From a virus, in the IMG/VR virus record IMGVR_UViG_3300037882_001819, positions 1-63,777 of that record: 63,777 nucleotides of DNA; one strand, 5' to 3'. Below the pieces are notes generated by a model that was not told where the DNA came from, searched no databases, and saw only the letters and a program-made list of their open reading frames with translations. Each line of letters opens with the position of its first letter. Position 1 is the stretch's first letter. Below are positions 1 to 63,777 of this stretch, piece by piece. A program made the translations under genes and the position numbers.

Positions 1-1729
1 CCAGGGCCTCCGCAGCCGCTGCCGCTGCCTGGGCGGCCTTAATCGCCTCTTGCTCTGCCGCCTTGCTGGCTTTAGAGGCGGCTATGGATTTGGCGGCCTT
101 AACTGCCCCTTCTTTAGCGTCCTTTGGCCACGCTGCCCATTCTTCAGGGGTGACTGGTACCTGGTCATTAACCAGCTTGTACAGGGATTCGTCGATAGCT
201 TTGGCTACCTGTACTGTCTTTAGGTTTGGTATGGCATCCAACTGCTCCTTCAAGCTGCCCGCCTTTAGAGGTAGGTAGTCAGCAGGCAGCAGACTATCCA
301 GGTCCACACCATGGGCCACCAGCACCTTCTCGTACTCAGGCACGTCTAGCACGTTCTTGCCCGTCAGGTTAAACGGCCCCAGGTTGTACTGGGCCTGCAA
401 GGCATCTTTAGACTTCTGGATATCCTTGGCCGCCTTAGCCGCCTTTTTGGCCTTGTCTAGGACCGCCTTTTGCTCCACCAGGTTCGTAGCCTGGAACAAC
501 TCCACCGGGTCCACCAGGTTGAAGTTTGCAGCTATGTCTTCATCTACCCCCGTCGCCCCCTTGATCACCTTGGCGATACCGCTGTCCTTCATTACCAGCT
601 TGCCGTCGCCTACGTCCAAATAATCCTCGGGTAACAGCCCATACTTCTTCCCGTAGTGGGTTACTGCCATGCCCTGCTTTGTCTTGTAGCTGTGGGCCGC
701 CTTCTCTGCTGCCACCTTGGCCGTCTTGGCTGCCAAGGCTGCCGCCAGGGCTTTGGCCGCCGTGTCCTTAACCTGCTTTTCGGCTGCGAACTCTTGGATG
801 TACTTTTGCCCGTCAGCCAACGCCCCACCCACCATCTCGGGCACGCCTGGTATCCACGCGCACCTGCAACGGGGGTGGAAGGGGATTAGGCCCCGGGCCT
901 CCTTGGTGCTGTAGGTCTTGCCCGCCTGGGCCTTGCACTTTGGGCATACTTTGCTGTCCCCAGCCGTCAGCCACTCCACCGCCAGGGTAACCGTATCCAC
1001 GCCCAGGGTATCCATGGCGTCCAGTTGCCCTTCTGCATAGGCGTACTGGAGCTCGTTTTGGGCAAAAAGGGTCGCCCGGCTTTTGCTGAAGCCCACCCCG
1101 GTCTGCATTGCTTTGGCGACCGTCCGCACGTCATCGCCCCGGGCCATACCGGTGGCCAGGATCTGGTGCAGGTTGGACTCCATGGCCTGGGTAATGTTTT
1201 GGAGGTAGGTGTACTCCCGGCTGTAAATGGTCGCCAGGCTTTTAACCGAGGTGGGTCCGTTGAAGGCTTCCGCCAGCCAACTGTTACCGCCCCACGGGTC
1301 CTCCGGTAGCACGCCCTTCACCGCTGCATGGGTATCCGTCAAGGCCTTTTTGTAGACAGGCCGCACGTACTGCTCCCACCAGGGCACCTGTGCCCCGTGT
1401 GGTCCGGTCTCGGCCTCCAGCACACCGCTGGCGAGCTGGGCCTGTAGCCAGGTTTGGAACGCCGCTAGCTTGGCCGGGTCACTAGGCAGGGCATTGGCCA
1501 CGAACGTGCGGCCCAGGCTGCCCTGGTGCATTACCCAGGCCCCTACGGCCTTGGCCAGGTGGGCCATCCGCTTTTCCATGGCCGCCACGAACACCTGCTT
1601 CTCCCGCCACAGCCCTGCCGGGTCTAACCGCCTGGCAAGGGCAAGGGGGCTAAGCTTAGGCGTCTTCTTCTTCGTCTTCTTCTTCGTCTCCGTCTTCCCC
1701 TGGGTCGCCTTTGCCTGGTTTGCCACCAT
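1..1729 (-). CDS. MuF/SPP1 gp7-type minor head protein, runs off left edge
   Basis: This is a minor head morphogenesis protein, expected inside the capsid near the portal. The reading frame is open from the portal tail to base 1 with no stop, so the C-terminus is missing. The central part reads as the MuF domain: an NELQYAYAEG segment, then EWLTAGDSKVCPKC, then IPFHPRCRCAWIP, which are the paired Cys and HPxCRC residues typical of the family. Beyond it the protein becomes Ala/Lys-rich and probably helical. The ATG at 1729 lies inside the portal gene and gives a Lys/Thr-rich N-terminus; an ATG at 1579 is an alternative. Both have a GGAG about 17 bases upstream, so the start is uncertain. Family assignment is firm. 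Confidence 0.85.
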   Translation of the reverse strand, partial: MVANQAKATQGKTETKKKTKKKTPKLSPLALARRLDPAGLWREKQVFVAAMEKRMAHLAKAVGAWVMHQGSLGRTFVANALPSDPAKLAAFQTWLQAQLASGVLEAETGPHGAQVPWWEQYVRPVYKKALTDTHAAVKGVLPEDPWGGNSWLAEAFNGPTSVKSLATIYSREYTYLQNITQAMESNLHQILATGMARGDDVRTVAKAMQTGVGFSKSRATLFAQNELQYAYAEGQLDAMDTLGVDTVTLAVEWLTAGDSKVCPKCKAQAGKTYSTKEARGLIPFHPRCRCAWIPGVPEMVGGALADGQKYIQEFAAEKQVKDTAAKALAAALAAKTAKVAAEKAAHSYKTKQGMAVTHYGKKYGLLPEDYLDVGDGKLVMKDSGIAKVIKGATGVDEDIAANFNLVDPVELFQATNLVEQKAVLDKAKKAAKAAKDIQKSKDALQAQYNLGPFNLTGKNVLDVPEYEKVLVAHGVDLDSLLPADYLPLKAGSLKEQLDAIPNLKTVQVAKAIDESLYKLVNDQVPVTPEEWAAWPKDAKEGAVKAAKSIAASKASKAAEQEAIKAAQAAAAAAEAL

Positions 1730-3311
1730 TGCCCGCACCAGGTGGGCCTCCAGAGCCTCCGCCACCGTCCTGCCCGTCCCCGTCCCCATTGCTACCATCG
1801 CCTGGTCCCCCTAGGTGTTCATTCACTTTGTTGAAGAAGCCGTCAGCCCCGCCTAATTCGTCCAGTGCAGCTTCCAATATCGCTGCCGCCTCTGGTTTGC
1901 TGAAGCCCATAAACTTGATCAGGTACTCCAACGGCGGTACCAGGATTTTCGCGTTGCCGCTTACATAGGTGCTGAGGGCATTGGTACGCTTAACCAGCAC
2001 ATCCGCTTTTTCGTCCTCGCTCTGCGTGTACAGGTCCGGCCACTTGCACCGTGGGAGGCGTAGCGTTTTGTCTGGTGTGAAAGGGCAGTCGGCATGCGCC
2101 ACAGGTGGCAACACGCCCACGCGCATCAGCCGCTCAGCCAATGGCATGAGCATAACGGGCTGGGCATGGTCAACCCGCCTTTTGCCCACGCTGTCTAGCC
2201 ACTTCTTTGTATCCTGACCGCTGGCTAACTGCCCAGCTTCCGCCCCCATAAGTATCCGCATGGGGATATCATAGGCAATAGCCAGGAGCCGGAGGTTGCC
2301 GTCCAGGTGGGCTGTTGGGTCGCTGACCTGGCCCGCCAATACTTTGGCTTCCAACCCGGTCAAAGCTAAGTACCTTTGCAGGCCCTCCTGGAAGGCACCC
2401 AATTCCGCCTTCAATTCCTTCACTTCCTCCGGTAGCAAAGCCACCGGGGTGGCACTGTTTTGCTGCACCGCCAAGCCGGGGAAGCCACCCTTCCAAAACA
2501 TCTCGCCGCTGCCGCCCATCACCTTGCGGATGTCCATAATGCGGTTAAGGCCCCGTTCCATACGGGGCATGCCGAACACTTCGCTGGTTAAGAGGTTGTC
2601 GGCCACGTGGACCATGCGAGTCCAGTGGACCATTAAATTAGTCATCCGCACCTCAGGCTGCCCGCCTGCGCTGTAGCCGTCATAAGATTCGATGTTCAAG
2701 TTGTACTTTAGGGGCTCCCCGAACCTGTTACTGTTGGGGTTACTGTCCAGGTGGACCGGTGCACCGCTCTCCGCCACTACCCGCACGTATGCCAGCTCGG
2801 TTAGCTGGGGCGGTGTAACCCACTTGCCTGGCGTGGTATCCGTGCCATCCTGCCAGCCAGGTGCTGCCAGGTCCGTGCCCCCGGGCAAGCCTAGGAAAAG
2901 CCCACCATAACGTCCAATGCCGCTCACCACGTCAACCCGGTACAACTTGTTCATTAGGTTATGGGCTGCAACCAGGCTGGCCCAGGCCCCCTCCCATGGT
3001 GTCTGTGTGTCCTCGTCCTCGTCCTCGTACATATCGGGGGCTTCTTCCCATGTGGCCTTAGGCCACATCTCCACAATACGGGCTGCAATGTCGCCCCGCC
3101 TGAACAGCTTCATATAGTCGGTGGGACCGGGGGCAACGGGGTACCTGCACTCCGTATCGATATCCCGGGTACCGTTTTGGCCCTCCCCAAATATGCCTGT
3201 GCCCATTAGGCTGGACCGACTTAGCAAATAGTTCAGTACCATTTGGGCAGGTGGTGACAGTCCAGCCCCTGGGTTTTGCATTACGTTTTTCCCTGTGTTT
3301 GTAGCAACCAT
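1656..3311 (-). CDS. Portal protein (DUF1073-like)
   Basis: A 551-residue protein with the size and look of the DUF1073 portal family, which forms the dodecameric DNA gate at one capsid vertex. Residues about 25-130 hold the conserved start of the family (GTGIFG, then DYMKLFRRGDIAARIVEMWP). The C-terminus is a low-complexity Gly/Asp/Glu tail ending in an acidic run. The ATG at 3311 follows GGGGGTAGGTA. It is followed at once by the MuF minor head gene, the usual order. It lies after an intrinsic terminator and several small genes, and about 2.5 kb from TerL rather than next to it. Confidence in the portal call is high because neighbour and family agree. Confidence 0.88.
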   Translation of the reverse strand: MVATNTGKNVMQNPGAGLSPPAQMVLNYLLSRSSLMGTGIFGEGQNGTRDIDTECRYPVAPGPTDYMKLFRRGDIAARIVEMWPKATWEEAPDMYEDEDEDTQTPWEGAWASLVAAHNLMNKLYRVDVVSGIGRYGGLFLGLPGGTDLAAPGWQDGTDTTPGKWVTPPQLTELAYVRVVAESGAPVHLDSNPNSNRFGEPLKYNLNIESYDGYSAGGQPEVRMTNLMVHWTRMVHVADNLLTSEVFGMPRMERGLNRIMDIRKVMGGSGEMFWKGGFPGLAVQQNSATPVALLPEEVKELKAELGAFQEGLQRYLALTGLEAKVLAGQVSDPTAHLDGNLRLLAIAYDIPMRILMGAEAGQLASGQDTKKWLDSVGKRRVDHAQPVMLMPLAERLMRVGVLPPVAHADCPFTPDKTLRLPRCKWPDLYTQSEDEKADVLVKRTNALSTYVSGNAKILVPPLEYLIKFMGFSKPEAAAILEAALDELGGADGFFNKVNEHLGGPGDGSNGDGDGQDGGGGSGGPPGAGNGGKPGKGDPGEDGDEEEDEEEDA

Positions 3312-3334
3312 TACCTACCCCCTAGCCTGGAAAC

Positions 3335-3362
3335 AAAAAAGCCCGAGCACTTGCCCGGGCTT
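3335..3362 (-). terminator. Intrinsic terminator upstream of portal
   Basis: On the minus strand GCCCGGGC-AAGT-GCTCGGGC forms an 8-bp stem (one G-T pair) with a 4-base loop, followed by six T. It would end transcripts of the 3394-3711 gene just before the portal. The portal then needs readthrough or its own promoter, which I could not find. Confidence 0.85.
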
Positions 3363-3393
3363 AGTATAGCACGTACCTACCTGCCGTACAGGC

Positions 3394-3711
3394 TTAGTGT
3401 CGGCCACGCCCTACAACGGTTACACCCGCTGGCGTGTGCTTCACACGTGCAAACAATAGCACGCGCACAGGTGCCCGCATGGCGTTATAGCTGTGGCCCG
3501 GGCTGCCTGCATAGGCGAACGCTGCCTGTACCCGTGGGAACAGGTGCCGCTGGCTAAAGAAGGCATTCTCTGCCCGTCCGTTGGTGTCGCCGTGGCCGAT
3601 GCCTGTGGCTGCCATGCGGTCTACCGCTTGACGTGGTGTTTCCGCCTGTGCCATGGTGCAGACCACAAGGCCGAGCAAAAGGGCTGCGAGGCACAATGTC
3701 CAATTTTTCAT
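3394..3711 (-). CDS. Small secreted CAP/SCP-like protein
   Basis: A 105-residue protein with a clear signal peptide: MKNW, a hydrophobic stretch at 5-19, and an AQA cleavage site near residue 23. The mature part resembles a shortened CAP (SCP/PR-1) domain: GIGHGD (H40), GRAENAFFS (E48) and SPGHSYNAM (H73), matching the usual His, Glu-Asn and SPGH motifs in order. CAP domains are secreted proteins of varied function. A signal peptide in a phage gene suggests action in the host envelope or outside the cell. The start at 3711 has AGGAG nine bases upstream; an in-frame start 14 codons earlier lacks one. The gene ends in an intrinsic terminator. The CAP match is by motif only. Confidence 0.6.
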   Translation of the reverse strand: MKNWTLCLAALLLGLVVCTMAQAETPRQAVDRMAATGIGHGDTNGRAENAFFSQRHLFPRVQAAFAYAGSPGHSYNAMRAPVRVLLFARVKHTPAGVTVVGRGRH

Positions 3712-3770
3712 TTCCCAAACTCCTAAAGGGTCAAAACAAACGCCCGGGCACACTACCCAGGCCTAACTGC

Positions 3771-3983
3771 TTACTGCTTACTTCGTTCCTGCCAGTCGGC
3801 TTCTAGGGCCTTTTTGGCTTTTTGCAGGCTGGGCCACCGGTCGCCTATGCGTTCGCCTGCATTCGTAAACGCCGTCCAGCACACGCTACCATAGCCTGTA
3901 TGTGGCGACCTGTCTACCACCAGGGTCTGCACCCGCCCGTATACCCGGTGCGCCCAGGCACCCTGTCCCGTCTTAAACCACAT
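3771..3983 (-). CDS. Hypothetical protein, 70 aa
   Basis: Unrecognised small basic protein. AAGGA sits eight bases before the ATG, so it is very likely translated. It has a Trp-rich middle and a helical, charged C-terminus (LQKAKKALEADWQERS). It lies between two minus-strand terminators with the CAP-like gene, so the two probably share a short transcript. No function can be assigned. Confidence 0.6.
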   Translation of the reverse strand: MWFKTGQGAWAHRVYGRVQTLVVDRSPHTGYGSVCWTAFTNAGERIGDRWPSLQKAKKALEADWQERSKQ

Positions 3984-4001
3984 GCTGTAAATCCTTAGGT
4001 G

Positions 4002-4029
4002 AAAAAAAAAAGCCCGGGGTACCGGGCTT
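4002..4029 (-). terminator. Intrinsic terminator after 4038-4385 gene
   Basis: On the minus strand AGCCCGG-TACC-CCGGGCT gives a 7-bp stem with a four-base loop followed by a run of ten T. It ends the short transcript that starts at the promoter at 4425-4453. Confidence 0.88.
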
Positions 4030-4037
4030 GGTTTGGC

Positions 4038-4385
4038 CTAGCTGGCCACTGCTGTGCACTTGCCGATACCACGCTTGCCCCACTTGCAACGGTTTACGCA
4101 CATGGCCAGCACCAGGGCACGGCCAGCCTTTGTTGTGGGGCAGGTGTCGGGCAAGGCACAGTCAAACACGTTGCTAAGGGCCTGGGGCATGCGGGCATGG
4201 TTACTGCACAGGTAGTATAGCTTGCCCTGCTTTGGGCTGTCACCCTTTTCTTCCCAAACAATTAGTTCGCTTTTGTTGCCGCATGCGTCAACAATGTGCA
4301 GGCGGCCCAGTAGCTTGGCCTTGGCGATGCGGCTGTTGTGGCTGTTAATTTGTCCGGCCATTGCTGCCATGTTTAGTAGGTTCAT
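4038..4385 (-). CDS. Hypothetical Cys-rich protein, 115 aa
   Basis: Unrecognised basic protein with seven cysteines, including LYYLCSNH and CVNRCKWGKRGIGKC, which could bind a metal. It has its own promoter 40 bases upstream, an AAGGA ribosome site eight bases before the ATG at 4385, and its own terminator. It is therefore a monocistronic unit, presumably strongly expressed. The leader is nearly the same as that of the 12983-13348 gene, so the two are probably expressed together. Confidence 0.65.
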   Translation of the reverse strand: MNLLNMAAMAGQINSHNSRIAKAKLLGRLHIVDACGNKSELIVWEEKGDSPKQGKLYYLCSNHARMPQALSNVFDCALPDTCPTTKAGRALVLAMCVNRCKWGKRGIGKCTAVAS

Positions 4386-4424
4386 CTTCAGGTTCCTTTG
4401 TAGTTGTGTCTGCGTTACCCTTAC

Positions 4425-4453
4425 ACTATACGGCTAGATAGAACCTTCTGCAA
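4425..4453 (-). promoter_or_regulatory. Sigma-70-like promoter A
   Basis: On the minus strand TTGCAG, 17 bases, TATAGT: near-consensus -35 and -10. The spacer begins AAGGTTC as in promoter B (13401-13429). An A/T-rich stretch (CCTAAAAAATATC) lies about 30 bases upstream of the -35 box and is also shared with B. It drives the 4038-4385 gene. Confidence 0.8.
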
Positions 4454-4484
4454 CAGGCAATCTTCTAAATTCCGAAGATATTTT

Positions 4485-5471
4485 TTAGGCGTCCTGACCG
4501 GTGGGGATTGTAGTTAGGCTTTGGCGGTGCACCACGCTACCCTTGATCGGTACCAGCCTAGGCACCTTACGGCCTGGCCCCGTCCAACGCCTGGCAAAGT
4601 GTGGCCGCCTTAGGTGTGGCGTGCTGTCCAGTCGTGCGCCCAACGTCCAGCCAATGCCCTTTAGCCTGGCTGCACGGTCTAACGCTGCTTGGGTGACCGG
4701 CTTGCCCCGGTCCCTGGCCAACAGGTCACGCTCCAGCAGCCCCGTGGCATCATCCGCCAGCAGCCCGAAGCAGGCCAACAGCTTAAGCTCTATAACCCGA
4801 TCATCGTCGAAGTCAGGCACCCCATAGGTTACCCCGTCCGCTTTGCTATTGCAGGCCACATCCGCATCAGAGCTTAGCACGTCCGCAATATTCCCATCCA
4901 TAACCGTGGGGGCCTGCTGCGCATCCGCCAATAACCGGGCCAGGCTGGTGCCCCCGTCTGTGTCTACAAAACAAAGGCTGTCACGGTATTCCGTCTTGCC
5001 TTCCGGTCCTTTGTACGCAGTGTGCACCGTCACCAACTGCTTATCAGGGTAACCGGCCCAGCTCTGGTAGGTCAGGATGGCTGTCTCCAGCCCCCCACAC
5101 CCTGCCACGCCCTTGGGTAGCCGCAACGCTATGGCTGTGCACCTGACTATATCCTCTATACCCGCTTCCGTCTCCTCCAGCACCCGCACCCCAGGCACTA
5201 CCACAGGCAGGATGGGCGTATCCGTTGGCACCTTGGCCACGATGTCCAAGATGCAAGGGTAAACAAGGTAGTAAGGGCAGCCGCAGGTGTGCCATATGTA
5301 CTCCGCCCGCGACCTGCTTTCAGCCCCCGTGTTCTTCCGCTGTACTGCGTCCCGGATTGCCCTATCGTAAAAGGTCCCTGCGTCCACATCAGGCGGCAGG
5401 CGAAAACGGTGGCACAGGGCAAGCTTGGCCCTCTTATCCCTAAACATTGAATAGACTTCAAAGTGTTCCAT
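4485..5471 (-). CDS. Hypothetical protein, 328 aa
   Basis: Unrecognised soluble protein. The N-terminus is helical and basic (MFRDKRAKLALCHRFRLP). The C-terminus holds an HLRRPHFARRWTGPGRK stretch that recalls short His/Arg/Trp-rich tails found in other uncharacterised phage and plasmid proteins. It ends just upstream of promoter A and lies downstream of TerL and the 5481-5804 gene in the same direction. There is no signal peptide or membrane segment. Confidence 0.6.
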   Translation of the reverse strand: MEHFEVYSMFRDKRAKLALCHRFRLPPDVDAGTFYDRAIRDAVQRKNTGAESRSRAEYIWHTCGCPYYLVYPCILDIVAKVPTDTPILPVVVPGVRVLEETEAGIEDIVRCTAIALRLPKGVAGCGGLETAILTYQSWAGYPDKQLVTVHTAYKGPEGKTEYRDSLCFVDTDGGTSLARLLADAQQAPTVMDGNIADVLSSDADVACNSKADGVTYGVPDFDDDRVIELKLLACFGLLADDATGLLERDLLARDRGKPVTQAALDRAARLKGIGWTLGARLDSTPHLRRPHFARRWTGPGRKVPRLVPIKGSVVHRQSLTTIPTGQDA

Positions 5472-5480
5472 GTTGGTCCC

Positions 5481-5804
5481 TTAAATGGTGTCTACCTGCT
5501 TTATCGGTAAAGGGTCACCCATTTGCTGTAGGAATGTTGCCACGTCCGCCCAGTTGTAGATAAAATGGGTGGCCTTAGTATGGGGGTTTGGCGGGTGGTC
5601 GCTGATGCGGATGTAGTAAAACTGGAAGCCCCTGTATTGCTCGCCGTCCACGCCCTGCACCAGGTTCGTTGGCTGCTTGCACTTCAGGTAACAGCTTATA
5701 CTGCGATGCCCCGGCACGCTTATAACCTGCCAGCCCTGCTTACGGAGCCGCCTACGAAGGAAGTTCGCTTGCCGCCTTGCAATAGTCCTGGGGTTGTCGC
5801 CCAT
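5481..5804 (-). CDS. Hypothetical basic protein, 107 aa
   Basis: Unrecognised. The N-terminus is strongly basic (IARRQANFLRRRLRKQGW), followed by an alpha/beta-looking region rich in Tyr and Phe. GGGGAG five bases before the ATG at 5804 supports this start over one seven codons upstream inside the terminase gene. It begins ten bases after TerL ends, so it is probably co-translated with it. Nucleic-acid binding is possible from charge alone. Confidence 0.6.
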   Translation of the reverse strand: MGDNPRTIARRQANFLRRRLRKQGWQVISVPGHRSISCYLKCKQPTNLVQGVDGEQYRGFQFYYIRISDHPPNPHTKATHFIYNWADVATFLQQMGDPLPIKQVDTI

Positions 5805-5814
5805 GCTAGCTCCC

Positions 5815-7245
5815 CTACAACGCACCTACCCGGGCCGTGCCCACCAGGCCCATGTACGCCAGGCTACTACCGTCCACCTGGTCACTATATTCCCCATCGG
5901 GAAAGAACGCCAATTCATCTGCATAAGGGAACAGCCAGGCCGCACCAATAGGCACGAAAACATTCCCCCCGTTAACCTGGCTGGCGAAGGTGTCGGCCCG
6001 CAGCTCCTTGCTGCCCGTAGGACGGATGGCCCGCACCCGGTAGCCCGCCAAGTCCCGCAGGGACATTAAGGCATCGAACTTGCCCGAGCTGCCCCCCTCC
6101 TCTTCCATAAGCACCCGCACGTTAATGCCGTCCGCCACCGTAGTAGCCCGCATCCGCTTGTTCCGCTCGTCAGGCCCCCACTGGCCCCGCCTAACGTCCA
6201 GCACCCAAATGCTTCCATTCTTGTGCATGCCCATCTTCACCCCGCACGTGTACTTGCCCCCGCCGTCCGTAATGGCTTTGTCCCACGCCCGCACGATCTG
6301 CACGAACTCGCTGTCCGGTGGGACCTGCTTGGCGTTCAGCAAGAGCTTGGCACTGTCGAACATGCCCCCGCCGTCCGGTATGGGGTCCTGCATGACCTGG
6401 CCAGCGTAGCCGTAAACGCCCAGCTCTAGCTTCATGTTGCCCAGTACCTCTTCGCTCAGCCTGTCCGGGTCCAGCAGACCGTTAACGTACCGCTGGCGTA
6501 GCTCTCGCGGGCGCACCATGCGGCCCAGTCGCCCAGGCAGGCTGTAGTGCTTAACAGGCGTGCCCCTGGTTAGGAATACATCCGTTGGGTCCAGGCGGTG
6601 GATACGCTGCATGGTTAGGAAGGTTATGGACCTCTTTTTATCCGTCTTGCGCTGGCTTATGGTCTCCGCCGTCCAGATACGGGCCGTCTTTAGCTCTGCC
6701 TTACTGCGTCCGCCTATGGGGTCTAGTGGATCGTCGATGCTGATAATGTCCCCGTGCATACCCATAACGCTGCCGCCCACGGTGCAGGCATACCGGCCCC
6801 CGCCCAGTGTGTTGCCCCAGTGGGACATTCGGTTCTTATCGTCCAGCAGCTCAATCTCGGGCCATAACTTCTGATACAGTGGTGACTCCACCACCTGCCG
6901 GGCCGCCGTGCTAAGCTCGAAACTTAAGGGCTGGCTGAAGCTGGCCCCAATGAACCGCAGCCGTGGGTTCACCGTCCACGCCCAGGGCACGCTGTGAATG
7001 CTGAACACGGTAGACTTCGTGGTACCCGGGCAGATGTTGGTTACCACATCGTACTCACGGGGCAGGCCTGCATGGTGCCGCCTGACCTGCCTTTCGAACT
7101 CCCCGGCTAGTAGGGGTATGTGCCAGTTCCACTTAAAATCGTGGCCGAAAGTTGTCTTGGTAAACACCCTGAGGAAATTAAAGTAACTGCTGGAACAGTA
7201 ATTGCGCAGGCTGGCGTAGTAGTCGACACTTGGGGCAGCGTTCAT
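5815..7245 (-). CDS. terL: Terminase large subunit (TerL)
   Basis: The DNA-packaging motor. A 476-residue protein with an ATPase half and an RNase H-fold nuclease half. The phosphate loop is the degenerate PGTTKST (about residues 73-79), and Walker B is DIISIDD (166-172). The nuclease begins at RAWDKA, with Asp322 as the first metal ligand. The start at 7245 overlaps the stop of the desaturase gene (ATGA); longer in-frame extensions run into that gene without a ribosome site. Portal lies about 2.5 kb downstream, with small genes in between. The TerS-like gene is about 8 kb upstream, an unusually loose packaging cluster. Confidence 0.92.
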   Translation of the reverse strand: MNAAPSVDYYASLRNYCSSSYFNFLRVFTKTTFGHDFKWNWHIPLLAGEFERQVRRHHAGLPREYDVVTNICPGTTKSTVFSIHSVPWAWTVNPRLRFIGASFSQPLSFELSTAARQVVESPLYQKLWPEIELLDDKNRMSHWGNTLGGGRYACTVGGSVMGMHGDIISIDDPLDPIGGRSKAELKTARIWTAETISQRKTDKKRSITFLTMQRIHRLDPTDVFLTRGTPVKHYSLPGRLGRMVRPRELRQRYVNGLLDPDRLSEEVLGNMKLELGVYGYAGQVMQDPIPDGGGMFDSAKLLLNAKQVPPDSEFVQIVRAWDKAITDGGGKYTCGVKMGMHKNGSIWVLDVRRGQWGPDERNKRMRATTVADGINVRVLMEEEGGSSGKFDALMSLRDLAGYRVRAIRPTGSKELRADTFASQVNGGNVFVPIGAAWLFPYADELAFFPDGEYSDQVDGSSLAYMGLVGTARVGAL

Positions 7246-7802
7246 AGTTGAGGCCCTTGGGGCTGCACGCCAATTGCGGCCAGTACCCACTCTACACCCC
7301 GCCAAAACCCCAGCAGGTCTAGGACCGGGTTTACCCAGCAGGTCATAGGGCAATAAGCACGCCTGGAGAGATGCTTGGGGTCAACCCGTATGCCGTCTGC
7401 ATAGTGGTGCCTGTCGTGGTGCTGCCGGGGGATGAATAACCCCGTCCACTGCATAAACCGGATGGCCTTGCCCAGCTTGGCCCGGGGCTCATGCGCCCAC
7501 CTGTGCACCAGGTTGGCCACGCTGGTAAAGGTCACGCCCAGCCACAGCCACACGGGCACACCCAGCAACCACAGCACCAGGCCTAAGGGCCACGCGAAGT
7601 AGGCCGCAGACCGCATATTATCCCACCAGCCCACCAGGGTGATGGCGGTAGGGTACCTGTGGTGGTGCAGGTTGCCCTGTGCCATAGACTGGAAGAGTTC
7701 TAGGGTGGTATTTTCACCCATGTACCGGTCCTCCACGAAGTGGAATACCCCGGTTATAAAGTCGGCTAGCAACCAAGCCGCCAACACGTGAAATAAAATC
7801 AT
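7242..7802 (-). CDS. CarF/PEDS1 (TMEM189-type) lipid desaturase
   Basis: A 186-residue membrane protein matching the lipid desaturase domain of CarF, Kua and PEDS1, enzymes that desaturate alkyl-ether phospholipids to vinyl-ether plasmalogens. His-containing motifs appear in family order: DFITGVFHFVED (D14, H21, D25), NLHHHRYP (H46-48), NLVHRWAH (H100, H104), QHHDRHH (H128-133). Then comes the family ending CWVNPVLDLLGFWRGVEWVL. Hydrophobic segments lie near residues 1-20, 66-100 and 115-125. The start at 7802 has AGGAG seven bases upstream. It is translationally coupled to TerL by ATGA, so it should be made late. I know of no standard phage role; remodelling of host lipids is inference. The family call is strong, the substrate is unknown. 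Confidence 0.85.
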   Translation of the reverse strand: MILFHVLAAWLLADFITGVFHFVEDRYMGENTTLELFQSMAQGNLHHHRYPTAITLVGWWDNMRSAAYFAWPLGLVLWLLGVPVWLWLGVTFTSVANLVHRWAHEPRAKLGKAIRFMQWTGLFIPRQHHDRHHYADGIRVDPKHLSRRAYCPMTCWVNPVLDLLGFWRGVEWVLAAIGVQPQGPQL

Positions 7803-7854
7803 GCTAGGTCTCCTGGGGCACAGCATACCACAGGCGGCCTGGCGTTGCCACTGC

Positions 7855-8313
7855 TTAAAACCCGGCCCGCTTTAGGGCCTTGTTACGCTTGCGGTTACTT
7901 AGGTGCTTTTGTGCTGCGGCCTGGGCTGCCTGTGCTTGCCTGGCGTCTAGGCGGGCTGCTGCTAGTGCCTTACGGGCATTACTAGCCTCCGCCCGTCGCT
8001 CTAGCCTGTTACGGGGTTTAGGGGTGCCCTCTTTCTCTGTCCCCATGGGTATGCCCCCAACTGTAAAATCCGAAAACCCCCGGGCTTTGTCCCATGCCCG
8101 GGCTGCACCCCCATAAGCCTTGGCGAACGCCGGGTCGTACAGCACCACCTTCCGCTGGATGTTGCACTCCTGCCACGTGGGGCAATGCCGGGCCACCATC
8201 TCCAGCAACTCCGCATCGGTCCTGTCCGGTTGCTCCTCAAAGTCGGCCCACTTGCTGGTACCGTCCTCGTCGGTGTAGTACACCCTGAACGCTAGTCTAC
8301 CACTTTCCATCAT
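7855..8313 (-). CDS. Hypothetical protein with Ala/Arg-rich helical tail, 152 aa
   Basis: Unrecognised. The first 80 residues look globular (FRVYYTDEDGTSKWADFEE). Residues about 95-150 form a charged, Ala-rich helix (NARKALAAARLDARQAQ). The start at 8313 uses the first of two tandem ATGs, five bases after AAGG. A start 18 codons upstream would lie in the terminator loop and is not supported. It begins right after the terminator at 8326-8398. Confidence 0.6.
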   Translation of the reverse strand: MMESGRLAFRVYYTDEDGTSKWADFEEQPDRTDAELLEMVARHCPTWQECNIQRKVVLYDPAFAKAYGGAARAWDKARGFSDFTVGGIPMGTEKEGTPKPRNRLERRAEASNARKALAAARLDARQAQAAQAAAQKHLSNRKRNKALKRAGF

Positions 8314-8325
8314 TCCGCCCTTATA

Positions 8326-8398
8326 AAAAAACGTGACCGGGTGGTGACTATGCACCAAACATTCCAAAGCACCCTTGCGGCTAGTGGCACCCGGTCAC
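8326..8398 (-). terminator. Terminator-like structure with 11-bp stem
   Basis: GTGACCGGGTG (8388-8398 on the minus strand) pairs perfectly with CACCCGGTCAC (8333-8343). The 44-base loop holds a further ACTA/TAGT pair, and the structure is followed by seven T. The stop codon of the SLOG gene lies inside the first arm. The loop is long for a standard terminator, so it may be regulated or protein-assisted. Confidence 0.55.
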
Positions 8399-8961
8399 TG
8401 GTCTACATCGCCCCCAGGGTTTTGGTTCGAGTTCTTGTTTAGGTACTGCCTATCGAACTCTGCTGTGTCAAATGCCGCTCGTTCACGGCGGTAATCCTCG
8501 GCCCACGCGCCCTTGTCACCCATGGCCTCCATACCGGCCCAGTGCCGTGCTTTTTGGGTTTCCCGCAGCCCTGCCTTGAACCTATCAACCACATTGGCCC
8601 ACCCCGTCAGGCCAGGCGGTGGCAGCGTCACCACACGCACCCACAGGCCCTGCTCCAGGGCAGTCTGCACCATGTTGGCTGTACCCTTGCTCTGCCCGTC
8701 CCAAAGGGCCAACAGGGCATCGGCCACGGTCGCCATCTGCGCATTCCGTACCATGCCTGCCCCCTTGCCCGTGGTCCAGTCCGCTGGGCAGGCCAGCACA
8801 GGCCGCCCTGTCGCCCCGGCCCATTGCCTACCTGCCAGGTCCGGCCCTGTCGCCATGCCACACACCACGCCGCCGTATTTGTACGGGGGTAGCACGTAGG
8901 TGATGATGCTGAGGGCCACGTCCTGCGGAATGCTACGGCTGCCTGCAATTACAATCTTCAT
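8395..8961 (-). CDS. SLOG-family (YspA-like) protein
   Basis: A Rossmann-like SLOG domain, 188 residues. The N-terminus MKIVIAGSRS is the family's nucleotide-binding loop. It is followed by VVCGMATGPDLAGRQWA, PADWTTGKGAGMVRN and ALLALWDGQSKGTANM, all in the order seen in YspA/DUF2493-type proteins. These occur often in phages and probably bind or process a nucleotide or nucleotide-derived ligand; the phage role is not known. The C-terminal 60 residues are charged and family-independent. The ATG overlaps the stop of the upstream gene (ATGA). Confidence 0.75.
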   Translation of the reverse strand: MKIVIAGSRSIPQDVALSIITYVLPPYKYGGVVCGMATGPDLAGRQWAGATGRPVLACPADWTTGKGAGMVRNAQMATVADALLALWDGQSKGTANMVQTALEQGLWVRVVTLPPPGLTGWANVVDRFKAGLRETQKARHWAGMEAMGDKGAWAEDYRRERAAFDTAEFDRQYLNKNSNQNPGGDVDQ

Positions 8962-9221
8962 AGTCCCGGCCTTTCGTCAGTGTCTACAAACTCTACCCAG
9001 CCCATGCGCTGGGCTACTTGGCCCACGGCGAAGTGGTCCTTATGCTTGGCCCAAAACCCCGCGCAGCAGGCTGGCTGGGTGTCGGTGTGGTGGCAGGTCC
9101 GGTGGCCCGTAAAGCCCCCTCGCCCGTCCGCAATCTGCCCTTCTAGCTTGCCTATGTCTAACGGGCTGTCAGGCCTGTAGATGCAAGTCGCGCACATTGT
9201 ACGCTGAACCCTGAAGCCCAT
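8958..9221 (-). CDS. Hypothetical Cys/His-rich phage protein, 87 aa
   Basis: Unassigned. It has CATCIYRPDS at 10-19, GHRTCHHTD in the middle and ACCAGFW, a Cys/His spacing that recalls small conserved phage proteins of unknown function and could bind zinc. GGGGTG lies upstream of the ATG. Its stop overlaps the SLOG gene start, so translation is coupled. Confidence 0.6.
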   Translation of the reverse strand: MGFRVQRTMCATCIYRPDSPLDIGKLEGQIADGRGGFTGHRTCHHTDTQPACCAGFWAKHKDHFAVGQVAQRMGWVEFVDTDERPGL

Positions 9222-9222
9222 G

Positions 9223-9408
9223 TTAGCACCCCCTCGGCAACACAGTGCTAACCACCACCTGCGGGTATCGCCAGGCTATGACTTTGCCCGAGGGGTACTT
9301 GCAGGCTAACAGCCTTTTGGCCTCAGCCTCCCACGTAACGCCCAGCCAGGTCTCGGTCACTACCTTGTCGCCCAGGTCTACCTGGAATTCAAACTCTTGT
9401 TCGTTCAT
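9223..9408 (-). CDS. Hypothetical protein, 61 aa
   Basis: Unrecognised small protein starting with an acidic strand-like segment (MNEQEFEFQVDLGDK). Its ATG overlaps the stop of the 9405-9851 gene (ATGA), with GGGGG upstream. One of a run of small co-directional genes. Confidence 0.5.
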   Translation of the reverse strand: MNEQEFEFQVDLGDKVVTETWLGVTWEAEAKRLLACKYPSGKVIAWRYPQVVVSTVLPRGC

Positions 9409-9851
9409 GGGCTAGGCCCCCAAAGTCGCTTAACCACCCGCACTGCATCCGCTACGGCCTGTGCCGGTGTCGGCCCCACGCCACCACATAGACGCCCCCC
9501 ACCGTCCACCCACTGCAAATCGCACCGCCAGTGAAGATGCTCATGCCGGTCCCCCCGGTAGCGAATTGCCGTGCGGGCATCCATCAGGGCATACAAAAAC
9601 CAGCCAAGGGGTATCGGGTCAAACAAACCTTCAGGGGATTCCACCAGCAAAGCCACCGGGGCGGCTATAGGCCTCTCCGGCAGTTCGGGTGGGGGCGTGG
9701 CCCCGCCCGGCACCCACTTATCCTCGATGCTGAGGATCTCTGCATCCGCAAAGTCCTGCACCCCGTGCCGCCGTTGTGCCCACGCAGCCGCCACGGCGGT
9801 TAGGCTAGCACCCTCGACGGTAAACGCCTTGCACTTCAAAATCCAAGTCAT
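9405..9851 (-). CDS. Hypothetical protein, 148 aa
   Basis: Unrecognised. No membrane segment or signal peptide. The middle is Pro-rich (GGATPPPELPERPIAAP) and divides two globular-looking parts. The ribosome site is weak, so translation may depend on coupling to the gene ending at 9854, three bases upstream. Confidence 0.55.
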   Translation of the reverse strand: MTWILKCKAFTVEGASLTAVAAAWAQRRHGVQDFADAEILSIEDKWVPGGATPPPELPERPIAAPVALLVESPEGLFDPIPLGWFLYALMDARTAIRYRGDRHEHLHWRCDLQWVDGGGRLCGGVGPTPAQAVADAVRVVKRLWGPSP

Positions 9852-9853
9852 TT

Positions 9854-10066
9854 CTAATCTTTCTTATCCCAAAGCCAGGCAATTAATCCTACCCAATACA
9901 CGCAGCCCGTAAAAATGCCCACCAGGAGGTTAAAGACCACCCAGTAAGCTGTGGCCCGGTCCTTACCGGGTAGCATGCCATCCAGGTACCATGCCAGGCC
10001 ACCAACGCACGCATCCACCCCCAGCACCAGGCCCACTGCCAGGGCCTTGTATTTGTACTTACCCAT
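9854..10066 (-). CDS. Small protein with two membrane segments, 70 aa
   Basis: Two hydrophobic helices (about residues 8-28 and 41-65) with a short charged turn and a C-terminal WDKKD. The topology would suit a small holin-like or other membrane protein, but nothing specific identifies it. GAGGG precedes the ATG, which overlaps the upstream gene by eight bases. Confidence 0.55.
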   Translation of the reverse strand: MGKYKYKALAVGLVLGVDACVGGLAWYLDGMLPGKDRATAYWVVFNLLVGIFTGCVYWVGLIAWLWDKKD

Positions 10067-10223
10067 AATTTAATTCCCTCCCTATCGCGAACCACCACCA
10101 CAGCACGGCAGCCAACAGCCCTAGGCCAGCCGCAACCGCCATTACAAGGAACAGGCAGCCCCAAATGCTGCCCGGACTACTTAGTCCATCGTATTCCCAT
10201 TCGTCATCCAAAGATCTTCGCAT
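10059..10223 (-). CDS. Single-pass membrane protein, 54 aa
   Basis: Acidic N-terminus (MRRSLDDEWEYDG), then one long hydrophobic helix rich in Ala, Leu and Trp. The start at 10223 overlaps the upstream stop as TAATG and has AGGAGG seven bases before it, so it is preferred over an in-frame start ten codons earlier. It forms a membrane-protein pair with the next gene. Confidence 0.6.
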   Translation of the reverse strand: MRRSLDDEWEYDGLSSPGSIWGCLFLVMAVAAGLGLLAAVLWWWFAIGRELNYG

Positions 10224-10531
10224 TATTCCCCTCCTGCCCCCTGTTCGTGCCACCAGTATTCCACATGCCCCTGGGGCTGGTCCCGCAAATCAATTACCAT
10301 GCCCCTGTGTGGTGGCTGCTGTATGTTCGTGTAATCCGTAACCAGTCGCTGCACCCACGGACCACACAGAAGGCAATCGAAATGCCTGTCCACCTCCACT
10401 GCCCCATCCGCCCTTGGCTGCCTGCTCCTTACCTCATCAGCCACCGCCACACAACACGGCCACCTACACCTACACCCGCTAGCCGCCTGGCTGGCTGCCT
10501 TCCAAGCCGTACCTAATCTATTAGTTTCCAT
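10223..10531 (-). CDS. Hypothetical Cys-containing protein, 102 aa
   Basis: Unrecognised. Cys pairs (CRCRWPCC near 21-28, CLLCGPW in the middle) might bind metal. GGGG lies nine bases before the ATG. It is part of a tightly packed run of small unknown genes. Confidence 0.5.
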   Translation of the reverse strand: METNRLGTAWKAASQAASGCRCRWPCCVAVADEVRSRQPRADGAVEVDRHFDCLLCGPWVQRLVTDYTNIQQPPHRGMVIDLRDQPQGHVEYWWHEQGAGGE

Positions 10532-10534
10532 CTT

Positions 10535-10720
10535 CTAGGCCCCATTATAATACAACGCCTGCCCGCACCTACCGCATGCGACCAACAGCCATACCGTAGC
10601 CCCTGCGTCCCCGTCAGGCTTTACCATTTTAGCTGTCACCTTAACGCTACCACACTTACACCTAACTGGCTGCCAGCCGTCCTTATCTTTCCTGGTGTTT
10701 TTCGCGTTAACCGTCAACAT
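10535..10720 (-). CDS. Small zinc-ribbon-like protein, 61 aa
   Basis: Contains VRCKCGSVKV and VACGRCGQALYY, two CxC/CxxC knuckles about 28 residues apart, which is the layout of a zinc ribbon. Strong GGGGGGA before the ATG. It overlaps the upstream gene by 14 bases. Function unknown; nucleic-acid or protein binding would be typical for such folds. Confidence 0.6.
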   Translation of the reverse strand: MLTVNAKNTRKDKDGWQPVRCKCGSVKVTAKMVKPDGDAGATVWLLVACGRCGQALYYNGA

Positions 10721-10931
10721 CTGCCAGTCCCCCCTGCTGCAACCGCTGCACCCACTGGGCCAGGTCCTTTACCCGTACCTCAACCACTTTATAGTGGAAA
10801 CCCCCGGGTAAAGCTTCCAGTACGGGCTGCACCCTGTCCGGGTCTGGTGGTAGGCCTACCCTTACAGGTGCCCACTGGCCACCCTTTTCGTACCGGTGTA
10901 CTTCCACGGTTACTGTCTCTTCATTTTCCAT
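10707..10931 (-). CDS. Hypothetical protein, 74 aa
   Basis: Unrecognised small acidic protein (starts MENEETVTVEVHRYEKGG). A GGGG site precedes the ATG. It is first after a 65-bp gap downstream of the 310-residue protein, in which I saw no terminator or clear promoter. Confidence 0.5.
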   Translation of the reverse strand: MENEETVTVEVHRYEKGGQWAPVRVGLPPDPDRVQPVLEALPGGFHYKVVEVRVKDLAQWVQRLQQGGLADVDG

Positions 10932-10996
10932 CTTTTTCCCCTGTGGGGTTGTACCCCTGTGTTAGTCCTGCGTTTTCTACCTTACGGCGGTTTCTT

Positions 10997-11929
10997 TTAC
11001 GGGCTCCCCATACCCAAAAATCGCATCGCTTCTGCCACGGCCTCCAGCTTCACCCACTCTGTGCCCCCATCTGGCTCCTGCGCAACGCCCCAGGCCGTAT
11101 ACCTGACCTTGAACAGATCATTAAGGTCAGGGGCCTCCGTCACCCGCTTGCTGGTGCTATGTCCCTGTCCTGTCCTGCACCCTGCTGGGCCTACGTCATC
11201 CCATTTAACCCACCCACCATAGCGGTGCAATACCATGCCGTGGGTGCCCCTGTCGTAACGGGCCAATAGCTCCGCCTGCTCCATTGTCAGCACCGCCTGT
11301 ACATCTAACCACCTAACCCAGTGCCCTTCTCTGTCCGCCAGTATCTGAGCATCCGAAGCCGTTAACTGGTGGATGTTGTACCGGGTTAGGCCCCCAGGGG
11401 TTAGGCCGCAGGGCGTGCCCGGGCCTTGTGTCCCGTCCGCATTGGGCCGCCTGTCAAAGCCCTTAGGGCAGCCTGTCGGTGTAGGTCCTAGGGCACACTG
11501 CGACTGCACCGGGTCCAGTGCCCCTGCCTGTGGCTGCTGGCTGTTAGGCCCTAGGCCTAGCCGCTTGCGGATACTTGCTGCGCACAACTCCATATCCTCG
11601 ATACGGTGCTTCAGGGTCTGCTTGTTAACGTCGCCCAGCCCCTCTGTGCGGCTGTACTCCATAACCTCGCTGAGCACCTGGTCTAGTGCCCCGATAGTCT
11701 GGTTGAACGCTACCTGGCTTTCAACCACCTGGCTCTCATGAATAACCCCCGCCTGCCAAGCTACGCACCACCGCATCCATTGTTGCTGTACCCATGTCTG
11801 CCTATACTGCCACCCGCCTGTATTGCCCACCCTGCCACTAAATACATCCTCCGTAAGCAGGGGAATACCCACGCCCCTTAGGTATTCTTCGAACTTGGCC
11901 CTTTGTGGTGGTAAGTCCTTTTCGTTCAT
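10997..11929 (-). CDS. Hypothetical protein, 310 aa
   Basis: Unrecognised. The N-terminal 120 residues are helical and Trp/Gln-rich (WQYRQTWVQQQWMRW). The middle (about 130-180) is Pro/Gly/Cys-rich and probably disordered. The C-terminus looks globular again. AAGGA lies seven bases before the ATG, which overlaps the previous stop. Confidence 0.6.
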   Translation of the reverse strand: MNEKDLPPQRAKFEEYLRGVGIPLLTEDVFSGRVGNTGGWQYRQTWVQQQWMRWCVAWQAGVIHESQVVESQVAFNQTIGALDQVLSEVMEYSRTEGLGDVNKQTLKHRIEDMELCAASIRKRLGLGPNSQQPQAGALDPVQSQCALGPTPTGCPKGFDRRPNADGTQGPGTPCGLTPGGLTRYNIHQLTASDAQILADREGHWVRWLDVQAVLTMEQAELLARYDRGTHGMVLHRYGGWVKWDDVGPAGCRTGQGHSTSKRVTEAPDLNDLFKVRYTAWGVAQEPDGGTEWVKLEAVAEAMRFLGMGSP

Positions 11930-12420
11930 ACTATATTCCTTTTTGTTGTGCTGTGCCTTCTCTCCCTTGTGTATCCAGGCCCGTCCGCGCTTACGGTGTC
12001 CAGGTCCAATAAATCCCGATCATCCCACGCCCACGCCCGTGCCCATACTGACCATACGCGAAGGAGTACGCCCATATACCACGGCGGGGCCGTGCCATAG
12101 GCTGCTGCCGTCTTGAAGTTGTCGTAATCGATATCGCCCGCCATCCATTGAAGCATGTGCTCCAGGCCCTGCTGCGTCAGGTAAAACCTATAAGCATAAT
12201 CGTGCCCTGGGGTATGTTCTACTCGGCTGGCATACTGTCTAGGGCCTTTGCACAGTGCCCCTGGTGCCATGGCATAGGCTGCCCGCACCGCCCCCAGGCT
12301 GGCCTTGTCACGCCCGCGCACCTGGTACACGTACTCCTTGAACTTCCGTGGCTTAGCTGCCAGCACGTGGGCCGGGATGCGCACGATGCTAACCGGTCCC
12401 CTAACTGTAAAAATCCACAT
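11926..12420 (-). CDS. Hypothetical protein, 164 aa
   Basis: Unrecognised soluble protein, basic, with a Trp/Ala-rich helix near residues 110-130 (VLLRVWSVWARAWAWDD). GGGGGA precedes the ATG at 12420. The stop overlaps the next start (ATGA). Confidence 0.6.
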   Translation of the reverse strand: MWIFTVRGPVSIVRIPAHVLAAKPRKFKEYVYQVRGRDKASLGAVRAAYAMAPGALCKGPRQYASRVEHTPGHDYAYRFYLTQQGLEHMLQWMAGDIDYDNFKTAAAYGTAPPWYMGVLLRVWSVWARAWAWDDRDLLDLDTVSADGPGYTRERRHSTTKRNIV

Positions 12421-12423
12421 AAT

Positions 12424-12687
12424 CTATCCCCCTTTTGCTTGTTTTGCTTGTTTTGCTTGTTTTGCTTGTTTTGCTTGTTTTGCTACGCATGGGACCACCC
12501 CATCCACACTGTACACCAGCCGCATGCCCACCACGCTGCCGTCCTCCCGCAGCACGTGCCCGGCCTCTGCCACTGCTGCGTCCGCTGCCGCACAGGCCAG
12601 CTCCCACGTAGTAGGTTCGCACAATGCCCAGTGCTGTTGGTTTTCCCAATCGAACAAATTCGCTGTATACAACTCTTGCGCTTCCAT
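12424..12687 (-). CDS. Hypothetical protein ending in Ala-Lys-Gln repeats, 87 aa
   Basis: Unrecognised acidic domain of about 68 residues followed by five Ala-Lys-Gln repeats and AKGG. The tail is encoded by the 9-bp tandem repeat at 12433-12484 and is strongly basic. The repeat number could vary between isolates without breaking the frame. AGGGGCAGG precedes the ATG. An overlapping frame that also reads the repeat has no ribosome site. Confidence 0.6.
   Translation of the reverse strand: MEAQELYTANLFDWENQQHWALCEPTTWELACAAADAAVAEAGHVLREDGSVVGMRLVYSVDGVVPCVAKQAKQAKQAKQAKQAKGG
12433..12484. repeat. 9-bp tandem repeat, nearly six copies
   Basis: TTTTGCTTG on the plus strand is repeated five times plus a partial copy. 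It lies inside the 3' end of the 12424-12687 gene and encodes Ala-Lys-Gln on the minus strand. Confidence 0.95.
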
Positions 12688-12698
12688 GGTCCTGCCCC

Positions 12699-12980
12699 TT
12701 AGTCGTTAGCCACTTGGATAAAAAGCCCCGTACCGTTTTGGTACTGCATCACCATGCCGTCAAACTCCTCGGGCCACCCGGTGAAGTAAAAGTACTCCAC
12801 CTTACCCGTGCGGGTGCTGTGCAGCTCCACCCAGGCTGCATGGTACCCAGGTGCCCAGCCGATGCTGCTGGCTTCCGCATGGAAGGTTTGGCTGGCTTTG
12901 TCATAGGTGAACTCCCCCGTGCTGTGCTGGGCTGTGTTGGCTGGTGCCACCGGCCTGGTTTTGGTGTTCGGCGTGGTCAT
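12699..12980 (-). CDS. Hypothetical protein, 93 aa
   Basis: Unrecognised. A Thr/Pro-rich N-terminus of about 25 residues leads into a beta-rich domain (AAWVELHSTRTGKVEYFYF) that has the look of a small single-domain fold (KTPR/KTSC-like proteins have a similar pattern, but I cannot claim it). AAAGGG lies nine bases before the ATG at 12980, two bases after the previous stop. Confidence 0.55.
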   Translation of the reverse strand: MTTPNTKTRPVAPANTAQHSTGEFTYDKASQTFHAEASSIGWAPGYHAAWVELHSTRTGKVEYFYFTGWPEEFDGMVMQYQNGTGLFIQVAND

Positions 12981-12982
12981 AA

Positions 12983-13348
12983 TTATTCGCCCTTTCCACA
13001 CAAAACTGCAAAGGCTGTGGCCTGCCGGGTCACGTCACGCATCTCTCGTAACTTTACCAGGCCCTCGTCATCCGCAAACTGTGCCAACTTGGCAGCATCG
13101 TAGCCAAACTCCGCTACCATTTCCGCTACCCGCTCATCCCGTTGGTCGTACCACGTCACACGGTGTTCCAGGGCACTGCGAAGGCCCTCTAGTGCCCGTA
13201 CCATGCGTTGCTTGCAGGCTGCATTGTCAACCACACCCAGGCCAGCCCCTTTGTACAGTGTGCGTACTGCGTCAACCGGCATACGGGTTAGTCTGCTGTG
13301 GGCGGGTAAGGCAGCCAGGCGGGCTTCTACTTCTTGTCGGTCAGTCAT
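12983..13348 (-). CDS. Hypothetical helical protein, 121 aa
   Basis: Unrecognised, mostly alpha-helical and charged. The start at 13348 is fixed by promoter B, whose -10 box is at 13401-13406, and by AAGGA eight bases before the ATG. The same AAGGAACCTGAAGATG leader occurs before the 4038-4385 gene. Upstream in-frame starts lie in or before the promoter. It is the first gene of a transcript running through the small genes towards 8395. Confidence 0.65.
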   Translation of the reverse strand: MTDRQEVEARLAALPAHSRLTRMPVDAVRTLYKGAGLGVVDNAACKQRMVRALEGLRSALEHRVTWYDQRDERVAEMVAEFGYDAAKLAQFADDEGLVKLREMRDVTRQATAFAVLCGKGE

Positions 13349-13400
13349 CTTCAGGTTCCTTTTTGTTTTGTGTCCGGCAGTTGTGTCTGCCATGCACGTA

Positions 13401-13429
13401 ACTATATCGGGTAATGGAACCTTTTGCAA
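13401..13429 (-). promoter_or_regulatory. Sigma-70-like promoter B
   Basis: On the minus strand TTGCAA, 17 bases, TATAGT. The spacer begins AAGGTTC like promoter A. An A/T-rich CCTAAAAAATACCTTC element lies upstream. It drives the 12983-13348 gene and probably the small-gene block below it. Confidence 0.82.
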
Positions 13430-13472
13430 TAGGCGATCTTCTACTTCCGCAAATTATTCTGAAGGTATTTTT

Positions 13473-13550
13473 TAGGTGGGCCGCAAGGCCGGTGCAGCGT
13501 CTACTGAGGCACCGGCCCTTTCGCCGTGGCCCTGGCTAGCGGCCCACCTA
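13473..13550. other. 12-bp inverted repeat enclosing an inner hairpin
   Basis: TAGGTGGGCCGC (13473-13484) is a perfect inverted match to 13539-13550. Inside it, GGCCGGTGC (13487-13495) pairs with GCACCGGCC (13509-13517). Runs of six T flank both sides on the plus strand. The stop codon of the HAD gene is in the outer arm. On the minus strand no T run follows, so it is not a standard terminator for the HAD transcript; on the plus strand it would be. It sits between the HAD gene and promoter B. Confidence 0.6.
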
Positions 13551-14054
13551 TTTTTTCCGCTCTAACCACCTCGCCAGTTCAATGATGTTCGCGGGGCCAT
13601 CGGCCTGCCGTATGACTTGCGACGGCATCCCAATCGCCGCTGCTCCCTCGATGTCCCCAAACGTCGGATTAGCCGTCACCATGAGCGTTTCCGCTGGCTT
13701 GACATTCATTTCCTTCTGTACCGTCCGGTATGCGTCCACATGCGGTTTGTAGACGCGATGCGCTGCGAGGTCGATAATATTGTCCCAAAATAGCCCGCCA
13801 CGCCTCGAGACGAGCCCCAACAAATCCGCTGCACCATTGCTCAGTGTAACGCACTTGTAGCCCGCTGCCTGCAACAATTGGACACCTTCCGCTGAGTCTG
13901 TGTGCAAAGGCAACGCCAGCCACGATGGCGGGAACTTATACGGCGTGAAATCGTTCTGGCGAACGTGTCGCACGTAATCACCAATCTCATCGCGGCTAAT
14001 GCCTGCCATATCGAACACGGTCCCAAAACAATCAAACGCTATAACTTTCAACAT
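13548..14054 (-). CDS. HAD-superfamily hydrolase (haloacid dehalogenase-like)
   Basis: A 168-residue HAD-fold protein. The nucleophile motif is DCFGTVFD (Asp8), with a hydrophobic residue where phosphatases have a second Asp, as in the 2-haloacid dehalogenase subgroup. Motif II is TLSNG (Ser72, Asn73). Motif III Lys is in RVYKP (Lys103). The acidic end is TANPTFGDIEGA (Asp134). The ATG at 14054 follows GGGAGTGG. Codon choice is visibly less G+C-rich than its neighbours, which suggests recent acquisition. Substrate unknown: a haloacid, or a phosphorylated metabolite or nucleotide. Its 3' end is embedded in the 13473-13550 inverted repeat. Confidence 0.85.
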   Translation of the reverse strand: MLKVIAFDCFGTVFDMAGISRDEIGDYVRHVRQNDFTPYKFPPSWLALPLHTDSAEGVQLLQAAGYKCVTLSNGAADLLGLVSRRGGLFWDNIIDLAAHRVYKPHVDAYRTVQKEMNVKPAETLMVTANPTFGDIEGAAAIGMPSQVIRQADGPANIIELARWLERKK

Positions 14055-14080
14055 AGTTCCACTCCCAACTCCCAACCTAG

Positions 14081-14443
14081 TTAATCACCATCTATACGCC
14101 GTTGCCCACGGGCCGACCGCAGGTAGGCCTGCAACTCTACACAGGCATCCCCATACCACGCCAGGCGGTCTATGGGTGCCTCGCCGTAAGTCAATTCCGC
14201 AAATTCACCGAAGCCCACCTTACGCCCCTCGAACGCCTTGGCCTGCTGGTCAGTCATCACTAGCAGGGCGTCCGGTGCTGTGCCTAATTGCTTGTCTGCC
14301 CACTCCCTGGCTGCCTTGGCAAAGCCATCCAACCAAAAAGGGCAATCACTGGTAGCAGCAACCTCCGCAAACCAGGCACGGCCTGCCAGCCGCTGCTTTA
14401 CTTTTTCGTCCAGGGTGAACTGTGCTGTAATTTCCTTGCCCAT
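14081..14443 (-). CDS. Hypothetical protein, 120 aa
   Basis: Unrecognised soluble protein with balanced charge, mostly helical (LDEKVKQRLAGRAWF). GGGGT precedes the ATG, which follows the previous stop by two bases. It is the gene just upstream of the HAD cargo. Confidence 0.55.
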   Translation of the reverse strand: MGKEITAQFTLDEKVKQRLAGRAWFAEVAATSDCPFWLDGFAKAAREWADKQLGTAPDALLVMTDQQAKAFEGRKVGFGEFAELTYGEAPIDRLAWYGDACVELQAYLRSARGQRRIDGD

Positions 14444-14445
14444 GG

Positions 14446-14949
14446 TTACCCCAGCAACTGGTTAGGGAAGGCCTGGTACACTGCTGCACCTGCCCGGGCC
14501 AGGTTGGCTGGGCTGTAGGCGGTAGGTAGTTGAAATATCCCATACAATTGACAAGCCAGGGCTTCCGCGCCATGGTCTATTTCGCCGTAGCTTTCCACCT
14601 GCATAAACTCCGCCACCTCCAAGAAGAAGCACTGGGCCATTTCGCCCAACGTCATGGCCATAGGGGCTTGGCCTGCTACAGTCAACATTCCCGCTGCCAC
14701 CAGGAGGCCAAACAGGGGGCTCTCTTCGTCTTTTTCGCCACCCTCCCCGTACACAAACAGGGCCTCACTGGGCACGGTGCTGATGAAGATATGGCGGGGG
14801 TAAGTCGGCACGGCCTGGGCCAGCCAATGGCAAGCCCGCACGTACAGGTCCAGCAGACTAGCGTGGTACTCCCCACTAACTTCCGTGCGTATTGTCGCGA
14901 ACGTGTTGCTGTGTAGTACCCGCCCCGGCACCCATTGCAGTGCTTCCAT
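14446..14949 (-). CDS. Hypothetical protein, 167 aa
   Basis: Unrecognised, with hydrophobic and Ala-rich segments but no clear membrane helix. AGGGG seven bases before the ATG supports the start, though this makes the gene overlap the upstream one by 74 bases in another frame. Confidence 0.55.
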   Translation of the reverse strand: MEALQWVPGRVLHSNTFATIRTEVSGEYHASLLDLYVRACHWLAQAVPTYPRHIFISTVPSEALFVYGEGGEKDEESPLFGLLVAAGMLTVAGQAPMAMTLGEMAQCFFLEVAEFMQVESYGEIDHGAEALACQLYGIFQLPTAYSPANLARAGAAVYQAFPNQLLG

Positions 14950-15196
14950 CTTTAACCCCTAACATGATAAAATCGGCCACCGTAGGGCATACCCTACACA
15001 AAACTTCTAGGCATGCTTTCCACTCCCCAGCAGCCCGTGCCACCTCCAGCCGCTTCGTTACACCCCGCCCCACTGTCGACGCCACAAAATGGGCACGCAT
15101 AGCTAGGGGCAAGGCCTGCCAGGCCTGCCAGGCTTCGAGATCCGCCTCCTGCACAGGGTCCGGCTGTTCTGGTTCTTTTTTGTTACGCATGTTCAC
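14876..15196 (-). CDS. Hypothetical protein, 106 aa
   Basis: Unrecognised. Charged N-terminus (KKEPEQPDPVQEADLEAW), then an Ala-rich helical body. The first start codon is GTG at 15196, overlapping the TerS-like stop; an ATG at 15190 is possible. The C-terminal 24 residues overlap the next gene and may be dispensable. The large overlap lowers confidence slightly. Confidence 0.5.
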   Translation of the reverse strand: MNMRNKKEPEQPDPVQEADLEAWQAWQALPLAMRAHFVASTVGRGVTKRLEVARAAGEWKACLEVLCRVCPTVADFIMLGVKDGSTAMGAGAGTTQQHVRDNTHGS

Positions 15197-15978
15197 TTTA
15201 TAACGTTCCCCTCAATTACGCCGTCATTACTTACGCCCTGGGCCTTTAGCATGGCCGCCACTACCTGGTCCATTACGTCCGGGGGCAGGTCCAATGTGGT
15301 CAGGTCTAGGGCTGCATGGGTGTGGGTGTGCGACACATTGCCAACCACTTCGACCACTTCCCCGTAACCTCTATCGCGGTTCTGCACCTTGTTCACCCAC
15401 ATAATGGCCGCTGCATTATTGGCGTTCACTAGGCCTAGGAGCTTGTCTTCCAGAAAGTTCTTACGGTGCCAGTCGATCTGTTCCATAAGCTCCATGAACC
15501 CGGGGTCCTTACGCCACCTATCAAAAACACGTTTACCCACCCCGCACATGCGCAGGGCTGTGTTAATGCTGAACGTGGTGCCGCTTAATGCGTAGAGGAA
15601 CAGGGATTGTTTTTCCTTATCTGATTTGTCCTTTAGCAGCAGCCTCACGTGCACCGGGTCCTGCTCCCAAACCGCCTCGATATCTGCCCATACTGTCTGC
15701 AACTCCTGGGGCAGGTGGGCAAACATAAACTCCTCACGGTACATGGCCGGGGCACGGGCTGCGGCCCACCCGGCCTCCATGGCCCTGCGTAGGACCGGCT
15801 TTTTATCCAGCCAGGTTTGCCACACTTTGGCCCCCACACGAAGGCTGCTCTGTATGTCGGCAGCAGGCAGCCCAGCCAGGGCTGCGGCATACGCTAAAAA
15901 GATAAAATCATCCACCCACACTTGCCCCCGGCCTGTGGGCTTGGGGGTCGCTAGTGGGTCCGGCTTATGGTAACTCAT
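15193..15978 (-). CDS. Putative terminase small subunit (TerS-like)
   Basis: A 261-residue protein with two helix-turn-helix-looking stretches: LPAADIQSSLRVGAKVWQTWL (about 37-57) and FSINTALRMCGVGKRVFDRW (about 136-155). The second is followed by EDKLLGLVNANNAAAIMWVNKV and RGYGE, which resembles the DNA-binding and oligomerisation part of phage small terminase subunits that recognise the packaging site. The distance to TerL (about 8 kb) is unusual. It could instead be a regulator; motif evidence only. Confidence 0.55.
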   Translation of the reverse strand: MSYHKPDPLATPKPTGRGQVWVDDFIFLAYAAALAGLPAADIQSSLRVGAKVWQTWLDKKPVLRRAMEAGWAAARAPAMYREEFMFAHLPQELQTVWADIEAVWEQDPVHVRLLLKDKSDKEKQSLFLYALSGTTFSINTALRMCGVGKRVFDRWRKDPGFMELMEQIDWHRKNFLEDKLLGLVNANNAAAIMWVNKVQNRDRGYGEVVEVVGNVSHTHTHAALDLTTLDLPPDVMDQVVAAMLKAQGVSNDGVIEGNVIK

Positions 15979-16994
15979 TACGCTCCCAACAATTGCAAAG
16001 CATCGCCAAAGGCTGCACTGGTGCGCTGTGCCTGTAAGCCAAAAAGGTTTCCCTCAATACGTCGCTCCACCCGGGCTGTATCATCCTTGCCACGGGCTTT
16101 GCTGTCGTGCTGCACCAGGCCGCTGTAGGCGTTAAACGCACCCCACAGGCTGCCACCGGTCAGCTCTTTTTCGTCATCCCAACGCTTACGGAAGCTTAAA
16201 TAGGCATCAGCACCCCGTCCAACGCTACGGTCATCCTTGGGGTCAATGGCCCCAAAGTCCAACTCGTAACGGCGGAAAAAGTAGGCTTGGCGTTCGGCAT
16301 CCGTCATAGTGACGGCTGCCATCTTATCGCATAGCTCCCGTGTCTTCTCCCCTGCATGGTCCCAGGCTGCCAGTGCTGCCTTGGCCGTCTCCAGCCGGTC
16401 GTGGATGCTACCGGTATGGCGGTAGCACAGGGCTGACTGCCCTAGCACGCCCGTATCTGTCGCAGGCACTACCATGTTCAACGTGTTGCGACACACTACC
16501 CTCACCGTGGTGGGCGTTAGGCGTAGGCTGCCCTTGCCATCGTGGCTATTGCTGGCCAGCAGGTACTGCTTCACCTCGTCCTTGCCACCAATGTTAAATG
16601 CACCGCCGTGCAGCAGGAACCAAACACGTTTACCGCCTTGCAACGTGCCGCAGCTTTCCACTGTAACCTGCTTGCCAGCTTCTGCAAGGTCATAGCAAAA
16701 CTGGGCCAACACATCGTTATCCACTGGCGTGTATTGTTCCGAAACTGTGCCTAGGTAGGCGTCTTCGTGGCTGGGGTCCAGGTCGCTGCGAAAATTGGCC
16801 ATCTTATCAGGCACCTGGAACCGCTTGCCACCGGCCCAAATCCACACGGGATGCTGGTCTACTACCCAATCCGCACCACAGGCTGCCAAGGCTTCTTGGG
16901 GTGTCTTCAGGTCCTCCACCACCATGCCCAGGCCGTGCCATGCTGGTTGTCGGTAAAGCATTACGCCGTCAGTCGCTTTGATGTCGTGTCCCAT
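15978..16994 (-). CDS. DUF932 (phage/plasmid-like) protein
   Basis: A 338-residue protein of the DUF932 / TIGR03299 type. Recognisable parts are PAWHGLGMVV near the start, YTPVDNDVLAQF, VWFLLHGG, LLASNSHDGKGSLRLTPT and VRVVCRNTLNM. Members are common on phages and plasmids; the molecular function is not established. It is the first gene after promoter C, with CCGGAGA before the ATG, so it is probably abundant early or mid infection. A single-base overlap joins it to the TerS-like gene. Confidence 0.82.
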   Translation of the reverse strand: MGHDIKATDGVMLYRQPAWHGLGMVVEDLKTPQEALAACGADWVVDQHPVWIWAGGKRFQVPDKMANFRSDLDPSHEDAYLGTVSEQYTPVDNDVLAQFCYDLAEAGKQVTVESCGTLQGGKRVWFLLHGGAFNIGGKDEVKQYLLASNSHDGKGSLRLTPTTVRVVCRNTLNMVVPATDTGVLGQSALCYRHTGSIHDRLETAKAALAAWDHAGEKTRELCDKMAAVTMTDAERQAYFFRRYELDFGAIDPKDDRSVGRGADAYLSFRKRWDDEKELTGGSLWGAFNAYSGLVQHDSKARGKDDTARVERRIEGNLFGLQAQRTSAAFGDALQLLGA

Positions 16995-17045
16995 TTTCTA
17001 GTCTCCGGTTTAGGTTTACTTTGTGGCCTGCATTGGCCTGCTAAC

Positions 17046-17074
17046 TCTATATCGTAAACCGCCCAGCAAAACGT
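17046..17074 (-). promoter_or_regulatory. Promoter C (shares unusual motif with promoter E)
   Basis: The minus-strand -10 box is TATAGA. The -35 region is poor (ACGTTT), but GTTTTGCTGGGCGGTTTACG leads into it and is very like the same region of promoter E. An A/T tract (ATTTTTTTAATTTTGTG) lies upstream, also shared with E. The match suggests a second promoter class, perhaps activator-dependent. Confidence 0.6.
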
Positions 17075-17095
17075 GGCACAAAATTAAAAAAATCT

Positions 17096-18538
17096 TCAAA
17101 GTATTCCCGCCGTAGCCGTTGGGGCCGTAATTACTTGGGTTTCCTTAGGCGTCCAGCCGCTAAGTATGTGGGGTGCCCCAAGCTTAAGGCTGCCCGCCGT
17201 GTAGACGCAGTGGGTTTCATTGTATTCCTCTTCCCGTAGCACCACCCAGTTATGGCGGTATATCCCCAGGTCCTTTTCGAACAGGGTCTGGTTAATACCC
17301 ACCATACCCGTGGCATGGGCTAGTTTCCGCTTATCCTCTGCAAAGTTCTGGCGGGTCAACAGGTAGGCCGTGCCCCCTGCTGCGTCCGCTTGGGTCGCTG
17401 TCACCAGGCAACAGTGGTACCGTTGCGACATACCCCGGAGCTGCTCCCATATTGCGTTGTGCACGGACCTATCGCCCGGCCTGTACCCAGGGGGTGCCGC
17501 CAGCACGTCTGCATAATCGATGAGCAGCACGTCAGGCACCCACCCGCCCATAATCCATCCATCCACCACGCTGCCTACGTCCGCTGGCGTCATGGTGCCA
17601 GCCGGTGCCACGTGCAGCTTCAGCCGCTCCCGCTTCCCACTGTCCCTTATTTGGCACCAGCTCCGCCAGGCGTCCGCCTTATTATCCCTTACCCCGTGGG
17701 CAAAGGTCCGCTCCGCTACGCTAACCCCTGGCACCCATACTGCACCCTCTTTGACGAACTCCAACTGCTTGGGCACCTTAACAACGCCGCCCCACCACGG
17801 GGTCCGGGTCATGCGGCAGAGCAGCCGCTTGTAGAATTGGTTTTGGGACATATCGCCCACGCAGAAGAACCCCACACGGCAGCCGCCCGCCATAGCCGCC
17901 ACGGCGGTATCCATGAGCCACCAGGTCTTGCCCCGCTTCTCCGGTGCCAGTAGTCCTATGAAGCTATCCCTCGCCAACTGGCCTGCATAGAACTGGCCCA
18001 GGGCACCCCTGTGCTGGATAAGGGCCTCCGCAGCATCTGCGAACACAGCATCAAACGCCGCTTCATCTTCGAACACGCTTACGCCTTGGGTGGCCGTAAT
18101 TACCGGTTGACGCCACTCCGTCACCGCAGCCACACCCGTCTGCGGGTCATTACCTGCCAGGGCGGCCTCTATGCTGGCCGCCAAACGCTTAAGGGCCGCC
18201 CGTGCAAACAGGGATTCGGCTACGTCCAGGGCATAGGCAGTAGCCACCGGTGCGTACATGCCCGATAACCACGTTAAAAAGGCCGCCACCGCATTGGCCA
18301 GCGTTACATCGGCTGTTGCTGCCCACTCTTGGAAATGGCCCTGTATGGCCGCCTGCGGGGCTGTGCCATACTTTTTATGGTGCTCCACGCACCAGTTGCC
18401 GATGATGTTAGCATAGGCACCGCTGAACAACCCCTGGCCGGTCCACCGTGGGGCCACGTGGGCCAGCAGGCCCACGTCCATCACCATAGCCCCTAGGGTG
18501 GCCCTGTCATCGTCAGGGTTATACGTTTTTACTTGCAT
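17096..18538 (-). CDS. DnaB-like replicative helicase
   Basis: A 480-residue RecA-fold ATPase that should unwind DNA at the fork. The phosphate loop is the unusual APEKRGKTW (198-206), Walker B is LLIDYAD (338-344), and VTATQADA and QNFAEDKRKLAHATGMVGINQ match the DnaB motif order. The N-terminal 150 residues are helical and may bind primase. It follows the primase in the same transcript, separated by a 202-residue gene that could be a loader. The ATG overlaps the upstream gene by 20 bases. Confidence 0.8.
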   Translation of the reverse strand: MQVKTYNPDDDRATLGAMVMDVGLLAHVAPRWTGQGLFSGAYANIIGNWCVEHHKKYGTAPQAAIQGHFQEWAATADVTLANAVAAFLTWLSGMYAPVATAYALDVAESLFARAALKRLAASIEAALAGNDPQTGVAAVTEWRQPVITATQGVSVFEDEAAFDAVFADAAEALIQHRGALGQFYAGQLARDSFIGLLAPEKRGKTWWLMDTAVAAMAGGCRVGFFCVGDMSQNQFYKRLLCRMTRTPWWGGVVKVPKQLEFVKEGAVWVPGVSVAERTFAHGVRDNKADAWRSWCQIRDSGKRERLKLHVAPAGTMTPADVGSVVDGWIMGGWVPDVLLIDYADVLAAPPGYRPGDRSVHNAIWEQLRGMSQRYHCCLVTATQADAAGGTAYLLTRQNFAEDKRKLAHATGMVGINQTLFEKDLGIYRHNWVVLREEEYNETHCVYTAGSLKLGAPHILSGWTPKETQVITAPTATAGIL

Positions 18539-19127
18539 CCTGAAGCATTCTTGAGAGTATGAACCAGGGGGTAGATTCCCCGCAAACCCTTAAGGCCAGC
18601 AACCGCATGGAGTGCTCATGGTTCCTGTGGCTGGGTGCCCAGGGCTCCACTGTCATATCGTGCCAGCTATGTGCAAACGCCCCCGGAGGTTGCAGGCGAT
18701 CCACTATAGCCGCCTGCAAGACAGCTACCAGGCCCCTAGCCTGCACAGTGGGCACCAAAGCAGACCACCGCGCGTAGGCCTGCATCGTGCCTTCTATGGC
18801 TTGGGGCGGGGGCGTGTACTTGCACAGGCCTACCAGCCGCAGTGCTTCCATGCTGGGCACGACGCAGGCCGCCAGGGCCGCCACCATGCCCCGCCAGTTG
18901 AATAGCAGGTCCCTGGGGTTTGCCAGGGGTGGCAGGGGGTGGCCCGCTGTCTTGGCGGTGGCATAGGACCGCAACACGTCCAACACGGCAGGCTGGCCGT
19001 ATTTGTCATATAGCTCCCGCCTGGCCGCCCAGTCGGCCTTATGCCATTTGTGGGCCGTGCATACCTGCCAGGGTGCTTCTTCTTCCCCTGTCTTTACGGT
19101 CCGCTTTTGCATATCGATTAGCGTCAT
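18519..19127 (-). CDS. Hypothetical protein between primase and helicase, 202 aa
   Basis: Unrecognised and mostly helical. Conserved-looking pieces are ADWAARRELYDKYG and ANPRDLLFNW. The gene overlaps both the primase stop (ATGA) and the helicase start. Placement between the two suggests a replisome accessory role such as helicase loading, but no loader ATPase motif is present; position is the only support. Confidence 0.55.
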   Translation of the reverse strand: MTLIDMQKRTVKTGEEEAPWQVCTAHKWHKADWAARRELYDKYGQPAVLDVLRSYATAKTAGHPLPPLANPRDLLFNWRGMVAALAACVVPSMEALRLVGLCKYTPPPQAIEGTMQAYARWSALVPTVQARGLVAVLQAAIVDRLQPPGAFAHSWHDMTVEPWAPSHRNHEHSMRLLALRVCGESTPWFILSRMLQDASKNV

Positions 19128-19999
19128 AGGTCCAACCCTGCGAAGTCTCGCAGCTCCCGTACTTGTACCGGGGTGGCACTGCCCGGATCCTCGGCATCCG
19201 GTACCACCCGCACTGTCTCACCTGGCCAAATGGCCAACATATCACACAATACATCGGCCCGGGCCTGGGCTTCTGGTGTGGGGTCGAAACATACCACACG
19301 GCGGTGGAATTGGGTTAACATGGCCACCTGTTGGGGTGTGTAGTGTGTGCCAAATGTGCATACCGCACCCGGTCCAGTTCGCCACACATCCAACGGCCCC
19401 TCATGCACCACCACCACACCACTCCGGCAGTAGTCGACCCCGTATAGAAGCTGTTTATGGGGCAAGGCCTCTTCGTGAAGGGCCGCACTAATGTACTTCT
19501 TCTTTTCAGCCGGGCCGATGGTCCTGGTAGTCCAGCTTACGGGCTTGCCCTGGTAGTAGATGGGGATGAACACACGCCAGGGGAGCAGGGTGTGCAGGCT
19601 TATGCCGCCAGCACCCCATAGGGCTGCCATGGCGTCAGGGTCAAAACCCCGGCCCCGTAGGTAGGCCACGTGGGCAGGGCCTAAGGGGCCAACGCCCTTG
19701 GGCGGTGTGTAAACACCCCCAGGCACCACATCAAACGCTAAGGCCTTGGCCTTGCTGCCGTGCTGTAGCTGTCGCAGCAGGTGGGGCTGGACGTAACCCC
19801 GGAGCACGTCCCAAAACACCAGGCGACCACACCGCCAGCAGTTAGCCACGGGCATCCGCAGGCTTAGGCCGCAATGGAACCGCATGCTACCCGGTCCGCA
19901 CTTGGGGCAGTCGACCTGCACCCAGCCCGCGCGCCCGTGCCTGTGTGTAGCGTCCCGCCACTCTACGCCCTCCTTAGCCAGGAGTTCCGTTAGTTGCAT
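19124..19999 (-). CDS. DnaG-type DNA primase
   Basis: A 291-residue primase. The N-terminus has a zinc-binding module: CPKCG (31-35), CWRCG (54-58) and a GSMRFHCGL strand between. The TOPRIM catalytic core starts at VVVVHEGPLD (Glu200), followed by CFDPT (Asp239) and a later acidic segment PDAEDPGSA. It is short compared with bacterial DnaG and lacks a separate helicase-binding domain. GGGG precedes the ATG, which overlaps the previous gene by 26 bases. Confidence 0.85.
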   Translation of the reverse strand: MQLTELLAKEGVEWRDATHRHGRAGWVQVDCPKCGPGSMRFHCGLSLRMPVANCWRCGRLVFWDVLRGYVQPHLLRQLQHGSKAKALAFDVVPGGVYTPPKGVGPLGPAHVAYLRGRGFDPDAMAALWGAGGISLHTLLPWRVFIPIYYQGKPVSWTTRTIGPAEKKKYISAALHEEALPHKQLLYGVDYCRSGVVVVHEGPLDVWRTGPGAVCTFGTHYTPQQVAMLTQFHRRVVCFDPTPEAQARADVLCDMLAIWPGETVRVVPDAEDPGSATPVQVRELRDFAGLDL

Positions 20000-20432
20000 T
20001 TTGGTACCCCGGCAAAGAATTGGCCATGGCAGCCGTTAAATTCCGTATTGTGGCCGCAGTGGCCGCTGGCTTTGTGTGCCCGTCAGGCACGGCACTCTCC
20101 CACATCCGCACCGCTGAAAGCAACAGGGCAGCTATAGCCACATCCAACCCGATCTCAGCACCCCTAGGTAGGCTAGACAGCAAATAGACCCCCAGCCGCT
20201 CGACCTGCTCCGGTGGGCTTAGCTTGGCATACTCCGCCTGGTCCAGGCTGGCCACCAGGCCACGGAACCCAGGCAGGGCACCTAGGGGGATGTGTAGGGC
20301 AACTAGGCCCCCTGTGCCTATGCTGCCGCCGTCCTCCCCGTCTACGCCGTCCCACTCCCAGCCTGCACAGGGCACGGCAATGGTGTGGCACGGGCTGCGT
20401 GGGCCGGGGCTTAATATAGTAACTTCTATCAT
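19974..20432 (-). CDS. Hypothetical protein, 152 aa
   Basis: Unrecognised. A beta-rich N-terminus with Gly-rich loop (GVDGEDGGSIGTGG) and a helical C-terminus. It is coupled to the SNF2 helicase gene by ATGA and to the primase by overlap, so it belongs to the replication operon. Confidence 0.55.
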   Translation of the reverse strand: MIEVTILSPGPRSPCHTIAVPCAGWEWDGVDGEDGGSIGTGGLVALHIPLGALPGFRGLVASLDQAEYAKLSPPEQVERLGVYLLSSLPRGAEIGLDVAIAALLLSAVRMWESAVPDGHTKPAATAATIRNLTAAMANSLPGYQNATNGTPG

Positions 20433-21820
20433 GTTAGCGTAGTCCTTTGGACTAGGTGTTCAGCGTGTACTACTGCCTGGGCTAGCACGTTTTCAAACAG
20501 GTTTACCTCAGATTTACCTGCAAACCCGTCCAGGCTTTTGTCTTGTATCTCCTGTTTACTTCGCAAGGCCGAGGCAATTCGTTCTTCAATGGTACCCATG
20601 GCCACCAGGTAGTACGCCCAGCAGGGCCGGGTTTGGCCTATGCGGTGCACCCTGTCTTCGCCTTGGGTGTGCCTATAGGGTGCCCACCACAGCTCCGCAT
20701 GCACCGTATGGCACGCCGCCGTCATATTCAGCCCCACGCCTGCTGCCAGTAGGTTACCCACCAGCACCCTGCAACCCTCATCCCGCTGGAATTTATCCAC
20801 CAGGGCCTGCCTGGCCTTGGGCGGGGTCGCCCCGTTTATGCCTACCGGGGCGTGGTGCAGCCGTCGCATGTAGACCTCCCAGGCTGGCTGGTTGACGGTA
20901 AACAGCACCAGCTTTTCCTTGTGGTTTTCTTCTAGCCACTGGTTAACCCAGGCCACGGCTGCCCTTAACTTAAGACGGCTCGCTAGTCGCACCAGCTCAC
21001 CCACCCTGTACAGATCCTCCCTGCCCTTGGCTTTTGTGGTTTGCCCCCCTCTTCCATACTGCTTCAACCACTTCATCAGGTCCCGGCTGGCCGCCGTGTA
21101 GATGTCCTGATCCATGAGCGGCAGGGGGATGGTGAGCCTCGTTTTGGCGGGGAAGTCCTGCAAAACTTCCGCCTTCATACGCCGTATCATGCAATGGGTT
21201 TTCAGGCTGCGGAACAGCTCATCCAGATTGGTTGCCCCCTTGGCCTCCCAGCCCCGGGGCGTCATTACGGGCTTACAGTACCGCTGCATATACTGGAACT
21301 GGTTACCCCAAATATCAGGCCGCAACATGGACAGAACCGGCCACATATCAATGGGCCGGTTCGTCATCGGGGTGCCACTTAGGGCGATAAGGCTATGGCA
21401 GCCCTTTACCACGTCCCGCACTGCGTGGGTGCGGTCGCTTACCGCGCTGGTTAGGTTGTGGCATTCGTCGAGGATAAAGTGCTTAACACCCTGCGCCCGC
21501 AGCCAGTCGACCCACTGCGGGAGGATGGTGTAGTTGATAATGTAAGCCGGGCTGGTGCCACCCAGCACTGCATCGCTCGGGGGCTTTTGCCCGTTTAGGA
21601 TGGTAGCCCGCTTGCCCAGCCACATGGCCACCTCGCGTTCCCAGTTAGTTTTCGTGCTGGCCTCGCATACAACGCAAAAAGGCAGGGCTCCCGCCCTGCC
21701 TAAATAAACTAGGGCCTGTGCTGTCTTGCCCAGGCCCATTTCGTCGGCTACCAGTGCCCGGCCACCAAAGCCGGTTATAAGCTTAACACCCTCTTCCTGA
21801 AACGGTTTGAGCTGTACCAC
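20429..21820 (-). CDS. SNF2-family helicase/translocase
   Basis: A 463-residue superfamily 2 ATPase. Motif I is DEMGLGKT (26-33), motif II DECH (118-121), and motif III ALSGTPMTN. The C-terminal half has LVGNLLAAGVGLNMT and EDRVHRIGQTR, diagnostic of Swi2/Snf2 (SMARCAL1-like) proteins. It likely remodels forks or recombination intermediates. I place the start at GTG 21820, with GGAGA nine bases before it; an upstream TTG would lie deep in the sigma-like gene. Confidence 0.88.
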   Translation of the reverse strand: MVQLKPFQEEGVKLITGFGGRALVADEMGLGKTAQALVYLGRAGALPFCVVCEASTKTNWEREVAMWLGKRATILNGQKPPSDAVLGGTSPAYIINYTILPQWVDWLRAQGVKHFILDECHNLTSAVSDRTHAVRDVVKGCHSLIALSGTPMTNRPIDMWPVLSMLRPDIWGNQFQYMQRYCKPVMTPRGWEAKGATNLDELFRSLKTHCMIRRMKAEVLQDFPAKTRLTIPLPLMDQDIYTAASRDLMKWLKQYGRGGQTTKAKGREDLYRVGELVRLASRLKLRAAVAWVNQWLEENHKEKLVLFTVNQPAWEVYMRRLHHAPVGINGATPPKARQALVDKFQRDEGCRVLVGNLLAAGVGLNMTAACHTVHAELWWAPYRHTQGEDRVHRIGQTRPCWAYYLVAMGTIEERIASALRSKQEIQDKSLDGFAGKSEVNLFENVLAQAVVHAEHLVQRTTLT

Positions 21821-22334
21821 TATTTCGAATCTCCGTAAAGGCCGCTGTAACCCGGTCGCTAGTCCAGCCCAGCCGCACAAAATGTTCTCGGTATACGCTT
21901 AGGTGGTTGCGTGGTGTACCGCCTTTGGCCACTATAACCCGCTGCATATCTGGCGGGGTTTGCAGTGCCAGTGCAGCCACTTCTACGGCATCCGGGCTAA
22001 GGCCTTCCGTAATGTCGCCCACTGGGTCCACAGGTGCTGCAACGCCAACCACATCATCCAATGCCACCAGGCCGCCCGTAGGCTTGCGGCACTGTGCATA
22101 GCTAGCCCGCAAACCATCCAGCAGGCTGTACCAAACCCAGTAACGTAACCAAGTCTCGAAGGGCTTTGCTACCTTCACCGGGTCGTATGTTGGGGCCTGT
22201 GCCACAAATATTAAATCGGCTTGGGCTCGCAGTTCTTCAAATTCGCCGCCGTACTTGCGGACAAAACCGCCTACAGTTTTATCCAAAACTTCTTTTACAT
22301 CTTCGTAAACTATGGCCATGGCGTTGGGGTTCAT
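21783..22334 (-). CDS. Sigma-70 region-2-like protein
   Basis: A 183-residue protein. Residues about 10-80 resemble sigma region 2: RKYGGEFEELRAQADLIFV, APTYDP and FETWLRYWVWYSLLDGLR parallel the usual KY-DLEDL-YDP-F-W pattern. The end (LGWTSDRVTAAFTEIRNS) could be a helix-turn-helix. It is the first gene after promoter D with AAGGA before the ATG. It may act as a phage sigma factor for late promoters, or only share the fold. It overlaps the SNF2 gene by 38 bases. Confidence 0.55.
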   Translation of the reverse strand: MNPNAMAIVYEDVKEVLDKTVGGFVRKYGGEFEELRAQADLIFVAQAPTYDPVKVAKPFETWLRYWVWYSLLDGLRASYAQCRKPTGGLVALDDVVGVAAPVDPVGDITEGLSPDAVEVAALALQTPPDMQRVIVAKGGTPRNHLSVYREHFVRLGWTSDRVTAAFTEIRNSGTAQTVSGRGC

Positions 22335-22388
22335 TTTCGGGTTCCTTTGTGGGGTGTTTGTGTGTGGGCTTGTGTCCCAGGTGCAGTA

Positions 22389-22416
22389 AATATACGCCAG
22401 GCCAACACGCTTACAA
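22389..22416 (-). promoter_or_regulatory. Sigma-70-like promoter D
   Basis: On the minus strand TTGTAA, 16 bases, TATATT. An A/T-rich AATTTTTT tract lies upstream. The leader ends AAAGGAACCCGAAA-ATG, like A and B. It drives the sigma-like, SNF2, 19974-20432, primase and helicase genes. Confidence 0.72.
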
Positions 22417-22459
22417 CCCCTATTCGGCCACCCGTGGTAAAAAATTAAGAAGTTTTTTC

Positions 22460-23041
22460 TTAACCGCCAATTTCGACCACAGCACCCACCGCCAACTCCG
22501 GCACGTGGGTTACTAGAATGATTTGGAAGTCCAGCTCTTCGGCTAAAGTCGCCAGCAATGCACCGGCTGCTGCCCTGTGCCCTTGACTTAAAAACTTAAA
22601 GGGCTCATCCAGCACCAACAGCCGCCTGGGCTGCGGCACGGTAAGCAGGATAGCGGCCACGCGCAGGGCAAAGGCTGCCACGTCGACCACGCCGCCACCT
22701 GTCGCCTGCAACGGGTCCAGCACCTCCCCAGCATTGTTCTCGAACTCCAGTACCACCTCCGTCCTACCACGGGCCGCTGCTGCGGTCGCCCGGAGCTTGT
22801 AGGCCCCCGGCCCGAACACTGCCGCCAGGCAATGGTTTACCGTTATGACCATCCCGCCCACTGCGTCCTGCTGGCAAGCCGCTGCCACTGCCTGCACCAA
22901 CTCCCGGGCCGACTCCACAACGCCCACCCGGTCCACTGCACCCGTAAAGCCGCCACGGGCACTGCCCACACCGGCCTGGGCCGTAGCGTATGCCAGGCGT
23001 GCCCTGCTGACCGCTTCCCGGTACTGCTGTAGGTTCTCCAT
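22460..23041 (-). CDS. SbcC/Rad50 C-terminal ATPase half as a separate protein
   Basis: A 193-residue protein carrying only the C-terminal half of an SbcC/Rad50 ATPase. Signature motif near ATGGGVVD (113-120), Walker B LLVLDEP (141-147), and the His switch in ILVTHVPE (His179). There is no Walker A; it is in the 24399-25409 product. The first 60 residues are helical and could be the returning coiled coil. The ATG at 23041 overlaps the previous stop (TGATG). Together with SbcD it should form a DNA-end processing complex. Confidence 0.82.
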   Translation of the reverse strand: MENLQQYREAVSRARLAYATAQAGVGSARGGFTGAVDRVGVVESARELVQAVAAACQQDAVGGMVITVNHCLAAVFGPGAYKLRATAAAARGRTEVVLEFENNAGEVLDPLQATGGGVVDVAAFALRVAAILLTVPQPRRLLVLDEPFKFLSQGHRAAAGALLATLAEELDFQIILVTHVPELAVGAVVEIGG

Positions 23042-23265
23042 CACTTCACCAGGTCCCCGTATTCCCGCACCCAGGACGCATAGGCATCCGCCAGTTTTTG
23101 CTCGTCGGCCCTCACCTGGGCCTCCAGCTCTGCCAGCCTGGCCTCCGCTTGGGCTTTGGTAGTAATCCCCAGCTCCCGCAGGGCGTCCCTTGCCGCCTGG
23201 GCTGCACCTGCTGCCCTGTCTGCCTTGGTCCTAGCGGCTTTTAATTTATCTATATCAATGTTCAT
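23041..23265 (-). CDS. Small coiled-coil protein, probable SbcC coiled-coil piece
   Basis: A 74-residue almost entirely helical protein with heptad-like spacing (LRELGITTKAQAEARLAELE). It resembles the descending coiled coil of SbcC-like proteins. It lies directly before the C-terminal ATPase half and is coupled to it. The start at 23265 overlaps the upstream stop (ATGA). Treating it as the third part of a split SbcC is inference from sequence style and position. Confidence 0.6.
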   Translation of the reverse strand: MNIDIDKLKAARTKADRAAGAAQAARDALRELGITTKAQAEARLAELEAQVRADEQKLADAYASWVREYGDLVK

Positions 23266-23510
23266 AGTTTCGGGTCCCCGTCCCATTCCCCATAAAAAGC
23301 GTTCACCCGGTCAGTACCTAACCGCATAACCACCAAAATATCCAACGAATCAAAACGCATAATCGCCGCCGTAGCATTACCGCTAAAAAGCCCCTCCTGT
23401 AAATACCGCAGCAGGCGGACCCGTGCGGCCACGTCCGGCGAGAACTCACAATTAACGGCCACATCTAGCAAGTCGAATACCAGGGGTTCTTCAGATGCCT
23501 GGTTTTTCAT
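23262..23510 (-). CDS. Hypothetical protein, 82 aa
   Basis: Unrecognised small acidic protein inside the sbcDC cluster, overlapping SbcD by 20 bases at its start and the coiled-coil gene by four at its end. No motif is visible. Confidence 0.5.
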   Translation of the reverse strand: MKNQASEEPLVFDLLDVAVNCEFSPDVAARVRLLRYLQEGLFSGNATAAIMRFDSLDILVVMRLGTDRVNAFYGEWDGDPKL

Positions 23511-24402
23511 GGCTGCAATGCTCCTTCACTTCGGTAAGCACCTGGGCCACAGGCGGGGTAGCTGTCGCTGCCGCTTGCTGTAGCCTTTCCGTAAAAGGCA
23601 CCGCACTGAGGGCGGCTGCCCTGCATGCCGCAACGTAGGCCGCATATGTCGCTTCACTTTTAGGGGCTTCAACCGCTTCAACCCAGGCCTCGGGCAGACC
23701 GCAGGGCACCCTGTCAACGGTACCATTCGACCACAGCACCCCTACGCCACCCGCTGGGTACTGGGCTTCGGTCCGGGTCCGCCTAACCCAGGCCCCATGG
23801 TTGAAGTGGTACGTCCCACCCGGCTCCTGGTAACCCCAGGGGTGATGGTTGTCACCGTACAGGCTAACCGTGTACCGTCGCTGCTCCACCGTATTACCCA
23901 GGTAGCAGCCCACAGGTGCCCCTGTGTACGCTTGCTGCGGTGTGTGGGCTGTGTAGACGTGCGCAACCAGTAGGCTGCGGCCCAGCGGTGCTGGGGGCAC
24001 TTTACAGCCCCATGGCGCAGGCACCACGCACCAGCCTGGCACTACGTCCAGCCGCACTTGGTCCAGGTCATGCAAAACACCTGCCCGCACCAGTGTGCCA
24101 TAGCCGCCCCGCATGCGGTCTGCATACCGGTGCCCTGGTAGGTCGTGCTGGCCGGGTATAGCCCACATCTTTGGAAGGTTGTCGATAGCCCAGTTCACCA
24201 CTTCCACAGGGGGCGACCAATGATCGAACACGTCCCCCGCGCAGATGATGGGGCATTTGTCGTAGGACGCCTGCACGTCTCGCAGGGCCTGGGCCATGGG
24301 CGTTAGCACCTGGCCCATCCAATCCGTCTCAGCCCTGCCTACGGGCGTGCGTGCCTGTAGGTGTAAATCGCTCACAAGTATTGCCACAGGTTTCACACTC
24401 AT
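23491..24402 (-). CDS. SbcD/Mre11-like nuclease
   Basis: A 303-residue metallophosphoesterase. Metal-binding motifs run in order: SDLHL (D12, H14), AGDVFDHW (D57), PGQHD (H86), VAHVY (H148) and YGDNHH (H186). This is the Mre11/SbcD nuclease pattern, which cuts DNA ends and hairpins with its SbcC partner. The C-terminal 70 residues are helical and may bind the SbcC coiled coil. The start at 24402 overlaps the SbcC N-half stop (ATGA). It lies between the two ATPase halves. Confidence 0.88.
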   Translation of the reverse strand: MSVKPVAILVSDLHLQARTPVGRAETDWMGQVLTPMAQALRDVQASYDKCPIICAGDVFDHWSPPVEVVNWAIDNLPKMWAIPGQHDLPGHRYADRMRGGYGTLVRAGVLHDLDQVRLDVVPGWCVVPAPWGCKVPPAPLGRSLLVAHVYTAHTPQQAYTGAPVGCYLGNTVEQRRYTVSLYGDNHHPWGYQEPGGTYHFNHGAWVRRTRTEAQYPAGGVGVLWSNGTVDRVPCGLPEAWVEAVEAPKSEATYAAYVAACRAAALSAVPFTERLQQAAATATPPVAQVLTEVKEHCSHEKPGI

Positions 24403-25409
24403 AGGGGCCTCCCGCAGGCGGCACACACGGCAGGGCCTACCGCTTTTTCTAGGTCTACCAGCTCCTGCTTGGCCTGGGTCGCTGCCTTGGCCTTGTCTGC
24501 TGCGTACCCTACGGCATCCCGCAAGGTTACCCAGGCCCTCACGTTCACCCGGTGTTCTTCCCAGCCCCGCAATATCTCCCCCGCCACGGTCGCTGCTGTG
24601 TCCAGCCGGACCTGGCGGAGTACCGTGTCGAGGTCTGCCTTGGCCTTGGCCAGCCTATCACGTACTGCCACTGTCGCATTGTGCTGGATGGTAAGGCCTG
24701 ACGCCGTGTCTGCCGCCTGGGCCGCAGCCCTGTACTGGCTTACGGCTGCCTCTACGTCTGCCACCTTGGCCCGTGTCGTGGTCCAAACCTGTTGGGCTTG
24801 GTCACGGCGGGCCAACAGGGCCTCCACCTCATCCCACGCCGCCCCGCAGGCGGGCCACCACTGCATGGCCACCAGCTTGGCCTTGGATTCGGCCAACAGG
24901 GTTTCCCAGGCACCAACCTGGGCCACTGCTTCAGATTCGAGCCTACGCACATAGGTTAGGCCTTGGCCCACTTGCACCAGGTCCACCGCTGCATTAACTG
25001 CCCTGCCGACCTCTGCCGGGCTGGCGTTAAGCCAGAACGGGCCGTCATGCTGGCCCTGGAAGCTTAGCTCCGATATATTCAATATTTGCTGAATGGTAGT
25101 GGGTATGTCCAGCCGTATGGCCTTCCACTTTTGCACCTCCCCGGCCACAGGCTGCCAGGTGTACCAGTTGCCCTCCTTATCCCGGCCCCTGGTAATGGTG
25201 CCGCCGTCCACCTCCAGCATTGCTGCCATGTGCTTGGCCCCGTGCCGCATGCACGGACCGGGGGCCACGTTTAGGGCCGCCCACCGTAGCGCACGCAGGG
25301 CCGCACTTTTACCCGCATCCGTTGGCCCTACCAGGCTTGTCACCCGTGCCAGGGGCACTGCCAGCTCCGTATGGTTCTGGAAGTTCGTTAGGACTAACAT
25401 CTTCAGCAT
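24399..25409 (-). CDS. SbcC/Rad50 N-terminal ATPase half ending at the zinc hook
   Basis: A 336-residue protein with Walker A GPTDAGKS (28-35), a Q-loop-like LSFQGQHDGPFW, then about 190 residues of coiled coil. It stops right after CAACGRPL (C329, C332), the CxxC zinc hook. A complete SbcC would continue with a second coiled coil and the signature/Walker B half; those are in the 23041-23265 and 22460-23041 genes. The CxxC could still dimerise through zinc. GGTGGG precedes the ATG at 25409; the gene overlaps its upstream neighbour by 101 bases. Confidence 0.85.
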   Translation of the reverse strand: MLKMLVLTNFQNHTELAVPLARVTSLVGPTDAGKSAALRALRWAALNVAPGPCMRHGAKHMAAMLEVDGGTITRGRDKEGNWYTWQPVAGEVQKWKAIRLDIPTTIQQILNISELSFQGQHDGPFWLNASPAEVGRAVNAAVDLVQVGQGLTYVRRLESEAVAQVGAWETLLAESKAKLVAMQWWPACGAAWDEVEALLARRDQAQQVWTTTRAKVADVEAAVSQYRAAAQAADTASGLTIQHNATVAVRDRLAKAKADLDTVLRQVRLDTAATVAGEILRGWEEHRVNVRAWVTLRDAVGYAADKAKAATQAKQELVDLEKAVGPAVCAACGRPL

Positions 25410-25608
25410 CGTTTGCCCACCTTTGTAAACACTTGGCCTCTAGGACCATCAACTCCACCGCACCCCACGCCTTCAGTTTTATCTGTATTTGCTCTTTTGT
25501 CAGCTCTACGTACTGGTCCATTTCCACAAAAACCACTTCGCCGGTTGCCCTACGCATACGTAGCACTTTGTAGGGGAAAACCTTAGGTCTCTCTGATTTT
25601 GATGCCAT
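25309..25608 (-). CDS. Hypothetical protein, 99 aa
   Basis: Unrecognised. The first 70 residues look globular (PYKVLRMRRATGEVVFVEM). The last 30 are Gly/Pro-rich and overlap the SbcC N-half gene in another frame, so they may be a run-on tail. It overlaps the DUF1064 gene by 26 bases. Confidence 0.5.
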   Translation of the reverse strand: MASKSERPKVFPYKVLRMRRATGEVVFVEMDQYVELTKEQIQIKLKAWGAVELMVLEAKCLQRWANDAEDVSPNELPEPYGAGSAPGTGDKPGRANGCG

Positions 25609-25975
25609 ACAACGCCTGCATTAACTTTCGTTTGATTATGTACACCCCGGTGCGGATACCCTTAACGTCCTCCACCACTATATCGCCGTCCTCCCAGTAT
25701 TCAAAATCAGCGTAATAGGTGCAGACCAGCACCCCCTGCACACGGAAAGGGTAGGGGGTCTGCCTAGCTAGGTGCCTGATTTTGCCTGCCTTTTGCAGTA
25801 GCAGTAAAACCTCGTAACGGGCCGCCTCTTTTTTACTGGGGAACAGTATGTCGCCCACGCGCGTGGGTATGTTTCTATACTTGCTACGCTTAGCCGGGGT
25901 GGCCGCTTTGGTCGCCTTAAACAGTGCCGCTAAACCCGAAACCTTGCCGGGTTTGGATGCCTGCCGCTTTGCCAT
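25583..25975 (-). CDS. DUF1064 nuclease-like protein
   Basis: A 130-residue basic protein matching the DUF1064 pattern: KYRNIPTRVGDILFPSKKEA, RYEVLLLLQKAGKI, then YYADFEYWEDG and VVEDVKG. The D-x-E-D-x-K arrangement (ADF...VVEDVKG) is that of restriction-endonuclease-fold nucleases, and family members are found among phage recombination genes, possibly acting as junction resolvases. It overlaps the FEN gene by 59 bases. Confidence 0.78.
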   Translation of the reverse strand: MAKRQASKPGKVSGLAALFKATKAATPAKRSKYRNIPTRVGDILFPSKKEAARYEVLLLLQKAGKIRHLARQTPYPFRVQGVLVCTYYADFEYWEDGDIVVEDVKGIRTGVYIIKRKLMQALYGIKIRET

Positions 25976-26798
25976 TTGTCTTCGCCCCTATAGCCCGCAG
26001 CAAAGGGTTCCAGTCGACCGGTGCCACTTGCTGGTGCAGCACCACTGGCGTGCAACCCTTGGCCGGTAGTCGCGTTAAGTTGATATTACGGTTGTATATT
26101 TCGATATTCTGCAAGAACTGGGCGTACTTAGTGCTTGTTGACGGCACCTCACCACGCACCCACCTGGCTGCCCACGTCTCCCCTATGCCGTCTAGGCCCA
26201 CAATGTCATCCGTTGCACACCCGGCCCAGGCTTTTACGTCTGCCCACAGGAAGGGTTCCATACGGTGCAGCTCCGTGAATTGCCTGTAGGACATATAGCC
26301 AACTTTGGCCGCATTGTTCGTACTTCGCCAGGCCACGCCGGGCCGTATGCACTGCCAGAGATCCTGGTCCGCACTTAGCACCACTGCCCCGTCCTCTGTA
26401 GGCACTGCCTGCACCGCACTGGCTATCAGGTCATCTGCCTCGAACCCGTCCGCCCATAGTATGTTACGCATGCCCGTGCTGGGGAGCAAGCTTACCCGCA
26501 GGGCCTGCAATTGCTGGGTGAGGTCTGCCCTGGCTTGCTGTTCCACAGGCGTGGCCTTTTCCCTCTTTGCCTTACGGCTTTGTTTGTACTGTGGCCATAG
26601 GTGGGACCTCATAGCGTGGCCCCCATCAAATACGGCCACGATGTTCTGTGTGTCGTACTGGTCCGCCAGACCCTGCAACGCTATGGCCACACCGTACACC
26701 ACGCCAGTGGCTACGCCCTGATTCTGTAAGTTACCCATAACGGCCAGGGACCTGTAGGCCATGCCGCTCACGTCGACGATAGCCCAATAATCAGCCAT
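25917..26798 (-). CDS. 5'-3' exonuclease / flap endonuclease (FEN-like)
   Basis: A 293-residue protein like the N-terminal nuclease of PolA and T5/T4 flap nucleases. Metal-binding acids: Asp9 (IVDVSG), Asp58 (AVFDGG), DGFEADD (117-123), SADQD (142-146), and GCATDDIVGLDGIGETWA (193-210) with its helix-hairpin-helix. It should remove RNA primers and flaps; the polymerase of this phage lacks such a domain, so this gene supplies it. GGAG before the ATG. Confidence 0.88.
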   Translation of the reverse strand: MADYWAIVDVSGMAYRSLAVMGNLQNQGVATGVVYGVAIALQGLADQYDTQNIVAVFDGGHAMRSHLWPQYKQSRKAKREKATPVEQQARADLTQQLQALRVSLLPSTGMRNILWADGFEADDLIASAVQAVPTEDGAVVLSADQDLWQCIRPGVAWRSTNNAAKVGYMSYRQFTELHRMEPFLWADVKAWAGCATDDIVGLDGIGETWAARWVRGEVPSTSTKYAQFLQNIEIYNRNINLTRLPAKGCTPVVLHQQVAPVDWNPLLRAIGAKTNGKAAGIQTRQGFGFSGTV

Positions 26799-27195
26799 CC
26801 TGCTGCTCCGGTGGGGGTGGGGGCACGGCTGCCATTAGGCCTTGTCGACCTGCGGAGCGTTGGGCGTCCATGTAGAGCCGGTACGTGTTTACGTCAACGC
26901 CCAAAAAGGCTGCCGCATTTTCTATTGAATTGCTGAAGTTCTTGAGGTGCAGCTTAACTGCATAGGCCTCGCCGTGGGTCAACGTGGCCCCGGGCCTGGC
27001 CAGCCCTGGGGGCGGCTTGCGGTAGCCTGTCGCCAGGCCCCACACCAGGCGGAACGCTGCATTTTCGCTGGCCTTGTGCTCCTTGGCGATAAAGGCCTGC
27101 ACCCGCATCCATTCCACGTGAGTTCTGGCTGCCCGTAGGCGTTGGCAGATGTCCAACAGTTCGGCATCCGTGTAGGCGTGTTCTTTGTTACTCAT
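26791..27195 (-). CDS. Hypothetical protein, 134 aa
   Basis: Unrecognised. Helical, with a possible helix-turn-helix near residues 88-108 (NSIENAAAFLGVDVNTYRL) and a poly-Pro tail. A DNA-binding role is possible. GGAAGAG before the ATG, eight-base overlap with RecA and with FEN. Confidence 0.55.
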   Translation of the reverse strand: MSNKEHAYTDAELLDICQRLRAARTHVEWMRVQAFIAKEHKASENAAFRLVWGLATGYRKPPPGLARPGATLTHGEAYAVKLHLKNFSNSIENAAAFLGVDVNTYRLYMDAQRSAGRQGLMAAVPPPPPEQQDG

Positions 27196-28291
27196 ATCGA
27201 CTCTTCCGGTTAATACGGCACCTAGATTCCACCTCGTCCCACACCTCCTGCACCACTGCCCTCACGTCCCCTTCCAGGTCTAGGGCCTCCAGCTTAGCGA
27301 CCACTTTTTCTAGGTTGCCTTTTATGGGTTCCTTAGTGGTAGGGTCCAGGAATTCTGTAATTATTGCACCCCCATCCATTTTCCACCGGCCCTCTGTCAG
27401 CAGGTAGGCTATGCACCCGCCCAAATCATCCACGCCCACGCTTGGGTATAGGGGAACCTGGATGGTCCGTTGCAAACCGTTTACACGGTTCTTCTTTACC
27501 GCAGCCTTAACCGTTATACCCACAGGCCGGTCTATGGCGTTGACCTGTTTTTTTATGGTCCCTGCGTTGCTGGTCCATATCGTAAGGTGCGCGTAAAAGT
27601 CCAGGGCGTGGCCCCCGCTGTGCTGCTTCTTGGGTTCGAACAACCCGGCATCCACGTTGTCCCTAGTTTGGCTTATGACCACCAACAGGCTGCCTGTATC
27701 CCGTAGCTTATCCATCAGGTCCCGCAGGCCGTCTGAGTTGGCCCGGGCTTTGTCCATGCCGTAGGTGCCCTTGGCCTTTTTGCCCCCTCGTATCTCTACA
27801 TCCATTTCAACCTGTTTTTTAGCCCCTGCACGGGTGCCCAGGCAGTCCATACTGTCGAGGATGTACAGGCAGGGGGTTGCGTCCATTTCGGACCTGGCCG
27901 AGTAGTAAAACTCCTCCACCGTCTTGCTGTTACCCCTTGCGGGCGACCGCATGCGGGCCGCAGCCCGTTTGCCGAAAAGGCGGGGTATATCCATTAGTGC
28001 CCCGTTCTCCGCATTGTCGAAGATTAGGTTGTAACCGTCGAAGTACGGGTTGCGGGCGGCCTCCGCGAACAACTGCATAACGAGCATGGTTTTGCCTGAT
28101 GCACTGTCGCCCACGAAGTAAATGTACTGCCCCGCAGCCGTGGCCCAGTCAGTAAAGCCGCTGCACGCCAAGTTCAGTAGCGTGCAGCCTGTGCTGATGC
28201 GGGCCTTTGGATCGGTCCACTGCGGTGGGGCCACCTGTCGCGTTAGGGCTGCGGTGGCCGCCTGTGCTGCCTTGCTGGTACCTTTTACCAT
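27188..28291 (-). CDS. RecA/UvsX-like recombinase
   Basis: A 367-residue RecA-fold strand-exchange protein. Walker A GDSASGKT (61-68), Walker B CLYILDSMD (142-149), VVISQTRDN as the motif after it, and GGHALDFYAHL near the DNA-binding loop region. It is more like phage UvsX/Sak4-type recombinases than bacterial RecA in its compact shape. The start at 28291 overlaps the SSB stop. Neighbours (SSB, possible mediator, SbcCD, FEN) make a full recombination-dependent replication set. Confidence 0.88.
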   Translation of the reverse strand: MVKGTSKAAQAATAALTRQVAPPQWTDPKARISTGCTLLNLACSGFTDWATAAGQYIYFVGDSASGKTMLVMQLFAEAARNPYFDGYNLIFDNAENGALMDIPRLFGKRAAARMRSPARGNSKTVEEFYYSARSEMDATPCLYILDSMDCLGTRAGAKKQVEMDVEIRGGKKAKGTYGMDKARANSDGLRDLMDKLRDTGSLLVVISQTRDNVDAGLFEPKKQHSGGHALDFYAHLTIWTSNAGTIKKQVNAIDRPVGITVKAAVKKNRVNGLQRTIQVPLYPSVGVDDLGGCIAYLLTEGRWKMDGGAIITEFLDPTTKEPIKGNLEKVVAKLEALDLEGDVRAVVQEVWDEVESRCRINRKSRYE

Positions 28292-29628
28292 GGCTGATCC
28301 CAAGGCACATCACCAGCAGGCACACCCGCTGGGGCTGGGGCTACCGTGGTCGTAGCCGCTGGGGCCGTGGTTTCCATCGCCTTGGGGGCTGGCTTGTTTT
28401 CGTAGCTGCCTACTACCATGGCCGTGGTACGGGCTGCCGATGCCACGTCCATGGTGATCTTCTCGATATCATCCGCCTCATTGATAACCACCGCCATGCC
28501 GTCCGCTGCTATTTTGTGAACCCGCCAGGCCACACCTGACAGCACCAGATTGTCGCCCACTGCAACAGTGGGGGCCGGGGCTGGTGCTGTCGTAGGGGCA
28601 GCCGTGGGGGCTCCAATAGGCGGGACGTTCTTATGGGGTGTATCGTCGGCATCCATCAGCGTGGCTGTGCCGTCAGGGTTAACACGGAAGACCGTGCAGG
28701 CTCCATGTGTTGGGTGGTTGACAGTAGCCCCCAGCACCCACTGGGCTGCGGCAAGTGCTGGCGGGTTAATGACAAGTGCTGGCGGGTTAATGACAAGTGC
28801 AGTGCCACCTGCACCATGTACCACCGTGGCTGCTGCCTTTGGTGGTGGAGTGTAACCAGGCACGCCGCTATCCGCAGCAGGCGGTGCACCGGCAGGCGCG
28901 TCCGAGGGTGCGGTTGCGTTAAAGATGCCTTGGATAAAGTCGTAGCTAGGCTTCTTCAGCAGGTCATCCAGACCCATCGGAATGCTTTCCATTAGCTTGC
29001 GGATTGTGGATTCAAACCCGTCAGGCCGCTTTTTGAAGTTAATGGCCGAGGCCTCGTAGAAGCTGGTCCGCTCGTACTGCTTTTCAATAAATGTCACCTT
29101 GACAGTAAACCCCTGGGTAGGGTCTGCAAAATACTCCCAGTTGTCGCCAGGGTCTGCGCTTTTGGTTTGGGCGTCCAACTGCTTGCCAAACAGGTGCACA
29201 CTAATATCCCACAACTGCACACCCTCCTCCGGCTCGGCATGGTCGTACACGTACCACAACTGCCGCTCCTTAGGGGCCAGCCCCTTGCCCACGTCTTTGT
29301 CCGCTTCCGGGTCCCGGTTGATGCGGGCCTTCTCCTCGCACACTGGGCAGGCTACCCCGTAGGTCTTGGCCAGGCACAGGTGTGTCTCGTTCTTCACCCC
29401 GATGCCCCGGTGGGCGAAGAAGGTGCGTTCGTACCAAAACTGCCCCGGGTCCGCGAAAGGGTTGTTCGCCCCTACGGGTACACGGTAGGGGATGATCTCG
29501 AGGCGGTAGTCCCCCGCCTTTTCGATATTAAAAATCTTCATGCCCTGGGGCACTGTGTAGCAGTTAAAATCCAGCCCCATGGTGTGGTTGTCGAGTCTGC
29601 GTTTTGCAGAAATTGGTGTGTCAGTCAT
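28285..29628 (-). CDS. Single-stranded DNA-binding protein (gp32-like)
   Basis: A 447-residue protein. The first 230 residues resemble T4 gp32-type phage SSBs: a basic-aromatic start, then a metal-binding segment (HLCLAKTYGVACPVCEEKA) and aromatic strands (ISVHLFGKQ, VKVTFIEKQYER). The rest is unusual: a long Ala/Pro/Thr-rich linker containing a 21-bp duplication, a small beta-rich domain (WVLGATVNHPTHGACTVF), and a terminal DVPWDQPW that could be the protein-interaction tip. The start at 29628 overlaps the previous gene; longer starts lack a ribosome site. Confidence 0.75.
   Translation of the reverse strand: MTDTPISAKRRLDNHTMGLDFNCYTVPQGMKIFNIEKAGDYRLEIIPYRVPVGANNPFADPGQFWYERTFFAHRGIGVKNETHLCLAKTYGVACPVCEEKARINRDPEADKDVGKGLAPKERQLWYVYDHAEPEEGVQLWDISVHLFGKQLDAQTKSADPGDNWEYFADPTQGFTVKVTFIEKQYERTSFYEASAINFKKRPDGFESTIRKLMESIPMGLDDLLKKPSYDFIQGIFNATAPSDAPAGAPPAADSGVPGYTPPPKAAATVVHGAGGTALVINPPALVINPPALAAAQWVLGATVNHPTHGACTVFRVNPDGTATLMDADDTPHKNVPPIGAPTAAPTTAPAPAPTVAVGDNLVLSGVAWRVHKIAADGMAVVINEADDIEKITMDVASAARTTAMVVGSYENKPAPKAMETTAPAATTTVAPAPAGVPAGDVPWDQPW
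28752..28800. repeat. 21-bp tandem duplication in SSB linker
   Basis: CAAGTGCTGGCGGGTTAATG plus A occurs twice in direct succession and begins a third time. It encodes a duplicated ALVINPP segment in the SSB linker. Confidence 0.92.
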
Positions 29629-30055
29629 CTTGGTGAATTCCCCTGGCCTTGGCCGGTAAGGTGTTAAAATAGTTCGATAGATACAAGTCGACCAGGCCAC
29701 TCAAAGCCCGTTTCCTGTGCTCCAGGGCCTGTACTGCACCCTGGCAAACGCTGCTGTTATATCGGGCCTGGTAGTATACTTCTGCCGCCTGCTGCCGCAG
29801 GGGGTGCCCTGCCACTGCTGCCTTAACGGCATCCTCCGTTACCTTGGCCAAACCGTACTTGGTGGGGTTGCTGCGAATAGCCCCCGCCAGGTCCGCTTCG
29901 CACACCGTCAAGGCATCTTTTGCCCTGTCAGTCTCCAGCATGGCTTGGGCTGCATGGCAGGCCCACTCATAGACCATTGCAGGCTGGTCTGCCAGCTCCG
30001 TGTCTAGTTGGTGTTTATTTATCTCCAGCCGCAGCTCTGGCCCCTCCGCTGTCAT
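29621..30055 (-). CDS. Possible recombination mediator (UvsY-like by position)
   Basis: A 144-residue helical protein: LEINKHQLDTELADQPAM, then a long charged helix pair (RAKDALTVCEADLAGAIR), KYGLAKVTEDAVKAAV, and LEHRKRALSGLVDLYLSNYF. This composition and length recur in phage genomes next to RecA and SSB genes, where UvsY-like mediators load the recombinase. I cannot prove the family. ATGA overlap with the clamp loader. Confidence 0.55.
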   Translation of the reverse strand: MTAEGPELRLEINKHQLDTELADQPAMVYEWACHAAQAMLETDRAKDALTVCEADLAGAIRSNPTKYGLAKVTEDAVKAAVAGHPLRQQAAEVYYQARYNSSVCQGAVQALEHRKRALSGLVDLYLSNYFNTLPAKARGIHQDD

Positions 30056-30978
30056 AGGTTGCAAGCCTTAGCAAAGGTGGCCACCATTTGGGCTTTCGGT
30101 GTGTCGTACCAGGTAGGTGCCGCAAACAGCCGCAATAGCTGCACTGGCTTGGCGTCCGGGTCATTACAACCCAGGGCAACCGTGCTAAAGTACCCGGCCA
30201 CAATACGGCGGACCGCCTCGGGCTCGTCCGAAACTGTTTTAAGCAGGCCCGCAATGGTGGGCCACTTGGCCCCCTTCTGAAGGGCCTGGGCCAACTGGAA
30301 GCCGACCGTCTCCACCGCAGGGTCCGCCAATGCCATGGCCTGGGCCTCCGGTGGCACGCCCCGCACTTGGTCCAGTAACACCAAAGCCTTACGGGCACTG
30401 CCCATACTTAGCTCTGCTATCTTCTCCAGCACTTCCTCGGCAACTGGGAAGCCCTCCGCCTGTGCCACGTCCGTGCACAGCTTTATAAGCTCCCCTTCTT
30501 TCAGGGCTTCAACCGTTAGCACCGTTGCCCGTGTCTTGATCGTGGGCAGTAGCTTGCTGGTGTCCGTGGTGCAGAACACGTAGTAAACGTGGGCCGGTGT
30601 ATCCTCCAGCATCTTCAGCAGGCCCTCCTGGGCCTGCTTAGTCAACTGGTGGGCTTCATCGACCACGATGAAACGGGACTCGCCCATCACGGGGCTAAGG
30701 CCTTGACGGTCCCGCATGGTCCGCACCATATCGATGCCGTTGTCAGTCGCGCAGTTCATCTCGCGGTAGTCGTGCTCATGCACCCGCATGCCCCTGGCTA
30801 GGATGCGTGCGATGGTGGTTTTACCGCAGCCGCTTGGGCCGGTAAACAGCATAAAATGCGGGACCCGTTTTTCCTTCACCATGGCCCGCAATGTGGCCTT
30901 TAGGCCTGCATTACCTGCCACCTGGTCCAGCATTTGGGGCCGGTATTTTTTATAGAGTTCAGTTATTGCCGCTGACAT
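30052..30978 (-). CDS. Sliding-clamp loader ATPase
   Basis: A 308-residue AAA+ protein like RFC small subunit and DnaX. YKKYRPQMLDQVAG at 9-22 is the typical N-terminus; Walker A GPSGCGKT (47-54); Walker B VVDEAH (105-110); sensor 1 FCTTDTSK; SRC-like motif replaced by IKTRATV; sensor 2 region SMGSARKAL. It opens the clamp encoded at 35468-36490. No second loader subunit is evident, so it may be homo-oligomeric. Confidence 0.88.
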   Translation of the reverse strand: MSAAITELYKKYRPQMLDQVAGNAGLKATLRAMVKEKRVPHFMLFTGPSGCGKTTIARILARGMRVHEHDYREMNCATDNGIDMVRTMRDRQGLSPVMGESRFIVVDEAHQLTKQAQEGLLKMLEDTPAHVYYVFCTTDTSKLLPTIKTRATVLTVEALKEGELIKLCTDVAQAEGFPVAEEVLEKIAELSMGSARKALVLLDQVRGVPPEAQAMALADPAVETVGFQLAQALQKGAKWPTIAGLLKTVSDEPEAVRRIVAGYFSTVALGCNDPDAKPVQLLRLFAAPTWYDTPKAQMVATFAKACNL

Positions 30979-32338
30979 AAGGCACGCCCACTCCTTGTTT
31001 AGTTTTATGGTACCAGCTTACATCGCTGGCTTCAACATCTATTTTCATCGGCACGATGAGCCAAGGCCACCGCTTCGCCAACCAGTCGCACATAACCGCC
31101 CGGGCTAGTGCAGTAAAGGCCGCAAACTCCGACCGGGGCACGGTAGCTAGGATACTATCATGCACCTGCCCTACCAAACGTGCCCGCATGCCATTTGTTC
31201 GCAGTAGCCTGTCAATTTCTATAAAGCTGGCCAGCAGGCAGTGAAAACTGCTGCCCTGTATGGGGCTGTTAATAACCTCGTTTTTGACGAAGCCGCTACC
31301 CCATATCCTGAAGCCTGTGTGCGTGTAGCAATGGCCCCACTGCAAAAAGTCCCGCCACCACTTTTGCCGCCAGGCGTCATAGACCGGGAACCGCTGGCCC
31401 CAAAACTTCTCCTCGACCGTTTTGATGTGGCCCGTGAAGGCTTGCTGGTTACCTAGGCCCATGGTTGCCATGTGGTCCACCAGGCCCAACTCCACCGTCT
31501 CTTTCCACAGGCTGACCGCCACGCCCCGCCAGTAGTCCCCATAGAACTCCGCGAACACGAATGCACCCTTGGCTGCTTGCCTGGCACGCTTTTTAAGGCC
31601 TGCGGGGACCGTCGCCAGGGTATCTAGCTTCCAGATCTCATTGGCCATCGCTGCATGCAAGTCGTACCCGCTAAGCAGGTATTCCAACATCCGGGGATCC
31701 TTGTGGTAGCAAGCCGCCACAATTACCTCAGCCCCGCTGTAGTCAATCTCCACTAGTACCTGGTCCGGGTCCGGCACGTAAACGGTTCGCACCAGCTCCG
31801 CCAGCCACTGCTCGCGCACAGGCTGGTTCTGTATGTTGGGTCCCTCACAACTGCTGCGGTAGGTCTTAATGTTGTGCAGATTATAGAAGGGGTGGACCCG
31901 TCCCCGCACTATTTCGCCCTTAAGGCCCTCCAGGTAAGTGCTGAGGGCCTTTTCCAACTTGGTTCGCCTGATCACCGACTTCGTGTAAGGGCTGCCTAAG
32001 GCCTGCAACCGTTCCTCATCTAGGAGGAACTGACCCTTTTTGCCTGTGGTGCCGCTGTAGGGCAGGCCCATATCGCCATAGAGGACCCGCCCCAGTTGTT
32101 CCCGGCTGCTGGGGTTCGTGTCAGGGCCGAACCGTCGCCGTTGCAGTTTGTATTCCGGTTGCTCCCTTTGCCAGCCATCTATTTCGCTGAGCTGCTGCTT
32201 GGCTTTGCTTATGTTGCCGTCCAACACATCCATATCGATGCGGATGCCCTGGCACTCTGCACGCCCTAGGGCCAGGCTGCCCTGGTGCAGTAGCTGGTAG
32301 CTTTCCGGGGTAGCCGGTCCCATTAGTAGTTGACCCAT
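30959..32338 (-). CDS. Family A DNA polymerase, polymerase domain only
   Basis: A 459-residue replicative polymerase lacking an exonuclease domain. Motif A VEIDYSGAEV (Asp199), motif B helix RARQAAKGAFVFAEFYG (251-267, one residue longer than in Pol I, as in a known phage subgroup), motif C VHDS (392-395). The N-terminal 150 residues are the thumb side (NPSSREQLGRVLYGDMGLP). Proofreading is presumably provided in trans by the exonuclease encoded at 34198-35358. The ribosome site is weak; coupling to the gene ending at 32339 is likely. Confidence 0.9.
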   Translation of the reverse strand: MGQLLMGPATPESYQLLHQGSLALGRAECQGIRIDMDVLDGNISKAKQQLSEIDGWQREQPEYKLQRRRFGPDTNPSSREQLGRVLYGDMGLPYSGTTGKKGQFLLDEERLQALGSPYTKSVIRRTKLEKALSTYLEGLKGEIVRGRVHPFYNLHNIKTYRSSCEGPNIQNQPVREQWLAELVRTVYVPDPDQVLVEIDYSGAEVIVAACYHKDPRMLEYLLSGYDLHAAMANEIWKLDTLATVPAGLKKRARQAAKGAFVFAEFYGDYWRGVAVSLWKETVELGLVDHMATMGLGNQQAFTGHIKTVEEKFWGQRFPVYDAWRQKWWRDFLQWGHCYTHTGFRIWGSGFVKNEVINSPIQGSSFHCLLASFIEIDRLLRTNGMRARLVGQVHDSILATVPRSEFAAFTALARAVMCDWLAKRWPWLIVPMKIDVEASDVSWYHKTKQGVGVPYVSGNN

Positions 32339-32551
32339 CTATAGCCACACCGTCCAAACGGACCACGCGCACCAAACGCACACCACACCGACCGAAATAT
32401 CCTCCAGCAGGTTATGCCTCAGGTGTGGGCACCGTCGACGGTCCCGGTAAATGTACCCCGCACATAGCAAGGCCCTGCACAGGGAACGCCCTGCCAGGAA
32501 CGCCAATGCGAAAAACAGGCCGATGCCCGTGTGGTAGTGGTAAGGATCCAT
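32339..32551 (-). CDS. Small membrane-like protein, 70 aa
   Basis: Two hydrophobic stretches (about 9-32 and 53-70) around an Arg/His-rich segment (YRDRRRCPHLRHNLLED). GGGGT precedes the ATG, and it fits exactly between two genes. An unexpected membrane protein inside the replication operon; function unknown. Confidence 0.5.
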   Translation of the reverse strand: MDPYHYHTGIGLFFALAFLAGRSLCRALLCAGYIYRDRRRCPHLRHNLLEDISVGVVCVWCAWSVWTVWL

Positions 32552-32552
32552 C

Positions 32553-33401
32553 TTATACCCCGCTAGTTACGTTTACCCGCCAATTGCGCTTCTGAACAAC
32601 ACGGTGGAACACCAGGTTGCCAACTAGGACGGCAGGCCAAGTACAGTGTACCTGGGCTGCTGTATTGACTACTGCCAACAACCTGCCAAAGGCGTCCTCT
32701 ACTGCACCCCTATAGGCTGCATCGTCATCCATGCCCCGTATCCTTTGTGCGCGTTTTAGGACCGTGTGGGCCAGCTTGCCATACTCCCTCGCCATGGCAC
32801 TGGTAAGGTACGCTGGGAACTGTGGTTTGGGCTGCCTGCATGCCACTGCTGCAACCGTGCCCGGTGCCACCCCTAGCCGTCCTAGGGCGTCCGCCATGTA
32901 CACGATGATATCGCCCAGGGCGTCCTCAGTCTCCTCGGGTGACTGGGCCGCACCGTATTCGCCTATTTCTTCCGCCAGGCCTAGTATGGGTGCCAGGCCC
33001 CCAAGGCCTACGCACGGGGCACTGGGTCCGGCCTCCGTAAAGCGGACCACAGGGGACGCTAAGTCGAGCACCCCCACCCTGTGCACCTCACCCTCCACAT
33101 CCCACAGGCGGGGGCTGGTCCGCACCTCATTGTACCCGAAATTCCCCTCTGACCAGTGGCTGACTTTGCCAACCAAATTCTCCCAAAGTGTATGATCCCA
33201 CGCCAGGCTGGCTGGGTCCACCAGGTCCGCTAAGTTAGTGGGTACAATCCTATACTCACCTAACCCGTCAGGGTTAACGGACAGGGCCACATGCCCCTGC
33301 CCTGTGCTTGTGTTAATAGCCTCTAAGGCCGCCACCATGGCCTCCGTGGTAGGTCCAGCCTCGAAAAGTACGTCACCCCCTACCCTGTAAATATACGGCA
33401 T
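32553..33401 (-). CDS. MazG-like pyrophosphohydrolase with extra N-terminal region
   Basis: A 282-residue protein. Residues about 137-180 carry the all-alpha NTP pyrophosphatase pattern: GLAEEIGEYGAA (E144, E145, E148) then EETEDALGDIIVYMAD (E159, D164), the ExxE...ExxD metal site of MazG-type enzymes. These cleave nucleoside triphosphates and in phages may affect (p)ppGpp or nucleotide pools. The N-terminal 120 residues (VGGDVLFEAGPTTEAMVAAL and beyond) are not part of the fold and I do not recognise them. The start at 33401 avoids overlap with the previous gene but has only a short GAGG spacing. Confidence 0.72.
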   Translation of the reverse strand: MPYIYRVGGDVLFEAGPTTEAMVAALEAINTSTGQGHVALSVNPDGLGEYRIVPTNLADLVDPASLAWDHTLWENLVGKVSHWSEGNFGYNEVRTSPRLWDVEGEVHRVGVLDLASPVVRFTEAGPSAPCVGLGGLAPILGLAEEIGEYGAAQSPEETEDALGDIIVYMADALGRLGVAPGTVAAVACRQPKPQFPAYLTSAMAREYGKLAHTVLKRAQRIRGMDDDAAYRGAVEDAFGRLLAVVNTAAQVHCTWPAVLVGNLVFHRVVQKRNWRVNVTSGV

Positions 33402-33409
33402 AAGCCTCA

Positions 33410-34207
33410 CTATACTGCCCTCTTTCCTACTATCCAAAAAAGATCGCCCGGCAGCAGCCAGGCCACACACTTAGCTTCGTACACAGGGTCGAGTTCTATG
33501 TACCCCGGCCACAGGCTGCCCAGTACCGTGGCACTAACGTGCGTATCGTACCCCACCAGCCTACCCTCTAGGTCCACCCCGTCTACCAATGCAGCCCCGC
33601 CCAGGGTCTGCCACATAGGGCACCACCTGCTGATATTCTTTACCGGGTCGCCACCTACACGCACGCCCACCACCGGCACACCGTACCGCCTGGCCGCCCG
33701 CAAAACACCTGCAAAGGTAGTACCACTGCCGACCGGCACCACAATGCGGCTGGGGGTGTGCACCGCCAAAACGCTGTTCGCCATCCTCTCCGTAGCCTGC
33801 ACCGGTAAAGGGTGCTGCATGCCGTAGGGGATCTCCAACCACCCCGGGTTCGCCTTGGCGTGGACGGTTGCCCACCGGGCCAGGTTGTTCGCGTAACCGC
33901 CCTTCCGTTGTTCTATGGTCGCCCCATGGGCTGCGGCATCCAACATCTGCGGCCCATATTCGCCGCAGGGGCAAAACACGTGGCACGGCAGGCCCCTGGC
34001 CGCTGCCACCCTGGCGACTATGGCCACCTGGGGCGAACTGCGGCTGCCGCCCGTTACCAGGCCCTTAACGGTCTCCCGTCGCCGGTCCTCCAGTATGGCC
34101 AAACAGCCCCGCACCTTAGTGCCGTAGATGCCCGCAAACTCGAACAAGTCATCCCGCCAGGCCATGCACTTTACGCCTGCTGGTGTCGTTATGTGTTCTA
34201 ACCGCAT
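33410..34207 (-). CDS. PLP-dependent enzyme, fold type II (ACC deaminase/D-cysteine desulfhydrase-like)
   Basis: A 265-residue protein with the fold II pattern: WRDDLFEFAGIYGTKVRG supplies the Schiff-base lysine (Lys31) as in ACC deaminase; GGSRSSPQ (53-60) replaces the usual GGxQSNH; VVPVGSGTTFAG (157-167) is the phosphate-binding Gly loop. It is shorter than cellular enzymes (about 330). It probably acts on a small amino acid or a related compound; no partner pathway is visible here. Located between exonuclease and MazG genes, overlapping the former by ten bases with GGGGGT before the ATG. Confidence 0.75.
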   Translation of the reverse strand: MRLEHITTPAGVKCMAWRDDLFEFAGIYGTKVRGCLAILEDRRRETVKGLVTGGSRSSPQVAIVARVAAARGLPCHVFCPCGEYGPQMLDAAAHGATIEQRKGGYANNLARWATVHAKANPGWLEIPYGMQHPLPVQATERMANSVLAVHTPSRIVVPVGSGTTFAGVLRAARRYGVPVVGVRVGGDPVKNISRWCPMWQTLGGAALVDGVDLEGRLVGYDTHVSATVLGSLWPGYIELDPVYEAKCVAWLLPGDLFWIVGKRAV

Positions 34208-35358
34208 TGGACTACCCCCTCCATTTTGTTCTGTTTCATTTGCTTACGTGCCAGCACATATTCCAGCAGACTGTCTAGGGCACAGTACCGCAGCAACTTG
34301 GGCATGGGCACTAGGTGTATCTGGTTAATGCCATTGTTTCCATTGGCCTCCAGGTATGGCTTCACGTCCTGATCGTACAGGCCAAAACCGAGCTCCGCAT
34401 AGGCCTGGAATTTAAGCCCCACAACGCCCTCCTCCTGCGGGTCCACCCAGTGGCCAGCCAACTGTGTATCCCACACAAAATTCCGAATCTCTATGCCCAG
34501 CTTAGCATGTGCCCAACGGCTCTCGAACTTTATACCGGCTGCCGCCTTAGGCCCCGGGCAAGTCAGTAACGCCTGCACGGCAGGCAGCACGCCTGGCATG
34601 GCCCAGGGGATGGCCACAGCCCTGGCCGGTGCCCAGCCGGTGCCCCACGCCAACCCCACGCAGGCTATGCGGTGCCCGTCCGCTTCGGGCTTGAGCCCCG
34701 TAGCCTCCCAGTCGACCACTAACAGGCTGCCCTGCTCATTGGCCACCTGGGCCGCACGTATGGCCGCCAGTGCCCCTGCTGCGTCCTCGATACATTCTAC
34801 CTGGTCCGCCCACGTGGGCACCGTAGGCCAGGGCCTGGTGCCCCTGGCAACCACCCGGGCGACCTGGGCGAAATGTTTATCCCGCCACAGGGCGACCAAC
34901 TGCTCCACAGGCCCCGCCGTGTTGACGGGACACACCCAGGCATTTAACTGCTGGTCAGGTATCAGCCTGCCGCCCCAACGTGCAGCCAAGCCCGCCTCGG
35001 CACCCCACAACGGCCCCACTACGCTGCTAATGGCTGCCTGGCCTACCGGTACGATAACAGTGGGCTGGAGGGCTTTTAGTTGGCTGTAGACCCAGGGCTT
35101 ACAATGGGGTGCGGCCTCTATGGGTGCCCCCTCGCAAGCTGTTACGCCTAAGTTAATGGCCCCGTGGATACCGTGTCGGTGGAGCACACTGCCCTGCCTT
35201 GGTGGTTCCGTGCTAGTGGGCAGGTCTGAGACTACGACCACGCCGCCTGTCGGCAGCGTAGGCTGTAATGTGCGGGTGCAGGTCCTAAAGGCCCCGCAGG
35301 CCTGACAGTCAGGGCCTGCGCTTATCGGGCGTTGTGTTGCTTCTATGGCAAAGAACAT
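34198..35358 (-). CDS. Uracil-DNA-glycosylase-like domain fused to 3'-5' exonuclease
   Basis: A 386-residue fusion. Residues 1-165 resemble a family 4 UDG: CQACGAFRTC (C18, C21, C27), HCKPWVYSQLKALQPT with C86, then VIVPVGQAAI. The catalytic GEAPG loop is SDLPT (44-48) and the HPS motif is absent, so activity is doubtful. Residues 205-386 are a DEDD proofreading exonuclease: VVDWEATG (D216, E218), AGIKFESRW (E279 in the motif II position) and YCALD (Y358, D362). It probably proofreads for the separate polymerase. I prefer the ATG at 35358 to the upstream TTG. Confidence 0.75.
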   Translation of the reverse strand: MFFAIEATQRPISAGPDCQACGAFRTCTRTLQPTLPTGGVVVVSDLPTSTEPPRQGSVLHRHGIHGAINLGVTACEGAPIEAAPHCKPWVYSQLKALQPTVIVPVGQAAISSVVGPLWGAEAGLAARWGGRLIPDQQLNAWVCPVNTAGPVEQLVALWRDKHFAQVARVVARGTRPWPTVPTWADQVECIEDAAGALAAIRAAQVANEQGSLLVVDWEATGLKPEADGHRIACVGLAWGTGWAPARAVAIPWAMPGVLPAVQALLTCPGPKAAAGIKFESRWAHAKLGIEIRNFVWDTQLAGHWVDPQEEGVVGLKFQAYAELGFGLYDQDVKPYLEANGNNGINQIHLVPMPKLLRYCALDSLLEYVLARKQMKQNKMEGVVQCG

Positions 35359-35467
35359 AATAAATAAACCCAGGTCGCACAAAACCGCTTCACGCGAACC
35401 CGAAAAGAGAGGTGAATTAGTTGGCCACGGTTACCCGTAAACAGCCCGGCCTGGGTCTAGGTTAATT

Positions 35468-36490
35468 TTAGCCAGGCGTAGGTACCTTGCTAGTGGTAAA
35501 GAAGGTAAAATTAGGGCGTTCCACCTTTACTGCATTGGCGCAGATTAGGATATCGGTGGCATGTGCCAGGCAGGCCTTTATCAGTACCGCGCTGATTAAC
35601 ACACTGACCGGCTGCCCGCTGTACTCCACCTCACGGTACTCTTCGTACCAGCCACTGGCGTTCCGTGTCCTGACCCGCAATTTCCCTGCCTTGAGGTCCA
35701 GGCTAACATCATCCCCGGACTCACTGAAGATTGTCGCCTTGTCAACAGCCTCCACTAGGCCTGCTGGTAACCGGGCCGGGGTGCCCTGCATGCCCACTAG
35801 GCTATCCATGGGTACGCCAAAGTCCTCGCGATACAGCCTGCAACTAATGACCAGCCCACTAGGGTTCCTAAAGTGCAACCAGTTAGGGGTTTGGCACATC
35901 TCTGCCATGCCGTATCCCACCAGGTGCTTACCCGCGCTGGCGTTTATGAGGCAAGGGTTTGCCAGGGGGATGGTGCAATGGTACCGGATAGCCTTGAAGT
36001 TGTCGCAGGCCTCCACCGCCGTGGGCGTCAAGTGCAGGCACTTAAAGGCGAACACTTCGTGCTCGGTGGCTGCGCATTGGGTTGCCATTTCGATGGCTTC
36101 AATAACGCTGGGCTCCACCGGGTGCCACTTGTCAGGCTGTTCCACCACGTTAAAAGGCAATAGCACATCCGCTTCCATGGTAATACCACTTCGACGGCCT
36201 GCACCCTTTATCTGTAGCTCGCCTGCCGCTGCCTCGGTGCCCTTGGTCGCTTGTATGTCCAGACTGTCTTCCGTTAGCTTCCGCAACAGGTCCAGCAGGG
36301 CCTGGGCCGGGATGGCCCCGGTAAAGCTGACTGGCACGGGTGCCCTGGCTGCCACCTCATCATTAAACGTATGTACTACCCCGCCTGTGAATACGAAGCA
36401 GGTTGCCTGGTCTACAACCTCCTTCGCTGCTAGGCCTGGGCTTACTGATTCCAGGGTGCGTAAAAACTGCTCGCGATTAACGTGGGCCAT
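35468..36490 (-). CDS. DNA polymerase sliding clamp (beta-like)
   Basis: A 340-residue protein with clamp-like repeating strands and helices (FTGAIPAQALLDLLRKLTEDS, PFNVVEQPDKWHPVEP, FKCLHLTPTAVEACDNFKAIRY). It should encircle DNA and hold the polymerase. Shorter than bacterial beta (about 366). Strong GGAGG before the ATG. It begins right after the terminator at 36509-36540, so it needs readthrough or a promoter I did not see. A long plus-strand open frame across it is a shadow. Confidence 0.72.
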   Translation of the reverse strand: MAHVNREQFLRTLESVSPGLAAKEVVDQATCFVFTGGVVHTFNDEVAARAPVPVSFTGAIPAQALLDLLRKLTEDSLDIQATKGTEAAAGELQIKGAGRRSGITMEADVLLPFNVVEQPDKWHPVEPSVIEAIEMATQCAATEHEVFAFKCLHLTPTAVEACDNFKAIRYHCTIPLANPCLINASAGKHLVGYGMAEMCQTPNWLHFRNPSGLVISCRLYREDFGVPMDSLVGMQGTPARLPAGLVEAVDKATIFSESGDDVSLDLKAGKLRVRTRNASGWYEEYREVEYSGQPVSVLISAVLIKACLAHATDILICANAVKVERPNFTFFTTSKVPTPG

Positions 36491-36508
36491 CGGCCAACCT
36501 CCACAAAA

Positions 36509-36540
36509 TAAAAACAGGGCAGGTAAGTACCTGCCCTTGT
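36509..36540 (-). terminator. Intrinsic terminator after the histone-like gene
   Basis: On the minus strand GGGCAGGTA-CT-TACCTGCCC forms a stem of nine bases per arm (the innermost pairs may open), followed by TGTTTTTATTTTG. It separates the abundant first gene (36565-37389) from the replisome genes, so only readthrough reaches the latter. Confidence 0.85.
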
Positions 36541-36564
36541 ATCGTTCCCAGTGGGTAAGTTCCC

Positions 36565-37389
36565 TTACACTGGTTTGCCGTCGGGTGTCGTTACCACGTC
36601 TTCGCCTGCTGCCTTACGTCGCAGCCCCTCGCGGTAGCCGTTGATGATGTGCCAGGCCATGCCCAGGTTGAAGCGGGTTTGGGTGTGGTTTTCGATGCCG
36701 TTAGCCAGCTCATAGGCCACGGCGGTCTTGTCAGTCACACCGGCCTCCAGGCCTAGGTCTGCATACAACAGGCCAGCCATGAAGCCACGGCTACGGCCCT
36801 CTGCACGCACGCCCGGGGCTTTAATGTCCCACGGTCCCTTGGGCTCTACCACCTTGGCTGCTGCTGCGGGTTGGGCTGCTGCTGCCAAGGCTGCTGCTGG
36901 TCCGGCTGCTGCCACGATGTCCCCTGCTGCTGCTGCTGCGCCATTGGCCGCTGGATCTTCCTTCTTGGCTGCTGGGGTCGCCTTGTCTGCCTTGGTATCT
37001 TCTTTGGCCTTGTCTGCTGCTTTCGCGTCCGCTTTGGCCTTGTCTGCTGCTGCCTTCTTGGCTGCTGCTGCCACTTTTGCAGCCTCTTTCGCGTCCGCTT
37101 TGGCCTTGTCTGCTGCTGCCTTCTTGGCTGCCTTGTCTTCCAGCAGGGCCTGGGCCGGGGCTGCTGCTGCTGGTACGTCTGCCCCTTCCAACTCCAACAT
37201 CTGCCCCTCTGCCGTAGCGGCCAGGATTTGGTCTAAAACTGGCTGCAATTCCCCGATATTGGTTGTACCGTCAACCAGGTTGCCAATCTTGGCAAGCTGT
37301 TGACCCATTCGCAGGGCGTTCCAGCTTTGGGCTGTCTTGCAGCCTAGGGCGTTAAATACTTGCTCAGCTTGTGTGCGTGTGATCTTCAT
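36565..37389 (-). CDS. Histone H1-like Ala/Lys-rich protein
   Basis: A 274-residue protein in three parts: a small N-terminal helical domain (TRTQAEQVFNALGCKTAQ), an Ala/Lys/Asp low-complexity middle (about 75-180) with two near-identical 22-residue units starting KKAAADKAKADAK, and a C-terminal globular domain of about 85 residues (GPWDIKAPGVRAEGRSRGF). The middle resembles histone H1-type tails. It is the first gene after promoter E with CCGGAGA before the ATG and a terminator after, so it should be made early and in quantity. Nucleoid or DNA binding is inference. Confidence 0.65.
   Translation of the reverse strand: MKITRTQAEQVFNALGCKTAQSWNALRMGQQLAKIGNLVDGTTNIGELQPVLDQILAATAEGQMLELEGADVPAAAAPAQALLEDKAAKKAAADKAKADAKEAAKVAAAAKKAAADKAKADAKAADKAKEDTKADKATPAAKKEDPAANGAAAAAGDIVAAAGPAAALAAAAQPAAAAKVVEPKGPWDIKAPGVRAEGRSRGFMAGLLYADLGLEAGVTDKTAVAYELANGIENHTQTRFNLGMAWHIINGYREGLRRKAAGEDVVTTPDGKPV
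37021..37132. repeat. 66-bp-period direct repeat in the histone-like gene
   Basis: About 45 bases starting TTTCGCGTCCGCTTTGGCCT at 37021 recur at 37087. The period is 22 codons, so recombination between copies would keep the frame. Confidence 0.85.
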
Positions 37390-37438
37390 TTTGTGTCTCC
37401 GGTTAGCTTTTTATAGCGGTCAACTGCCGCCTTCAAAT

Positions 37439-37467
37439 AGTATATCGGAAACCCAGCCCCAAAACTT
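37439..37467 (-). promoter_or_regulatory. Promoter E, start of the leftward early region
   Basis: The minus-strand -10 box is TATACT. The -35 position holds AAGTTT, a poor match, but GTTTTGGGGCTGGGTTTCCG before the -10 closely matches promoter C, as does the A/T tract ATTTTTTTAATTTTTTGTG upstream. It drives the histone-like gene. It lies between the divergent leftward and rightward gene blocks. Confidence 0.65.
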
Positions 37468-37484
37468 CACAAAAAATTAAAAAA

Positions 37485-38132
37485 ATGTTGAATAAAATTC
37501 CGGGTAACTGGATGCTTGCCGATGCGTGGGTTGACCACCAACTGGCCCGCCACCGTACATCGTGGCCCACAGACATTATCCACCCACGGGTATGGGCGGA
37601 GGTGGCTGCTGCGGGTCCCTGGCGTTCCGTGCTACACTGCACCACCAGCCCCCGGGCTTGGGTGACTAGACGGGAAGCCTTTTTGCCTGGCGTGGAATAT
37701 TGGTCATACAACAGGCACACAGGCGACCGGGCCATCGAGTTTTATTGCCTGACCTCTGAAGGCCACGCCGCCTTAGCTGGCCGCCGTCGCTCGCGGGGCG
37801 ATCCGAGGAAGTGGCACGATGCCATAGAGCTAGTGGGCGGGGACCTGCGGCTATGGGCCGCCATGCACGGGCAGGACCCGGTGCAGGTAACCCTATGGCT
37901 AGGGTACCTAGCCGGTAGGGTGCCGTGGCAACTGGTCCAACGTATCCACCGCGACCTGGTGGCCCTGCCGGGCGGGCCAGAGCTTTGCCAGGTGCTGCCC
38001 CTTAACCAGGTTTGGGACGTAACCCTGGCCGCCGTGCTGCACTGGTGCCCCCACAAGGCCGCCTACTACATGGCCGCCATGGGCACCCTGTACAGCAAAT
38101 ACCTGGCACGCGCCCACAGGAAAACCCCCTAG
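37485..38132 (+). CDS. Hypothetical Trp/His-rich protein, 215 aa
   Basis: Unrecognised soluble basic protein, first gene of the only plus-strand block. Rich in Trp and His (PWRSVLHCTTSPRAWVTRR, WHDAIELVGGDLRLWAAMHG). No ribosome site lies before the ATG at 37485; an ATG at 37512 is possible. It is divergent from the histone-like gene, and its upstream region overlaps promoter E, so the two may compete. Codon use matches the rest of the phage. Confidence 0.6.
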   Translation: MLNKIPGNWMLADAWVDHQLARHRTSWPTDIIHPRVWAEVAAAGPWRSVLHCTTSPRAWVTRREAFLPGVEYWSYNRHTGDRAIEFYCLTSEGHAALAGRRRSRGDPRKWHDAIELVGGDLRLWAAMHGQDPVQVTLWLGYLAGRVPWQLVQRIHRDLVALPGGPELCQVLPLNQVWDVTLAAVLHWCPHKAAYYMAAMGTLYSKYLARAHRKTP

Positions 38133-38174
38133 GGTCCGATTAACAGGGATGCTGCCGGTCCTATGCGGGCCGGG

Positions 38175-38183
38175 TGGTATAGT
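38175..38183 (+). promoter_or_regulatory. Possible extended -10 promoter
   Basis: TGGTATAGT: a perfect TGn extension and the same TATAGT hexamer as promoters A and B, but no -35 match at the proper distance. It would give a leader of about 360 bases for the ATPase gene. Confidence 0.3.
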
Positions 38184-38223
38184 ATGGGCCGTTGCACAAA
38201 TTCGGTAAAACGCTTGAAATTAT

Positions 38224-38340
38224 ATGGCGGTGAGTAAAGAGGACCAGCCATTGCAACGGCAGGCCCAGGGTAGCACCTGGGAGGATTGGAAGAGGGATTC
38301 GCAACCCCGCAAACCGTCTACTGGGAACCCAAATGTGTAG
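38224..38340 (+). CDS. Possible 38-aa small protein
   Basis: ATG to TAG frame encoding a hydrophilic peptide (MAVSKEDQPLQRQAQG, then STWEDWKRDSQPRKPS). Charge and Trp content look protein-like, but there is no ribosome site (TTGAAATTAT before the ATG). It may be a leader peptide, a small gene, or chance. Confidence 0.28.
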   Translation: MAVSKEDQPLQRQAQGSTWEDWKRDSQPRKPSTGNPNV

Positions 38341-38550
38341 GCAACGCCGTACCCTGCGCCCTACGACCTTATATGGATGCTAGAGAATACCCAGTGCTAG
38401 GACAGTCCTAACCTAACTGAATGTATATCAGTCAGTGCGTACCAATACCAACGCTAAATCCTGGTATCCAGCCAGGGATGAATGGGGGCGGTGCGTTTTG
38501 ACCCCGCTTTTACGATGTAAGTTAGAACCCTTTTTAGACCTGAGGACCCT

Positions 38551-40299
38551 ATGCACTTTAATATTACAGTTCGTGGCAAGATGGTGAAGGCCACCAGCTT
38601 CCAGAATATAGTTACCCGTTTTTGGGGCAGAGTATACTACGGTAGCGATGAGGTTTGCCTTAACCTTGGGCAGCTTACGACTAAACGGCTAGCGGAATTT
38701 AAGCAGTACCTAACCGACTACGGGGGCGAAGGCAAAACCAACACGCCGGGGCTGCTGCGGGATGTGGCTTTGTACGAAAGCCTAAGGCAGGCGAATACCA
38801 CCCTGGCCATAATGCAAAAAAGGCCCCGGGCACTAGAGCAGATGGTGCCCATGCTGTGCCACCTGGCCTGCAAACTACCCGGCCAACGCCTTTGGGCACG
38901 CGAGGACGATAGCAGCGAAAACGGGGTATGGTTGCCCTACCTGATCACCAGGGCAAGCTACGAGCACGCCAGCAGGGATAACCCCGCTTACGTCCGCCTG
39001 CGCATGAAGTACGTGCAGCACGGATCAATAAGGGAACAAATTATCACCTGGCACTGGTGCGATGTGCAAGGCCGCAGCCTCCAGGCCACCCTAGCCGATG
39101 AGGGGTACTATGCCCCTACGCCTGCGGTACTGGCAGATTACGAATACGACCTGGAACTATTCCATGAATACATAGAGGTGGTGGGTCGCCAATTTAATGC
39201 CAGTGGCTGGGGCTGGTTCCAGGGGGTGGATGATGAACTAGACGGTGAGAGCCGTCACGGGGACGGTTACAGGTTAAGCCCGGCTGGGCTGCCTACCAGG
39301 GTAGTGCGGGACGTTAACAATGAGGCCGACAAAAAGCCCGAACGGGGCAGCATGTACGTGGAAGATATACGCATGTGGTTCGAAGACACGGACGAGGACG
39401 GGGAACCCATAGAATTGGATTACGAGCGGGATGAGGAGGGCAACCGCATGCCCCCGGTGCCGCCGACACACCCCTACATCATCTGCCACGATATGGACCG
39501 CCACAGGCGGGTGGCCATACACGCCCGCAACTTGACGCCCTACCAGTACAATACCAAACTGGCAGAACAGCTAGTGCTGCCGGAGGGCCATAAGAACCTA
39601 ATTGACTTGCTAACGCGCACCAACGCCAGGGCGTTTAATGACGTGGTGTCTAATAAGGCTGGGGGCGTGGTCATTATCTGCCAGGGTCTGCCAGGCACGG
39701 GGAAAACCCTAACGGCTGAGGTTATCAGCGAAGTGCAGGAAAGACCCCTGTATAGCGTCCAGTGTAGCCAGCTAGGCATTGAGGTGGACGATATCGAATC
39801 TAACCTCATGGCCGTCTTAAAACGTGCCAGCCGCTGGAATGCGGTAACCCTGCTGGACGAGGCTGATGTCTACCTTATGGCCCGGGGCAGCAGCCTCAGC
39901 CATAATGCCATCGTGGGCGTGTTCCTGCGGGTCCTAGAATACGCAGCCGGTACGCTGTTTTTGACAACCAACAGGCTGGACGCGATGGATGATGCCATTA
40001 CGTCCAGGGCCGTTGCAGTCCTGCACTACGGGGTGCCCCCGGTGGCTGACCGGGTACGCATCTGGCACAACCTACTGGCTGCCAATAACGTGCCAGGGGT
40101 TAGCGGTGCAGGCGTGTTGGCCTTGGCCCAATTGCCCCTGTCAGGCCGGGACATAAAAAACAATCTGAAACTTTGTTTGCTTATGGGCCGGGAGGTCACT
40201 TGCAGCAATATAGAAGATTTGCTACAGTACAGGCCATACGGGACCGATAAACACAAAAAGGAACCACAAAATGACACAGCAACTCGACAAGAAGATTGA
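38551..40299 (+). CDS. BCS1-like AAA+ ATPase
   Basis: A 582-residue protein. The first 340 residues are unrecognised, with an acidic stretch (FEDTDEDGEPIELDYERDEE). The C-terminal part is an AAA+ module: Walker A GLPGTGKT (about 379-386), Walker B VTLLDEADVYL, sensor 1 LFLTTNR, and arginine finger region ITSRAVAVLHYG. This resembles BCS1/classical AAA proteins that unfold or remodel proteins. GAGGA before the ATG at 38551. It is followed by a small gene and a methyltransferase in an overlapping operon; substrate unknown. Confidence 0.82.
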   Translation: MHFNITVRGKMVKATSFQNIVTRFWGRVYYGSDEVCLNLGQLTTKRLAEFKQYLTDYGGEGKTNTPGLLRDVALYESLRQANTTLAIMQKRPRALEQMVPMLCHLACKLPGQRLWAREDDSSENGVWLPYLITRASYEHASRDNPAYVRLRMKYVQHGSIREQIITWHWCDVQGRSLQATLADEGYYAPTPAVLADYEYDLELFHEYIEVVGRQFNASGWGWFQGVDDELDGESRHGDGYRLSPAGLPTRVVRDVNNEADKKPERGSMYVEDIRMWFEDTDEDGEPIELDYERDEEGNRMPPVPPTHPYIICHDMDRHRRVAIHARNLTPYQYNTKLAEQLVLPEGHKNLIDLLTRTNARAFNDVVSNKAGGVVIICQGLPGTGKTLTAEVISEVQERPLYSVQCSQLGIEVDDIESNLMAVLKRASRWNAVTLLDEADVYLMARGSSLSHNAIVGVFLRVLEYAAGTLFLTTNRLDAMDDAITSRAVAVLHYGVPPVADRVRIWHNLLAANNVPGVSGAGVLALAQLPLSGRDIKNNLKLCLLMGREVTCSNIEDLLQYRPYGTDKHKKEPQNDTATRQED

Positions 40300-40573
40300 C
40301 CAGCTCCGCGAACTATGTGCACAGGGCGACTACCACGCAGCCCTGCGGCTTGCAGCTAGTTGGCCCCGCCTTGGGGTTTACAAAGAAGAAATACAACGGG
40401 GCTGGGCCGCAGCCAGTAACCCTAGGACATATGCCGAAATGGGTTTGGACCCCTTGGCACTGGCTAGGACAGGCGTGGAGGCCCTACGTGCCAGCTACTG
40501 CCCCAAGGGTGTAAGCTGGCCAGCCTTTGACCGCACCCGCATGCCACAACTCTCTAAGGTTTACAATGGATAG
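40271..40573 (+). CDS. Small conserved-looking phage protein, 100 aa
   Basis: Helical: KKIDQLRELCAQGDYHAAL, LAASWPRLGVYKEEIQRGW, NPRTYAEMGLDPLALARTG. This pattern (GD..AL..AA..PRLG..K..I..G) recurs in phage proteins of unknown function. AAGGA eight bases before the ATG, and 29 bases of overlap with the ATPase gene. Confidence 0.65.
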   Translation: MTQQLDKKIDQLRELCAQGDYHAALRLAASWPRLGVYKEEIQRGWAAASNPRTYAEMGLDPLALARTGVEALRASYCPKGVSWPAFDRTRMPQLSKVYNG

Positions 40574-41513
40574 CCTGCTGCCCCTTGGCCTTGCTGGCGT
40601 CCCCCTGGTTAACACCAGCCTGGGGCCGCTTAAGCGCACCTACACGATGCCGCCCTTTAGCACGTGGGACACACGGCAGGCCGATTGGATAAACCGTCGC
40701 CACCTGTGGGTGGGCCGGGGCATTAAGAGCGAACAGGGCCGGGCCGACCGCCTGACCTACACGATACCGGAGCTGCTGTCCGATGGGACCCGGGCAAAAA
40801 AGGTGGAAAGTAACACCAGCGTTTTCGACCCCGTGGTGTGCGAGCTGGCCTATAGCTGGTGGTGCAAGCCTGGGGCAGTGGTGCTGGACCCTTTCGCCGG
40901 TGGCAGTGTCCGGGGCGTTGTGGCCAGCCTGATGGGGCTTAAATACTGGGGCTGTGAACTGCGGGCCGAACAGGTCGCAGAGAACCAGGCCCAACTCGTC
41001 AACCCCATGCTCTACGGGGCCTATAAACCGTTTTGGGTGTGCGGGGACAGCTTGCAGGTGTTTAGCGGTGCCATGGGCAGGCTGCCACCCGATGCGGACC
41101 TAATATTCAGTTGCCCGCCCTACGGTAACCTGGAAGTATATTCGGAGGACCCGGCAGACATAAGCAACCGAGCCACATTTGGCGAATTCCTAATACCTTA
41201 CGGCCAAATTATCGCCAACACAGTGGCCAGGCTGAAACAGGATAGGTTCGCGGTGTGGGTGGTTGGCAACTACCGGGACGCCCAGGGCAATATGCTCGAT
41301 TTTGTGGGTGAGACTATCCGATGCTTCCAGGCCGCTGGGGCGGCATACTACAACGATATCATCCTAATTAACAGCGTGGGCAGTGGTGCCATGCGGGCAG
41401 AGAATACCTTTGGCCCGGCCCGTAAGATTGTTAAGCTCCACCAAAACGTCCTCGTATTTGTCAAGGGCAATGCCAGGGCTGCAACGGCCTGGGTAAAGGG
41501 TGAAAACGGCTAG
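40566..41513 (+). CDS. DNA methyltransferase (N4-cytosine/N6-adenine type)
   Basis: A 315-residue S-adenosylmethionine-dependent enzyme. Motif I is VVLDPFAGGSVRG (about 105-117) and the catalytic motif is FSCPPYGNL (181-189), an SPPY/DPPY variant of amino-methyltransferases. The motif spacing suggests no large target-recognition domain between them. No restriction partner is nearby, so it probably protects phage DNA or regulates. The start at 40566 overlaps the previous stop by eight bases with AAGG upstream. It ends seven bases before the convergent glycosyltransferase gene. Confidence 0.85.
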   Translation: MDSLLPLGLAGVPLVNTSLGPLKRTYTMPPFSTWDTRQADWINRRHLWVGRGIKSEQGRADRLTYTIPELLSDGTRAKKVESNTSVFDPVVCELAYSWWCKPGAVVLDPFAGGSVRGVVASLMGLKYWGCELRAEQVAENQAQLVNPMLYGAYKPFWVCGDSLQVFSGAMGRLPPDADLIFSCPPYGNLEVYSEDPADISNRATFGEFLIPYGQIIANTVARLKQDRFAVWVVGNYRDAQGNMLDFVGETIRCFQAAGAAYYNDIILINSVGSGAMRAENTFGPARKIVKLHQNVLVFVKGNARAATAWVKGENG

Positions 41514-41520
41514 GACCGGC

Positions 41521-42672
41521 TCAATTGTGGGGGAGGAGACAGCCCCCACGCCTGAACCGGCCCAGCCGTAGCTCATTGGGCCAATAAATATCCAAAGCCT
41601 CTTCCAACGTCATAACAGGCCGGTTTGCATGGTGCCTGCTTACGTGGTCATGCCTGTAGAAGCCCCATTCAAAAAATGCCATAGGCGAGGCAAAGTCGGC
41701 CTCCACTGGGGTTGGCAACTTGGCCCAGCTTTCCTGGCAACCACAGCTCGCAGGGATGCCAGGGGTCCACGTTTTGTAGAACCACAGCTTTGCCCTGTCA
41801 GGGTCCCACGTCGCCACATTTTGGACCGGGTACAGGTGCAGGGGTTGCCAGTGGTTGTACCTGTAAATGCCATGCTGCTCATCGTACACCTGGTGTGGGT
41901 CTAGGCTGCGCCTAAACTTACCCGCATCCCACTGGGGCTCGCCCAGCCTGTCCCTAAGCCACCGCAGGCCCTGTGCATGCGCCTCGGGCGTCCAGGCCTG
42001 TGCATGCTCCCGGTGGTAAAACACACGGCTATGGGGCAGTTTTGGCGTTATACCGGCCCTTTGCAGCAGGGCAGGCACTGCGTAATCCCACATCGGCTGC
42101 CCTATGGTGTACGGCAGGTCGCCCGGCAGCCTGTCGACCCAGGCAGCAGGGACGCCCACGATGTCAATACCCCACTGGAACTCCCTAGCCCGTGCGTGGT
42201 CTTCAGTGTAGTTCCAACGCAGACCCAACAGCAACTCATCGGCCCCCATGCGTACTGCACTCTGAAAGGCTTGTTTGGACCCCCGCACCTCTACGTCTGA
42301 ATTCACCACCACGCCGTCTTGGGCCGCTGCGGTTTGCAGCAGGCCGAGCACCCGCTGGGCACCCTGGTTACCCTCTACCCATTCATGCACTAGGGGGAAC
42401 TGGGCTTGCAGGTCAGGCAGTTCATCGGGTGCGTTTTGAACTACTATTCTGGCCCCTATGTTGTGCCAGGTTTGTAAGGCCTCGCGCTGCCGGTCCAGCC
42501 GGGCAGGGTTTGGGGTTAGGCTGGTCACCAGCACAACCCCAGCAGACAATGGCAAGCACTTGCGCAGGGGTACGGGCGTTACCATGCTATCCGGCCCCGC
42601 CTGCGGTGTGTGGACCACAGCCCCGGGCGGCAGGTGTACTGGCGTGCGCCAATGGCTTGGGATATTGCTCAT
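41521..42672 (-). CDS. Glycosyltransferase-like protein with C-terminal Cys/His domain
   Basis: A 383-residue protein. Residues 35-200 look like a nucleotide-sugar glycosyltransferase: LPLSAGVVLVTSLTPNPARL, RQREALQTWHNIGARI, VVNSDVEVR (about 122-130, the metal-binding acid pair). The C-terminal 75 residues carry CGCQESWAKLPTPVE, FFEWGFYRHDHVS and RPVMTLEEALDIYW, similar in pattern to a CxC...W...HNxVN module seen beside glycosyltransferases in some bacteria and reminiscent of Erv1/Alr-type sequences. It may decorate virion proteins or host surface. ATGA overlap with the Cys-rich structural gene. Confidence 0.65.
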   Translation of the reverse strand: MSNIPSHWRTPVHLPPGAVVHTPQAGPDSMVTPVPLRKCLPLSAGVVLVTSLTPNPARLDRQREALQTWHNIGARIVVQNAPDELPDLQAQFPLVHEWVEGNQGAQRVLGLLQTAAAQDGVVVNSDVEVRGSKQAFQSAVRMGADELLLGLRWNYTEDHARAREFQWGIDIVGVPAAWVDRLPGDLPYTIGQPMWDYAVPALLQRAGITPKLPHSRVFYHREHAQAWTPEAHAQGLRWLRDRLGEPQWDAGKFRRSLDPHQVYDEQHGIYRYNHWQPLHLYPVQNVATWDPDRAKLWFYKTWTPGIPASCGCQESWAKLPTPVEADFASPMAFFEWGFYRHDHVSRHHANRPVMTLEEALDIYWPNELRLGRFRRGGCLLPHN

Positions 42673-44210
42673 AGTCTCACCAACTCTACAGCGTAGTCTC
42701 CCAAGTCGCCCCCGTCCGGCCACGGGACGGAACAGGCCCCCCAAGGCGATGGAAACATATTGGGGTAGGGGGAGCTGTGCCATAGGTACCTGTTTGCTTT
42801 TAGGGTGCCCATGGTTTCCCACTTAAACAGTAGGGATTCAGCGTTCCCTACTGGACCCTCGCAACCTAGTATACTGTTAGGCGGATCTAATAAATTATAG
42901 CCCACCGGGGCTGCCAGTGGGATGCTGTAAGGACCTGCCACGTTAAACACCTGCTCGCTATACCCATTGCCGGGCTGCGTCCATATCTTTCGCGTGTAAA
43001 CCATATTGGTTAAAAAGGCTGTAACCCGCCAAGCTACCGCAGGCGTAGACACGTAGCTGCCGAATACGTTTTGCTGGAGCGGGTGGTTAGCCATTAGCCA
43101 GTACGTTGCGGTGCCGGTGGTGGTATCTTCTTGCGTGTAGCTACTTACTACCCCGTTAGAATTTTTGGTGAGCTGCACGGTCCGTTCAAGTATGCTAAAA
43201 GAGCCTGTGCCTATTTGTATGTAGGGTACTATCGAGCCCTGGGCACCCTCATAGCCCGGTGGTGCTGTCAGTACCCACGCCCACGCCGGACAGGTGCCCA
43301 GGAAATAGGTGCCACCAATAACGGCAGGCCAGTCCTGTTGTATTTTGTATTCGGGGGCATAATTGCAAAAGGAACCGGGGGCTATAGGTAGATTCCAGCA
43401 CGCCGGTGGGGCATATAACTTCTCGCACGTATCATTCATATCCAGGCTAGGCACCTCCACCCGTATAGTGTTCCACTGGAAGCACCGACTACTGGCCGTG
43501 CAGACACGCCGCTCCCCGCAAGTAGTCTCCACCACTACTTCCAAGCTAATCAGGTCCTGGGGTACGGTCACCTCTACGCTACCTGAGGCCGCTTGCGGGC
43601 CGTCGTACCCCGTGCCACCGTGGGGTGGCAGGGTTTGGGCTACGCCGTTTATGGTCAGTAGGCTGATGCCACAGGTCTGCCAGGGGAACGGTATAGATCC
43701 CTGGCCTACCATCTCCACTGTAGTGCAGCCTGTGGGGTTTATGTAGGCCACGCAGTTCAAGCAGCCGTTGCCCGCAGGTGGGTTATAAACCACGAACACG
43801 TACCGCCAGGTACCTGTGTGGTGGTCCGGCCCACAGGGCTCCTCGTAAGGTATTTCCGCATCGCAGCAAAACTCTACACCTATTTCACCCGTCAAGGGTG
43901 GACCACCTATAGGCAAGTGCCAGCAACCACTTACCTCATTGGCTACGTGCAAAACCTCCCAAGGGGCTTCCCCTGGGGGTTTGCGCACAATCCGAATCCG
44001 TGTAGGCGGTCTCAGGGGTAAAAGGTAAATAGAATCCCTCGGTCCGCAGTGCCAGCAGATGGCGCAGCCGCCTGTAGAGAACCAGGCAGTGCAGCCACAA
44101 TCGAACTCTTTAGTTTTCCCGTTACCGCAGCAGTTTTGGCCAGTGCATTGCTGCACCATGTGGCTCTGTGGCCCTTCGTCAGGGTCACCCTCAAAATCAA
44201 TAATAGGCAT
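42669..44210 (-). CDS. Cys-rich virion or tail-tip protein, 513 aa
   Basis: Unrecognised. The N-terminal 160 residues have many Cys (QQCTGQNCCGNG, DCGCTAWFSTGGCAICWHCG), followed by beta-rich regions with Thr, Ser and Gly typical of structural proteins. The position after the tape measure and tail genes suggests a tail-tip or fibre component. GGAA before the ATG. Disulfides would imply an extracellular virion location. Confidence 0.6.
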   Translation of the reverse strand: MPIIDFEGDPDEGPQSHMVQQCTGQNCCGNGKTKEFDCGCTAWFSTGGCAICWHCGPRDSIYLLPLRPPTRIRIVRKPPGEAPWEVLHVANEVSGCWHLPIGGPPLTGEIGVEFCCDAEIPYEEPCGPDHHTGTWRYVFVVYNPPAGNGCLNCVAYINPTGCTTVEMVGQGSIPFPWQTCGISLLTINGVAQTLPPHGGTGYDGPQAASGSVEVTVPQDLISLEVVVETTCGERRVCTASSRCFQWNTIRVEVPSLDMNDTCEKLYAPPACWNLPIAPGSFCNYAPEYKIQQDWPAVIGGTYFLGTCPAWAWVLTAPPGYEGAQGSIVPYIQIGTGSFSILERTVQLTKNSNGVVSSYTQEDTTTGTATYWLMANHPLQQNVFGSYVSTPAVAWRVTAFLTNMVYTRKIWTQPGNGYSEQVFNVAGPYSIPLAAPVGYNLLDPPNSILGCEGPVGNAESLLFKWETMGTLKANRYLWHSSPYPNMFPSPWGACSVPWPDGGDLGDYAVELVRL

Positions 44211-44234
44211 CTGGCCGGTTCCGTATGTATGTTG

Positions 44235-44882
44235 TTAAGGCGGTGGAGGGGGAGCTTCTACTATTACGATTTCGATGATTTTGGTCAGTGGGCAAGGCGG
44301 TGTATCGGTACTGCTGGCCGTTAGTGTGACATAATATTTTTTGGCTGGCCCCTCGGGGGTGCCGCTGATAAGGTCATCCAGTATTGACAGCCCAGGGGGT
44401 AGCCCGTCTGCGCTTACGTCCCCTGTGTTGGCTGTGGTAATTTGGTGCGAGTATTCCTCGTCTATGGTACCCTCGGGTATTGTGCCGGGGATGATTTCGC
44501 CCGTGCCACTACAGCCCACGATACAGGGTCCCCAAATAAACACCTTCCGGCTCTTCGTGGTTTGCCCATACAGGCAGGCGTACCCGGCCATGGCCTGCCT
44601 AGGGGCCGATAGGGCCTGTAGACCGTGGTAGAGTTTGAAGAGCGGGCTGCCGGGTATTATATTTACGTCCCCGTCCTCATCCATCTCCGCTTCCCGGGCA
44701 TACACTGGGCAGCCAGTGGCGTCCTCTGCCAATACGCACCACTTATTGATACCGCCCCCTCGCGTCAGCGTAGGCGGGCCGGGGATGGGCACCCCCATTT
44801 CCGTGCGGCCCCGGTCGTTACGTATGGCCGCACGCTGTGCATCCACATCGTCCTGCGTCAACCAGTACCGCTTATCCGTCAT
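44235..44882 (-). CDS. Virion protein with Ig-like (He_PIG-type) domain
   Basis: A 215-residue protein. Residues about 125-205 have the putative Ig/cadherin-like pattern: IPEGTIDEEYSHQI, then ADGLPPGLSILDDLISGTPE and YYVTLTASS. Ends in five prolines. Such domains on phage tails or capsids bind glycans or other surfaces weakly. The N-terminal 120 residues are unassigned. It is in the tail region, after the tape measure. Confidence 0.65.
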   Translation of the reverse strand: MTDKRYWLTQDDVDAQRAAIRNDRGRTEMGVPIPGPPTLTRGGGINKWCVLAEDATGCPVYAREAEMDEDGDVNIIPGSPLFKLYHGLQALSAPRQAMAGYACLYGQTTKSRKVFIWGPCIVGCSGTGEIIPGTIPEGTIDEEYSHQITTANTGDVSADGLPPGLSILDDLISGTPEGPAKKYYVTLTASSTDTPPCPLTKIIEIVIVEAPPPPP

Positions 44883-44892
44883 GGCCAGGGAC

Positions 44893-45417
44893 CTAGTAGG
44901 GGAACACGTAAACTGAGACCTGGGAGGAGATGTCCCCGCCCTGCACGATTACAAGCCCTGGGGCTGCACAGGGTACGCTGCTGTGGCCGCCAGGCTTGAC
45001 GGCCCCGATGTACTCTTTGCCCACGTACAGGGCAGCCTCAACGCCCTGGGCGTCCATATCTAGCATGGCCTGGCGCGTGGGTGGTGTGTGGTGCTGCCAT
45101 CCCGTTTTATTGATCACCAAAACATCAAAACGCCGCTCCGGCATAGCAACCTGTGCCAGGGCACCTATGGCAAGGCCTTGGGCCGGAATGGTCCCGTGCC
45201 AGGCAAAGGGCGTGCAGCTCTCATCTACTAGGCGGGACGTGCCGAACTGCACCGTTGTCGCGGGTGCATTCCATTGCAGGTACTGGGCCATGAGCTGGTA
45301 AGTGAATCTATCGTCCTGCTTAAGGATTGGCCCGCCCTCCCGCACAACCTTGGCACCGTCCGGGGGCTGCTTGGGTTGCCCTGGGGGCGGGGCGGGGCTT
45401 TGGAATTGGTCTAACAT
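44893..45417 (-). CDS. Probable tail-associated protein, 174 aa
   Basis: Unrecognised. A Pro-rich N-terminus (PAPPPGQPKQPP) is followed by a beta-rich domain. AGGAG before the ATG. Placed as a tail protein only by position between structural genes. Confidence 0.55.
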   Translation of the reverse strand: MLDQFQSPAPPPGQPKQPPDGAKVVREGGPILKQDDRFTYQLMAQYLQWNAPATTVQFGTSRLVDESCTPFAWHGTIPAQGLAIGALAQVAMPERRFDVLVINKTGWQHHTPPTRQAMLDMDAQGVEAALYVGKEYIGAVKPGGHSSVPCAAPGLVIVQGGDISSQVSVYVFPY

Positions 45418-45425
45418 GGTATCTC

Positions 45426-46355
45426 CTACAGGGTGACTGGCACGCCAGGCAGTAGCGCAAAATTGAATTCTAGGTCGATCTTTTTATCCAGGTAATGCAG
45501 CTCGGTTGCAGGGTCCTCCACCGGTTTGCCGTCAGCCTTAATGGGCAGGGGTCCTATGGGGTCCCCGTTGCCGTCCCGTATGAACTCGAAGTCCGTTGGC
45601 TTGGCGTCCTCTATGTCGATGGGCGGGTCCGCATCTTTCAAAGTTTTCATGCCCTCGCTTAGGATGGGCAGATCGTAGCCCAGGTGGTTAAATTCGAAGG
45701 TATAGGTGGCTGTAAAGTAGAAAAAGCAGACCCCGTACAGCTTGCGCGACCATGTAACATCCATGAACCGCACCTTACGGGCTGCATATCCCCACCACGG
45801 TGCATCGTTGACACACTCCACAGCCGGGGTAAGTGCCCCTATCGGCATAGACGGTATGTTCACTTCAATGGTCAGCGTAGGCAGTCCAGTCCTTCGCTCC
45901 ACCACAGGCCCCCGGATACGTTCAAACGTCAAGTACAACAGGGGTTTCCCGTCCTTATCGTAGAGCCGCTCCTTGCTGACTTTGTTATAGCCCCCGCTAA
46001 TTTTGTGGGGTTCATTCAGGGGGTTTTCTATCTCCGTACTGTTGCACCGTCGCTTAGGTTTAGTGCTCGCGTGCGTGGTCACTATGTACCAGTCCGGTGC
46101 CCCCTCCCCTTCGTTGTAGTTGGGGTGTTTTTTAACGTCGCGTTGTGGGGACGTAAAGGCCCAGGGGTCGTAGTCGGTGCACGGTGCAGGCAAAGTGTAA
46201 GCACTACCGGCCAGGGGTAGCCCTGTGGCAAACATGGCCCCCTGTGGACCCTCTACCTCGCCGTCCACGTATACCAGCCAATCAGCCCAGTACTCGCGGT
46301 ACCCGTCTTCGTCCTGGCTGCTGCCACAATCCCAAAGCCCTACCACAACACCCAT
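45426..46355 (-). CDS. Probable distal tail protein, 309 aa
   Basis: Unrecognised, beta-rich, aromatic. It lies directly downstream of the tape measure gene, where distal tail or baseplate hub proteins are usually encoded. GGGGG before the ATG. No cysteine-protease, lysozyme or fibre motif is visible. Confidence 0.58.
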   Translation of the reverse strand: MGVVVGLWDCGSSQDEDGYREYWADWLVYVDGEVEGPQGAMFATGLPLAGSAYTLPAPCTDYDPWAFTSPQRDVKKHPNYNEGEGAPDWYIVTTHASTKPKRRCNSTEIENPLNEPHKISGGYNKVSKERLYDKDGKPLLYLTFERIRGPVVERRTGLPTLTIEVNIPSMPIGALTPAVECVNDAPWWGYAARKVRFMDVTWSRKLYGVCFFYFTATYTFEFNHLGYDLPILSEGMKTLKDADPPIDIEDAKPTDFEFIRDGNGDPIGPLPIKADGKPVEDPATELHYLDKKIDLEFNFALLPGVPVTL

Positions 46356-46357
46356 TT

Positions 46358-48964
46358 TTAAGCCCCCGCCAGGTTAGCATCAGCCACGTGTATGGTGTTC
46401 CGTGGCTGTCTTGTGTTTTGTTCTATTTTGTCCAGGGCTTTTTTCGCATCCGCCTTGGCTGCAACGTCTGCACTATTGGCGTGGGTAATGGTGCCACTGG
46501 CCCCTGGTGCCCCTGGTGCCCCACCAGGTACAGGCCCCTTTACCATACTGACCGCATGGGCACGCATCGCCATGTACTCCGCTACCCGGTCCACTGCGTC
46601 ACTGGTGCCTGCTAGTACCGCATCAAAGCTTGTGTTCTTACGTGCGCTAAAGGTGATAACGGGGTCGAGCTTGTCAACCTTCTTGACTTCCTCTGCCACC
46701 GCATCCACACCTTCAACTGCATCTTCAACAGCTTCCTCTGCCACATCGACCACCAGGGCAGGTAGCTCCGTGATACTACTTTTGAAGCCGTCTAATGGTC
46801 CTTTTAGCTTGCCCAACTGCTCCTCTAGGATGCCCCCCGCTGTGTTTAAGAAATTAAGGTCCGCAGCCCCTGCGTTGAAGTCGGCCATGGTCGCGTCCAC
46901 ACCGGCCTGCAACTGGGCCTGCGCCATATCCATGGCTTCTTTTGTCTGCATGGCTACTTTGAACATAGCAGCCCTCACCCGTGGCCCACTGGCCTCTAGC
47001 ATGCGTTCCATAATGGCTGCCGGGTCTGGTAGCTTGCCCTCTAGTAGGTCCGAAAGCATGGTACCGATTTCGGTGGCCGCCTGGCTGGCTATGTTGGTAA
47101 TCTCACCAAATATTGCAGCCACCAGGTTATAGATGCCCTTAGCCCATATGCCGAACTTTTCTAGGGTCGTAGCCACCCAGGGGCCTATAAACTCTGCCGC
47201 CCGCATAAGGCCATTAACCAGGGCCTCAAACAGCTTGCCTGACATAACATAGTCCCACGCCGCAGGCAGGGCTATGGTAAGCCACCCCACAAACGCCGTA
47301 GCTAGCCGGAATGCCGTCTGCCACATGGTCAACTGGTTGCTCACCCAGTTACCTGCGAACGTCAGCATCGCGCTGCCTATGTCCTTCAGGATATTAAACC
47401 AGTTACCTTTGAACCACGTACCGATTATGGAAGCATTTTCCCGCCAATGGGCCAGGGCTCCGTTTAAGTAGTTCCAGGCTGTGGTAGCTTTTTCCTTTAC
47501 CTTGAGCCAGCCGTTGGCCATGCCCTCCGGTCCCACCAGGTAGTACAACGCCCCGGCTATAGCAAGGCCTAGGGCTGCCACCACGGCTATGTAAGGTGCC
47601 AGGGGTAGCAAGGCGGTTAACGCAGCCCCTCGCATGGCCACCAGGGCAACCCGTATGCCTGCCAGGCCCTTGCTGACCATTGGGGCCACTGTGGCGACCT
47701 GCACCAGGCTCACCTTAAGCATCAGCAGGCTAGTGCCCGCAGCCACCAGTGCAGGACCTGCAACGGCCACGCCGTAAAGTATGTTCGCTATGGTGTACTT
47801 GATGGCCGATGGTAGGTCGCCCCATATCTGTAAGCTCTTCCGTAGTATGGCGTTCTTAGCCAGCAGCGCAGGCACCAGATAACTGCCCACCTCTATGGCT
47901 AGCACGTTTACCAGGTTTGCCGTCAATTTTAACTGGGCCGAAAAGCTTTTCATCTGCTTTTCCTTAACATCTTCCGTTGCACCCTTGGCGTTTTTAAGGT
48001 CCGCTTCGTACTTGCGGATGGTGCTGCTAAGGCCCAGCAGGGGCTGTATGGCTGAAGTTACCTCGCCGTTAAGGCCTAACATGGCCATCTGCATCGCCAG
48101 GGTTTTTGGCGGTAGGTTTCCAAACTTCTCTTCAAACTGGCCCAGCAGGTCAGCCGTGGGCAACATCTGGCCCCGGGCATCGTACAGGGCTATCCCCGCC
48201 CTTGACCAGGCCGCACCGTTCTCGCGGAAAGCCCCTGCCAGGTCCCGGTAGAGGACATTGATTTTCTCGCCTGCGTTGGCCCCCTTGATGCCTTGGTCTG
48301 CGTAGGCCATAAGCACTGCCATACCCTCTTCCAGCTCCTTGTTAATGGCACGCAGGGCTGGGCCTGTCTTGGTTGTCAAGCTATCGGAGAACTGGGTCTG
48401 GCTGGCGTTGGCTTTGTTGGCCGCCATGGTTATCACGTCGCTAACCCGTTGCATTTGCCTCAGGTCCTCGGCTGCATTAGTCGACCGCAGCCCCAAGGCT
48501 GACTGGGCATCCGCCAGGTACTCTGTAGCCTTGGCCATATTCATGCGGCCTGCGATTGCGAAGCTGTCTACGGTCGCTACTGCCTGCATGGCCCCTGCTG
48601 CGTCCCGGCCCGCGCTGGCTAAGAAGTAGTACCCCTCGGCCAAGTCCCGGGCACTGGTTGTACTTGCCAGGCTGGTCTCCTTAGCCACGGCTTCCATTTG
48701 GCCCCTCAGGTCTTCCGTAACCCCTGACATAATAGCAGTGCTGCCAACCATAGCATCATCGAACTGGGCAAAGGCGTTAACCGCTACGCCGGTCATAATG
48801 CCCAGGGGTAGGCTTAGGGCCATAGACCATTTCTGCCCCAGGCCTACCATTTTGCCGCCAATGCGGTCTAGGCTAGGCACCACGGTATTCACCATTTTAG
48901 TAAACCCCGTGCTATCCCCGTGCAGCTTGACTAGAAGCGGTGGTAACTCTTTACTGCTGCTCAT
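46358..48964 (-). CDS. Tail tape measure protein
   Basis: An 868-residue protein, the longest in the window. The N-terminal 280 residues match the phage tail tape measure core (FDDAMVGSTAIMSGVTEDLR, VAKETSLASTTSARDLAEGY, FLASAGRDAAGAMQAV). Hydrophobic segments follow in the middle (about 385-480), then helical regions. It sets tail length and is injected with DNA. The length implies a tail of moderate length. It overlaps the chaperone frame by 14 bases. Confidence 0.92.
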   Translation of the reverse strand: MSSSKELPPLLVKLHGDSTGFTKMVNTVVPSLDRIGGKMVGLGQKWSMALSLPLGIMTGVAVNAFAQFDDAMVGSTAIMSGVTEDLRGQMEAVAKETSLASTTSARDLAEGYYFLASAGRDAAGAMQAVATVDSFAIAGRMNMAKATEYLADAQSALGLRSTNAAEDLRQMQRVSDVITMAANKANASQTQFSDSLTTKTGPALRAINKELEEGMAVLMAYADQGIKGANAGEKINVLYRDLAGAFRENGAAWSRAGIALYDARGQMLPTADLLGQFEEKFGNLPPKTLAMQMAMLGLNGEVTSAIQPLLGLSSTIRKYEADLKNAKGATEDVKEKQMKSFSAQLKLTANLVNVLAIEVGSYLVPALLAKNAILRKSLQIWGDLPSAIKYTIANILYGVAVAGPALVAAGTSLLMLKVSLVQVATVAPMVSKGLAGIRVALVAMRGAALTALLPLAPYIAVVAALGLAIAGALYYLVGPEGMANGWLKVKEKATTAWNYLNGALAHWRENASIIGTWFKGNWFNILKDIGSAMLTFAGNWVSNQLTMWQTAFRLATAFVGWLTIALPAAWDYVMSGKLFEALVNGLMRAAEFIGPWVATTLEKFGIWAKGIYNLVAAIFGEITNIASQAATEIGTMLSDLLEGKLPDPAAIMERMLEASGPRVRAAMFKVAMQTKEAMDMAQAQLQAGVDATMADFNAGAADLNFLNTAGGILEEQLGKLKGPLDGFKSSITELPALVVDVAEEAVEDAVEGVDAVAEEVKKVDKLDPVITFSARKNTSFDAVLAGTSDAVDRVAEYMAMRAHAVSMVKGPVPGGAPGAPGASGTITHANSADVAAKADAKKALDKIEQNTRQPRNTIHVADANLAGA

Positions 48965-49295
48965 CTAGGCCTGCTTGTTTTGTTAGGGTGGATGCGTATA
49001 TGCCCATAGCTGCGAAGTGTGCCGCCTTGGCTGCGTTACCCCTTAGCCTGGTATTCGGTTTAGGTTCCTTGGCATACGTCCATTTTATCAGCTCGTCCTC
49101 AAGGTTAAAGCTCTTGCCCGGGGCTTGGCCCGCCTTAAGGGTCGCTACTATTTTGGCTGCATACCAATCTTCCCTGTGGAACAATGTAGGCTCCAGGGCA
49201 AAAAAAGCTTTCCATTTTATCCATTCGCCCACTGTGGTGTATTGCTTCAGCAGATTGACCGGCCAGCCTAGTTGCCAGGCTAGCCGGTACCACAA
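48951..49295 (-). CDS. Tail assembly chaperone, second part (T-like), likely made by frameshift
   Basis: A 114-residue stretch whose only local start is TTG at 49295 with no good ribosome site. LAWQLGWPVNLLKQYTTVGEW and FFALEPTLFHREDWYAAKI are typical of the second (gpT-like) chaperone between tail tube and tape measure. The frame is open upstream to within the end of the first chaperone gene in the -1 frame, so it is probably translated as a C-terminal extension of that protein. See the slippery-site entry. Confidence 0.75.
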   Translation of the reverse strand: MWYRLAWQLGWPVNLLKQYTTVGEWIKWKAFFALEPTLFHREDWYAAKIVATLKAGQAPGKSFNLEDELIKWTYAKEPKPNTRLRGNAAKAAHFAAMGIYASTLTKQAGLDEQQ

Positions 49296-49309
49296 AAGCT
49301 CCTCACCGT

Positions 49310-49786
49310 TTAGGACTCCCCCGCAGGCTGCTCCTCCTCCTCACCCTTACGCCAGAGCTGCACCACGGTGCGTATAGCTTCCACAGCATCCTCAGGGGAC
49401 AGTTCCGCCCGCAGGATTGTTAGGATTTGTGACATAGCCCCAGTACTGCCAACCCGGTCCAGTTTGTTGATCTGCTGCCCTGCGTCAAACAGTGCAGCCT
49501 GGGCCGAGGTTGGATAAGTCTGGATGATTTTTTCCGGTACTAGCTTGCCCTCGGGGTCGTACAGGCAAAGGGCCAGCAGGGCACTGTAGTGCCCCTTGAA
49601 GTCCTTAATCTCTACGTGACCATCGCGGATAGTGGTCCGTTGGCGTTGGCCGTTCAGGTAGGTATCCCGCTGGGTACCGTCCATCTCCCGCAGGCTATAT
49701 TCCGCCGTTACGCCGGGCTCGGTTTCCATCTCTACGGTGCGGGTAGCCCGGGTTAGGGCTACCCTTACAGGTTGCAGTTCGCTCAC
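49310..49786 (-). CDS. Tail assembly chaperone, first part (G-like)
   Basis: A 158-residue helical protein between the tail tube and tape measure genes, the usual place for a gpG-like chaperone that binds the tape measure. Begins with GTG at 49786 after GGAG. It ends in an acidic run (KGEEEEQPAGES). A fraction of ribosomes probably shift to the 48951-49295 frame. Confidence 0.75.
   Translation of the reverse strand: MSELQPVRVALTRATRTVEMETEPGVTAEYSLREMDGTQRDTYLNGQRQRTTIRDGHVEIKDFKGHYSALLALCLYDPEGKLVPEKIIQTYPTSAQAALFDAGQQINKLDRVGSTGAMSQILTILRAELSPEDAVEAIRTVVQLWRKGEEEEQPAGES
49318..49323 (-). other. Candidate -1 frameshift site
   Basis: The minus-strand GCG GGG GAG near the end of the first chaperone has five G in a row. 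Slipping back one base lets the Gly tRNA re-pair with GGG and continues into the second chaperone frame. That frame is only open from about 23 bases upstream of the G run to the 49310 stop, and this is the only repetitive site in it. Confidence 0.55.
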
Positions 49787-49830
49787 TCTATGTCTCCTTA
49801 GGGTGTGCAGGTTTAGGGGTCAAAAGATAG

Positions 49831-50301
49831 TTAAGGAAGGGCAGGGCCAGGGGTGTAAATCGGTGCCACCACTAGGCCCGTAGTCGGGTTACGCAGGGCA
49901 GGAATGATAAGGATGTCGGCAGTCGGTTGCTCCTGGTCCTTATTGCTGCCGGGCTTGAAGTCATCCAGCCAGGCCCATAGCTGCATAGTCGCGCCGTCCG
50001 GGTAGGTGAGGGTGTAGAGCTTGACAACCTTCAACAGGCCCCGGATAACAGGATCGCATGCTGTCTTGTAGACCACCTTCAGGGCGATGTTGCCAATGCC
50101 TGTGGTTTTCTTTGGTGCGTTGGTGCGTAGCTTGATGCCCACGGAAGGCCCGTTGCGGTGCGTGGTCGTGTTAATGGCACCACCACCCTCATAGCCTGGG
50201 GGTTGCGTTTCGACCTCTTCGAACTTGAGGTCCGCTACGCCGTCAATGGTGACGATTGTTCCGAAGCCGTCTTCTTGTATGAAGTCGGATGTGTTAGGCA
50301 T
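49831..50301 (-). CDS. Major tail tube protein
   Basis: A 156-residue protein: VTIDGVADLKFEEVETQPPG then PSVGIKLRTNAPKK, KVVYKTACDPVIRGLL, YPDGATMQLWAWLDDFKPG and ADILIIPALRNP. Length, beta-rich composition and position directly before the tail chaperones fit a siphovirus tail tube subunit. AAGGG before the ATG. Confidence 0.78.
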   Translation of the reverse strand: MPNTSDFIQEDGFGTIVTIDGVADLKFEEVETQPPGYEGGGAINTTTHRNGPSVGIKLRTNAPKKTTGIGNIALKVVYKTACDPVIRGLLKVVKLYTLTYPDGATMQLWAWLDDFKPGSNKDQEQPTADILIIPALRNPTTGLVVAPIYTPGPALP

Positions 50302-50305
50302 CGTT

Positions 50306-50737
50306 TTATCCCTTTTGTATGGTTACGCGAAAATCTTGGGTGGCCATAGTGTGCCTGTTTTTCTCTGTCTGCCCCAGGTCCGTTAGTGTACCAAACCGCG
50401 AACAACTGCACAACCTATATGCCACACCGCCTAGGGTAACAATTGCAGGAGAACTAGGGGTTGGTAAAGCTAAAATGGCGCAGGCCCAGCTCACCCATTC
50501 CCTGGCCTTGGCGTCAGTAGCTGCCCGGCCCATTATTTGGACCCCGTGGTGTTCATTTTGTCGGCCCCTGTGTGCCCGGCCTGTCACACCCTCGCTATTG
50601 CTTACCAGCACCAAATCCACAGGCTCCGCAGGCATGCGGTGGTAATACAGGGGTGCAGGTGCTGCGGGCTGGCCCACCACCGTGCTAAGGTATTGCCACA
50701 CTATTTGGGCCGGGCTATGCGGTTCCTTTGTATCCAT
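50306..50737 (-). CDS. Tail terminator or completion-like protein, 143 aa
   Basis: Similar in layout to minor capsid/tail terminator proteins: helical start (PHSPAQIVWQYLSTVVG), then VDLVLVSNSEGVTGRAHRG and VQIMGRAATDAKAREW, then strands. Located between head-tail connector genes and the tail tube, as expected. GGAG before the ATG; overlaps the previous gene by 23 bases. Confidence 0.65.
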   Translation of the reverse strand: MDTKEPHSPAQIVWQYLSTVVGQPAAPAPLYYHRMPAEPVDLVLVSNSEGVTGRAHRGRQNEHHGVQIMGRAATDAKAREWVSWACAILALPTPSSPAIVTLGGVAYRLCSCSRFGTLTDLGQTEKNRHTMATQDFRVTIQKG

Positions 50738-51098
50738 GTTTCTCCATAGTATCCCGCACCAAGGCGTTAACGGCAGTGGCCTGCTGTATTACAGCTTTTT
50801 TAAGGAATTCAGCTTCGCCCACAGGGTGGTGGTTCGTTAAAATTTCATGAACATAAACGGCATAGTTCGCTGTGTAGAATACCGTAACGGCGGTATCCCA
50901 CCCTGCACCCGTGGCCCTAGTCTGACAGCTCTTCCGCAAGGTGCCGAACTCCAGGGGCGTTAGCTTAACACTTTCCCGCTGGATTAGCAACGCGCCTAGC
51001 CGCAGGGACAATGCCCAGGCCGCTGCCATGGCACGCTCATGCTGCTCTAGGGCTGCCTTAAGCTTGGGGACGCCAGCCAGTTCTGCCCATACTTGCAC
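50715..51098 (-). CDS. Head-tail joining protein (HK97 gp10-like)
   Basis: A 127-residue protein: ESVKLTPLEFGTLRKSC then VTVFYTANYAVYVHE, HHPVGEAEFLKKAV. The TPLxxGxLR and YAxYVHE patterns are those of gp10-like neck proteins. Begins with GTG at 51098. Confidence 0.75.
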   Translation of the reverse strand: MQVWAELAGVPKLKAALEQHERAMAAAWALSLRLGALLIQRESVKLTPLEFGTLRKSCQTRATGAGWDTAVTVFYTANYAVYVHEILTNHHPVGEAEFLKKAVIQQATAVNALVRDTMEKHGYKGTA

Positions 51099-51099
51099 G

Positions 51100-51444
51100 T
51101 TAGCACCACGCTTCGTAGAGGTGCTTCTTTTGCCGGAGGTTAGGGGTGTGGGCGACCACTTGCACCTCTACCGCCCCGCAGGCTATAGGGTCCGTGGGGG
51201 TTGCCAGGCTTTTTAGTGTGCCCAGGACTACACGCCCGCCAGGTGTCAGGAGTATAGAAGTAGGCCCCAGGGTGTGGCCCACTGTTATGGTATCCCCATT
51301 GGCTTTAATGATTTGTTGAGTGGAGGTCTCCCACCTGCACCGAATCGCCACGGGGTCCCCGTATGCAGGCTGCCCGTCAGGGGTCGCAGGCAAGGGTGCC
51401 CAGTAGATGGCATCCTGTCGCATGGCCTTCTGGATGATACCCAT
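51100..51444 (-). CDS. Putative head-tail connector, 114 aa
   Basis: Beta-rich small protein in the connector cluster (AIYWAPLPATPDGQPAYGD, RCRWETSTQQI, VLGTLKSLA). Similar in plan to phage stopper/head closure proteins. GAGG before the ATG. Assignment by position and style. Confidence 0.6.
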   Translation of the reverse strand: MGIIQKAMRQDAIYWAPLPATPDGQPAYGDPVAIRCRWETSTQQIIKANGDTITVGHTLGPTSILLTPGGRVVLGTLKSLATPTDPIACGAVEVQVVAHTPNLRQKKHLYEAWC

Positions 51445-51447
51445 GAG

Positions 51448-51846
51448 CTAGGCCTCCCCTGGCACGGTGCCTAGCCAGTGGGCCTTAGGCCGCACGCCTG
51501 CGCCACCGTCTTGGGTCTGCTTGTTCCACGTGGCCAGCTTGCCGCTGGTGTCCAGTCGCATGGCCATGCTGCCGTACATGGTTGTTTCCAGGCCGCTACC
51601 CAGTTGATACTGGAAGCTCTCCGATAACCCCTTAACGCTTTCCGATGCAGTCCGGGGGGCTATGCCGCTGGCCAGCATGTGGGCAGTCAGCCAACGCTCT
51701 ACCGCCTCCAACCGCTCAACGGTCAGGGCGTCCCCTATAAGTTCAGTAATCAGCAGGTGGGCATCGCTTATATGTAGGTCTACGTTAAGGCCGTCATCTA
51801 GTTCGATGATGTGCCGTACTGCTGCCTCGGTGGTGTAATTAGGCAC
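51448..51846 (-). CDS. Head-tail adaptor (gp6-like), 132 aa
   Basis: Helical protein: EAAVRHIIELDDGLNVDLHI, DAHLLITELIGD, LEAVERWLTAHMLASG. This resembles helical adaptors that attach to the portal. Starts with GTG at 51846 preceded by AAGGGG, overlapping the previous gene by eight bases. Confidence 0.68.
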   Translation of the reverse strand: MPNYTTEAAVRHIIELDDGLNVDLHISDAHLLITELIGDALTVERLEAVERWLTAHMLASGIAPRTASESVKGLSESFQYQLGSGLETTMYGSMAMRLDTSGKLATWNKQTQDGGAGVRPKAHWLGTVPGEA

Positions 51847-52702
51847 CCTCTTCCCCTTGTATATCTAGGAGGTTTACTGTCGTGCCTGGCACTGCATTGG
51901 CCGGGATGCGGATAAGCCGCTTAGGGCCTGTGCCCCGTTGCAGGTAGTAGGCCGCACCAGGTATGAAGCCCAACAGCTCTGCAACGCCCTGGGCGTTTGC
52001 TGTCGCGCTGGCCAAGGCTGTGCTGTGTGCCAAGTTATTACCCGCTGCCTCTGCGAAGGTCCGGGTAACCACCACACCCGGCTCGGGCTGTGCTGCATTG
52101 TCTAGGCAAAGGTACACGCCCCGCACGGTGCCCGGGGCCAACGGGTTGCCTGCTGCTGCCGGTACCGCTACCAAGTCCACTACCAGGGCCTCGCCCACAT
52201 CCAGCACCGTAAACGCCACAGGGTCTGCCGTGTGCGTTGATGCCCCTATGCTTGCTGTGTGGTTGCCTGGGTACAGCCCAAAGGCCGCTAGGCCCTGGGC
52301 ATTGCTAGGCAACCAACTAAGCACCACACCGTTAGCAGACAGCACGCACGCAACCCCAGGGACCGGTACGGCCCCCGCCGTGCGCACGCGCACTGTAACA
52401 GGCCTAGGGCCACCTGGTGCCACCCCTGCGGGCAGCACATCGGCATCCCAAATAGCCCCGGCACAATTCACCTTCCCGCCCCATATGGCCGCTGCACCTA
52501 TTAGGACCTGGTATTCCTTAACCCCAACTAAGGCCTCGGCCACTTCCGCCGTAAACAGGCCCCCGCTGGCGTCCGTTATGGCAAGGGTATCCCCTGCACC
52601 ATTTAGGACAGCTACACCGCCCACATCCCGCAGCACTAGGAGCATGCCTGTGGGGTTGGTCCGTGCAGCATATGGTGGCATACGTAGGCGAAATGTGGCC
52701 AT
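51839..52702 (-). CDS. Virion protein with carboxypeptidase-regulatory-like beta domains
   Basis: A 287-residue Ala/Val/Gly-rich beta protein. Residues about 100-150 (VTVRVRTAGAVPVPGVACVL, NAQGLAAFGLYPGNHTASI) look like a prealbumin-like or transthyretin-like fold, with a related pattern near 195-250. It probably decorates the head or neck. AAGGG before the ATG. Confidence 0.6.
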   Translation of the reverse strand: MATFRLRMPPYAARTNPTGMLLVLRDVGGVAVLNGAGDTLAITDASGGLFTAEVAEALVGVKEYQVLIGAAAIWGGKVNCAGAIWDADVLPAGVAPGGPRPVTVRVRTAGAVPVPGVACVLSANGVVLSWLPSNAQGLAAFGLYPGNHTASIGASTHTADPVAFTVLDVGEALVVDLVAVPAAAGNPLAPGTVRGVYLCLDNAAQPEPGVVVTRTFAEAAGNNLAHSTALASATANAQGVAELLGFIPGAAYYLQRGTGPKRLIRIPANAVPGTTVNLLDIQGEEGA

Positions 52703-52710
52703 GGTGTCCC

Positions 52711-53625
52711 TTAGAGGGTAGCAAAGGATTGTAACATAGCCCGTGTTTCTTCCAGGCTAGCCAAATTGTCCATATCGTAATCTGCCATCAGGTAGGTGCT
52801 TTCCTTAAGCTGGGCGTAAGTCGCACTTGCCAGGGCAGCCGTGGCTTCCACAACGCCAGCCTCTTGCCATAACTGGCTGAGGGGGAAGTAGGCCACATCC
52901 CTGCTGCTGGCCTCTTGTCTACTCAGGTCAATGTACCTGTTTCGCAACTGCTCCAGGTTCTGCCCATGGGCTTGCAGTTCTAGCTCTTTATCCCTGTCGC
53001 CCGTAACCACGCCCAGGGCTGTGATCTGTGCGTGGACCTTGCTAACATCCTCACGCACCTTGGCTAAGCCATCCCGCACATTTATAGCACTGAGTTTCTT
53101 AGCCGCAACCAAAGCATCAGGCACATACTGAAGGTAGTAGGTGCCCAGTTTTTGGGTACCCCCATTTTCGTATATGCCCATCTCTATTGTAACTATGCTA
53201 GAGGCTTTGTCATGCGGCATTAGGTTCACCTCTATGCCGTCCACTGAATACTTCAAAGTGATGGTACCCGCAACGCCTTTGCCGTCTGGTGTATCATCCA
53301 GCAGGGCTGCACTGGTGGCCTTAAATAGCTGAACAATATCTGCTACCTTTTGGCCCCCCACCTCCCGTGTAAAAAACTCCCCTTTGCTGGGCATGCCTTT
53401 GTGTAGACCGGCTACAGGGTCCTCGCGCGTCCCGCCGAAAGTGTATGTGGCAGTGCCCCGGTAATTGGTAAAACCTTCGCCAGTGTACAGGCCGATACGG
53501 GGCTCGAATTTACTAGCCTCCACAAGGGTGCCTACCACCTGGCCTTGCTGGTTTGCAAGGGGGTTAATAGTAGGGGTGCGTAGGTTGAAGCCCAACAGTA
53601 GGGCGCGAGTCTGAATCAAGGCCAT
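52711..53625 (-). CDS. Structural protein of the head/neck region, 304 aa
   Basis: Unrecognised. The first 170 residues are beta-rich with Gly (GEGFTNYRGTATYTFGGT). Residues 170-300 are helical and coiled-coil-like (LAKVREDVSKVHAQITAL). A strong AAAGGA lies before the ATG. It sits between the fibre and connector genes, so it is a virion component by position. Confidence 0.58.
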   Translation of the reverse strand: MALIQTRALLLGFNLRTPTINPLANQQGQVVGTLVEASKFEPRIGLYTGEGFTNYRGTATYTFGGTREDPVAGLHKGMPSKGEFFTREVGGQKVADIVQLFKATSAALLDDTPDGKGVAGTITLKYSVDGIEVNLMPHDKASSIVTIEMGIYENGGTQKLGTYYLQYVPDALVAAKKLSAINVRDGLAKVREDVSKVHAQITALGVVTGDRDKELELQAHGQNLEQLRNRYIDLSRQEASSRDVAYFPLSQLWQEAGVVEATAALASATYAQLKESTYLMADYDMDNLASLEETRAMLQSFATL

Positions 53626-53672
53626 TTTGTAAATCCTTTGAGTTAGGTGGGTTTAGGGATATGGTACACCAT

Positions 53673-53709
53673 GCCAGGGCTGCTGGCCAGGGCTGCTGGC
53701 CAGCAGCCC
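53673..53709. repeat. 13-bp direct repeat plus 20-bp perfect palindrome
   Basis: GCCAGGGCTGCTG occurs twice in tandem (53673-53685, 53686-53698), and GGGCTGCTGGCCAGCAGCCC (53690-53709) is a perfect palindrome. It lies in the 119-bp gap after the tail fibre gene. No T run follows, so it is not a standard terminator, but it could fold strongly in RNA. Confidence 0.85.
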
Positions 53710-53744
53710 CAACGAAGCTAGTAGCGGTCATGCTTTAATCTTTC

Positions 53745-56126
53745 TTAGGCGCAGAGGCCCCAGTGTTGAAGGACGGAAATTACGCCAGGCAAATCAACGG
53801 GAGTTGCTGGGATTGAAGCTTTAAGAAGCGGTGACAGGTGAATCAATCCAGCATCGTTGTAGGCGAATCGCCGTTGGTTCCCAACGGTATCATGCCACCA
53901 CACACTACCACCGCTTGCAATGTCAGTTGTGTTGGGTGCGACAGTTGAGCTTCGGGGGGCAGAGAACACTGGACTGAAAGCGTTGTCAGCTAAATTTTTT
54001 ACATGCAGACCGGCACTACTTCTGCTTTTGTGTGTTCCACCGTCGAGGTACAACCAAGGCGTAGCTGGTGGGCCAAAACTCATGTAGGCCGTCGAGATGG
54101 TTAGTGATTGCGTTGAGCTTGTTAGGGTAAGGGTGTTGGCATTGGTTTCAAGCTTTGGATAACCAGTGTCGTATCTCATTCGGAAATAACCTGTATTTGC
54201 TACGTCACCAGCCCTACAACTTACCGTCCCACCGTAGCCCGCAATCAGACCCTGCTGTAGTTCAACCTCAGAACGACCCGATTCGTTGATGCCTTGCATG
54301 TAGGGGGCGAAGCCACCAAATGCAGACCGGTTGGCAACAAATTTACCAGTTAACGACAGGTCACCATACTGCCCAATCGAAGCAACGACTGCACCATTGT
54401 ATCGGAAGCTTACAATTTTGTTGTTGCCCACTGGAGACCGTGTGGATCGCTCTAAAACAAACCCGTCAACAGTACCCGCCGCAGCATCAGAGGTTATCGT
54501 CAGGACATTGTTGGCAGCACCTGTGAGGTTGTGCAGTGAATGCACGTTTTGAATTCCGAGGAATCCAGCACCTGCCGTCAATGCAGTTGATCCGATAGAG
54601 GCTATGGTTGCTCCTGCCAACTTGAAAAAGTGGCCTGCGTTAGCCTCATAGTCAATAGCTACTGAGTTAGCAGTCGAATTAGTCCCTCGACTAATCGACC
54701 CCACATAAGTTCCGTCTAACGTTCTGCTAAACTGGAAAGCTGAATCTGTTTGTTTCGTCGTTGTGTTAGCCACACCACTAGACCCAATTGATGCAAGAGC
54801 GGTTATCGGGGCAAAAGCTGTGTTGGCTAAGTTTCTACTCTCTAATCCTCCCTCTGACTGAGTTTGAATTGTCGGGCCGGTTGCACCTCGGACTATCTTC
54901 GCGTCAACTGTTGCACTCAGGAAATTGCTTGCACCGTTAGTGAAGTTCAGGGAAGCATTAGAGGCCAATGCAAGTTCCGTCGAAGTTCGCATACCTGCTG
55001 CACCGACTGAACCGAACCAAATTTGCCCATTGAATGGTGCCAGAGTTAAGCTGCCAGAGGATGTACTGATGGTTCCAGCTTGTAGCGTTCCTACTGACAA
55101 ATTACTTGCTGCTGTGTCGTTGTGATTTCTTAGGCTCAACAATCCTGTCGTTGAGTGGTCAAAAGTGACACCATTTGTTTCAGCCCAATTTCGCATTGAT
55201 GGCTTGCCATCGACATTGTGTCGAAATACAAATGACCCGGGGCGCCGGAGGTTGCCGTCAAATAATTCTGTTCCTGACGCCCCTATCCTAAAACCATTCG
55301 CAAGCAACATCCCCAAAGAGTTATTTGCTGTCGTGCCTACTTGCATCACACCCGCTGCGGATCTGCTTAATCTAACGTCACTCGCACCTATACCGTTGCC
55401 GCCATTGAATCCAATCGAAGCATTAGGGCCAGCAGTTATCCCGCCAGATTGCATCGCTACACCTGCGCTTGCACCAGCACCCATCGAAAAGCCTGTAACG
55501 GCCTCTACGTAGTTGCTGGCTGCTTGCTTAAACAAGGCGGCATTTACATTGCCGAATTGTAGTGTTCCAACCTGCATAGTCCCTAATGCCGTCTTGCCAA
55601 CGTCGCTTGTAAGTGAGGCAACACCAGCCGAAACAGAATTCAAAAATACGTTTGGGTTGCTCGCGTTATTTGTGCTTGCCAGTCCTAGTTGAGAGGGGCC
55701 ATTTAGATAGCCGGGTCCTAGCCGACCTGGAGTAAATCCCCCATTGCTCACCTGGAGCATTAGAGTTGAGCTGCCAGCTCTAAGTGTTAAATCGGACGGG
55801 GCTAATACAGTGGGCGTTGTCAGACCGTGGACGCCGAGATCGAGCGGCCCCGTTGCTCCGGAATAGGGCACTCTGCTGCTTAGATCGATCCCGCCGATCG
55901 CAGAATCAATCTGAGGCTTGGTGTAATAAATTGAATCGTGATTGTGAGCCGGTAGCTTCTCAAGGGGTAAAAGCCCAGGCAGGTCTGCCCACGCTGGCGA
56001 GGGTGCAGGCTGGTGCCCTATGTTGCCGAATGCGTCCACGTTAAGCAGTTCCGTGAACATGGGTAAGTCAGTTAGCCAGTTGCTATTAATGCCCCTGCTT
56101 AGGATGGGGCTAAACTGTTGGCTCAT
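53745..56126 (-). CDS. Tail fibre / receptor-binding protein
   Basis: A 793-residue protein. Residues about 50-80 hold the common fibre junction (KLPAHNHDSIYYTKPQIDSA), followed by long Ser/Thr/Asn/Gly-rich stretches of short, repeated beta elements (SLTSDVGKTALGTMQVGTLQ; SGSLTLAPFNGQIWFGS), as in trimeric fibres. No chaperone-type C-terminal peptidase is evident. Its base composition from about residue 60 on is clearly more A/T-rich and its codons differ from neighbouring genes, which suggests that the shaft and tip were acquired from another phage. GGAGG before the ATG. Confidence 0.82.
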   Translation of the reverse strand: MSQQFSPILSRGINSNWLTDLPMFTELLNVDAFGNIGHQPAPSPAWADLPGLLPLEKLPAHNHDSIYYTKPQIDSAIGGIDLSSRVPYSGATGPLDLGVHGLTTPTVLAPSDLTLRAGSSTLMLQVSNGGFTPGRLGPGYLNGPSQLGLASTNNASNPNVFLNSVSAGVASLTSDVGKTALGTMQVGTLQFGNVNAALFKQAASNYVEAVTGFSMGAGASAGVAMQSGGITAGPNASIGFNGGNGIGASDVRLSRSAAGVMQVGTTANNSLGMLLANGFRIGASGTELFDGNLRRPGSFVFRHNVDGKPSMRNWAETNGVTFDHSTTGLLSLRNHNDTAASNLSVGTLQAGTISTSSGSLTLAPFNGQIWFGSVGAAGMRTSTELALASNASLNFTNGASNFLSATVDAKIVRGATGPTIQTQSEGGLESRNLANTAFAPITALASIGSSGVANTTTKQTDSAFQFSRTLDGTYVGSISRGTNSTANSVAIDYEANAGHFFKLAGATIASIGSTALTAGAGFLGIQNVHSLHNLTGAANNVLTITSDAAAGTVDGFVLERSTRSPVGNNKIVSFRYNGAVVASIGQYGDLSLTGKFVANRSAFGGFAPYMQGINESGRSEVELQQGLIAGYGGTVSCRAGDVANTGYFRMRYDTGYPKLETNANTLTLTSSTQSLTISTAYMSFGPPATPWLYLDGGTHKSRSSAGLHVKNLADNAFSPVFSAPRSSTVAPNTTDIASGGSVWWHDTVGNQRRFAYNDAGLIHLSPLLKASIPATPVDLPGVISVLQHWGLCA

Positions 56127-56129
56127 ACT

Positions 56130-56570
56130 CTACCTCCATAAAACAAAGCCCCACATCGCTGCACAGCACGCACTAGCGACCGCGAGACATATTACCACGT
56201 CCCGGCCTGCCCGCTTGCGGTTAGCTGCACCTTGTGGCCGTTGGCGTAGCATAGCATAAAATGCCGCAACGTGGCATAGACCCGCTGCGATGGTGGTCAA
56301 TTGTTGCACGATTAGAACCTGGGGTCCATAGTAGACTAGCCACCCCAAGTAAGGCATCCCCATGTAACTGCTGCACCAGAAGAATGCCCAATAAGTATTA
56401 TCTATGAACTTGGCTAGGAACCCTAAAACGATACCGGCTACCAGCCAGTCAAAAGGCACCCGGGGGAAGCCTGCTGCCACCGCCGTGGGACCGTACAGCC
56501 GTAGTACCAACAAACACATCCCAAGACAAAAGGGGTCTAGTGCCCTGCTCAGTATGTTAAAAGAATCCAT
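56130..56570 (-). CDS. Multi-pass membrane protein, 146 aa
   Basis: Four predicted hydrophobic segments (about 12-33, 39-58, 66-98, 124-144) with basic loops (RQRPQGAANRKRAGRD). Could be a holin, but this size and topology are not diagnostic. TAATG overlap with the previous gene, weak ribosome site. Confidence 0.58.
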   Translation of the reverse strand: MDSFNILSRALDPFCLGMCLLVLRLYGPTAVAAGFPRVPFDWLVAGIVLGFLAKFIDNTYWAFFWCSSYMGMPYLGWLVYYGPQVLIVQQLTTIAAGLCHVAAFYAMLRQRPQGAANRKRAGRDVVICLAVASACCAAMWGFVLWR

Positions 56571-56929
56571 TACAGCTTTTGCTTCTTTTTGACTTGTTCT
56601 AGAAACTTATCGACCCTAGCCGATGTGGTATCGTCCTCTGCTTGGCGGGTTTTTAGGGTCCCGTTAATCTCTTCCAGGTTGTCAATAATAGCATCCCAAA
56701 CGGGTGCGGGTGCAGGTGGTGGGGCTGGGTGCCTATGTTGCCACCAGGCCGCGAAGGTCGCAGTCAGTAAAAGGACCCCACCGACTACGCGCAACAATAG
56801 CAGCCGGGTGGTGGCCTTTTTGACCTTTAATTCACATGCATCGAAGATCCTGCTCTCGTATAAAACCACGCCACGCACGGCCATGTTACTAAGCTCCTCC
56901 ACAGTGTCCCCGGGTAGTCGGTCCGGCAT
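56570..56929 (-). CDS. Single-pass membrane protein with C-terminal helix, 119 aa
   Basis: A cytoplasmic-looking N-terminus of 40 residues, a membrane helix (about 43-63), a short Pro-rich linker (HPAPPPAPAP), then a charged helix ending in KKKQKL. The layout resembles inner-membrane spanin-like proteins or phage membrane anchors. AAGGGG before the ATG. Confidence 0.58.
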   Translation of the reverse strand: MPDRLPGDTVEELSNMAVRGVVLYESRIFDACELKVKKATTRLLLLRVVGGVLLLTATFAAWWQHRHPAPPPAPAPVWDAIIDNLEEINGTLKTRQAEDDTTSARVDKFLEQVKKKQKL

Positions 56930-56932
56930 GGT

Positions 56933-57280
56933 CTACCCCCTTGCAGTTTTTAGCTGGTCTAGCAGGGCGACATTTGTTTTTTCTATTGCGGCCAGGCTGG
57001 CCTCCGCTGCACCTAGCTTGCGGTTAACATCCACAAACTGGGTCAACAGGGCTTCATGCTTGGAGCGGCAGGCTTCGTGTTGATCGTTGGCCTCCTGCCT
57101 GGCTTGTTTAATTTCAATCATCAAGGTGGCCATATCCGTTATGCCCTTGGCGTACATTTTGTACATAGCCATACCCATTACGATAACGGCCAGGGCTGCA
57201 ACGTACAGCATCCAGTTTGCCACATCCCCCACCGGCTTATCAGGGAGGGGGATGTTCAGATCTTGCCATGCTGTTAGCAC
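56933..57280 (-). CDS. Membrane-anchored coiled-coil protein, 115 aa
   Basis: One membrane helix (about 20-42) followed by a coiled coil of about 65 residues (IKQARQEANDQHEACRS, VNRKLGAAEASLAAIEKTN). Starts with GTG at 57280 after AAGG. With the two preceding genes it forms a three-gene membrane module between fibre and capsid genes, a candidate lysis cassette or entry module. Confidence 0.58.
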   Translation of the reverse strand: MLTAWQDLNIPLPDKPVGDVANWMLYVAALAVIVMGMAMYKMYAKGITDMATLMIEIKQARQEANDQHEACRSKHEALLTQFVDVNRKLGAAEASLAAIEKTNVALLDQLKTARG

Positions 57281-57290
57281 GTAATAGGCC

Positions 57291-57740
57291 TTAGGCAGGT
57301 GGAGCGGTGTAGGCTACCAGCTCGGCCTCTAGGCCAGCACGGTCTAACGGTACGGGGTTGATCGCCTCTGTCGGGCTGTCAGGTTCATAGTAATTGAACC
57401 CATTGGCCTCTGTACCACGCACTAATAGACCTGCTGTGACTGCCACGGGGAACTGGGCCGTTACGTCATCCGTAACCGTTGGGGCCGTTGTGGGGTTTGC
57501 TGGGGGCTTTGTGGGGCCTTTACCCCTGCCCTTGCCCTTGGGGGCTGCCGGGTCCGCTGCGGGGGCAGGGGCAGGGGCCGTGGGTGCATCGCATTCCACG
57601 AACTTACCTGCAAAGGCTTCGGCCAAATCAAGTTCGCTTTCCACCGCTTCGCCCGGGTTAATCATAACAGGCTGGGCCTGCCCTGTCGGCTGGTGCCGGT
57701 GGGGCGCAGCCCCTGCCACTAACATAAACCACTTCTTCAT
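57291..57740 (-). CDS. Hypothetical Ala/Pro-rich protein, 149 aa
   Basis: Two small ordered ends flank a Pro/Ala/Lys linker (DAPTAPAPAPAADPAAPKGK). The C-terminal part looks strand-rich. AGGAG before the ATG. It begins after the capsid terminator. Confidence 0.55.
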   Translation of the reverse strand: MKKWFMLVAGAAPHRHQPTGQAQPVMINPGEAVESELDLAEAFAGKFVECDAPTAPAPAPAADPAAPKGKGRGKGPTKPPANPTTAPTVTDDVTAQFPVAVTAGLLVRGTEANGFNYYEPDSPTEAINPVPLDRAGLEAELVAYTAPPA

Positions 57741-57794
57741 CGCTAAGGTCTCCTAGGTTAAACTTTGTAACATCCAAGGGCTAAAATATACCAA

Positions 57795-57823
57795 CAAAAA
57801 AGCCCGGGCACACTGGCCCGGGC
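57795..57823 (-). terminator. Intrinsic terminator after the major capsid gene
   Basis: On the minus strand AGCCCGGGC-CAGTGT-GCCCGGGCT has a 9-bp perfect stem followed by TTTTTTG. The plus strand also reads as a terminator. It ends the capsid transcript and would limit expression of tail genes relative to capsid. Confidence 0.9.
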
Positions 57824-57859
57824 TACTTTTTTTAAGTTCCAGCCGTTGCTGGCTTACCA

Positions 57860-58957
57860 TTAACCTGGCACTGCGTCGAGGATACCGGTTTGGTTGTCCT
57901 GGTCCGCACGTACTTGCGGGACCATAATGGCCATCACCATCATGTTTAGGGTGAGGCCGCCATTGGTTTCCCACTGCATGGTTGTAACGTCCATACCGAA
58001 AATGAGTCGCACAACGTCCACGTTCTCTTCGGCTACAATGATACGGCTGCCGGTTAGGTAGGGCAGGTATTCAACGCCGCTGATGTTAGGGATCTGTGCG
58101 ATCTTTGACGCCAACGGTACTGCATCGTACTGGTTAAACAGTTGCATCATGGTGCCGATGAGGCCGGTGCCGTACCAGACCTTAAACGGGCCTTCGTGGT
58201 TGTTCACCACTAGGGTTTCAAGCCAGCCTAGCACTTGGTTGTACAGGGTTGTGGGTGTCCAGCCACCAGTTGCAGGTGCTGTGAAGGTGCTGGTTAGCCG
58301 CTTAGGGCTGTTGGTTAGGCCATACACTGTACCGCCACCGTAGCTGTAGCTGCCTGCACTGCCAACAGCAAGGCGTTCCGTAGCCTCCACCACGCGACGG
58401 GTCGCCCGGCTGAGCTTGGTTGTGTCCAACGGTGTACCCTTGTTACGGCTAGCGGCCAACTCCCGGGCATTGATCTGCAATTGCTTGCTGACAATGGGGA
58501 TCGGGGTATTGTCCATATCGAAGATAGGGCGATCGTTCTCACCGGATGCCAGGGCGTCCATGCTAATGGTGGCTTCTGACATATCGCTGATGGTCTCAGT
58601 GGATAGCACCGGATGCCCCATGGCGTTCGGCAGGTTGTAGACCAGGTTCTTACCTCGGAGCCAGTTGATCAGCTTCAGCCGGGGCTTAGCAATCTCCATT
58701 ACCACCTGGTCCATGTGTCGCCACTCGTCATAGCGCAATGTGGCAGCAGCATTGGCGAGGACGGTACGCTGTTCACCGCCTTCGTTGACAGTAATGAGGG
58801 ATTCCTTGGTGGCTGGGTCAATAAACGGTCGCATTACGCCGGGCTGAAACCCGTGCTCCAGAATGCTGTTCATGAGCCCTGCCCCTGCGGGTGCCCCGGC
58901 CAGTGCACCGTGCATCTGGCCCCCTTGGATGTAGCTTAGCTGTGCTGCATCGGACAT
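57860..58957 (-). CDS. Major capsid protein (HK97-fold)
   Basis: A 365-residue protein with the look of the HK97/encapsulin-type coat family: a helical start (MNSILEHGFQPGVMRPF), YDEWRHMDQVVMEIAKPRLK as the spine helix, MDNTPIPIVSKQLQINAREL, RATRRVVEATERLAVGS, VWYGTGLIGTMMQL and a beta-rich end. It follows the protease/scaffold and decoration genes and is followed by a strong terminator, as expected of the most abundant virion protein. AAGGA before the ATG. Confidence 0.85.
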   Translation of the reverse strand: MSDAAQLSYIQGGQMHGALAGAPAGAGLMNSILEHGFQPGVMRPFIDPATKESLITVNEGGEQRTVLANAAATLRYDEWRHMDQVVMEIAKPRLKLINWLRGKNLVYNLPNAMGHPVLSTETISDMSEATISMDALASGENDRPIFDMDNTPIPIVSKQLQINARELAASRNKGTPLDTTKLSRATRRVVEATERLAVGSAGSYSYGGGTVYGLTNSPKRLTSTFTAPATGGWTPTTLYNQVLGWLETLVVNNHEGPFKVWYGTGLIGTMMQLFNQYDAVPLASKIAQIPNISGVEYLPYLTGSRIIVAEENVDVVRLIFGMDVTTMQWETNGGLTLNMMVMAIMVPQVRADQDNQTGILDAVPG

Positions 58958-59030
58958 AGTTAAATTTCCTTAAAATGTGGTACCCGTAGGGGTAAGGTGG
59001 TTGTAAGTGGTAAAGGGTTAATAGGTGGTT

Positions 59031-59459
59031 CTATACGATTTTGGCAACAACCAAGGCGGGTGCACCTACTACGTTCTTGGCTTCACGCACTACGGCGAAA
59101 ACCTGCTTGGTACCCGCACCGGCTGCCTGGAACGTACCGTTGCCAGCCGAGACCAGTTTGGCACCGATAGCATAGTTAGCAATGGCACACAGGAGCTGCA
59201 CCTTTGCACCTCGCTCGAAGTGATGGAAAAAAACAGGCGTATTGATCGGGTAAGCGTCCGCCGTTGTCTTGCCTTGCAAGGCGTCTTCGATGGCGATTGT
59301 GGGGCTACCAAAACCGTCAACCGTGCCGTGCTTGATGGCCTTGCCAGCAGCATCAATATCCACCAACATGCCCGGCTTGATGGTGCCGTCCAGTGCAATG
59401 GCTTCATCCTTAGGACCGCTGCAAGGCCCCAGGATAATAGTGTTTCGTAGGTTTGGCAT
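59031..59459 (-). CDS. Head decoration-like protein
   Basis: A 142-residue beta-rich protein: LGPCSGPKDEAIALDGTIKP, GMLVDIDAAGKAIKHGTVDG, AIEDALQGKTTADAYPINTP, ERGAKVQLLCAIANYAIGAK. This is the layout of phage head fibre/decoration proteins that cover capsid hexamers. The ribosome site GAGGGCACT before the ATG is nearly the same as those of the two start sites in the protease gene. Confidence 0.75.
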   Translation of the reverse strand: MPNLRNTIILGPCSGPKDEAIALDGTIKPGMLVDIDAAGKAIKHGTVDGFGSPTIAIEDALQGKTTADAYPINTPVFFHHFERGAKVQLLCAIANYAIGAKLVSAGNGTFQAAGAGTKQVFAVVREAKNVVGAPALVVAKIV

Positions 59460-59519
59460 AGTGCCCTCGTATTAAAGGTGGTTAAAAGGTGAACTAACGG
59501 TTGCCTGTGCCCGATGGCC

Positions 59520-60041
59520 TTAGGCTGTAGGGGGTGTGTAGGTGCTGGGGGCGGCCAGGGGCGTGCGGGCAGGCGTTGCTGCGTTGGTCACGGGTGCAGC
59601 CCCACGTGCACGGTTATCCACGGGCTGCGCGTTGGCTACTGGGGCCGGTTGCGGCTGGTAGGCCAGTTGTAACAGGCTAGCCATGGTGCCAGGGGCAGGG
59701 GCTGCTGCTGCGTTGGCCACAGGTGCGCCCAAGGCGACTAGCTTCTCCAAGTGGTCGCTAGGCAGGCTACCCAACTCAGCATCACTGAACTGGTTAGCAG
59801 GGTTTGCCTTAATGTTGGCAACCAGGGCAGAGCGAACCCGTCCGGCCAGGGCCAGGGCATCTTGAAGTCGTACCTGTTGTTCAGGCGGTAAGCCGTCCAA
59901 CATATTAACCACCGGGGGGGCTGCTGGGGTTGCTGCTGGGGTTGTAGTGGGTGCTGGGGTTGCTGCTGCATTTGCTACGGGTGCGGGTGCGGGTGCTGCT
60001 GGTGCTGCCCCTGCTCCGCATGTGCAATTAGTGTTCGACAT
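59520..60041 (-). CDS. Nested capsid scaffold, internal start in protease gene
   Basis: In-frame ATG at 60041 (MSNTNCTCGAG) preceded by GAGGGCACA, nearly the same ribosome site as at 60857 and 59459. It would give a 173-residue Ala/Pro-rich scaffold identical to the protease C-terminus. The arrangement matches the known C/Nu3 pattern of lambda, where protease and scaffold share a C-terminus. Confidence 0.68.
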   Translation of the reverse strand: MSNTNCTCGAGAAPAAPAPAPVANAAATPAPTTTPAATPAAPPVVNMLDGLPPEQQVRLQDALALAGRVRSALVANIKANPANQFSDAELGSLPSDHLEKLVALGAPVANAAAAPAPGTMASLLQLAYQPQPAPVANAQPVDNRARGAAPVTNAATPARTPLAAPSTYTPPTA

Positions 60042-60857
60042 TGTGCCCTCATTTGCGACAATTAAAGGTGAGTAAGTTACTGACCGAATTACCGGTGTGT
60101 AAGTACCGGATAGTTTAGCAACCCCGCTGGCCATTGTATAGGCTTGGCGATATAATTTTCCTGCACCTACCTCAAAAACAAAGTTATCAGGGTAAACGTC
60201 CACCAGGTAAGTGCCGTCCCCTATGTTCGACCGCATGGCCGTGCGGCAGGCTTCACGGATCTCATCGAAGCTTTCGTTCGCCACTAACACGCCGCAGCCG
60301 TCCGTTACCGTGCAGGCCCCGGGCTGGTCCAGTAGGATGGCCAGGTGGTCTGGTTCCATGGTGCCCACTTCGCTGGTGTAGGACCGCCCTTCATGCGTGC
60401 CTGCGTTGGCCACGAACGTGGGAAATAGGCCGGTGCTTACGTTAATGGGCTTGACGGTTTCCCCCGCCTCTGCCTGGGTCAAACGCACTGCCAGCTCCGG
60501 CATAATTGCGGTGGTGCGGTCCTTACGGAACCAGGCATTGGCTACCAGCTTCTTGCCTTCTTCCGGAGCCTTGGCGTCCAGCACCATACCGATGCCCCTT
60601 TGCTGTAGCACGGCAGGGGTACGTGCGGAGATGTAATTGCCGCCTGCGTCCTGCGGGTGGTTAACCACGATAGGCATGTTGTTCCATGCCCGGGCTGAGG
60701 CTTTGTTGGCTTTGGCTGGGTAGAACAAAGGCCCTTGACTGCCGGGGTATACGCCCTCCTTCAGCATGGTCACGGGTACCACCCAATAGTCCGCCCCCTC
60801 GAATTGTTTTGTTGTAACCGTCAAGCTGTTTTGGTTGACCAATAGTTCTAGTAGCAT
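59520..60857 (-). CDS. Prohead protease (DUF2213-like) with C-terminal scaffold
   Basis: A 445-residue protein. The N-terminal 250 residues match the DUF2213 type of head maturation protease: NMPIVVNHPQ (about 61-69), YISARTPAVLQQRGIGMVLD, KLVANAWFRKD, STGLFP and MEPDHLAILLDQPGAC. The rest is Ala/Pro-rich with helical islands (LPPEQQVRLQDALALAGRVR), as in scaffolds. An internal ATG at codon 273 has its own ribosome site, so a scaffold can be made separately. The start at 60857 follows GAGGGCACT; an upstream start would begin inside the terminator. Confidence 0.82.
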   Translation of the reverse strand: MLLELLVNQNSLTVTTKQFEGADYWVVPVTMLKEGVYPGSQGPLFYPAKANKASARAWNNMPIVVNHPQDAGGNYISARTPAVLQQRGIGMVLDAKAPEEGKKLVANAWFRKDRTTAIMPELAVRLTQAEAGETVKPINVSTGLFPTFVANAGTHEGRSYTSEVGTMEPDHLAILLDQPGACTVTDGCGVLVANESFDEIREACRTAMRSNIGDGTYLVDVYPDNFVFEVGAGKLYRQAYTMASGVAKLSGTYTPVIRSVTYSPLIVANEGTMSNTNCTCGAGAAPAAPAPAPVANAAATPAPTTTPAATPAAPPVVNMLDGLPPEQQVRLQDALALAGRVRSALVANIKANPANQFSDAELGSLPSDHLEKLVALGAPVANAAAAPAPGTMASLLQLAYQPQPAPVANAQPVDNRARGAAPVTNAATPARTPLAAPSTYTPPTA

Positions 60858-60908
60858 AGTGCCCTCGGTTTTTAGTTGCTGTTTTGGAAGTGTGCTTGGG
60901 TATGATAA

Positions 60909-60941
60909 CAAAAAAGCCCAGGGCTGTAAAACCCTGGGCCA
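60909..60941 (-). terminator. Intrinsic terminator before the protease gene
   Basis: On the minus strand GCCCAGGG-TTTTACAG-CCCTGGGC forms an 8-bp perfect stem, followed by TTTTTTG. It lies between the 60977-61984 gene and the protease gene. Confidence 0.88.
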
Positions 60942-60976
60942 TCCATTTAACGCTGCTGCCTTGCTGGGTAAATCAT

Positions 60977-61984
60977 CTACCCGCGCCTACCAAAGAGCCG
61001 TTTAATTAAACCGCCCCCTGTAGTTTGCACGCCCACCGCCTGGCCCGTGGTAGGGCAGCCGCCTGGTGGGCAGGTCCCTATGTTCTGTTGTACGTGCATT
61101 GTCTTGCCGAAGTCGTGGCCCGGGCCGTAGGTGTCGTGGTCGTGGTCCCGTGCTGCTGCCACCTGGGCATCAGTAAGGCCTGCCGTGCTAATACCGTGCA
61201 TTACTTCTGCATGCTGCCTAGGTGTCATGCCGTCATAGTTCTTCCACCGACCTTCACCCCCGTACACGCTGCTGGTTACCGCCTGGCGACCTGTGCTCGT
61301 TGTGGTGTAGCTTACGGTGTTCGCCCGTGTGGGCGCGTAGTGGGCGGTACCTGTGCTGCCGTAGCTGGTGGTGTAGGCGGTGCCCGTGCTGCCATAGCTG
61401 ACCGTCCCGCCCGTGCTGCTATAGCTGGTGGTGTGCTGCACAGGGTACCGCACACTGCTGCCTGTGCTGCCATAGCTGACTGGTACGCTATTGGATACCG
61501 GTGCACTGTAGTACACAGGCCCCTGGTAGATAGGTGCCGGTACCACGGGGGCTGCTGCCTTGGTCGTAGCCTTTGCCGATGCCTTAGGGCACTGGCACGG
61601 GGTACCACCAGAGTTACATGGGCAATTGTCGCCGCACGGGCAAGCCCCTTCGGGGGCCGGTGCTGTGGCCTTGGTCGTAGCCCCCTTGCACTTCTCTTGC
61701 AACGTCGCCACAAGTGCCTCTAAATCCGTCACCCGCTTATCTACAACCTCTGCCAGGTCTGCGGTGGCCTTAGAAAGCTCTTTTTGGTTGCCCGCTACGG
61801 CCTTCAAAGCTTCTAGGGTGGCCACATTGTAGGCCACTGCGTCCTGCACCTCGCCTGCCGGTGTGGGCAGGGGTATGGCCGCTATTTTTTGATCTACTGT
61901 AGTAGTGTCGCCCACGCCGTCAACAAATGCCCAGCCACAAATGGCCATGATGATGCCCGCTAAGGGCTTGAAAACTGGTCCCAA
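60977..61984 (-). CDS. Secreted-looking Cys-rich, Ser/Tyr-repeat protein, 335 aa
   Basis: Begins with TTG at 61984 after GGAG. Parts: hydrophobic N-terminus (about 1-22), helical segment (60-100), a Cys cluster (CPCGDNCPCNSGGTPCQCP, about 114-132), a Ser/Tyr/Thr/Gly repeat region with five SYGSTG-type units, and a C-terminal globular part (GMTPRQHAEVMHGISTAGL) ending in basic FGRRG. The Cys cluster could bind metals. Position between head genes suggests a virion or lysis-linked envelope protein. No family recognised. Confidence 0.6.
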   Translation of the reverse strand: MGPVFKPLAGIIMAICGWAFVDGVGDTTTVDQKIAAIPLPTPAGEVQDAVAYNVATLEALKAVAGNQKELSKATADLAEVVDKRVTDLEALVATLQEKCKGATTKATAPAPEGACPCGDNCPCNSGGTPCQCPKASAKATTKAAAPVVPAPIYQGPVYYSAPVSNSVPVSYGSTGSSVRYPVQHTTSYSSTGGTVSYGSTGTAYTTSYGSTGTAHYAPTRANTVSYTTTSTGRQAVTSSVYGGEGRWKNYDGMTPRQHAEVMHGISTAGLTDAQVAAARDHDHDTYGPGHDFGKTMHVQQNIGTCPPGGCPTTGQAVGVQTTGGGLIKRLFGRRG

Positions 61985-61995
61985 GGTAAACTCCT

Positions 61996-62862
61996 CTATT
62001 TCGGTAGTGGTAATGTGTCTGCGTCAGGGTCCGGGTACATAGCCCGGATCGCCACGAACTCATGGTGTTTGGTTGTGTTCTTCAGGTGCTTGGCCCAGCT
62101 AATCCAGGCCCGTCCTTTTTGGCCGTAGCTTAGGCCCCAGCTTCCCTGGTGGTCGTACTCGTATTCGCCTTTGGCGTTAATGCGAACATCGTCGGCATGG
62201 ATAGCATGGTTGCCCGGTCCGTTAAGGCAGGGCAGTACCACGCCGTTAGCGTCCAGCTTGAACCAATTGTCGGTTACGTCGCACGCTAGCAGCACTAGCC
62301 AGTTAAGGGCCAGGGCACTGGCGAGTTCATCATCGCTATGGATGCCCACGATCTCGCCTTCAGCAAGTCGGAACCGCTTAGCTGACATTTGGGCTTCGGG
62401 GCCATGGTCCCGCTTCAGGTAACTTTGGTAGGGCACCATCTCGCGTATGGCACAACCCTCGAAAGCCACCTCGATAACCCGTCGCAATACGGCCCCGCTG
62501 TCACGCCCGCCGTTAGCTTTGGCGTAAATGTACTCAGGCCCCAGCTTCACCCTTTTGCCGTACTGCCTTTTGTACTGCTTCTCCATCATACCGCCCGCAG
62601 CGTAGCCCGCGCAACTGCTGCGCTGGCCCTGGTTTAGCACCCAATCGCTATCGAACTCAACCCGTGCCGTGGTGCGGCCAGGGGCGGCCAGTACCTTACT
62701 AATCTGGTCCCGTGTCAGGCAACCAATCTTGTCTTCGAACGTGGTATAGCTGACCCGCTTGCCACCCTTCTCTAAACGCAGCCCAGTGCAAACGCCTTGG
62801 ATAGGTGTAGGGGCGGTGCCCACCATTTCGCTGAGTAATTGCAGTTCTTCGTTATTGGTCAT
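61996..62862 (-). CDS. Papain-like (C1A) cysteine peptidase
   Basis: A 288-residue peptidase. Catalytic region LNQGQRSSCAGYAAGG gives the oxyanion Gln78 and nucleophile Cys84. GNHAIHADDVRI gives His219. HQGSWGLSYGQKGRAWIS (239-255) matches the family NSWG...WG..G segment, with Gln239 where Asn is usual. No signal peptide. In head regions such peptidases may process virion proteins. As no peptidoglycan hydrolase is visible, it could also open a proteinaceous host envelope; this is inference. The start overlaps the previous stop (ATGA). Confidence 0.78.
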   Translation of the reverse strand: MTNNEELQLLSEMVGTAPTPIQGVCTGLRLEKGGKRVSYTTFEDKIGCLTRDQISKVLAAPGRTTARVEFDSDWVLNQGQRSSCAGYAAGGMMEKQYKRQYGKRVKLGPEYIYAKANGGRDSGAVLRRVIEVAFEGCAIREMVPYQSYLKRDHGPEAQMSAKRFRLAEGEIVGIHSDDELASALALNWLVLLACDVTDNWFKLDANGVVLPCLNGPGNHAIHADDVRINAKGEYEYDHQGSWGLSYGQKGRAWISWAKHLKNTTKHHEFVAIRAMYPDPDADTLPLPK

Positions 62863-63374
62863 GGCTCTAGGTACTGGTTGATAGTGTCGGTACTGGGTGG
62901 GCAAGGTACTGCCAGGGGTATAGTACCATCCGGCATAATGGCCAGCAGTGCAGGTGGTCCCACTTTGTCCACTGCTGCCATGTACGGTTTAATCTCCGGC
63001 AGGTTCACATCGTACCAGCCGTACTTATAGCCCCGTGCCTTTAGGCCGTCCCAAAACGCTACGCTCTTCTGCAAGGTCGCTAGGTGTGGGTACTTGTTAC
63101 GGTGCTCGGTCTCTTCCACGATAACGAGGTAGGCACCTTTAGGCACCAGCACCGTATCGGGTATAGGGTCCGGGGTTGGCGTTGGCCCCGGGCCTGGCGT
63201 TGGGTCCGGTAGGGGCTGCGGTATGGGCGGTAGGGGTATAGGGCTTGGGGTACTGCGGTGGATGAACCACACGCCACCCAAAACCAAAGCCGCCCATACG
63301 CTGCACACTGTTACCAGGGCTCGCAACGTGACGGGCTGGCTTGCCTTTGTTCTTGGTTTTCTTTTAATTGGCAT
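62859..63374 (-). CDS. Membrane-anchored protein with Pro-rich linker, 171 aa
   Basis: A basic start (MPIKRKPRTKAS), a membrane helix (about 19-39), a Pro/Gly/Thr-rich linker (residues 43-75) and a C-terminal domain of about 90 residues with a thioredoxin-like pattern (AYLVIVEETEHRNKYPHLA, ALLAIMPDGTIPLAVPCPP) but no CxxC. It would sit outside the inner membrane. It overlaps the upstream gene by 11 bases and the peptidase by four, so these act together. Confidence 0.6.
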   Translation of the reverse strand: MPIKRKPRTKASQPVTLRALVTVCSVWAALVLGGVWFIHRSTPSPIPLPPIPQPLPDPTPGPGPTPTPDPIPDTVLVPKGAYLVIVEETEHRNKYPHLATLQKSVAFWDGLKARGYKYGWYDVNLPEIKPYMAAVDKVGPPALLAIMPDGTIPLAVPCPPSTDTINQYLEP

Positions 63375-63777
63375 GGTCTGATTCAAAGCCTATTTCAAGT
63401 TCGCCCTCGAGGATGCCAGCTTCGAATTGTAGCTTATTGGCACGGCGGGCCTTAATTAGTTGGTAAATCTCCCAGGCTACCTTAAGCAGCAGCACAATGG
63501 TGGCAGGATCCAAACCGACCACATCCTCGTCTCGCTCAAAAGCCGCCTTGAACTCAGCCTCGGTGGCTGGGGGTTCGTCGCTAAAAAACAGGCGACCGGC
63601 TGCCCTGCGTGCGCGTGCACGGTGTGCGTTAGCCACACCGTCGCCCCAGCCCCGGAGCTTTTTGAAACGCTTGCCCTTGGGTGCTGCTGCTACGGGTGCT
63701 GCTGCTACGGGTGCTGCTGCTACGGGTGCTGCTGCTACGGGTGCTGCTGCTACGGGTGCTGCTGCTACGGGTGCTGC
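63364..63777 (-). CDS. Protein with Pro-Val-Ala-Ala-Ala repeats, cut by the right edge
   Basis: The frame is open from the last base of the window to the stop at 63364 (137 visible residues). It begins in repeats of PVAAA encoded by the 15-bp tandem repeat, then PKGKRFKKLRGWGDG, a basic helix (NAHRARARRAAGR), an acidic segment, and a hydrophobic helix (PATIVLLLKVAWEIYQLI). A GTG at 63636 could be taken as a start, but it lacks a ribosome site and the upstream coding signal is clear. It may be the end of the MuF gene at the left edge, or a separate gene. Confidence 0.68.
   Translation of the reverse strand, partial: AAPVAAAPVAAAPVAAAPVAAAPVAAAPVAAAPKGKRFKKLRGWGDGVANAHRARARRAAGRLFFSDEPPATEAEFKAAFERDEDVVGLDPATIVLLLKVAWEIYQLIKARRANKLQFEAGILEGELEIGFESDHAN
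63679..63777. repeat. 15-bp tandem repeat at the right edge, 6.6 copies
   Basis: GGGTGCTGCTGCTAC repeats six times plus nine bases and reaches the last base of the window. It encodes PVAAA on the minus strand. The repeat running into the window end suggests an assembly break rather than a biological end. Confidence 0.96.

Follow-up and report, generated by a model that had tools for sequence, protein, structure and literature searches.

A phage-encoded Lipid_desat protein next to the large terminase gene and its relatives in phages and bacteria

The window analysed here, the whole 63,777 nucleotides of IMG/VR virus record IMGVR_UViG_3300037882_001819, carries a gene for an apparent membrane lipid desaturase directly ahead of the gene for the large terminase subunit. 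This raises the question of which reaction such an enzyme would catalyse and why it would be made together with the DNA packaging machinery. The original prediction, made from the sequence, was a plasmanylethanolamine desaturase of the CarF/PEDS1 type that would form vinyl-ether lipids (plasmalogens) and might alter host membranes for lysis, oxidative stress or superinfection exclusion.

The gene, its operon and its superfamily

The gene occupies positions 7242 to 7802 of the minus strand; from an ATG start it encodes 186 amino acids. A Shine-Dalgarno-like AGGAG (7810 to 7814, minus strand) lies 7 nt ahead of the ATG at 7802, and this start is therefore favoured over an in-frame ATG at 7826. 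In a profile search the protein matched PF10520 (Lipid_desat) with 92.1 bits (cut-off 26.4; 5.3e-26) over positions 1 to 172 of 175, and the genome search gave 2.4e-27 for the same family. A match so far above chance, together with the ribosome-binding site, bears out the reading frame as a real gene, and the proposed HMM search thus placed it in Lipid_desat over almost the whole domain.

The TGA stop codon of the gene (7244 to 7242) and the ATG of the following gene (7245 to 7243) overlap in an ATGA at 7242 to 7245 on the minus strand. The following gene (5815 to 7245, minus strand), directly downstream in the same operon, was identified by PHROGs as the large terminase subunit (terL, 6.3e-59), so that the predicted translational coupling to TerL held up. 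The portal gene lies further downstream in the late block (1656 to 3311, minus strand; PF06381 2.4e-14, PHROG portal 9e-46). Upstream of the desaturase is a called gene of 152 amino acids in the same direction (7855 to 8313, minus strand), for which no Pfam or PHROG match was found, and just upstream of the operon, at 8395 to 8961, is a SLOG/YAcAr-like protein (PHROG "GTP-binding domain", 5e-22).

Alignments located the eight family-wide histidines at H21, H47, H48, H100, H104, H129, H132 and H133, in agreement with the positions first listed (H21, H46-48, H100/H104, H128/129 and H132/133). Seven of the eight do not vary among 35 sequences and the other one hardly does, and the histidines are kept with few exceptions, as is an essential aspartate, D25, which follows H21 by four residues as D100 follows H96 in the mouse enzyme. 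The predicted C-terminal GFWRGVE segment is also present, with W167 and E171 nearly invariant in the alignment. These features place the phage protein in the CarF/PEDS1/FAD4 (Lipid_desat) superfamily, with its eight catalytic histidines intact.

The AlphaFold model, built on a 35-row alignment, was all helical (pLDDT 94.3, pTM 0.89), with long hydrophobic helices at residues 2-27, 59-79 and 84-102, and predicts a membrane fold with confidence. The only significant structure matches of the model were two viral proteins (TM 0.65-0.69), of which one bears the name Lipid desaturase of Harvfovirus, and a PDB fold search with it returned nothing significant. No PHROG family matched the desaturase. 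A single weak PDB sequence match, to MurG, was put down to chance, and the protein has no sequence relative in the PDB.

These searches also bear on whether the enzyme could be a membrane lipid hydroxylase, with fatty-acyl or sphingolipid chains as possible targets, instead of a desaturase. His-box enzymes can shift between desaturation and hydroxylation, the yeast 2-hydroxylase Scs7p appeared in the PDB fold list (none of which was significant), and the FA_hydroxylase profile (PF04116) gave a weak cross-match of 20.5 bits (7e-4), below its cut-off of 31. The Lipid_desat match, however, is clear over the whole length where that of FA_hydroxylase is sub-threshold, and the spacing of the eight histidines is of the Lipid_desat type, which leaves a hydroxylase rather unlikely.

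Within groups of relatives, pairwise dN/dS was 0.04 to 0.37, and the protein is therefore kept by purifying selection in these relatives. A conserved histidine is lost in L054/L055 and in L042 (HH to NH; HH to LH), and the L056 copy is truncated, hinting at decay in some lineages; because of these few copies, the gene seems dispensable for some phages. The histidine losses, together with the location of some relatives in lysis cassettes, could suggest a catalytically dead membrane protein that serves as a holin, antiholin or exclusion factor. This is highly improbable, since the histidines are nearly invariant across 35 diverse sequences, all close relatives of the window protein included, and the same cassettes already hold separate holins.

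Comparison with CarF/PEDS1 and FAD4

The residues needed by mouse PEDS1 are known from mutants. Eight histidines shared with plant FAD4 are essential (H96, H121, H122, H187, H191, H215, H218 and H219), D100 is essential and F118 nearly so, and a ninth histidine found only in PEDS1, H131 (H113 in CarF), gives a mutant that keeps about 7% of activity and has no function in the CarF assay (PMC8960569, PMC7149458, PMC9131029). In M. xanthus, homologues from plants and Alphaproteobacteria without the ninth histidine failed to stand in for CarF (PMC9131029).

The window protein shares with CarF/PEDS1 (TMEM189) the PF10520 domain, the eight essential histidines, the aspartate (D25 for mouse D100) and the C-terminal FWR..E. 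It differs at both of the remaining positions, with N44 at the F118 site, three residues before the HH box, and V57 at the site of mouse H131 and CarF H113. The "full set" of histidines originally claimed thus holds for the eight universal ones and fails for the ninth, specific to PEDS1. The protein is also shorter, with 186 amino acids against 270-280, and, with the first histidine as reference, its start lies about 75 residues further in than that of PEDS1, so that the first, N-terminal transmembrane helix of PEDS1 is missing; the model has three long hydrophobic helices, as opposed to the four transmembrane helices of PEDS1. Plant FAD4, a phosphatidylglycerol delta-3-trans desaturase, is likewise a PF10520 protein with eight histidines and no ninth, but it keeps phenylalanine at the F118 site where the window protein has asparagine (PMC8960569).

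A wider set of relatives was collected for a tree. A single-sequence scan of viral contigs returned no relatives, whereas alignment-based scans found a homologue in 47 IMG/VR contigs, and a tblastn search of annotated phages added two records, one of them Erythrobacter phage vB_EliS-L02; together these make 27 viral groups at 80% nucleotide identity. A scan of genome contigs supplied bacterial members, as did family searches, which found them in 6 of 247 genomes in the phylum of an Acidobacteria MAG and in 28 of 246 in the phylum of a Planctomycetota MAG. No plasmid relatives were found. The tree omits the truncated L056 as well as authentic animal PEDS1, CarF and FAD4 sequences.

The tree splits into two sides with support of 99/95, and the residue at the F118 site follows its clades. 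The F side holds 26 bacterial rows, the majority of which have the ninth histidine, and a single viral protein, L003. The other side, termed N-type for the asparagine at the F118 site and also marked by the lack of the ninth histidine, holds the window and 25 viral groups, 26 viral rows in all, and 11 bacterial rows. A Bacteroidota member, L018, with leucine at that site, also falls here. Besides the window, this branch takes in 26 of the 27 viral groups found, a share to be read with the bias of pattern-based scans towards sequences that resemble their phage seeds; its viral groups come from P2-like, Mu-like and other phages. The window falls in a clade with L005, L013 and L006 (100/99), apart from a second N-type clade of 22 viral rows (96/84). 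The phylogeny against bacterial homologues that had been proposed as a check therefore set the window protein apart from the members with F and H, in a tree to which authentic PEDS1 and CarF did not contribute.

The N-type bacterial proteins, from Acidobacteriota, Gemmatimonadota and Planctomycetota, share the branch, the asparagine and the lack of the ninth histidine with the window protein, the nearest of them (L014) being 38% identical to it. They differ in being cellular genes and in lacking the hallmark of the clade to which the window belongs, an insert of about 9 residues behind the HH box. The homologue in Erythrobacter phage vB_EliS-L02 (UIS25202.1, annotated as hypothetical) is, as in the window, a phage N-type gene, located just before the portal gene, but it is 29-34% identical and its phage is unrelated to that of the window.

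Taken up again with these results, a true plasmanylethanolamine desaturase that forms vinyl-ether plasmalogens from host alkyl-ether lipids appears quite improbable. The superfamily, the eight common histidines and the essential aspartate are as it would have them, and the roughly 7% activity kept by mouse H131A means that the missing ninth histidine alone does not exclude some PEDS1 activity. Against it stand the two functionally tested positions, F118 and H131, the placement in a clade other than that of the members keeping both residues, the failure of homologues without the ninth histidine to replace CarF (PMC9131029), and the score with the NCBIfam CarF equivalog model NF045946, 30.3 bits. 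The 500-bit cut-off of that model is not decisive by itself, because F-type bacterial proteins also fall short of it at about 150 bits; N-type bacterial proteins reached 81-100 and the giant-phage protein L003 reached 90. The reading also presumes an ether-lipid substrate, though no host could be assigned. Searches with nucleotide and protein sequences found no close relatives of the window phage, its capsid protein has Brevundimonas phages as nearest named relatives (32-33%), and the Planctomycetota matches of its TerL (about 31%) are no better than those in named phages of many hosts, for which reason no host was assigned. The CarF/PEDS1-type identity first proposed is thus disfavoured, while PEDS1 activity might still occur as a side activity.

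The one viral protein on the F side lies at 5992-6450 of L003, an uncultured 595-kb phage (LR756511.1), and has the eight histidines, the ninth, and the equivalents of D100 and F118. By these residues, it has a stronger claim than the window gene to be a PEDS1 encoded by a phage.

Gene neighbourhoods and proposed role

The neighbours of N-type genes in bacteria gave some indication of the substrate. In the genome of a Planctomycetota sample (L091/L096), the gene directly follows those for CdsA (CTP_transf_1, 1e-64) and a PlsC-like acyltransferase (1.6e-7), and in Algoriphagus (L018, 3825-6703) the divergent Lipid_desat with leucine at the F118 site lies between two classical FA_desaturase genes. 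These two loci point to phospholipid acyl chains as the substrate; the remaining bacterial loci examined had no link to lipid genes of that sort.

Among the phages, the genes lie in late blocks. In five groups (L023, L024, L034, L043 and L059) the desaturase is close behind endolysin or spanin genes. L023, L024 and L043 have a holin-like protein, Phage_lysozyme and Rz-like genes followed by the desaturase, and L023 and L024 also have a called Rz1-like lipoprotein; in L034 the upstream endolysin is an Amidase_2, and in L059 the desaturase stands between an Amidase_2, immediately ahead of it, and an Rz-like gene. Rz and Rz1 were named here from layout, overlap and lipobox, independently of any family match. 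Four PHROG holins are among the upstream neighbours. In L024 the genes after the desaturase lead to the baseplate gene gpJ of a P2-like phage, which, given the gene order of P2, puts the desaturase at the end of the P2-type lysis cassette.

Packaging genes are the other frequent neighbours. In the Mu-like L012, L036, L044, L045 and L048 the desaturase immediately precedes TerS and TerL or lies between them; it is near TerL in L006 and L007 (divergent in L007) and near the portal gene in L002/L008, L046 and L056. Other groups have it among head-completion genes, with Mu Gp36 and Phage_tail_S among the upstream neighbours. In most groups its start overlaps the end of the upstream gene or comes within a few bases of it. 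Counting the window as one of 28 groups, we find the desaturase within about three genes of an endolysin, TerS, TerL or portal gene in 16 of them, where about 8 would be expected by chance from gene counts in a 38-kb phage, a rough inference from groups that are not independent.

In light of these findings, the N-type protein is probably an integral-membrane di-iron lipid desaturase or closely related hydroxylase that acts late and edits the chains of host phospholipids. It would be made late together with the packaging genes, insert in the host inner membrane and use host iron and electron donors to oxidise a hydrocarbon chain of a host phospholipid, the most likely reaction being the introduction of a double bond into an acyl chain. 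The altered membrane might then, more speculatively, aid the end of infection, through holin- or spanin-driven membrane disruption or the release of particles. The neighbourhoods of the relatives give genuine, though indirect, support for such a role in lysis, and nothing was found in favour of the originally suggested roles in superinfection exclusion or oxidative stress.

The main rival to this proposal is an ordinary moron gene that serves membrane fluidity during infection, with no link to lysis, at a site that tolerates insertion. With some relatives found near PhoH or in modules for the head or tail, the position may merely reflect tolerated insertion sites, and the locations vary among phages between the lysis end, the terminase and the head-tail junction. 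A precedent comes from cyanophages, whose lipid desaturases are linked to membrane fluidity in a passage of PMC9600351 that cites Roitman 2018. Less in keeping with the idea are the tight start/stop overlap in most groups and the repeated location, in 16 groups, next to terminase or portal genes or where lysis cassettes end, which look less random, with the reservation that groups are not fully independent. A moron gene is thus a possibility of some weight that we would still doubt. The cyanophage enzymes resemble the window protein as phage-encoded membrane lipid desaturases, and they presumably belong to the classical FA_desaturase family, not to PF10520.

With a similar degree of doubt, the desaturase proposal can be extended to a widespread and unrecognised class of lysis-stage phage di-iron lipid desaturases, made with the holin, endolysin and spanins or with the terminase and with an activity unlike that of PEDS1 or FAD4, which might modify host phospholipids and so ease envelope breakage or particle exit. 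Phage lysis is usually described as the action of proteins, with holins, endolysins and spanins acting on membranes and wall. If true, a lipid-modifying enzyme in or beside lysis and packaging modules would add lipid chemistry to that picture. The N-type proteins also form a further branch of the PEDS1/FAD4 superfamily. No earlier report of PF10520 proteins in phages, or of phage links to CarF, Kua or plasmalogens, was found in the open-access literature; the superfamily is already known, and what appears to be new is the N-type branch, how widely phages carry it and its link with the modules for lysis and packaging.

Against the proposed role in lysis, the desaturase of the window has no lysis gene beside it, and no endolysin was recognised over the whole length. 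No tRNA genes were found in the window. At the end of the late block (61999-63152) are a papain-like protease (PF00112, assigned by sequence) and a thioredoxin-like neighbour, which may form an unusual lysis set; a similar-looking pair of a secreted protease and a thioredoxin-like protein lies just ahead of the desaturase in L027. A pyridoxal-phosphate dependent enzyme at 33413-34207 (PALP 5e-16, ORF assigned by eye) is unusual amid the replication genes. Nearly all of the phage genes run in one direction, and the sole sizeable plus-strand block, at 37485-41513, carries an AAA+ ATPase and a DNA methylase, both assigned by eye.
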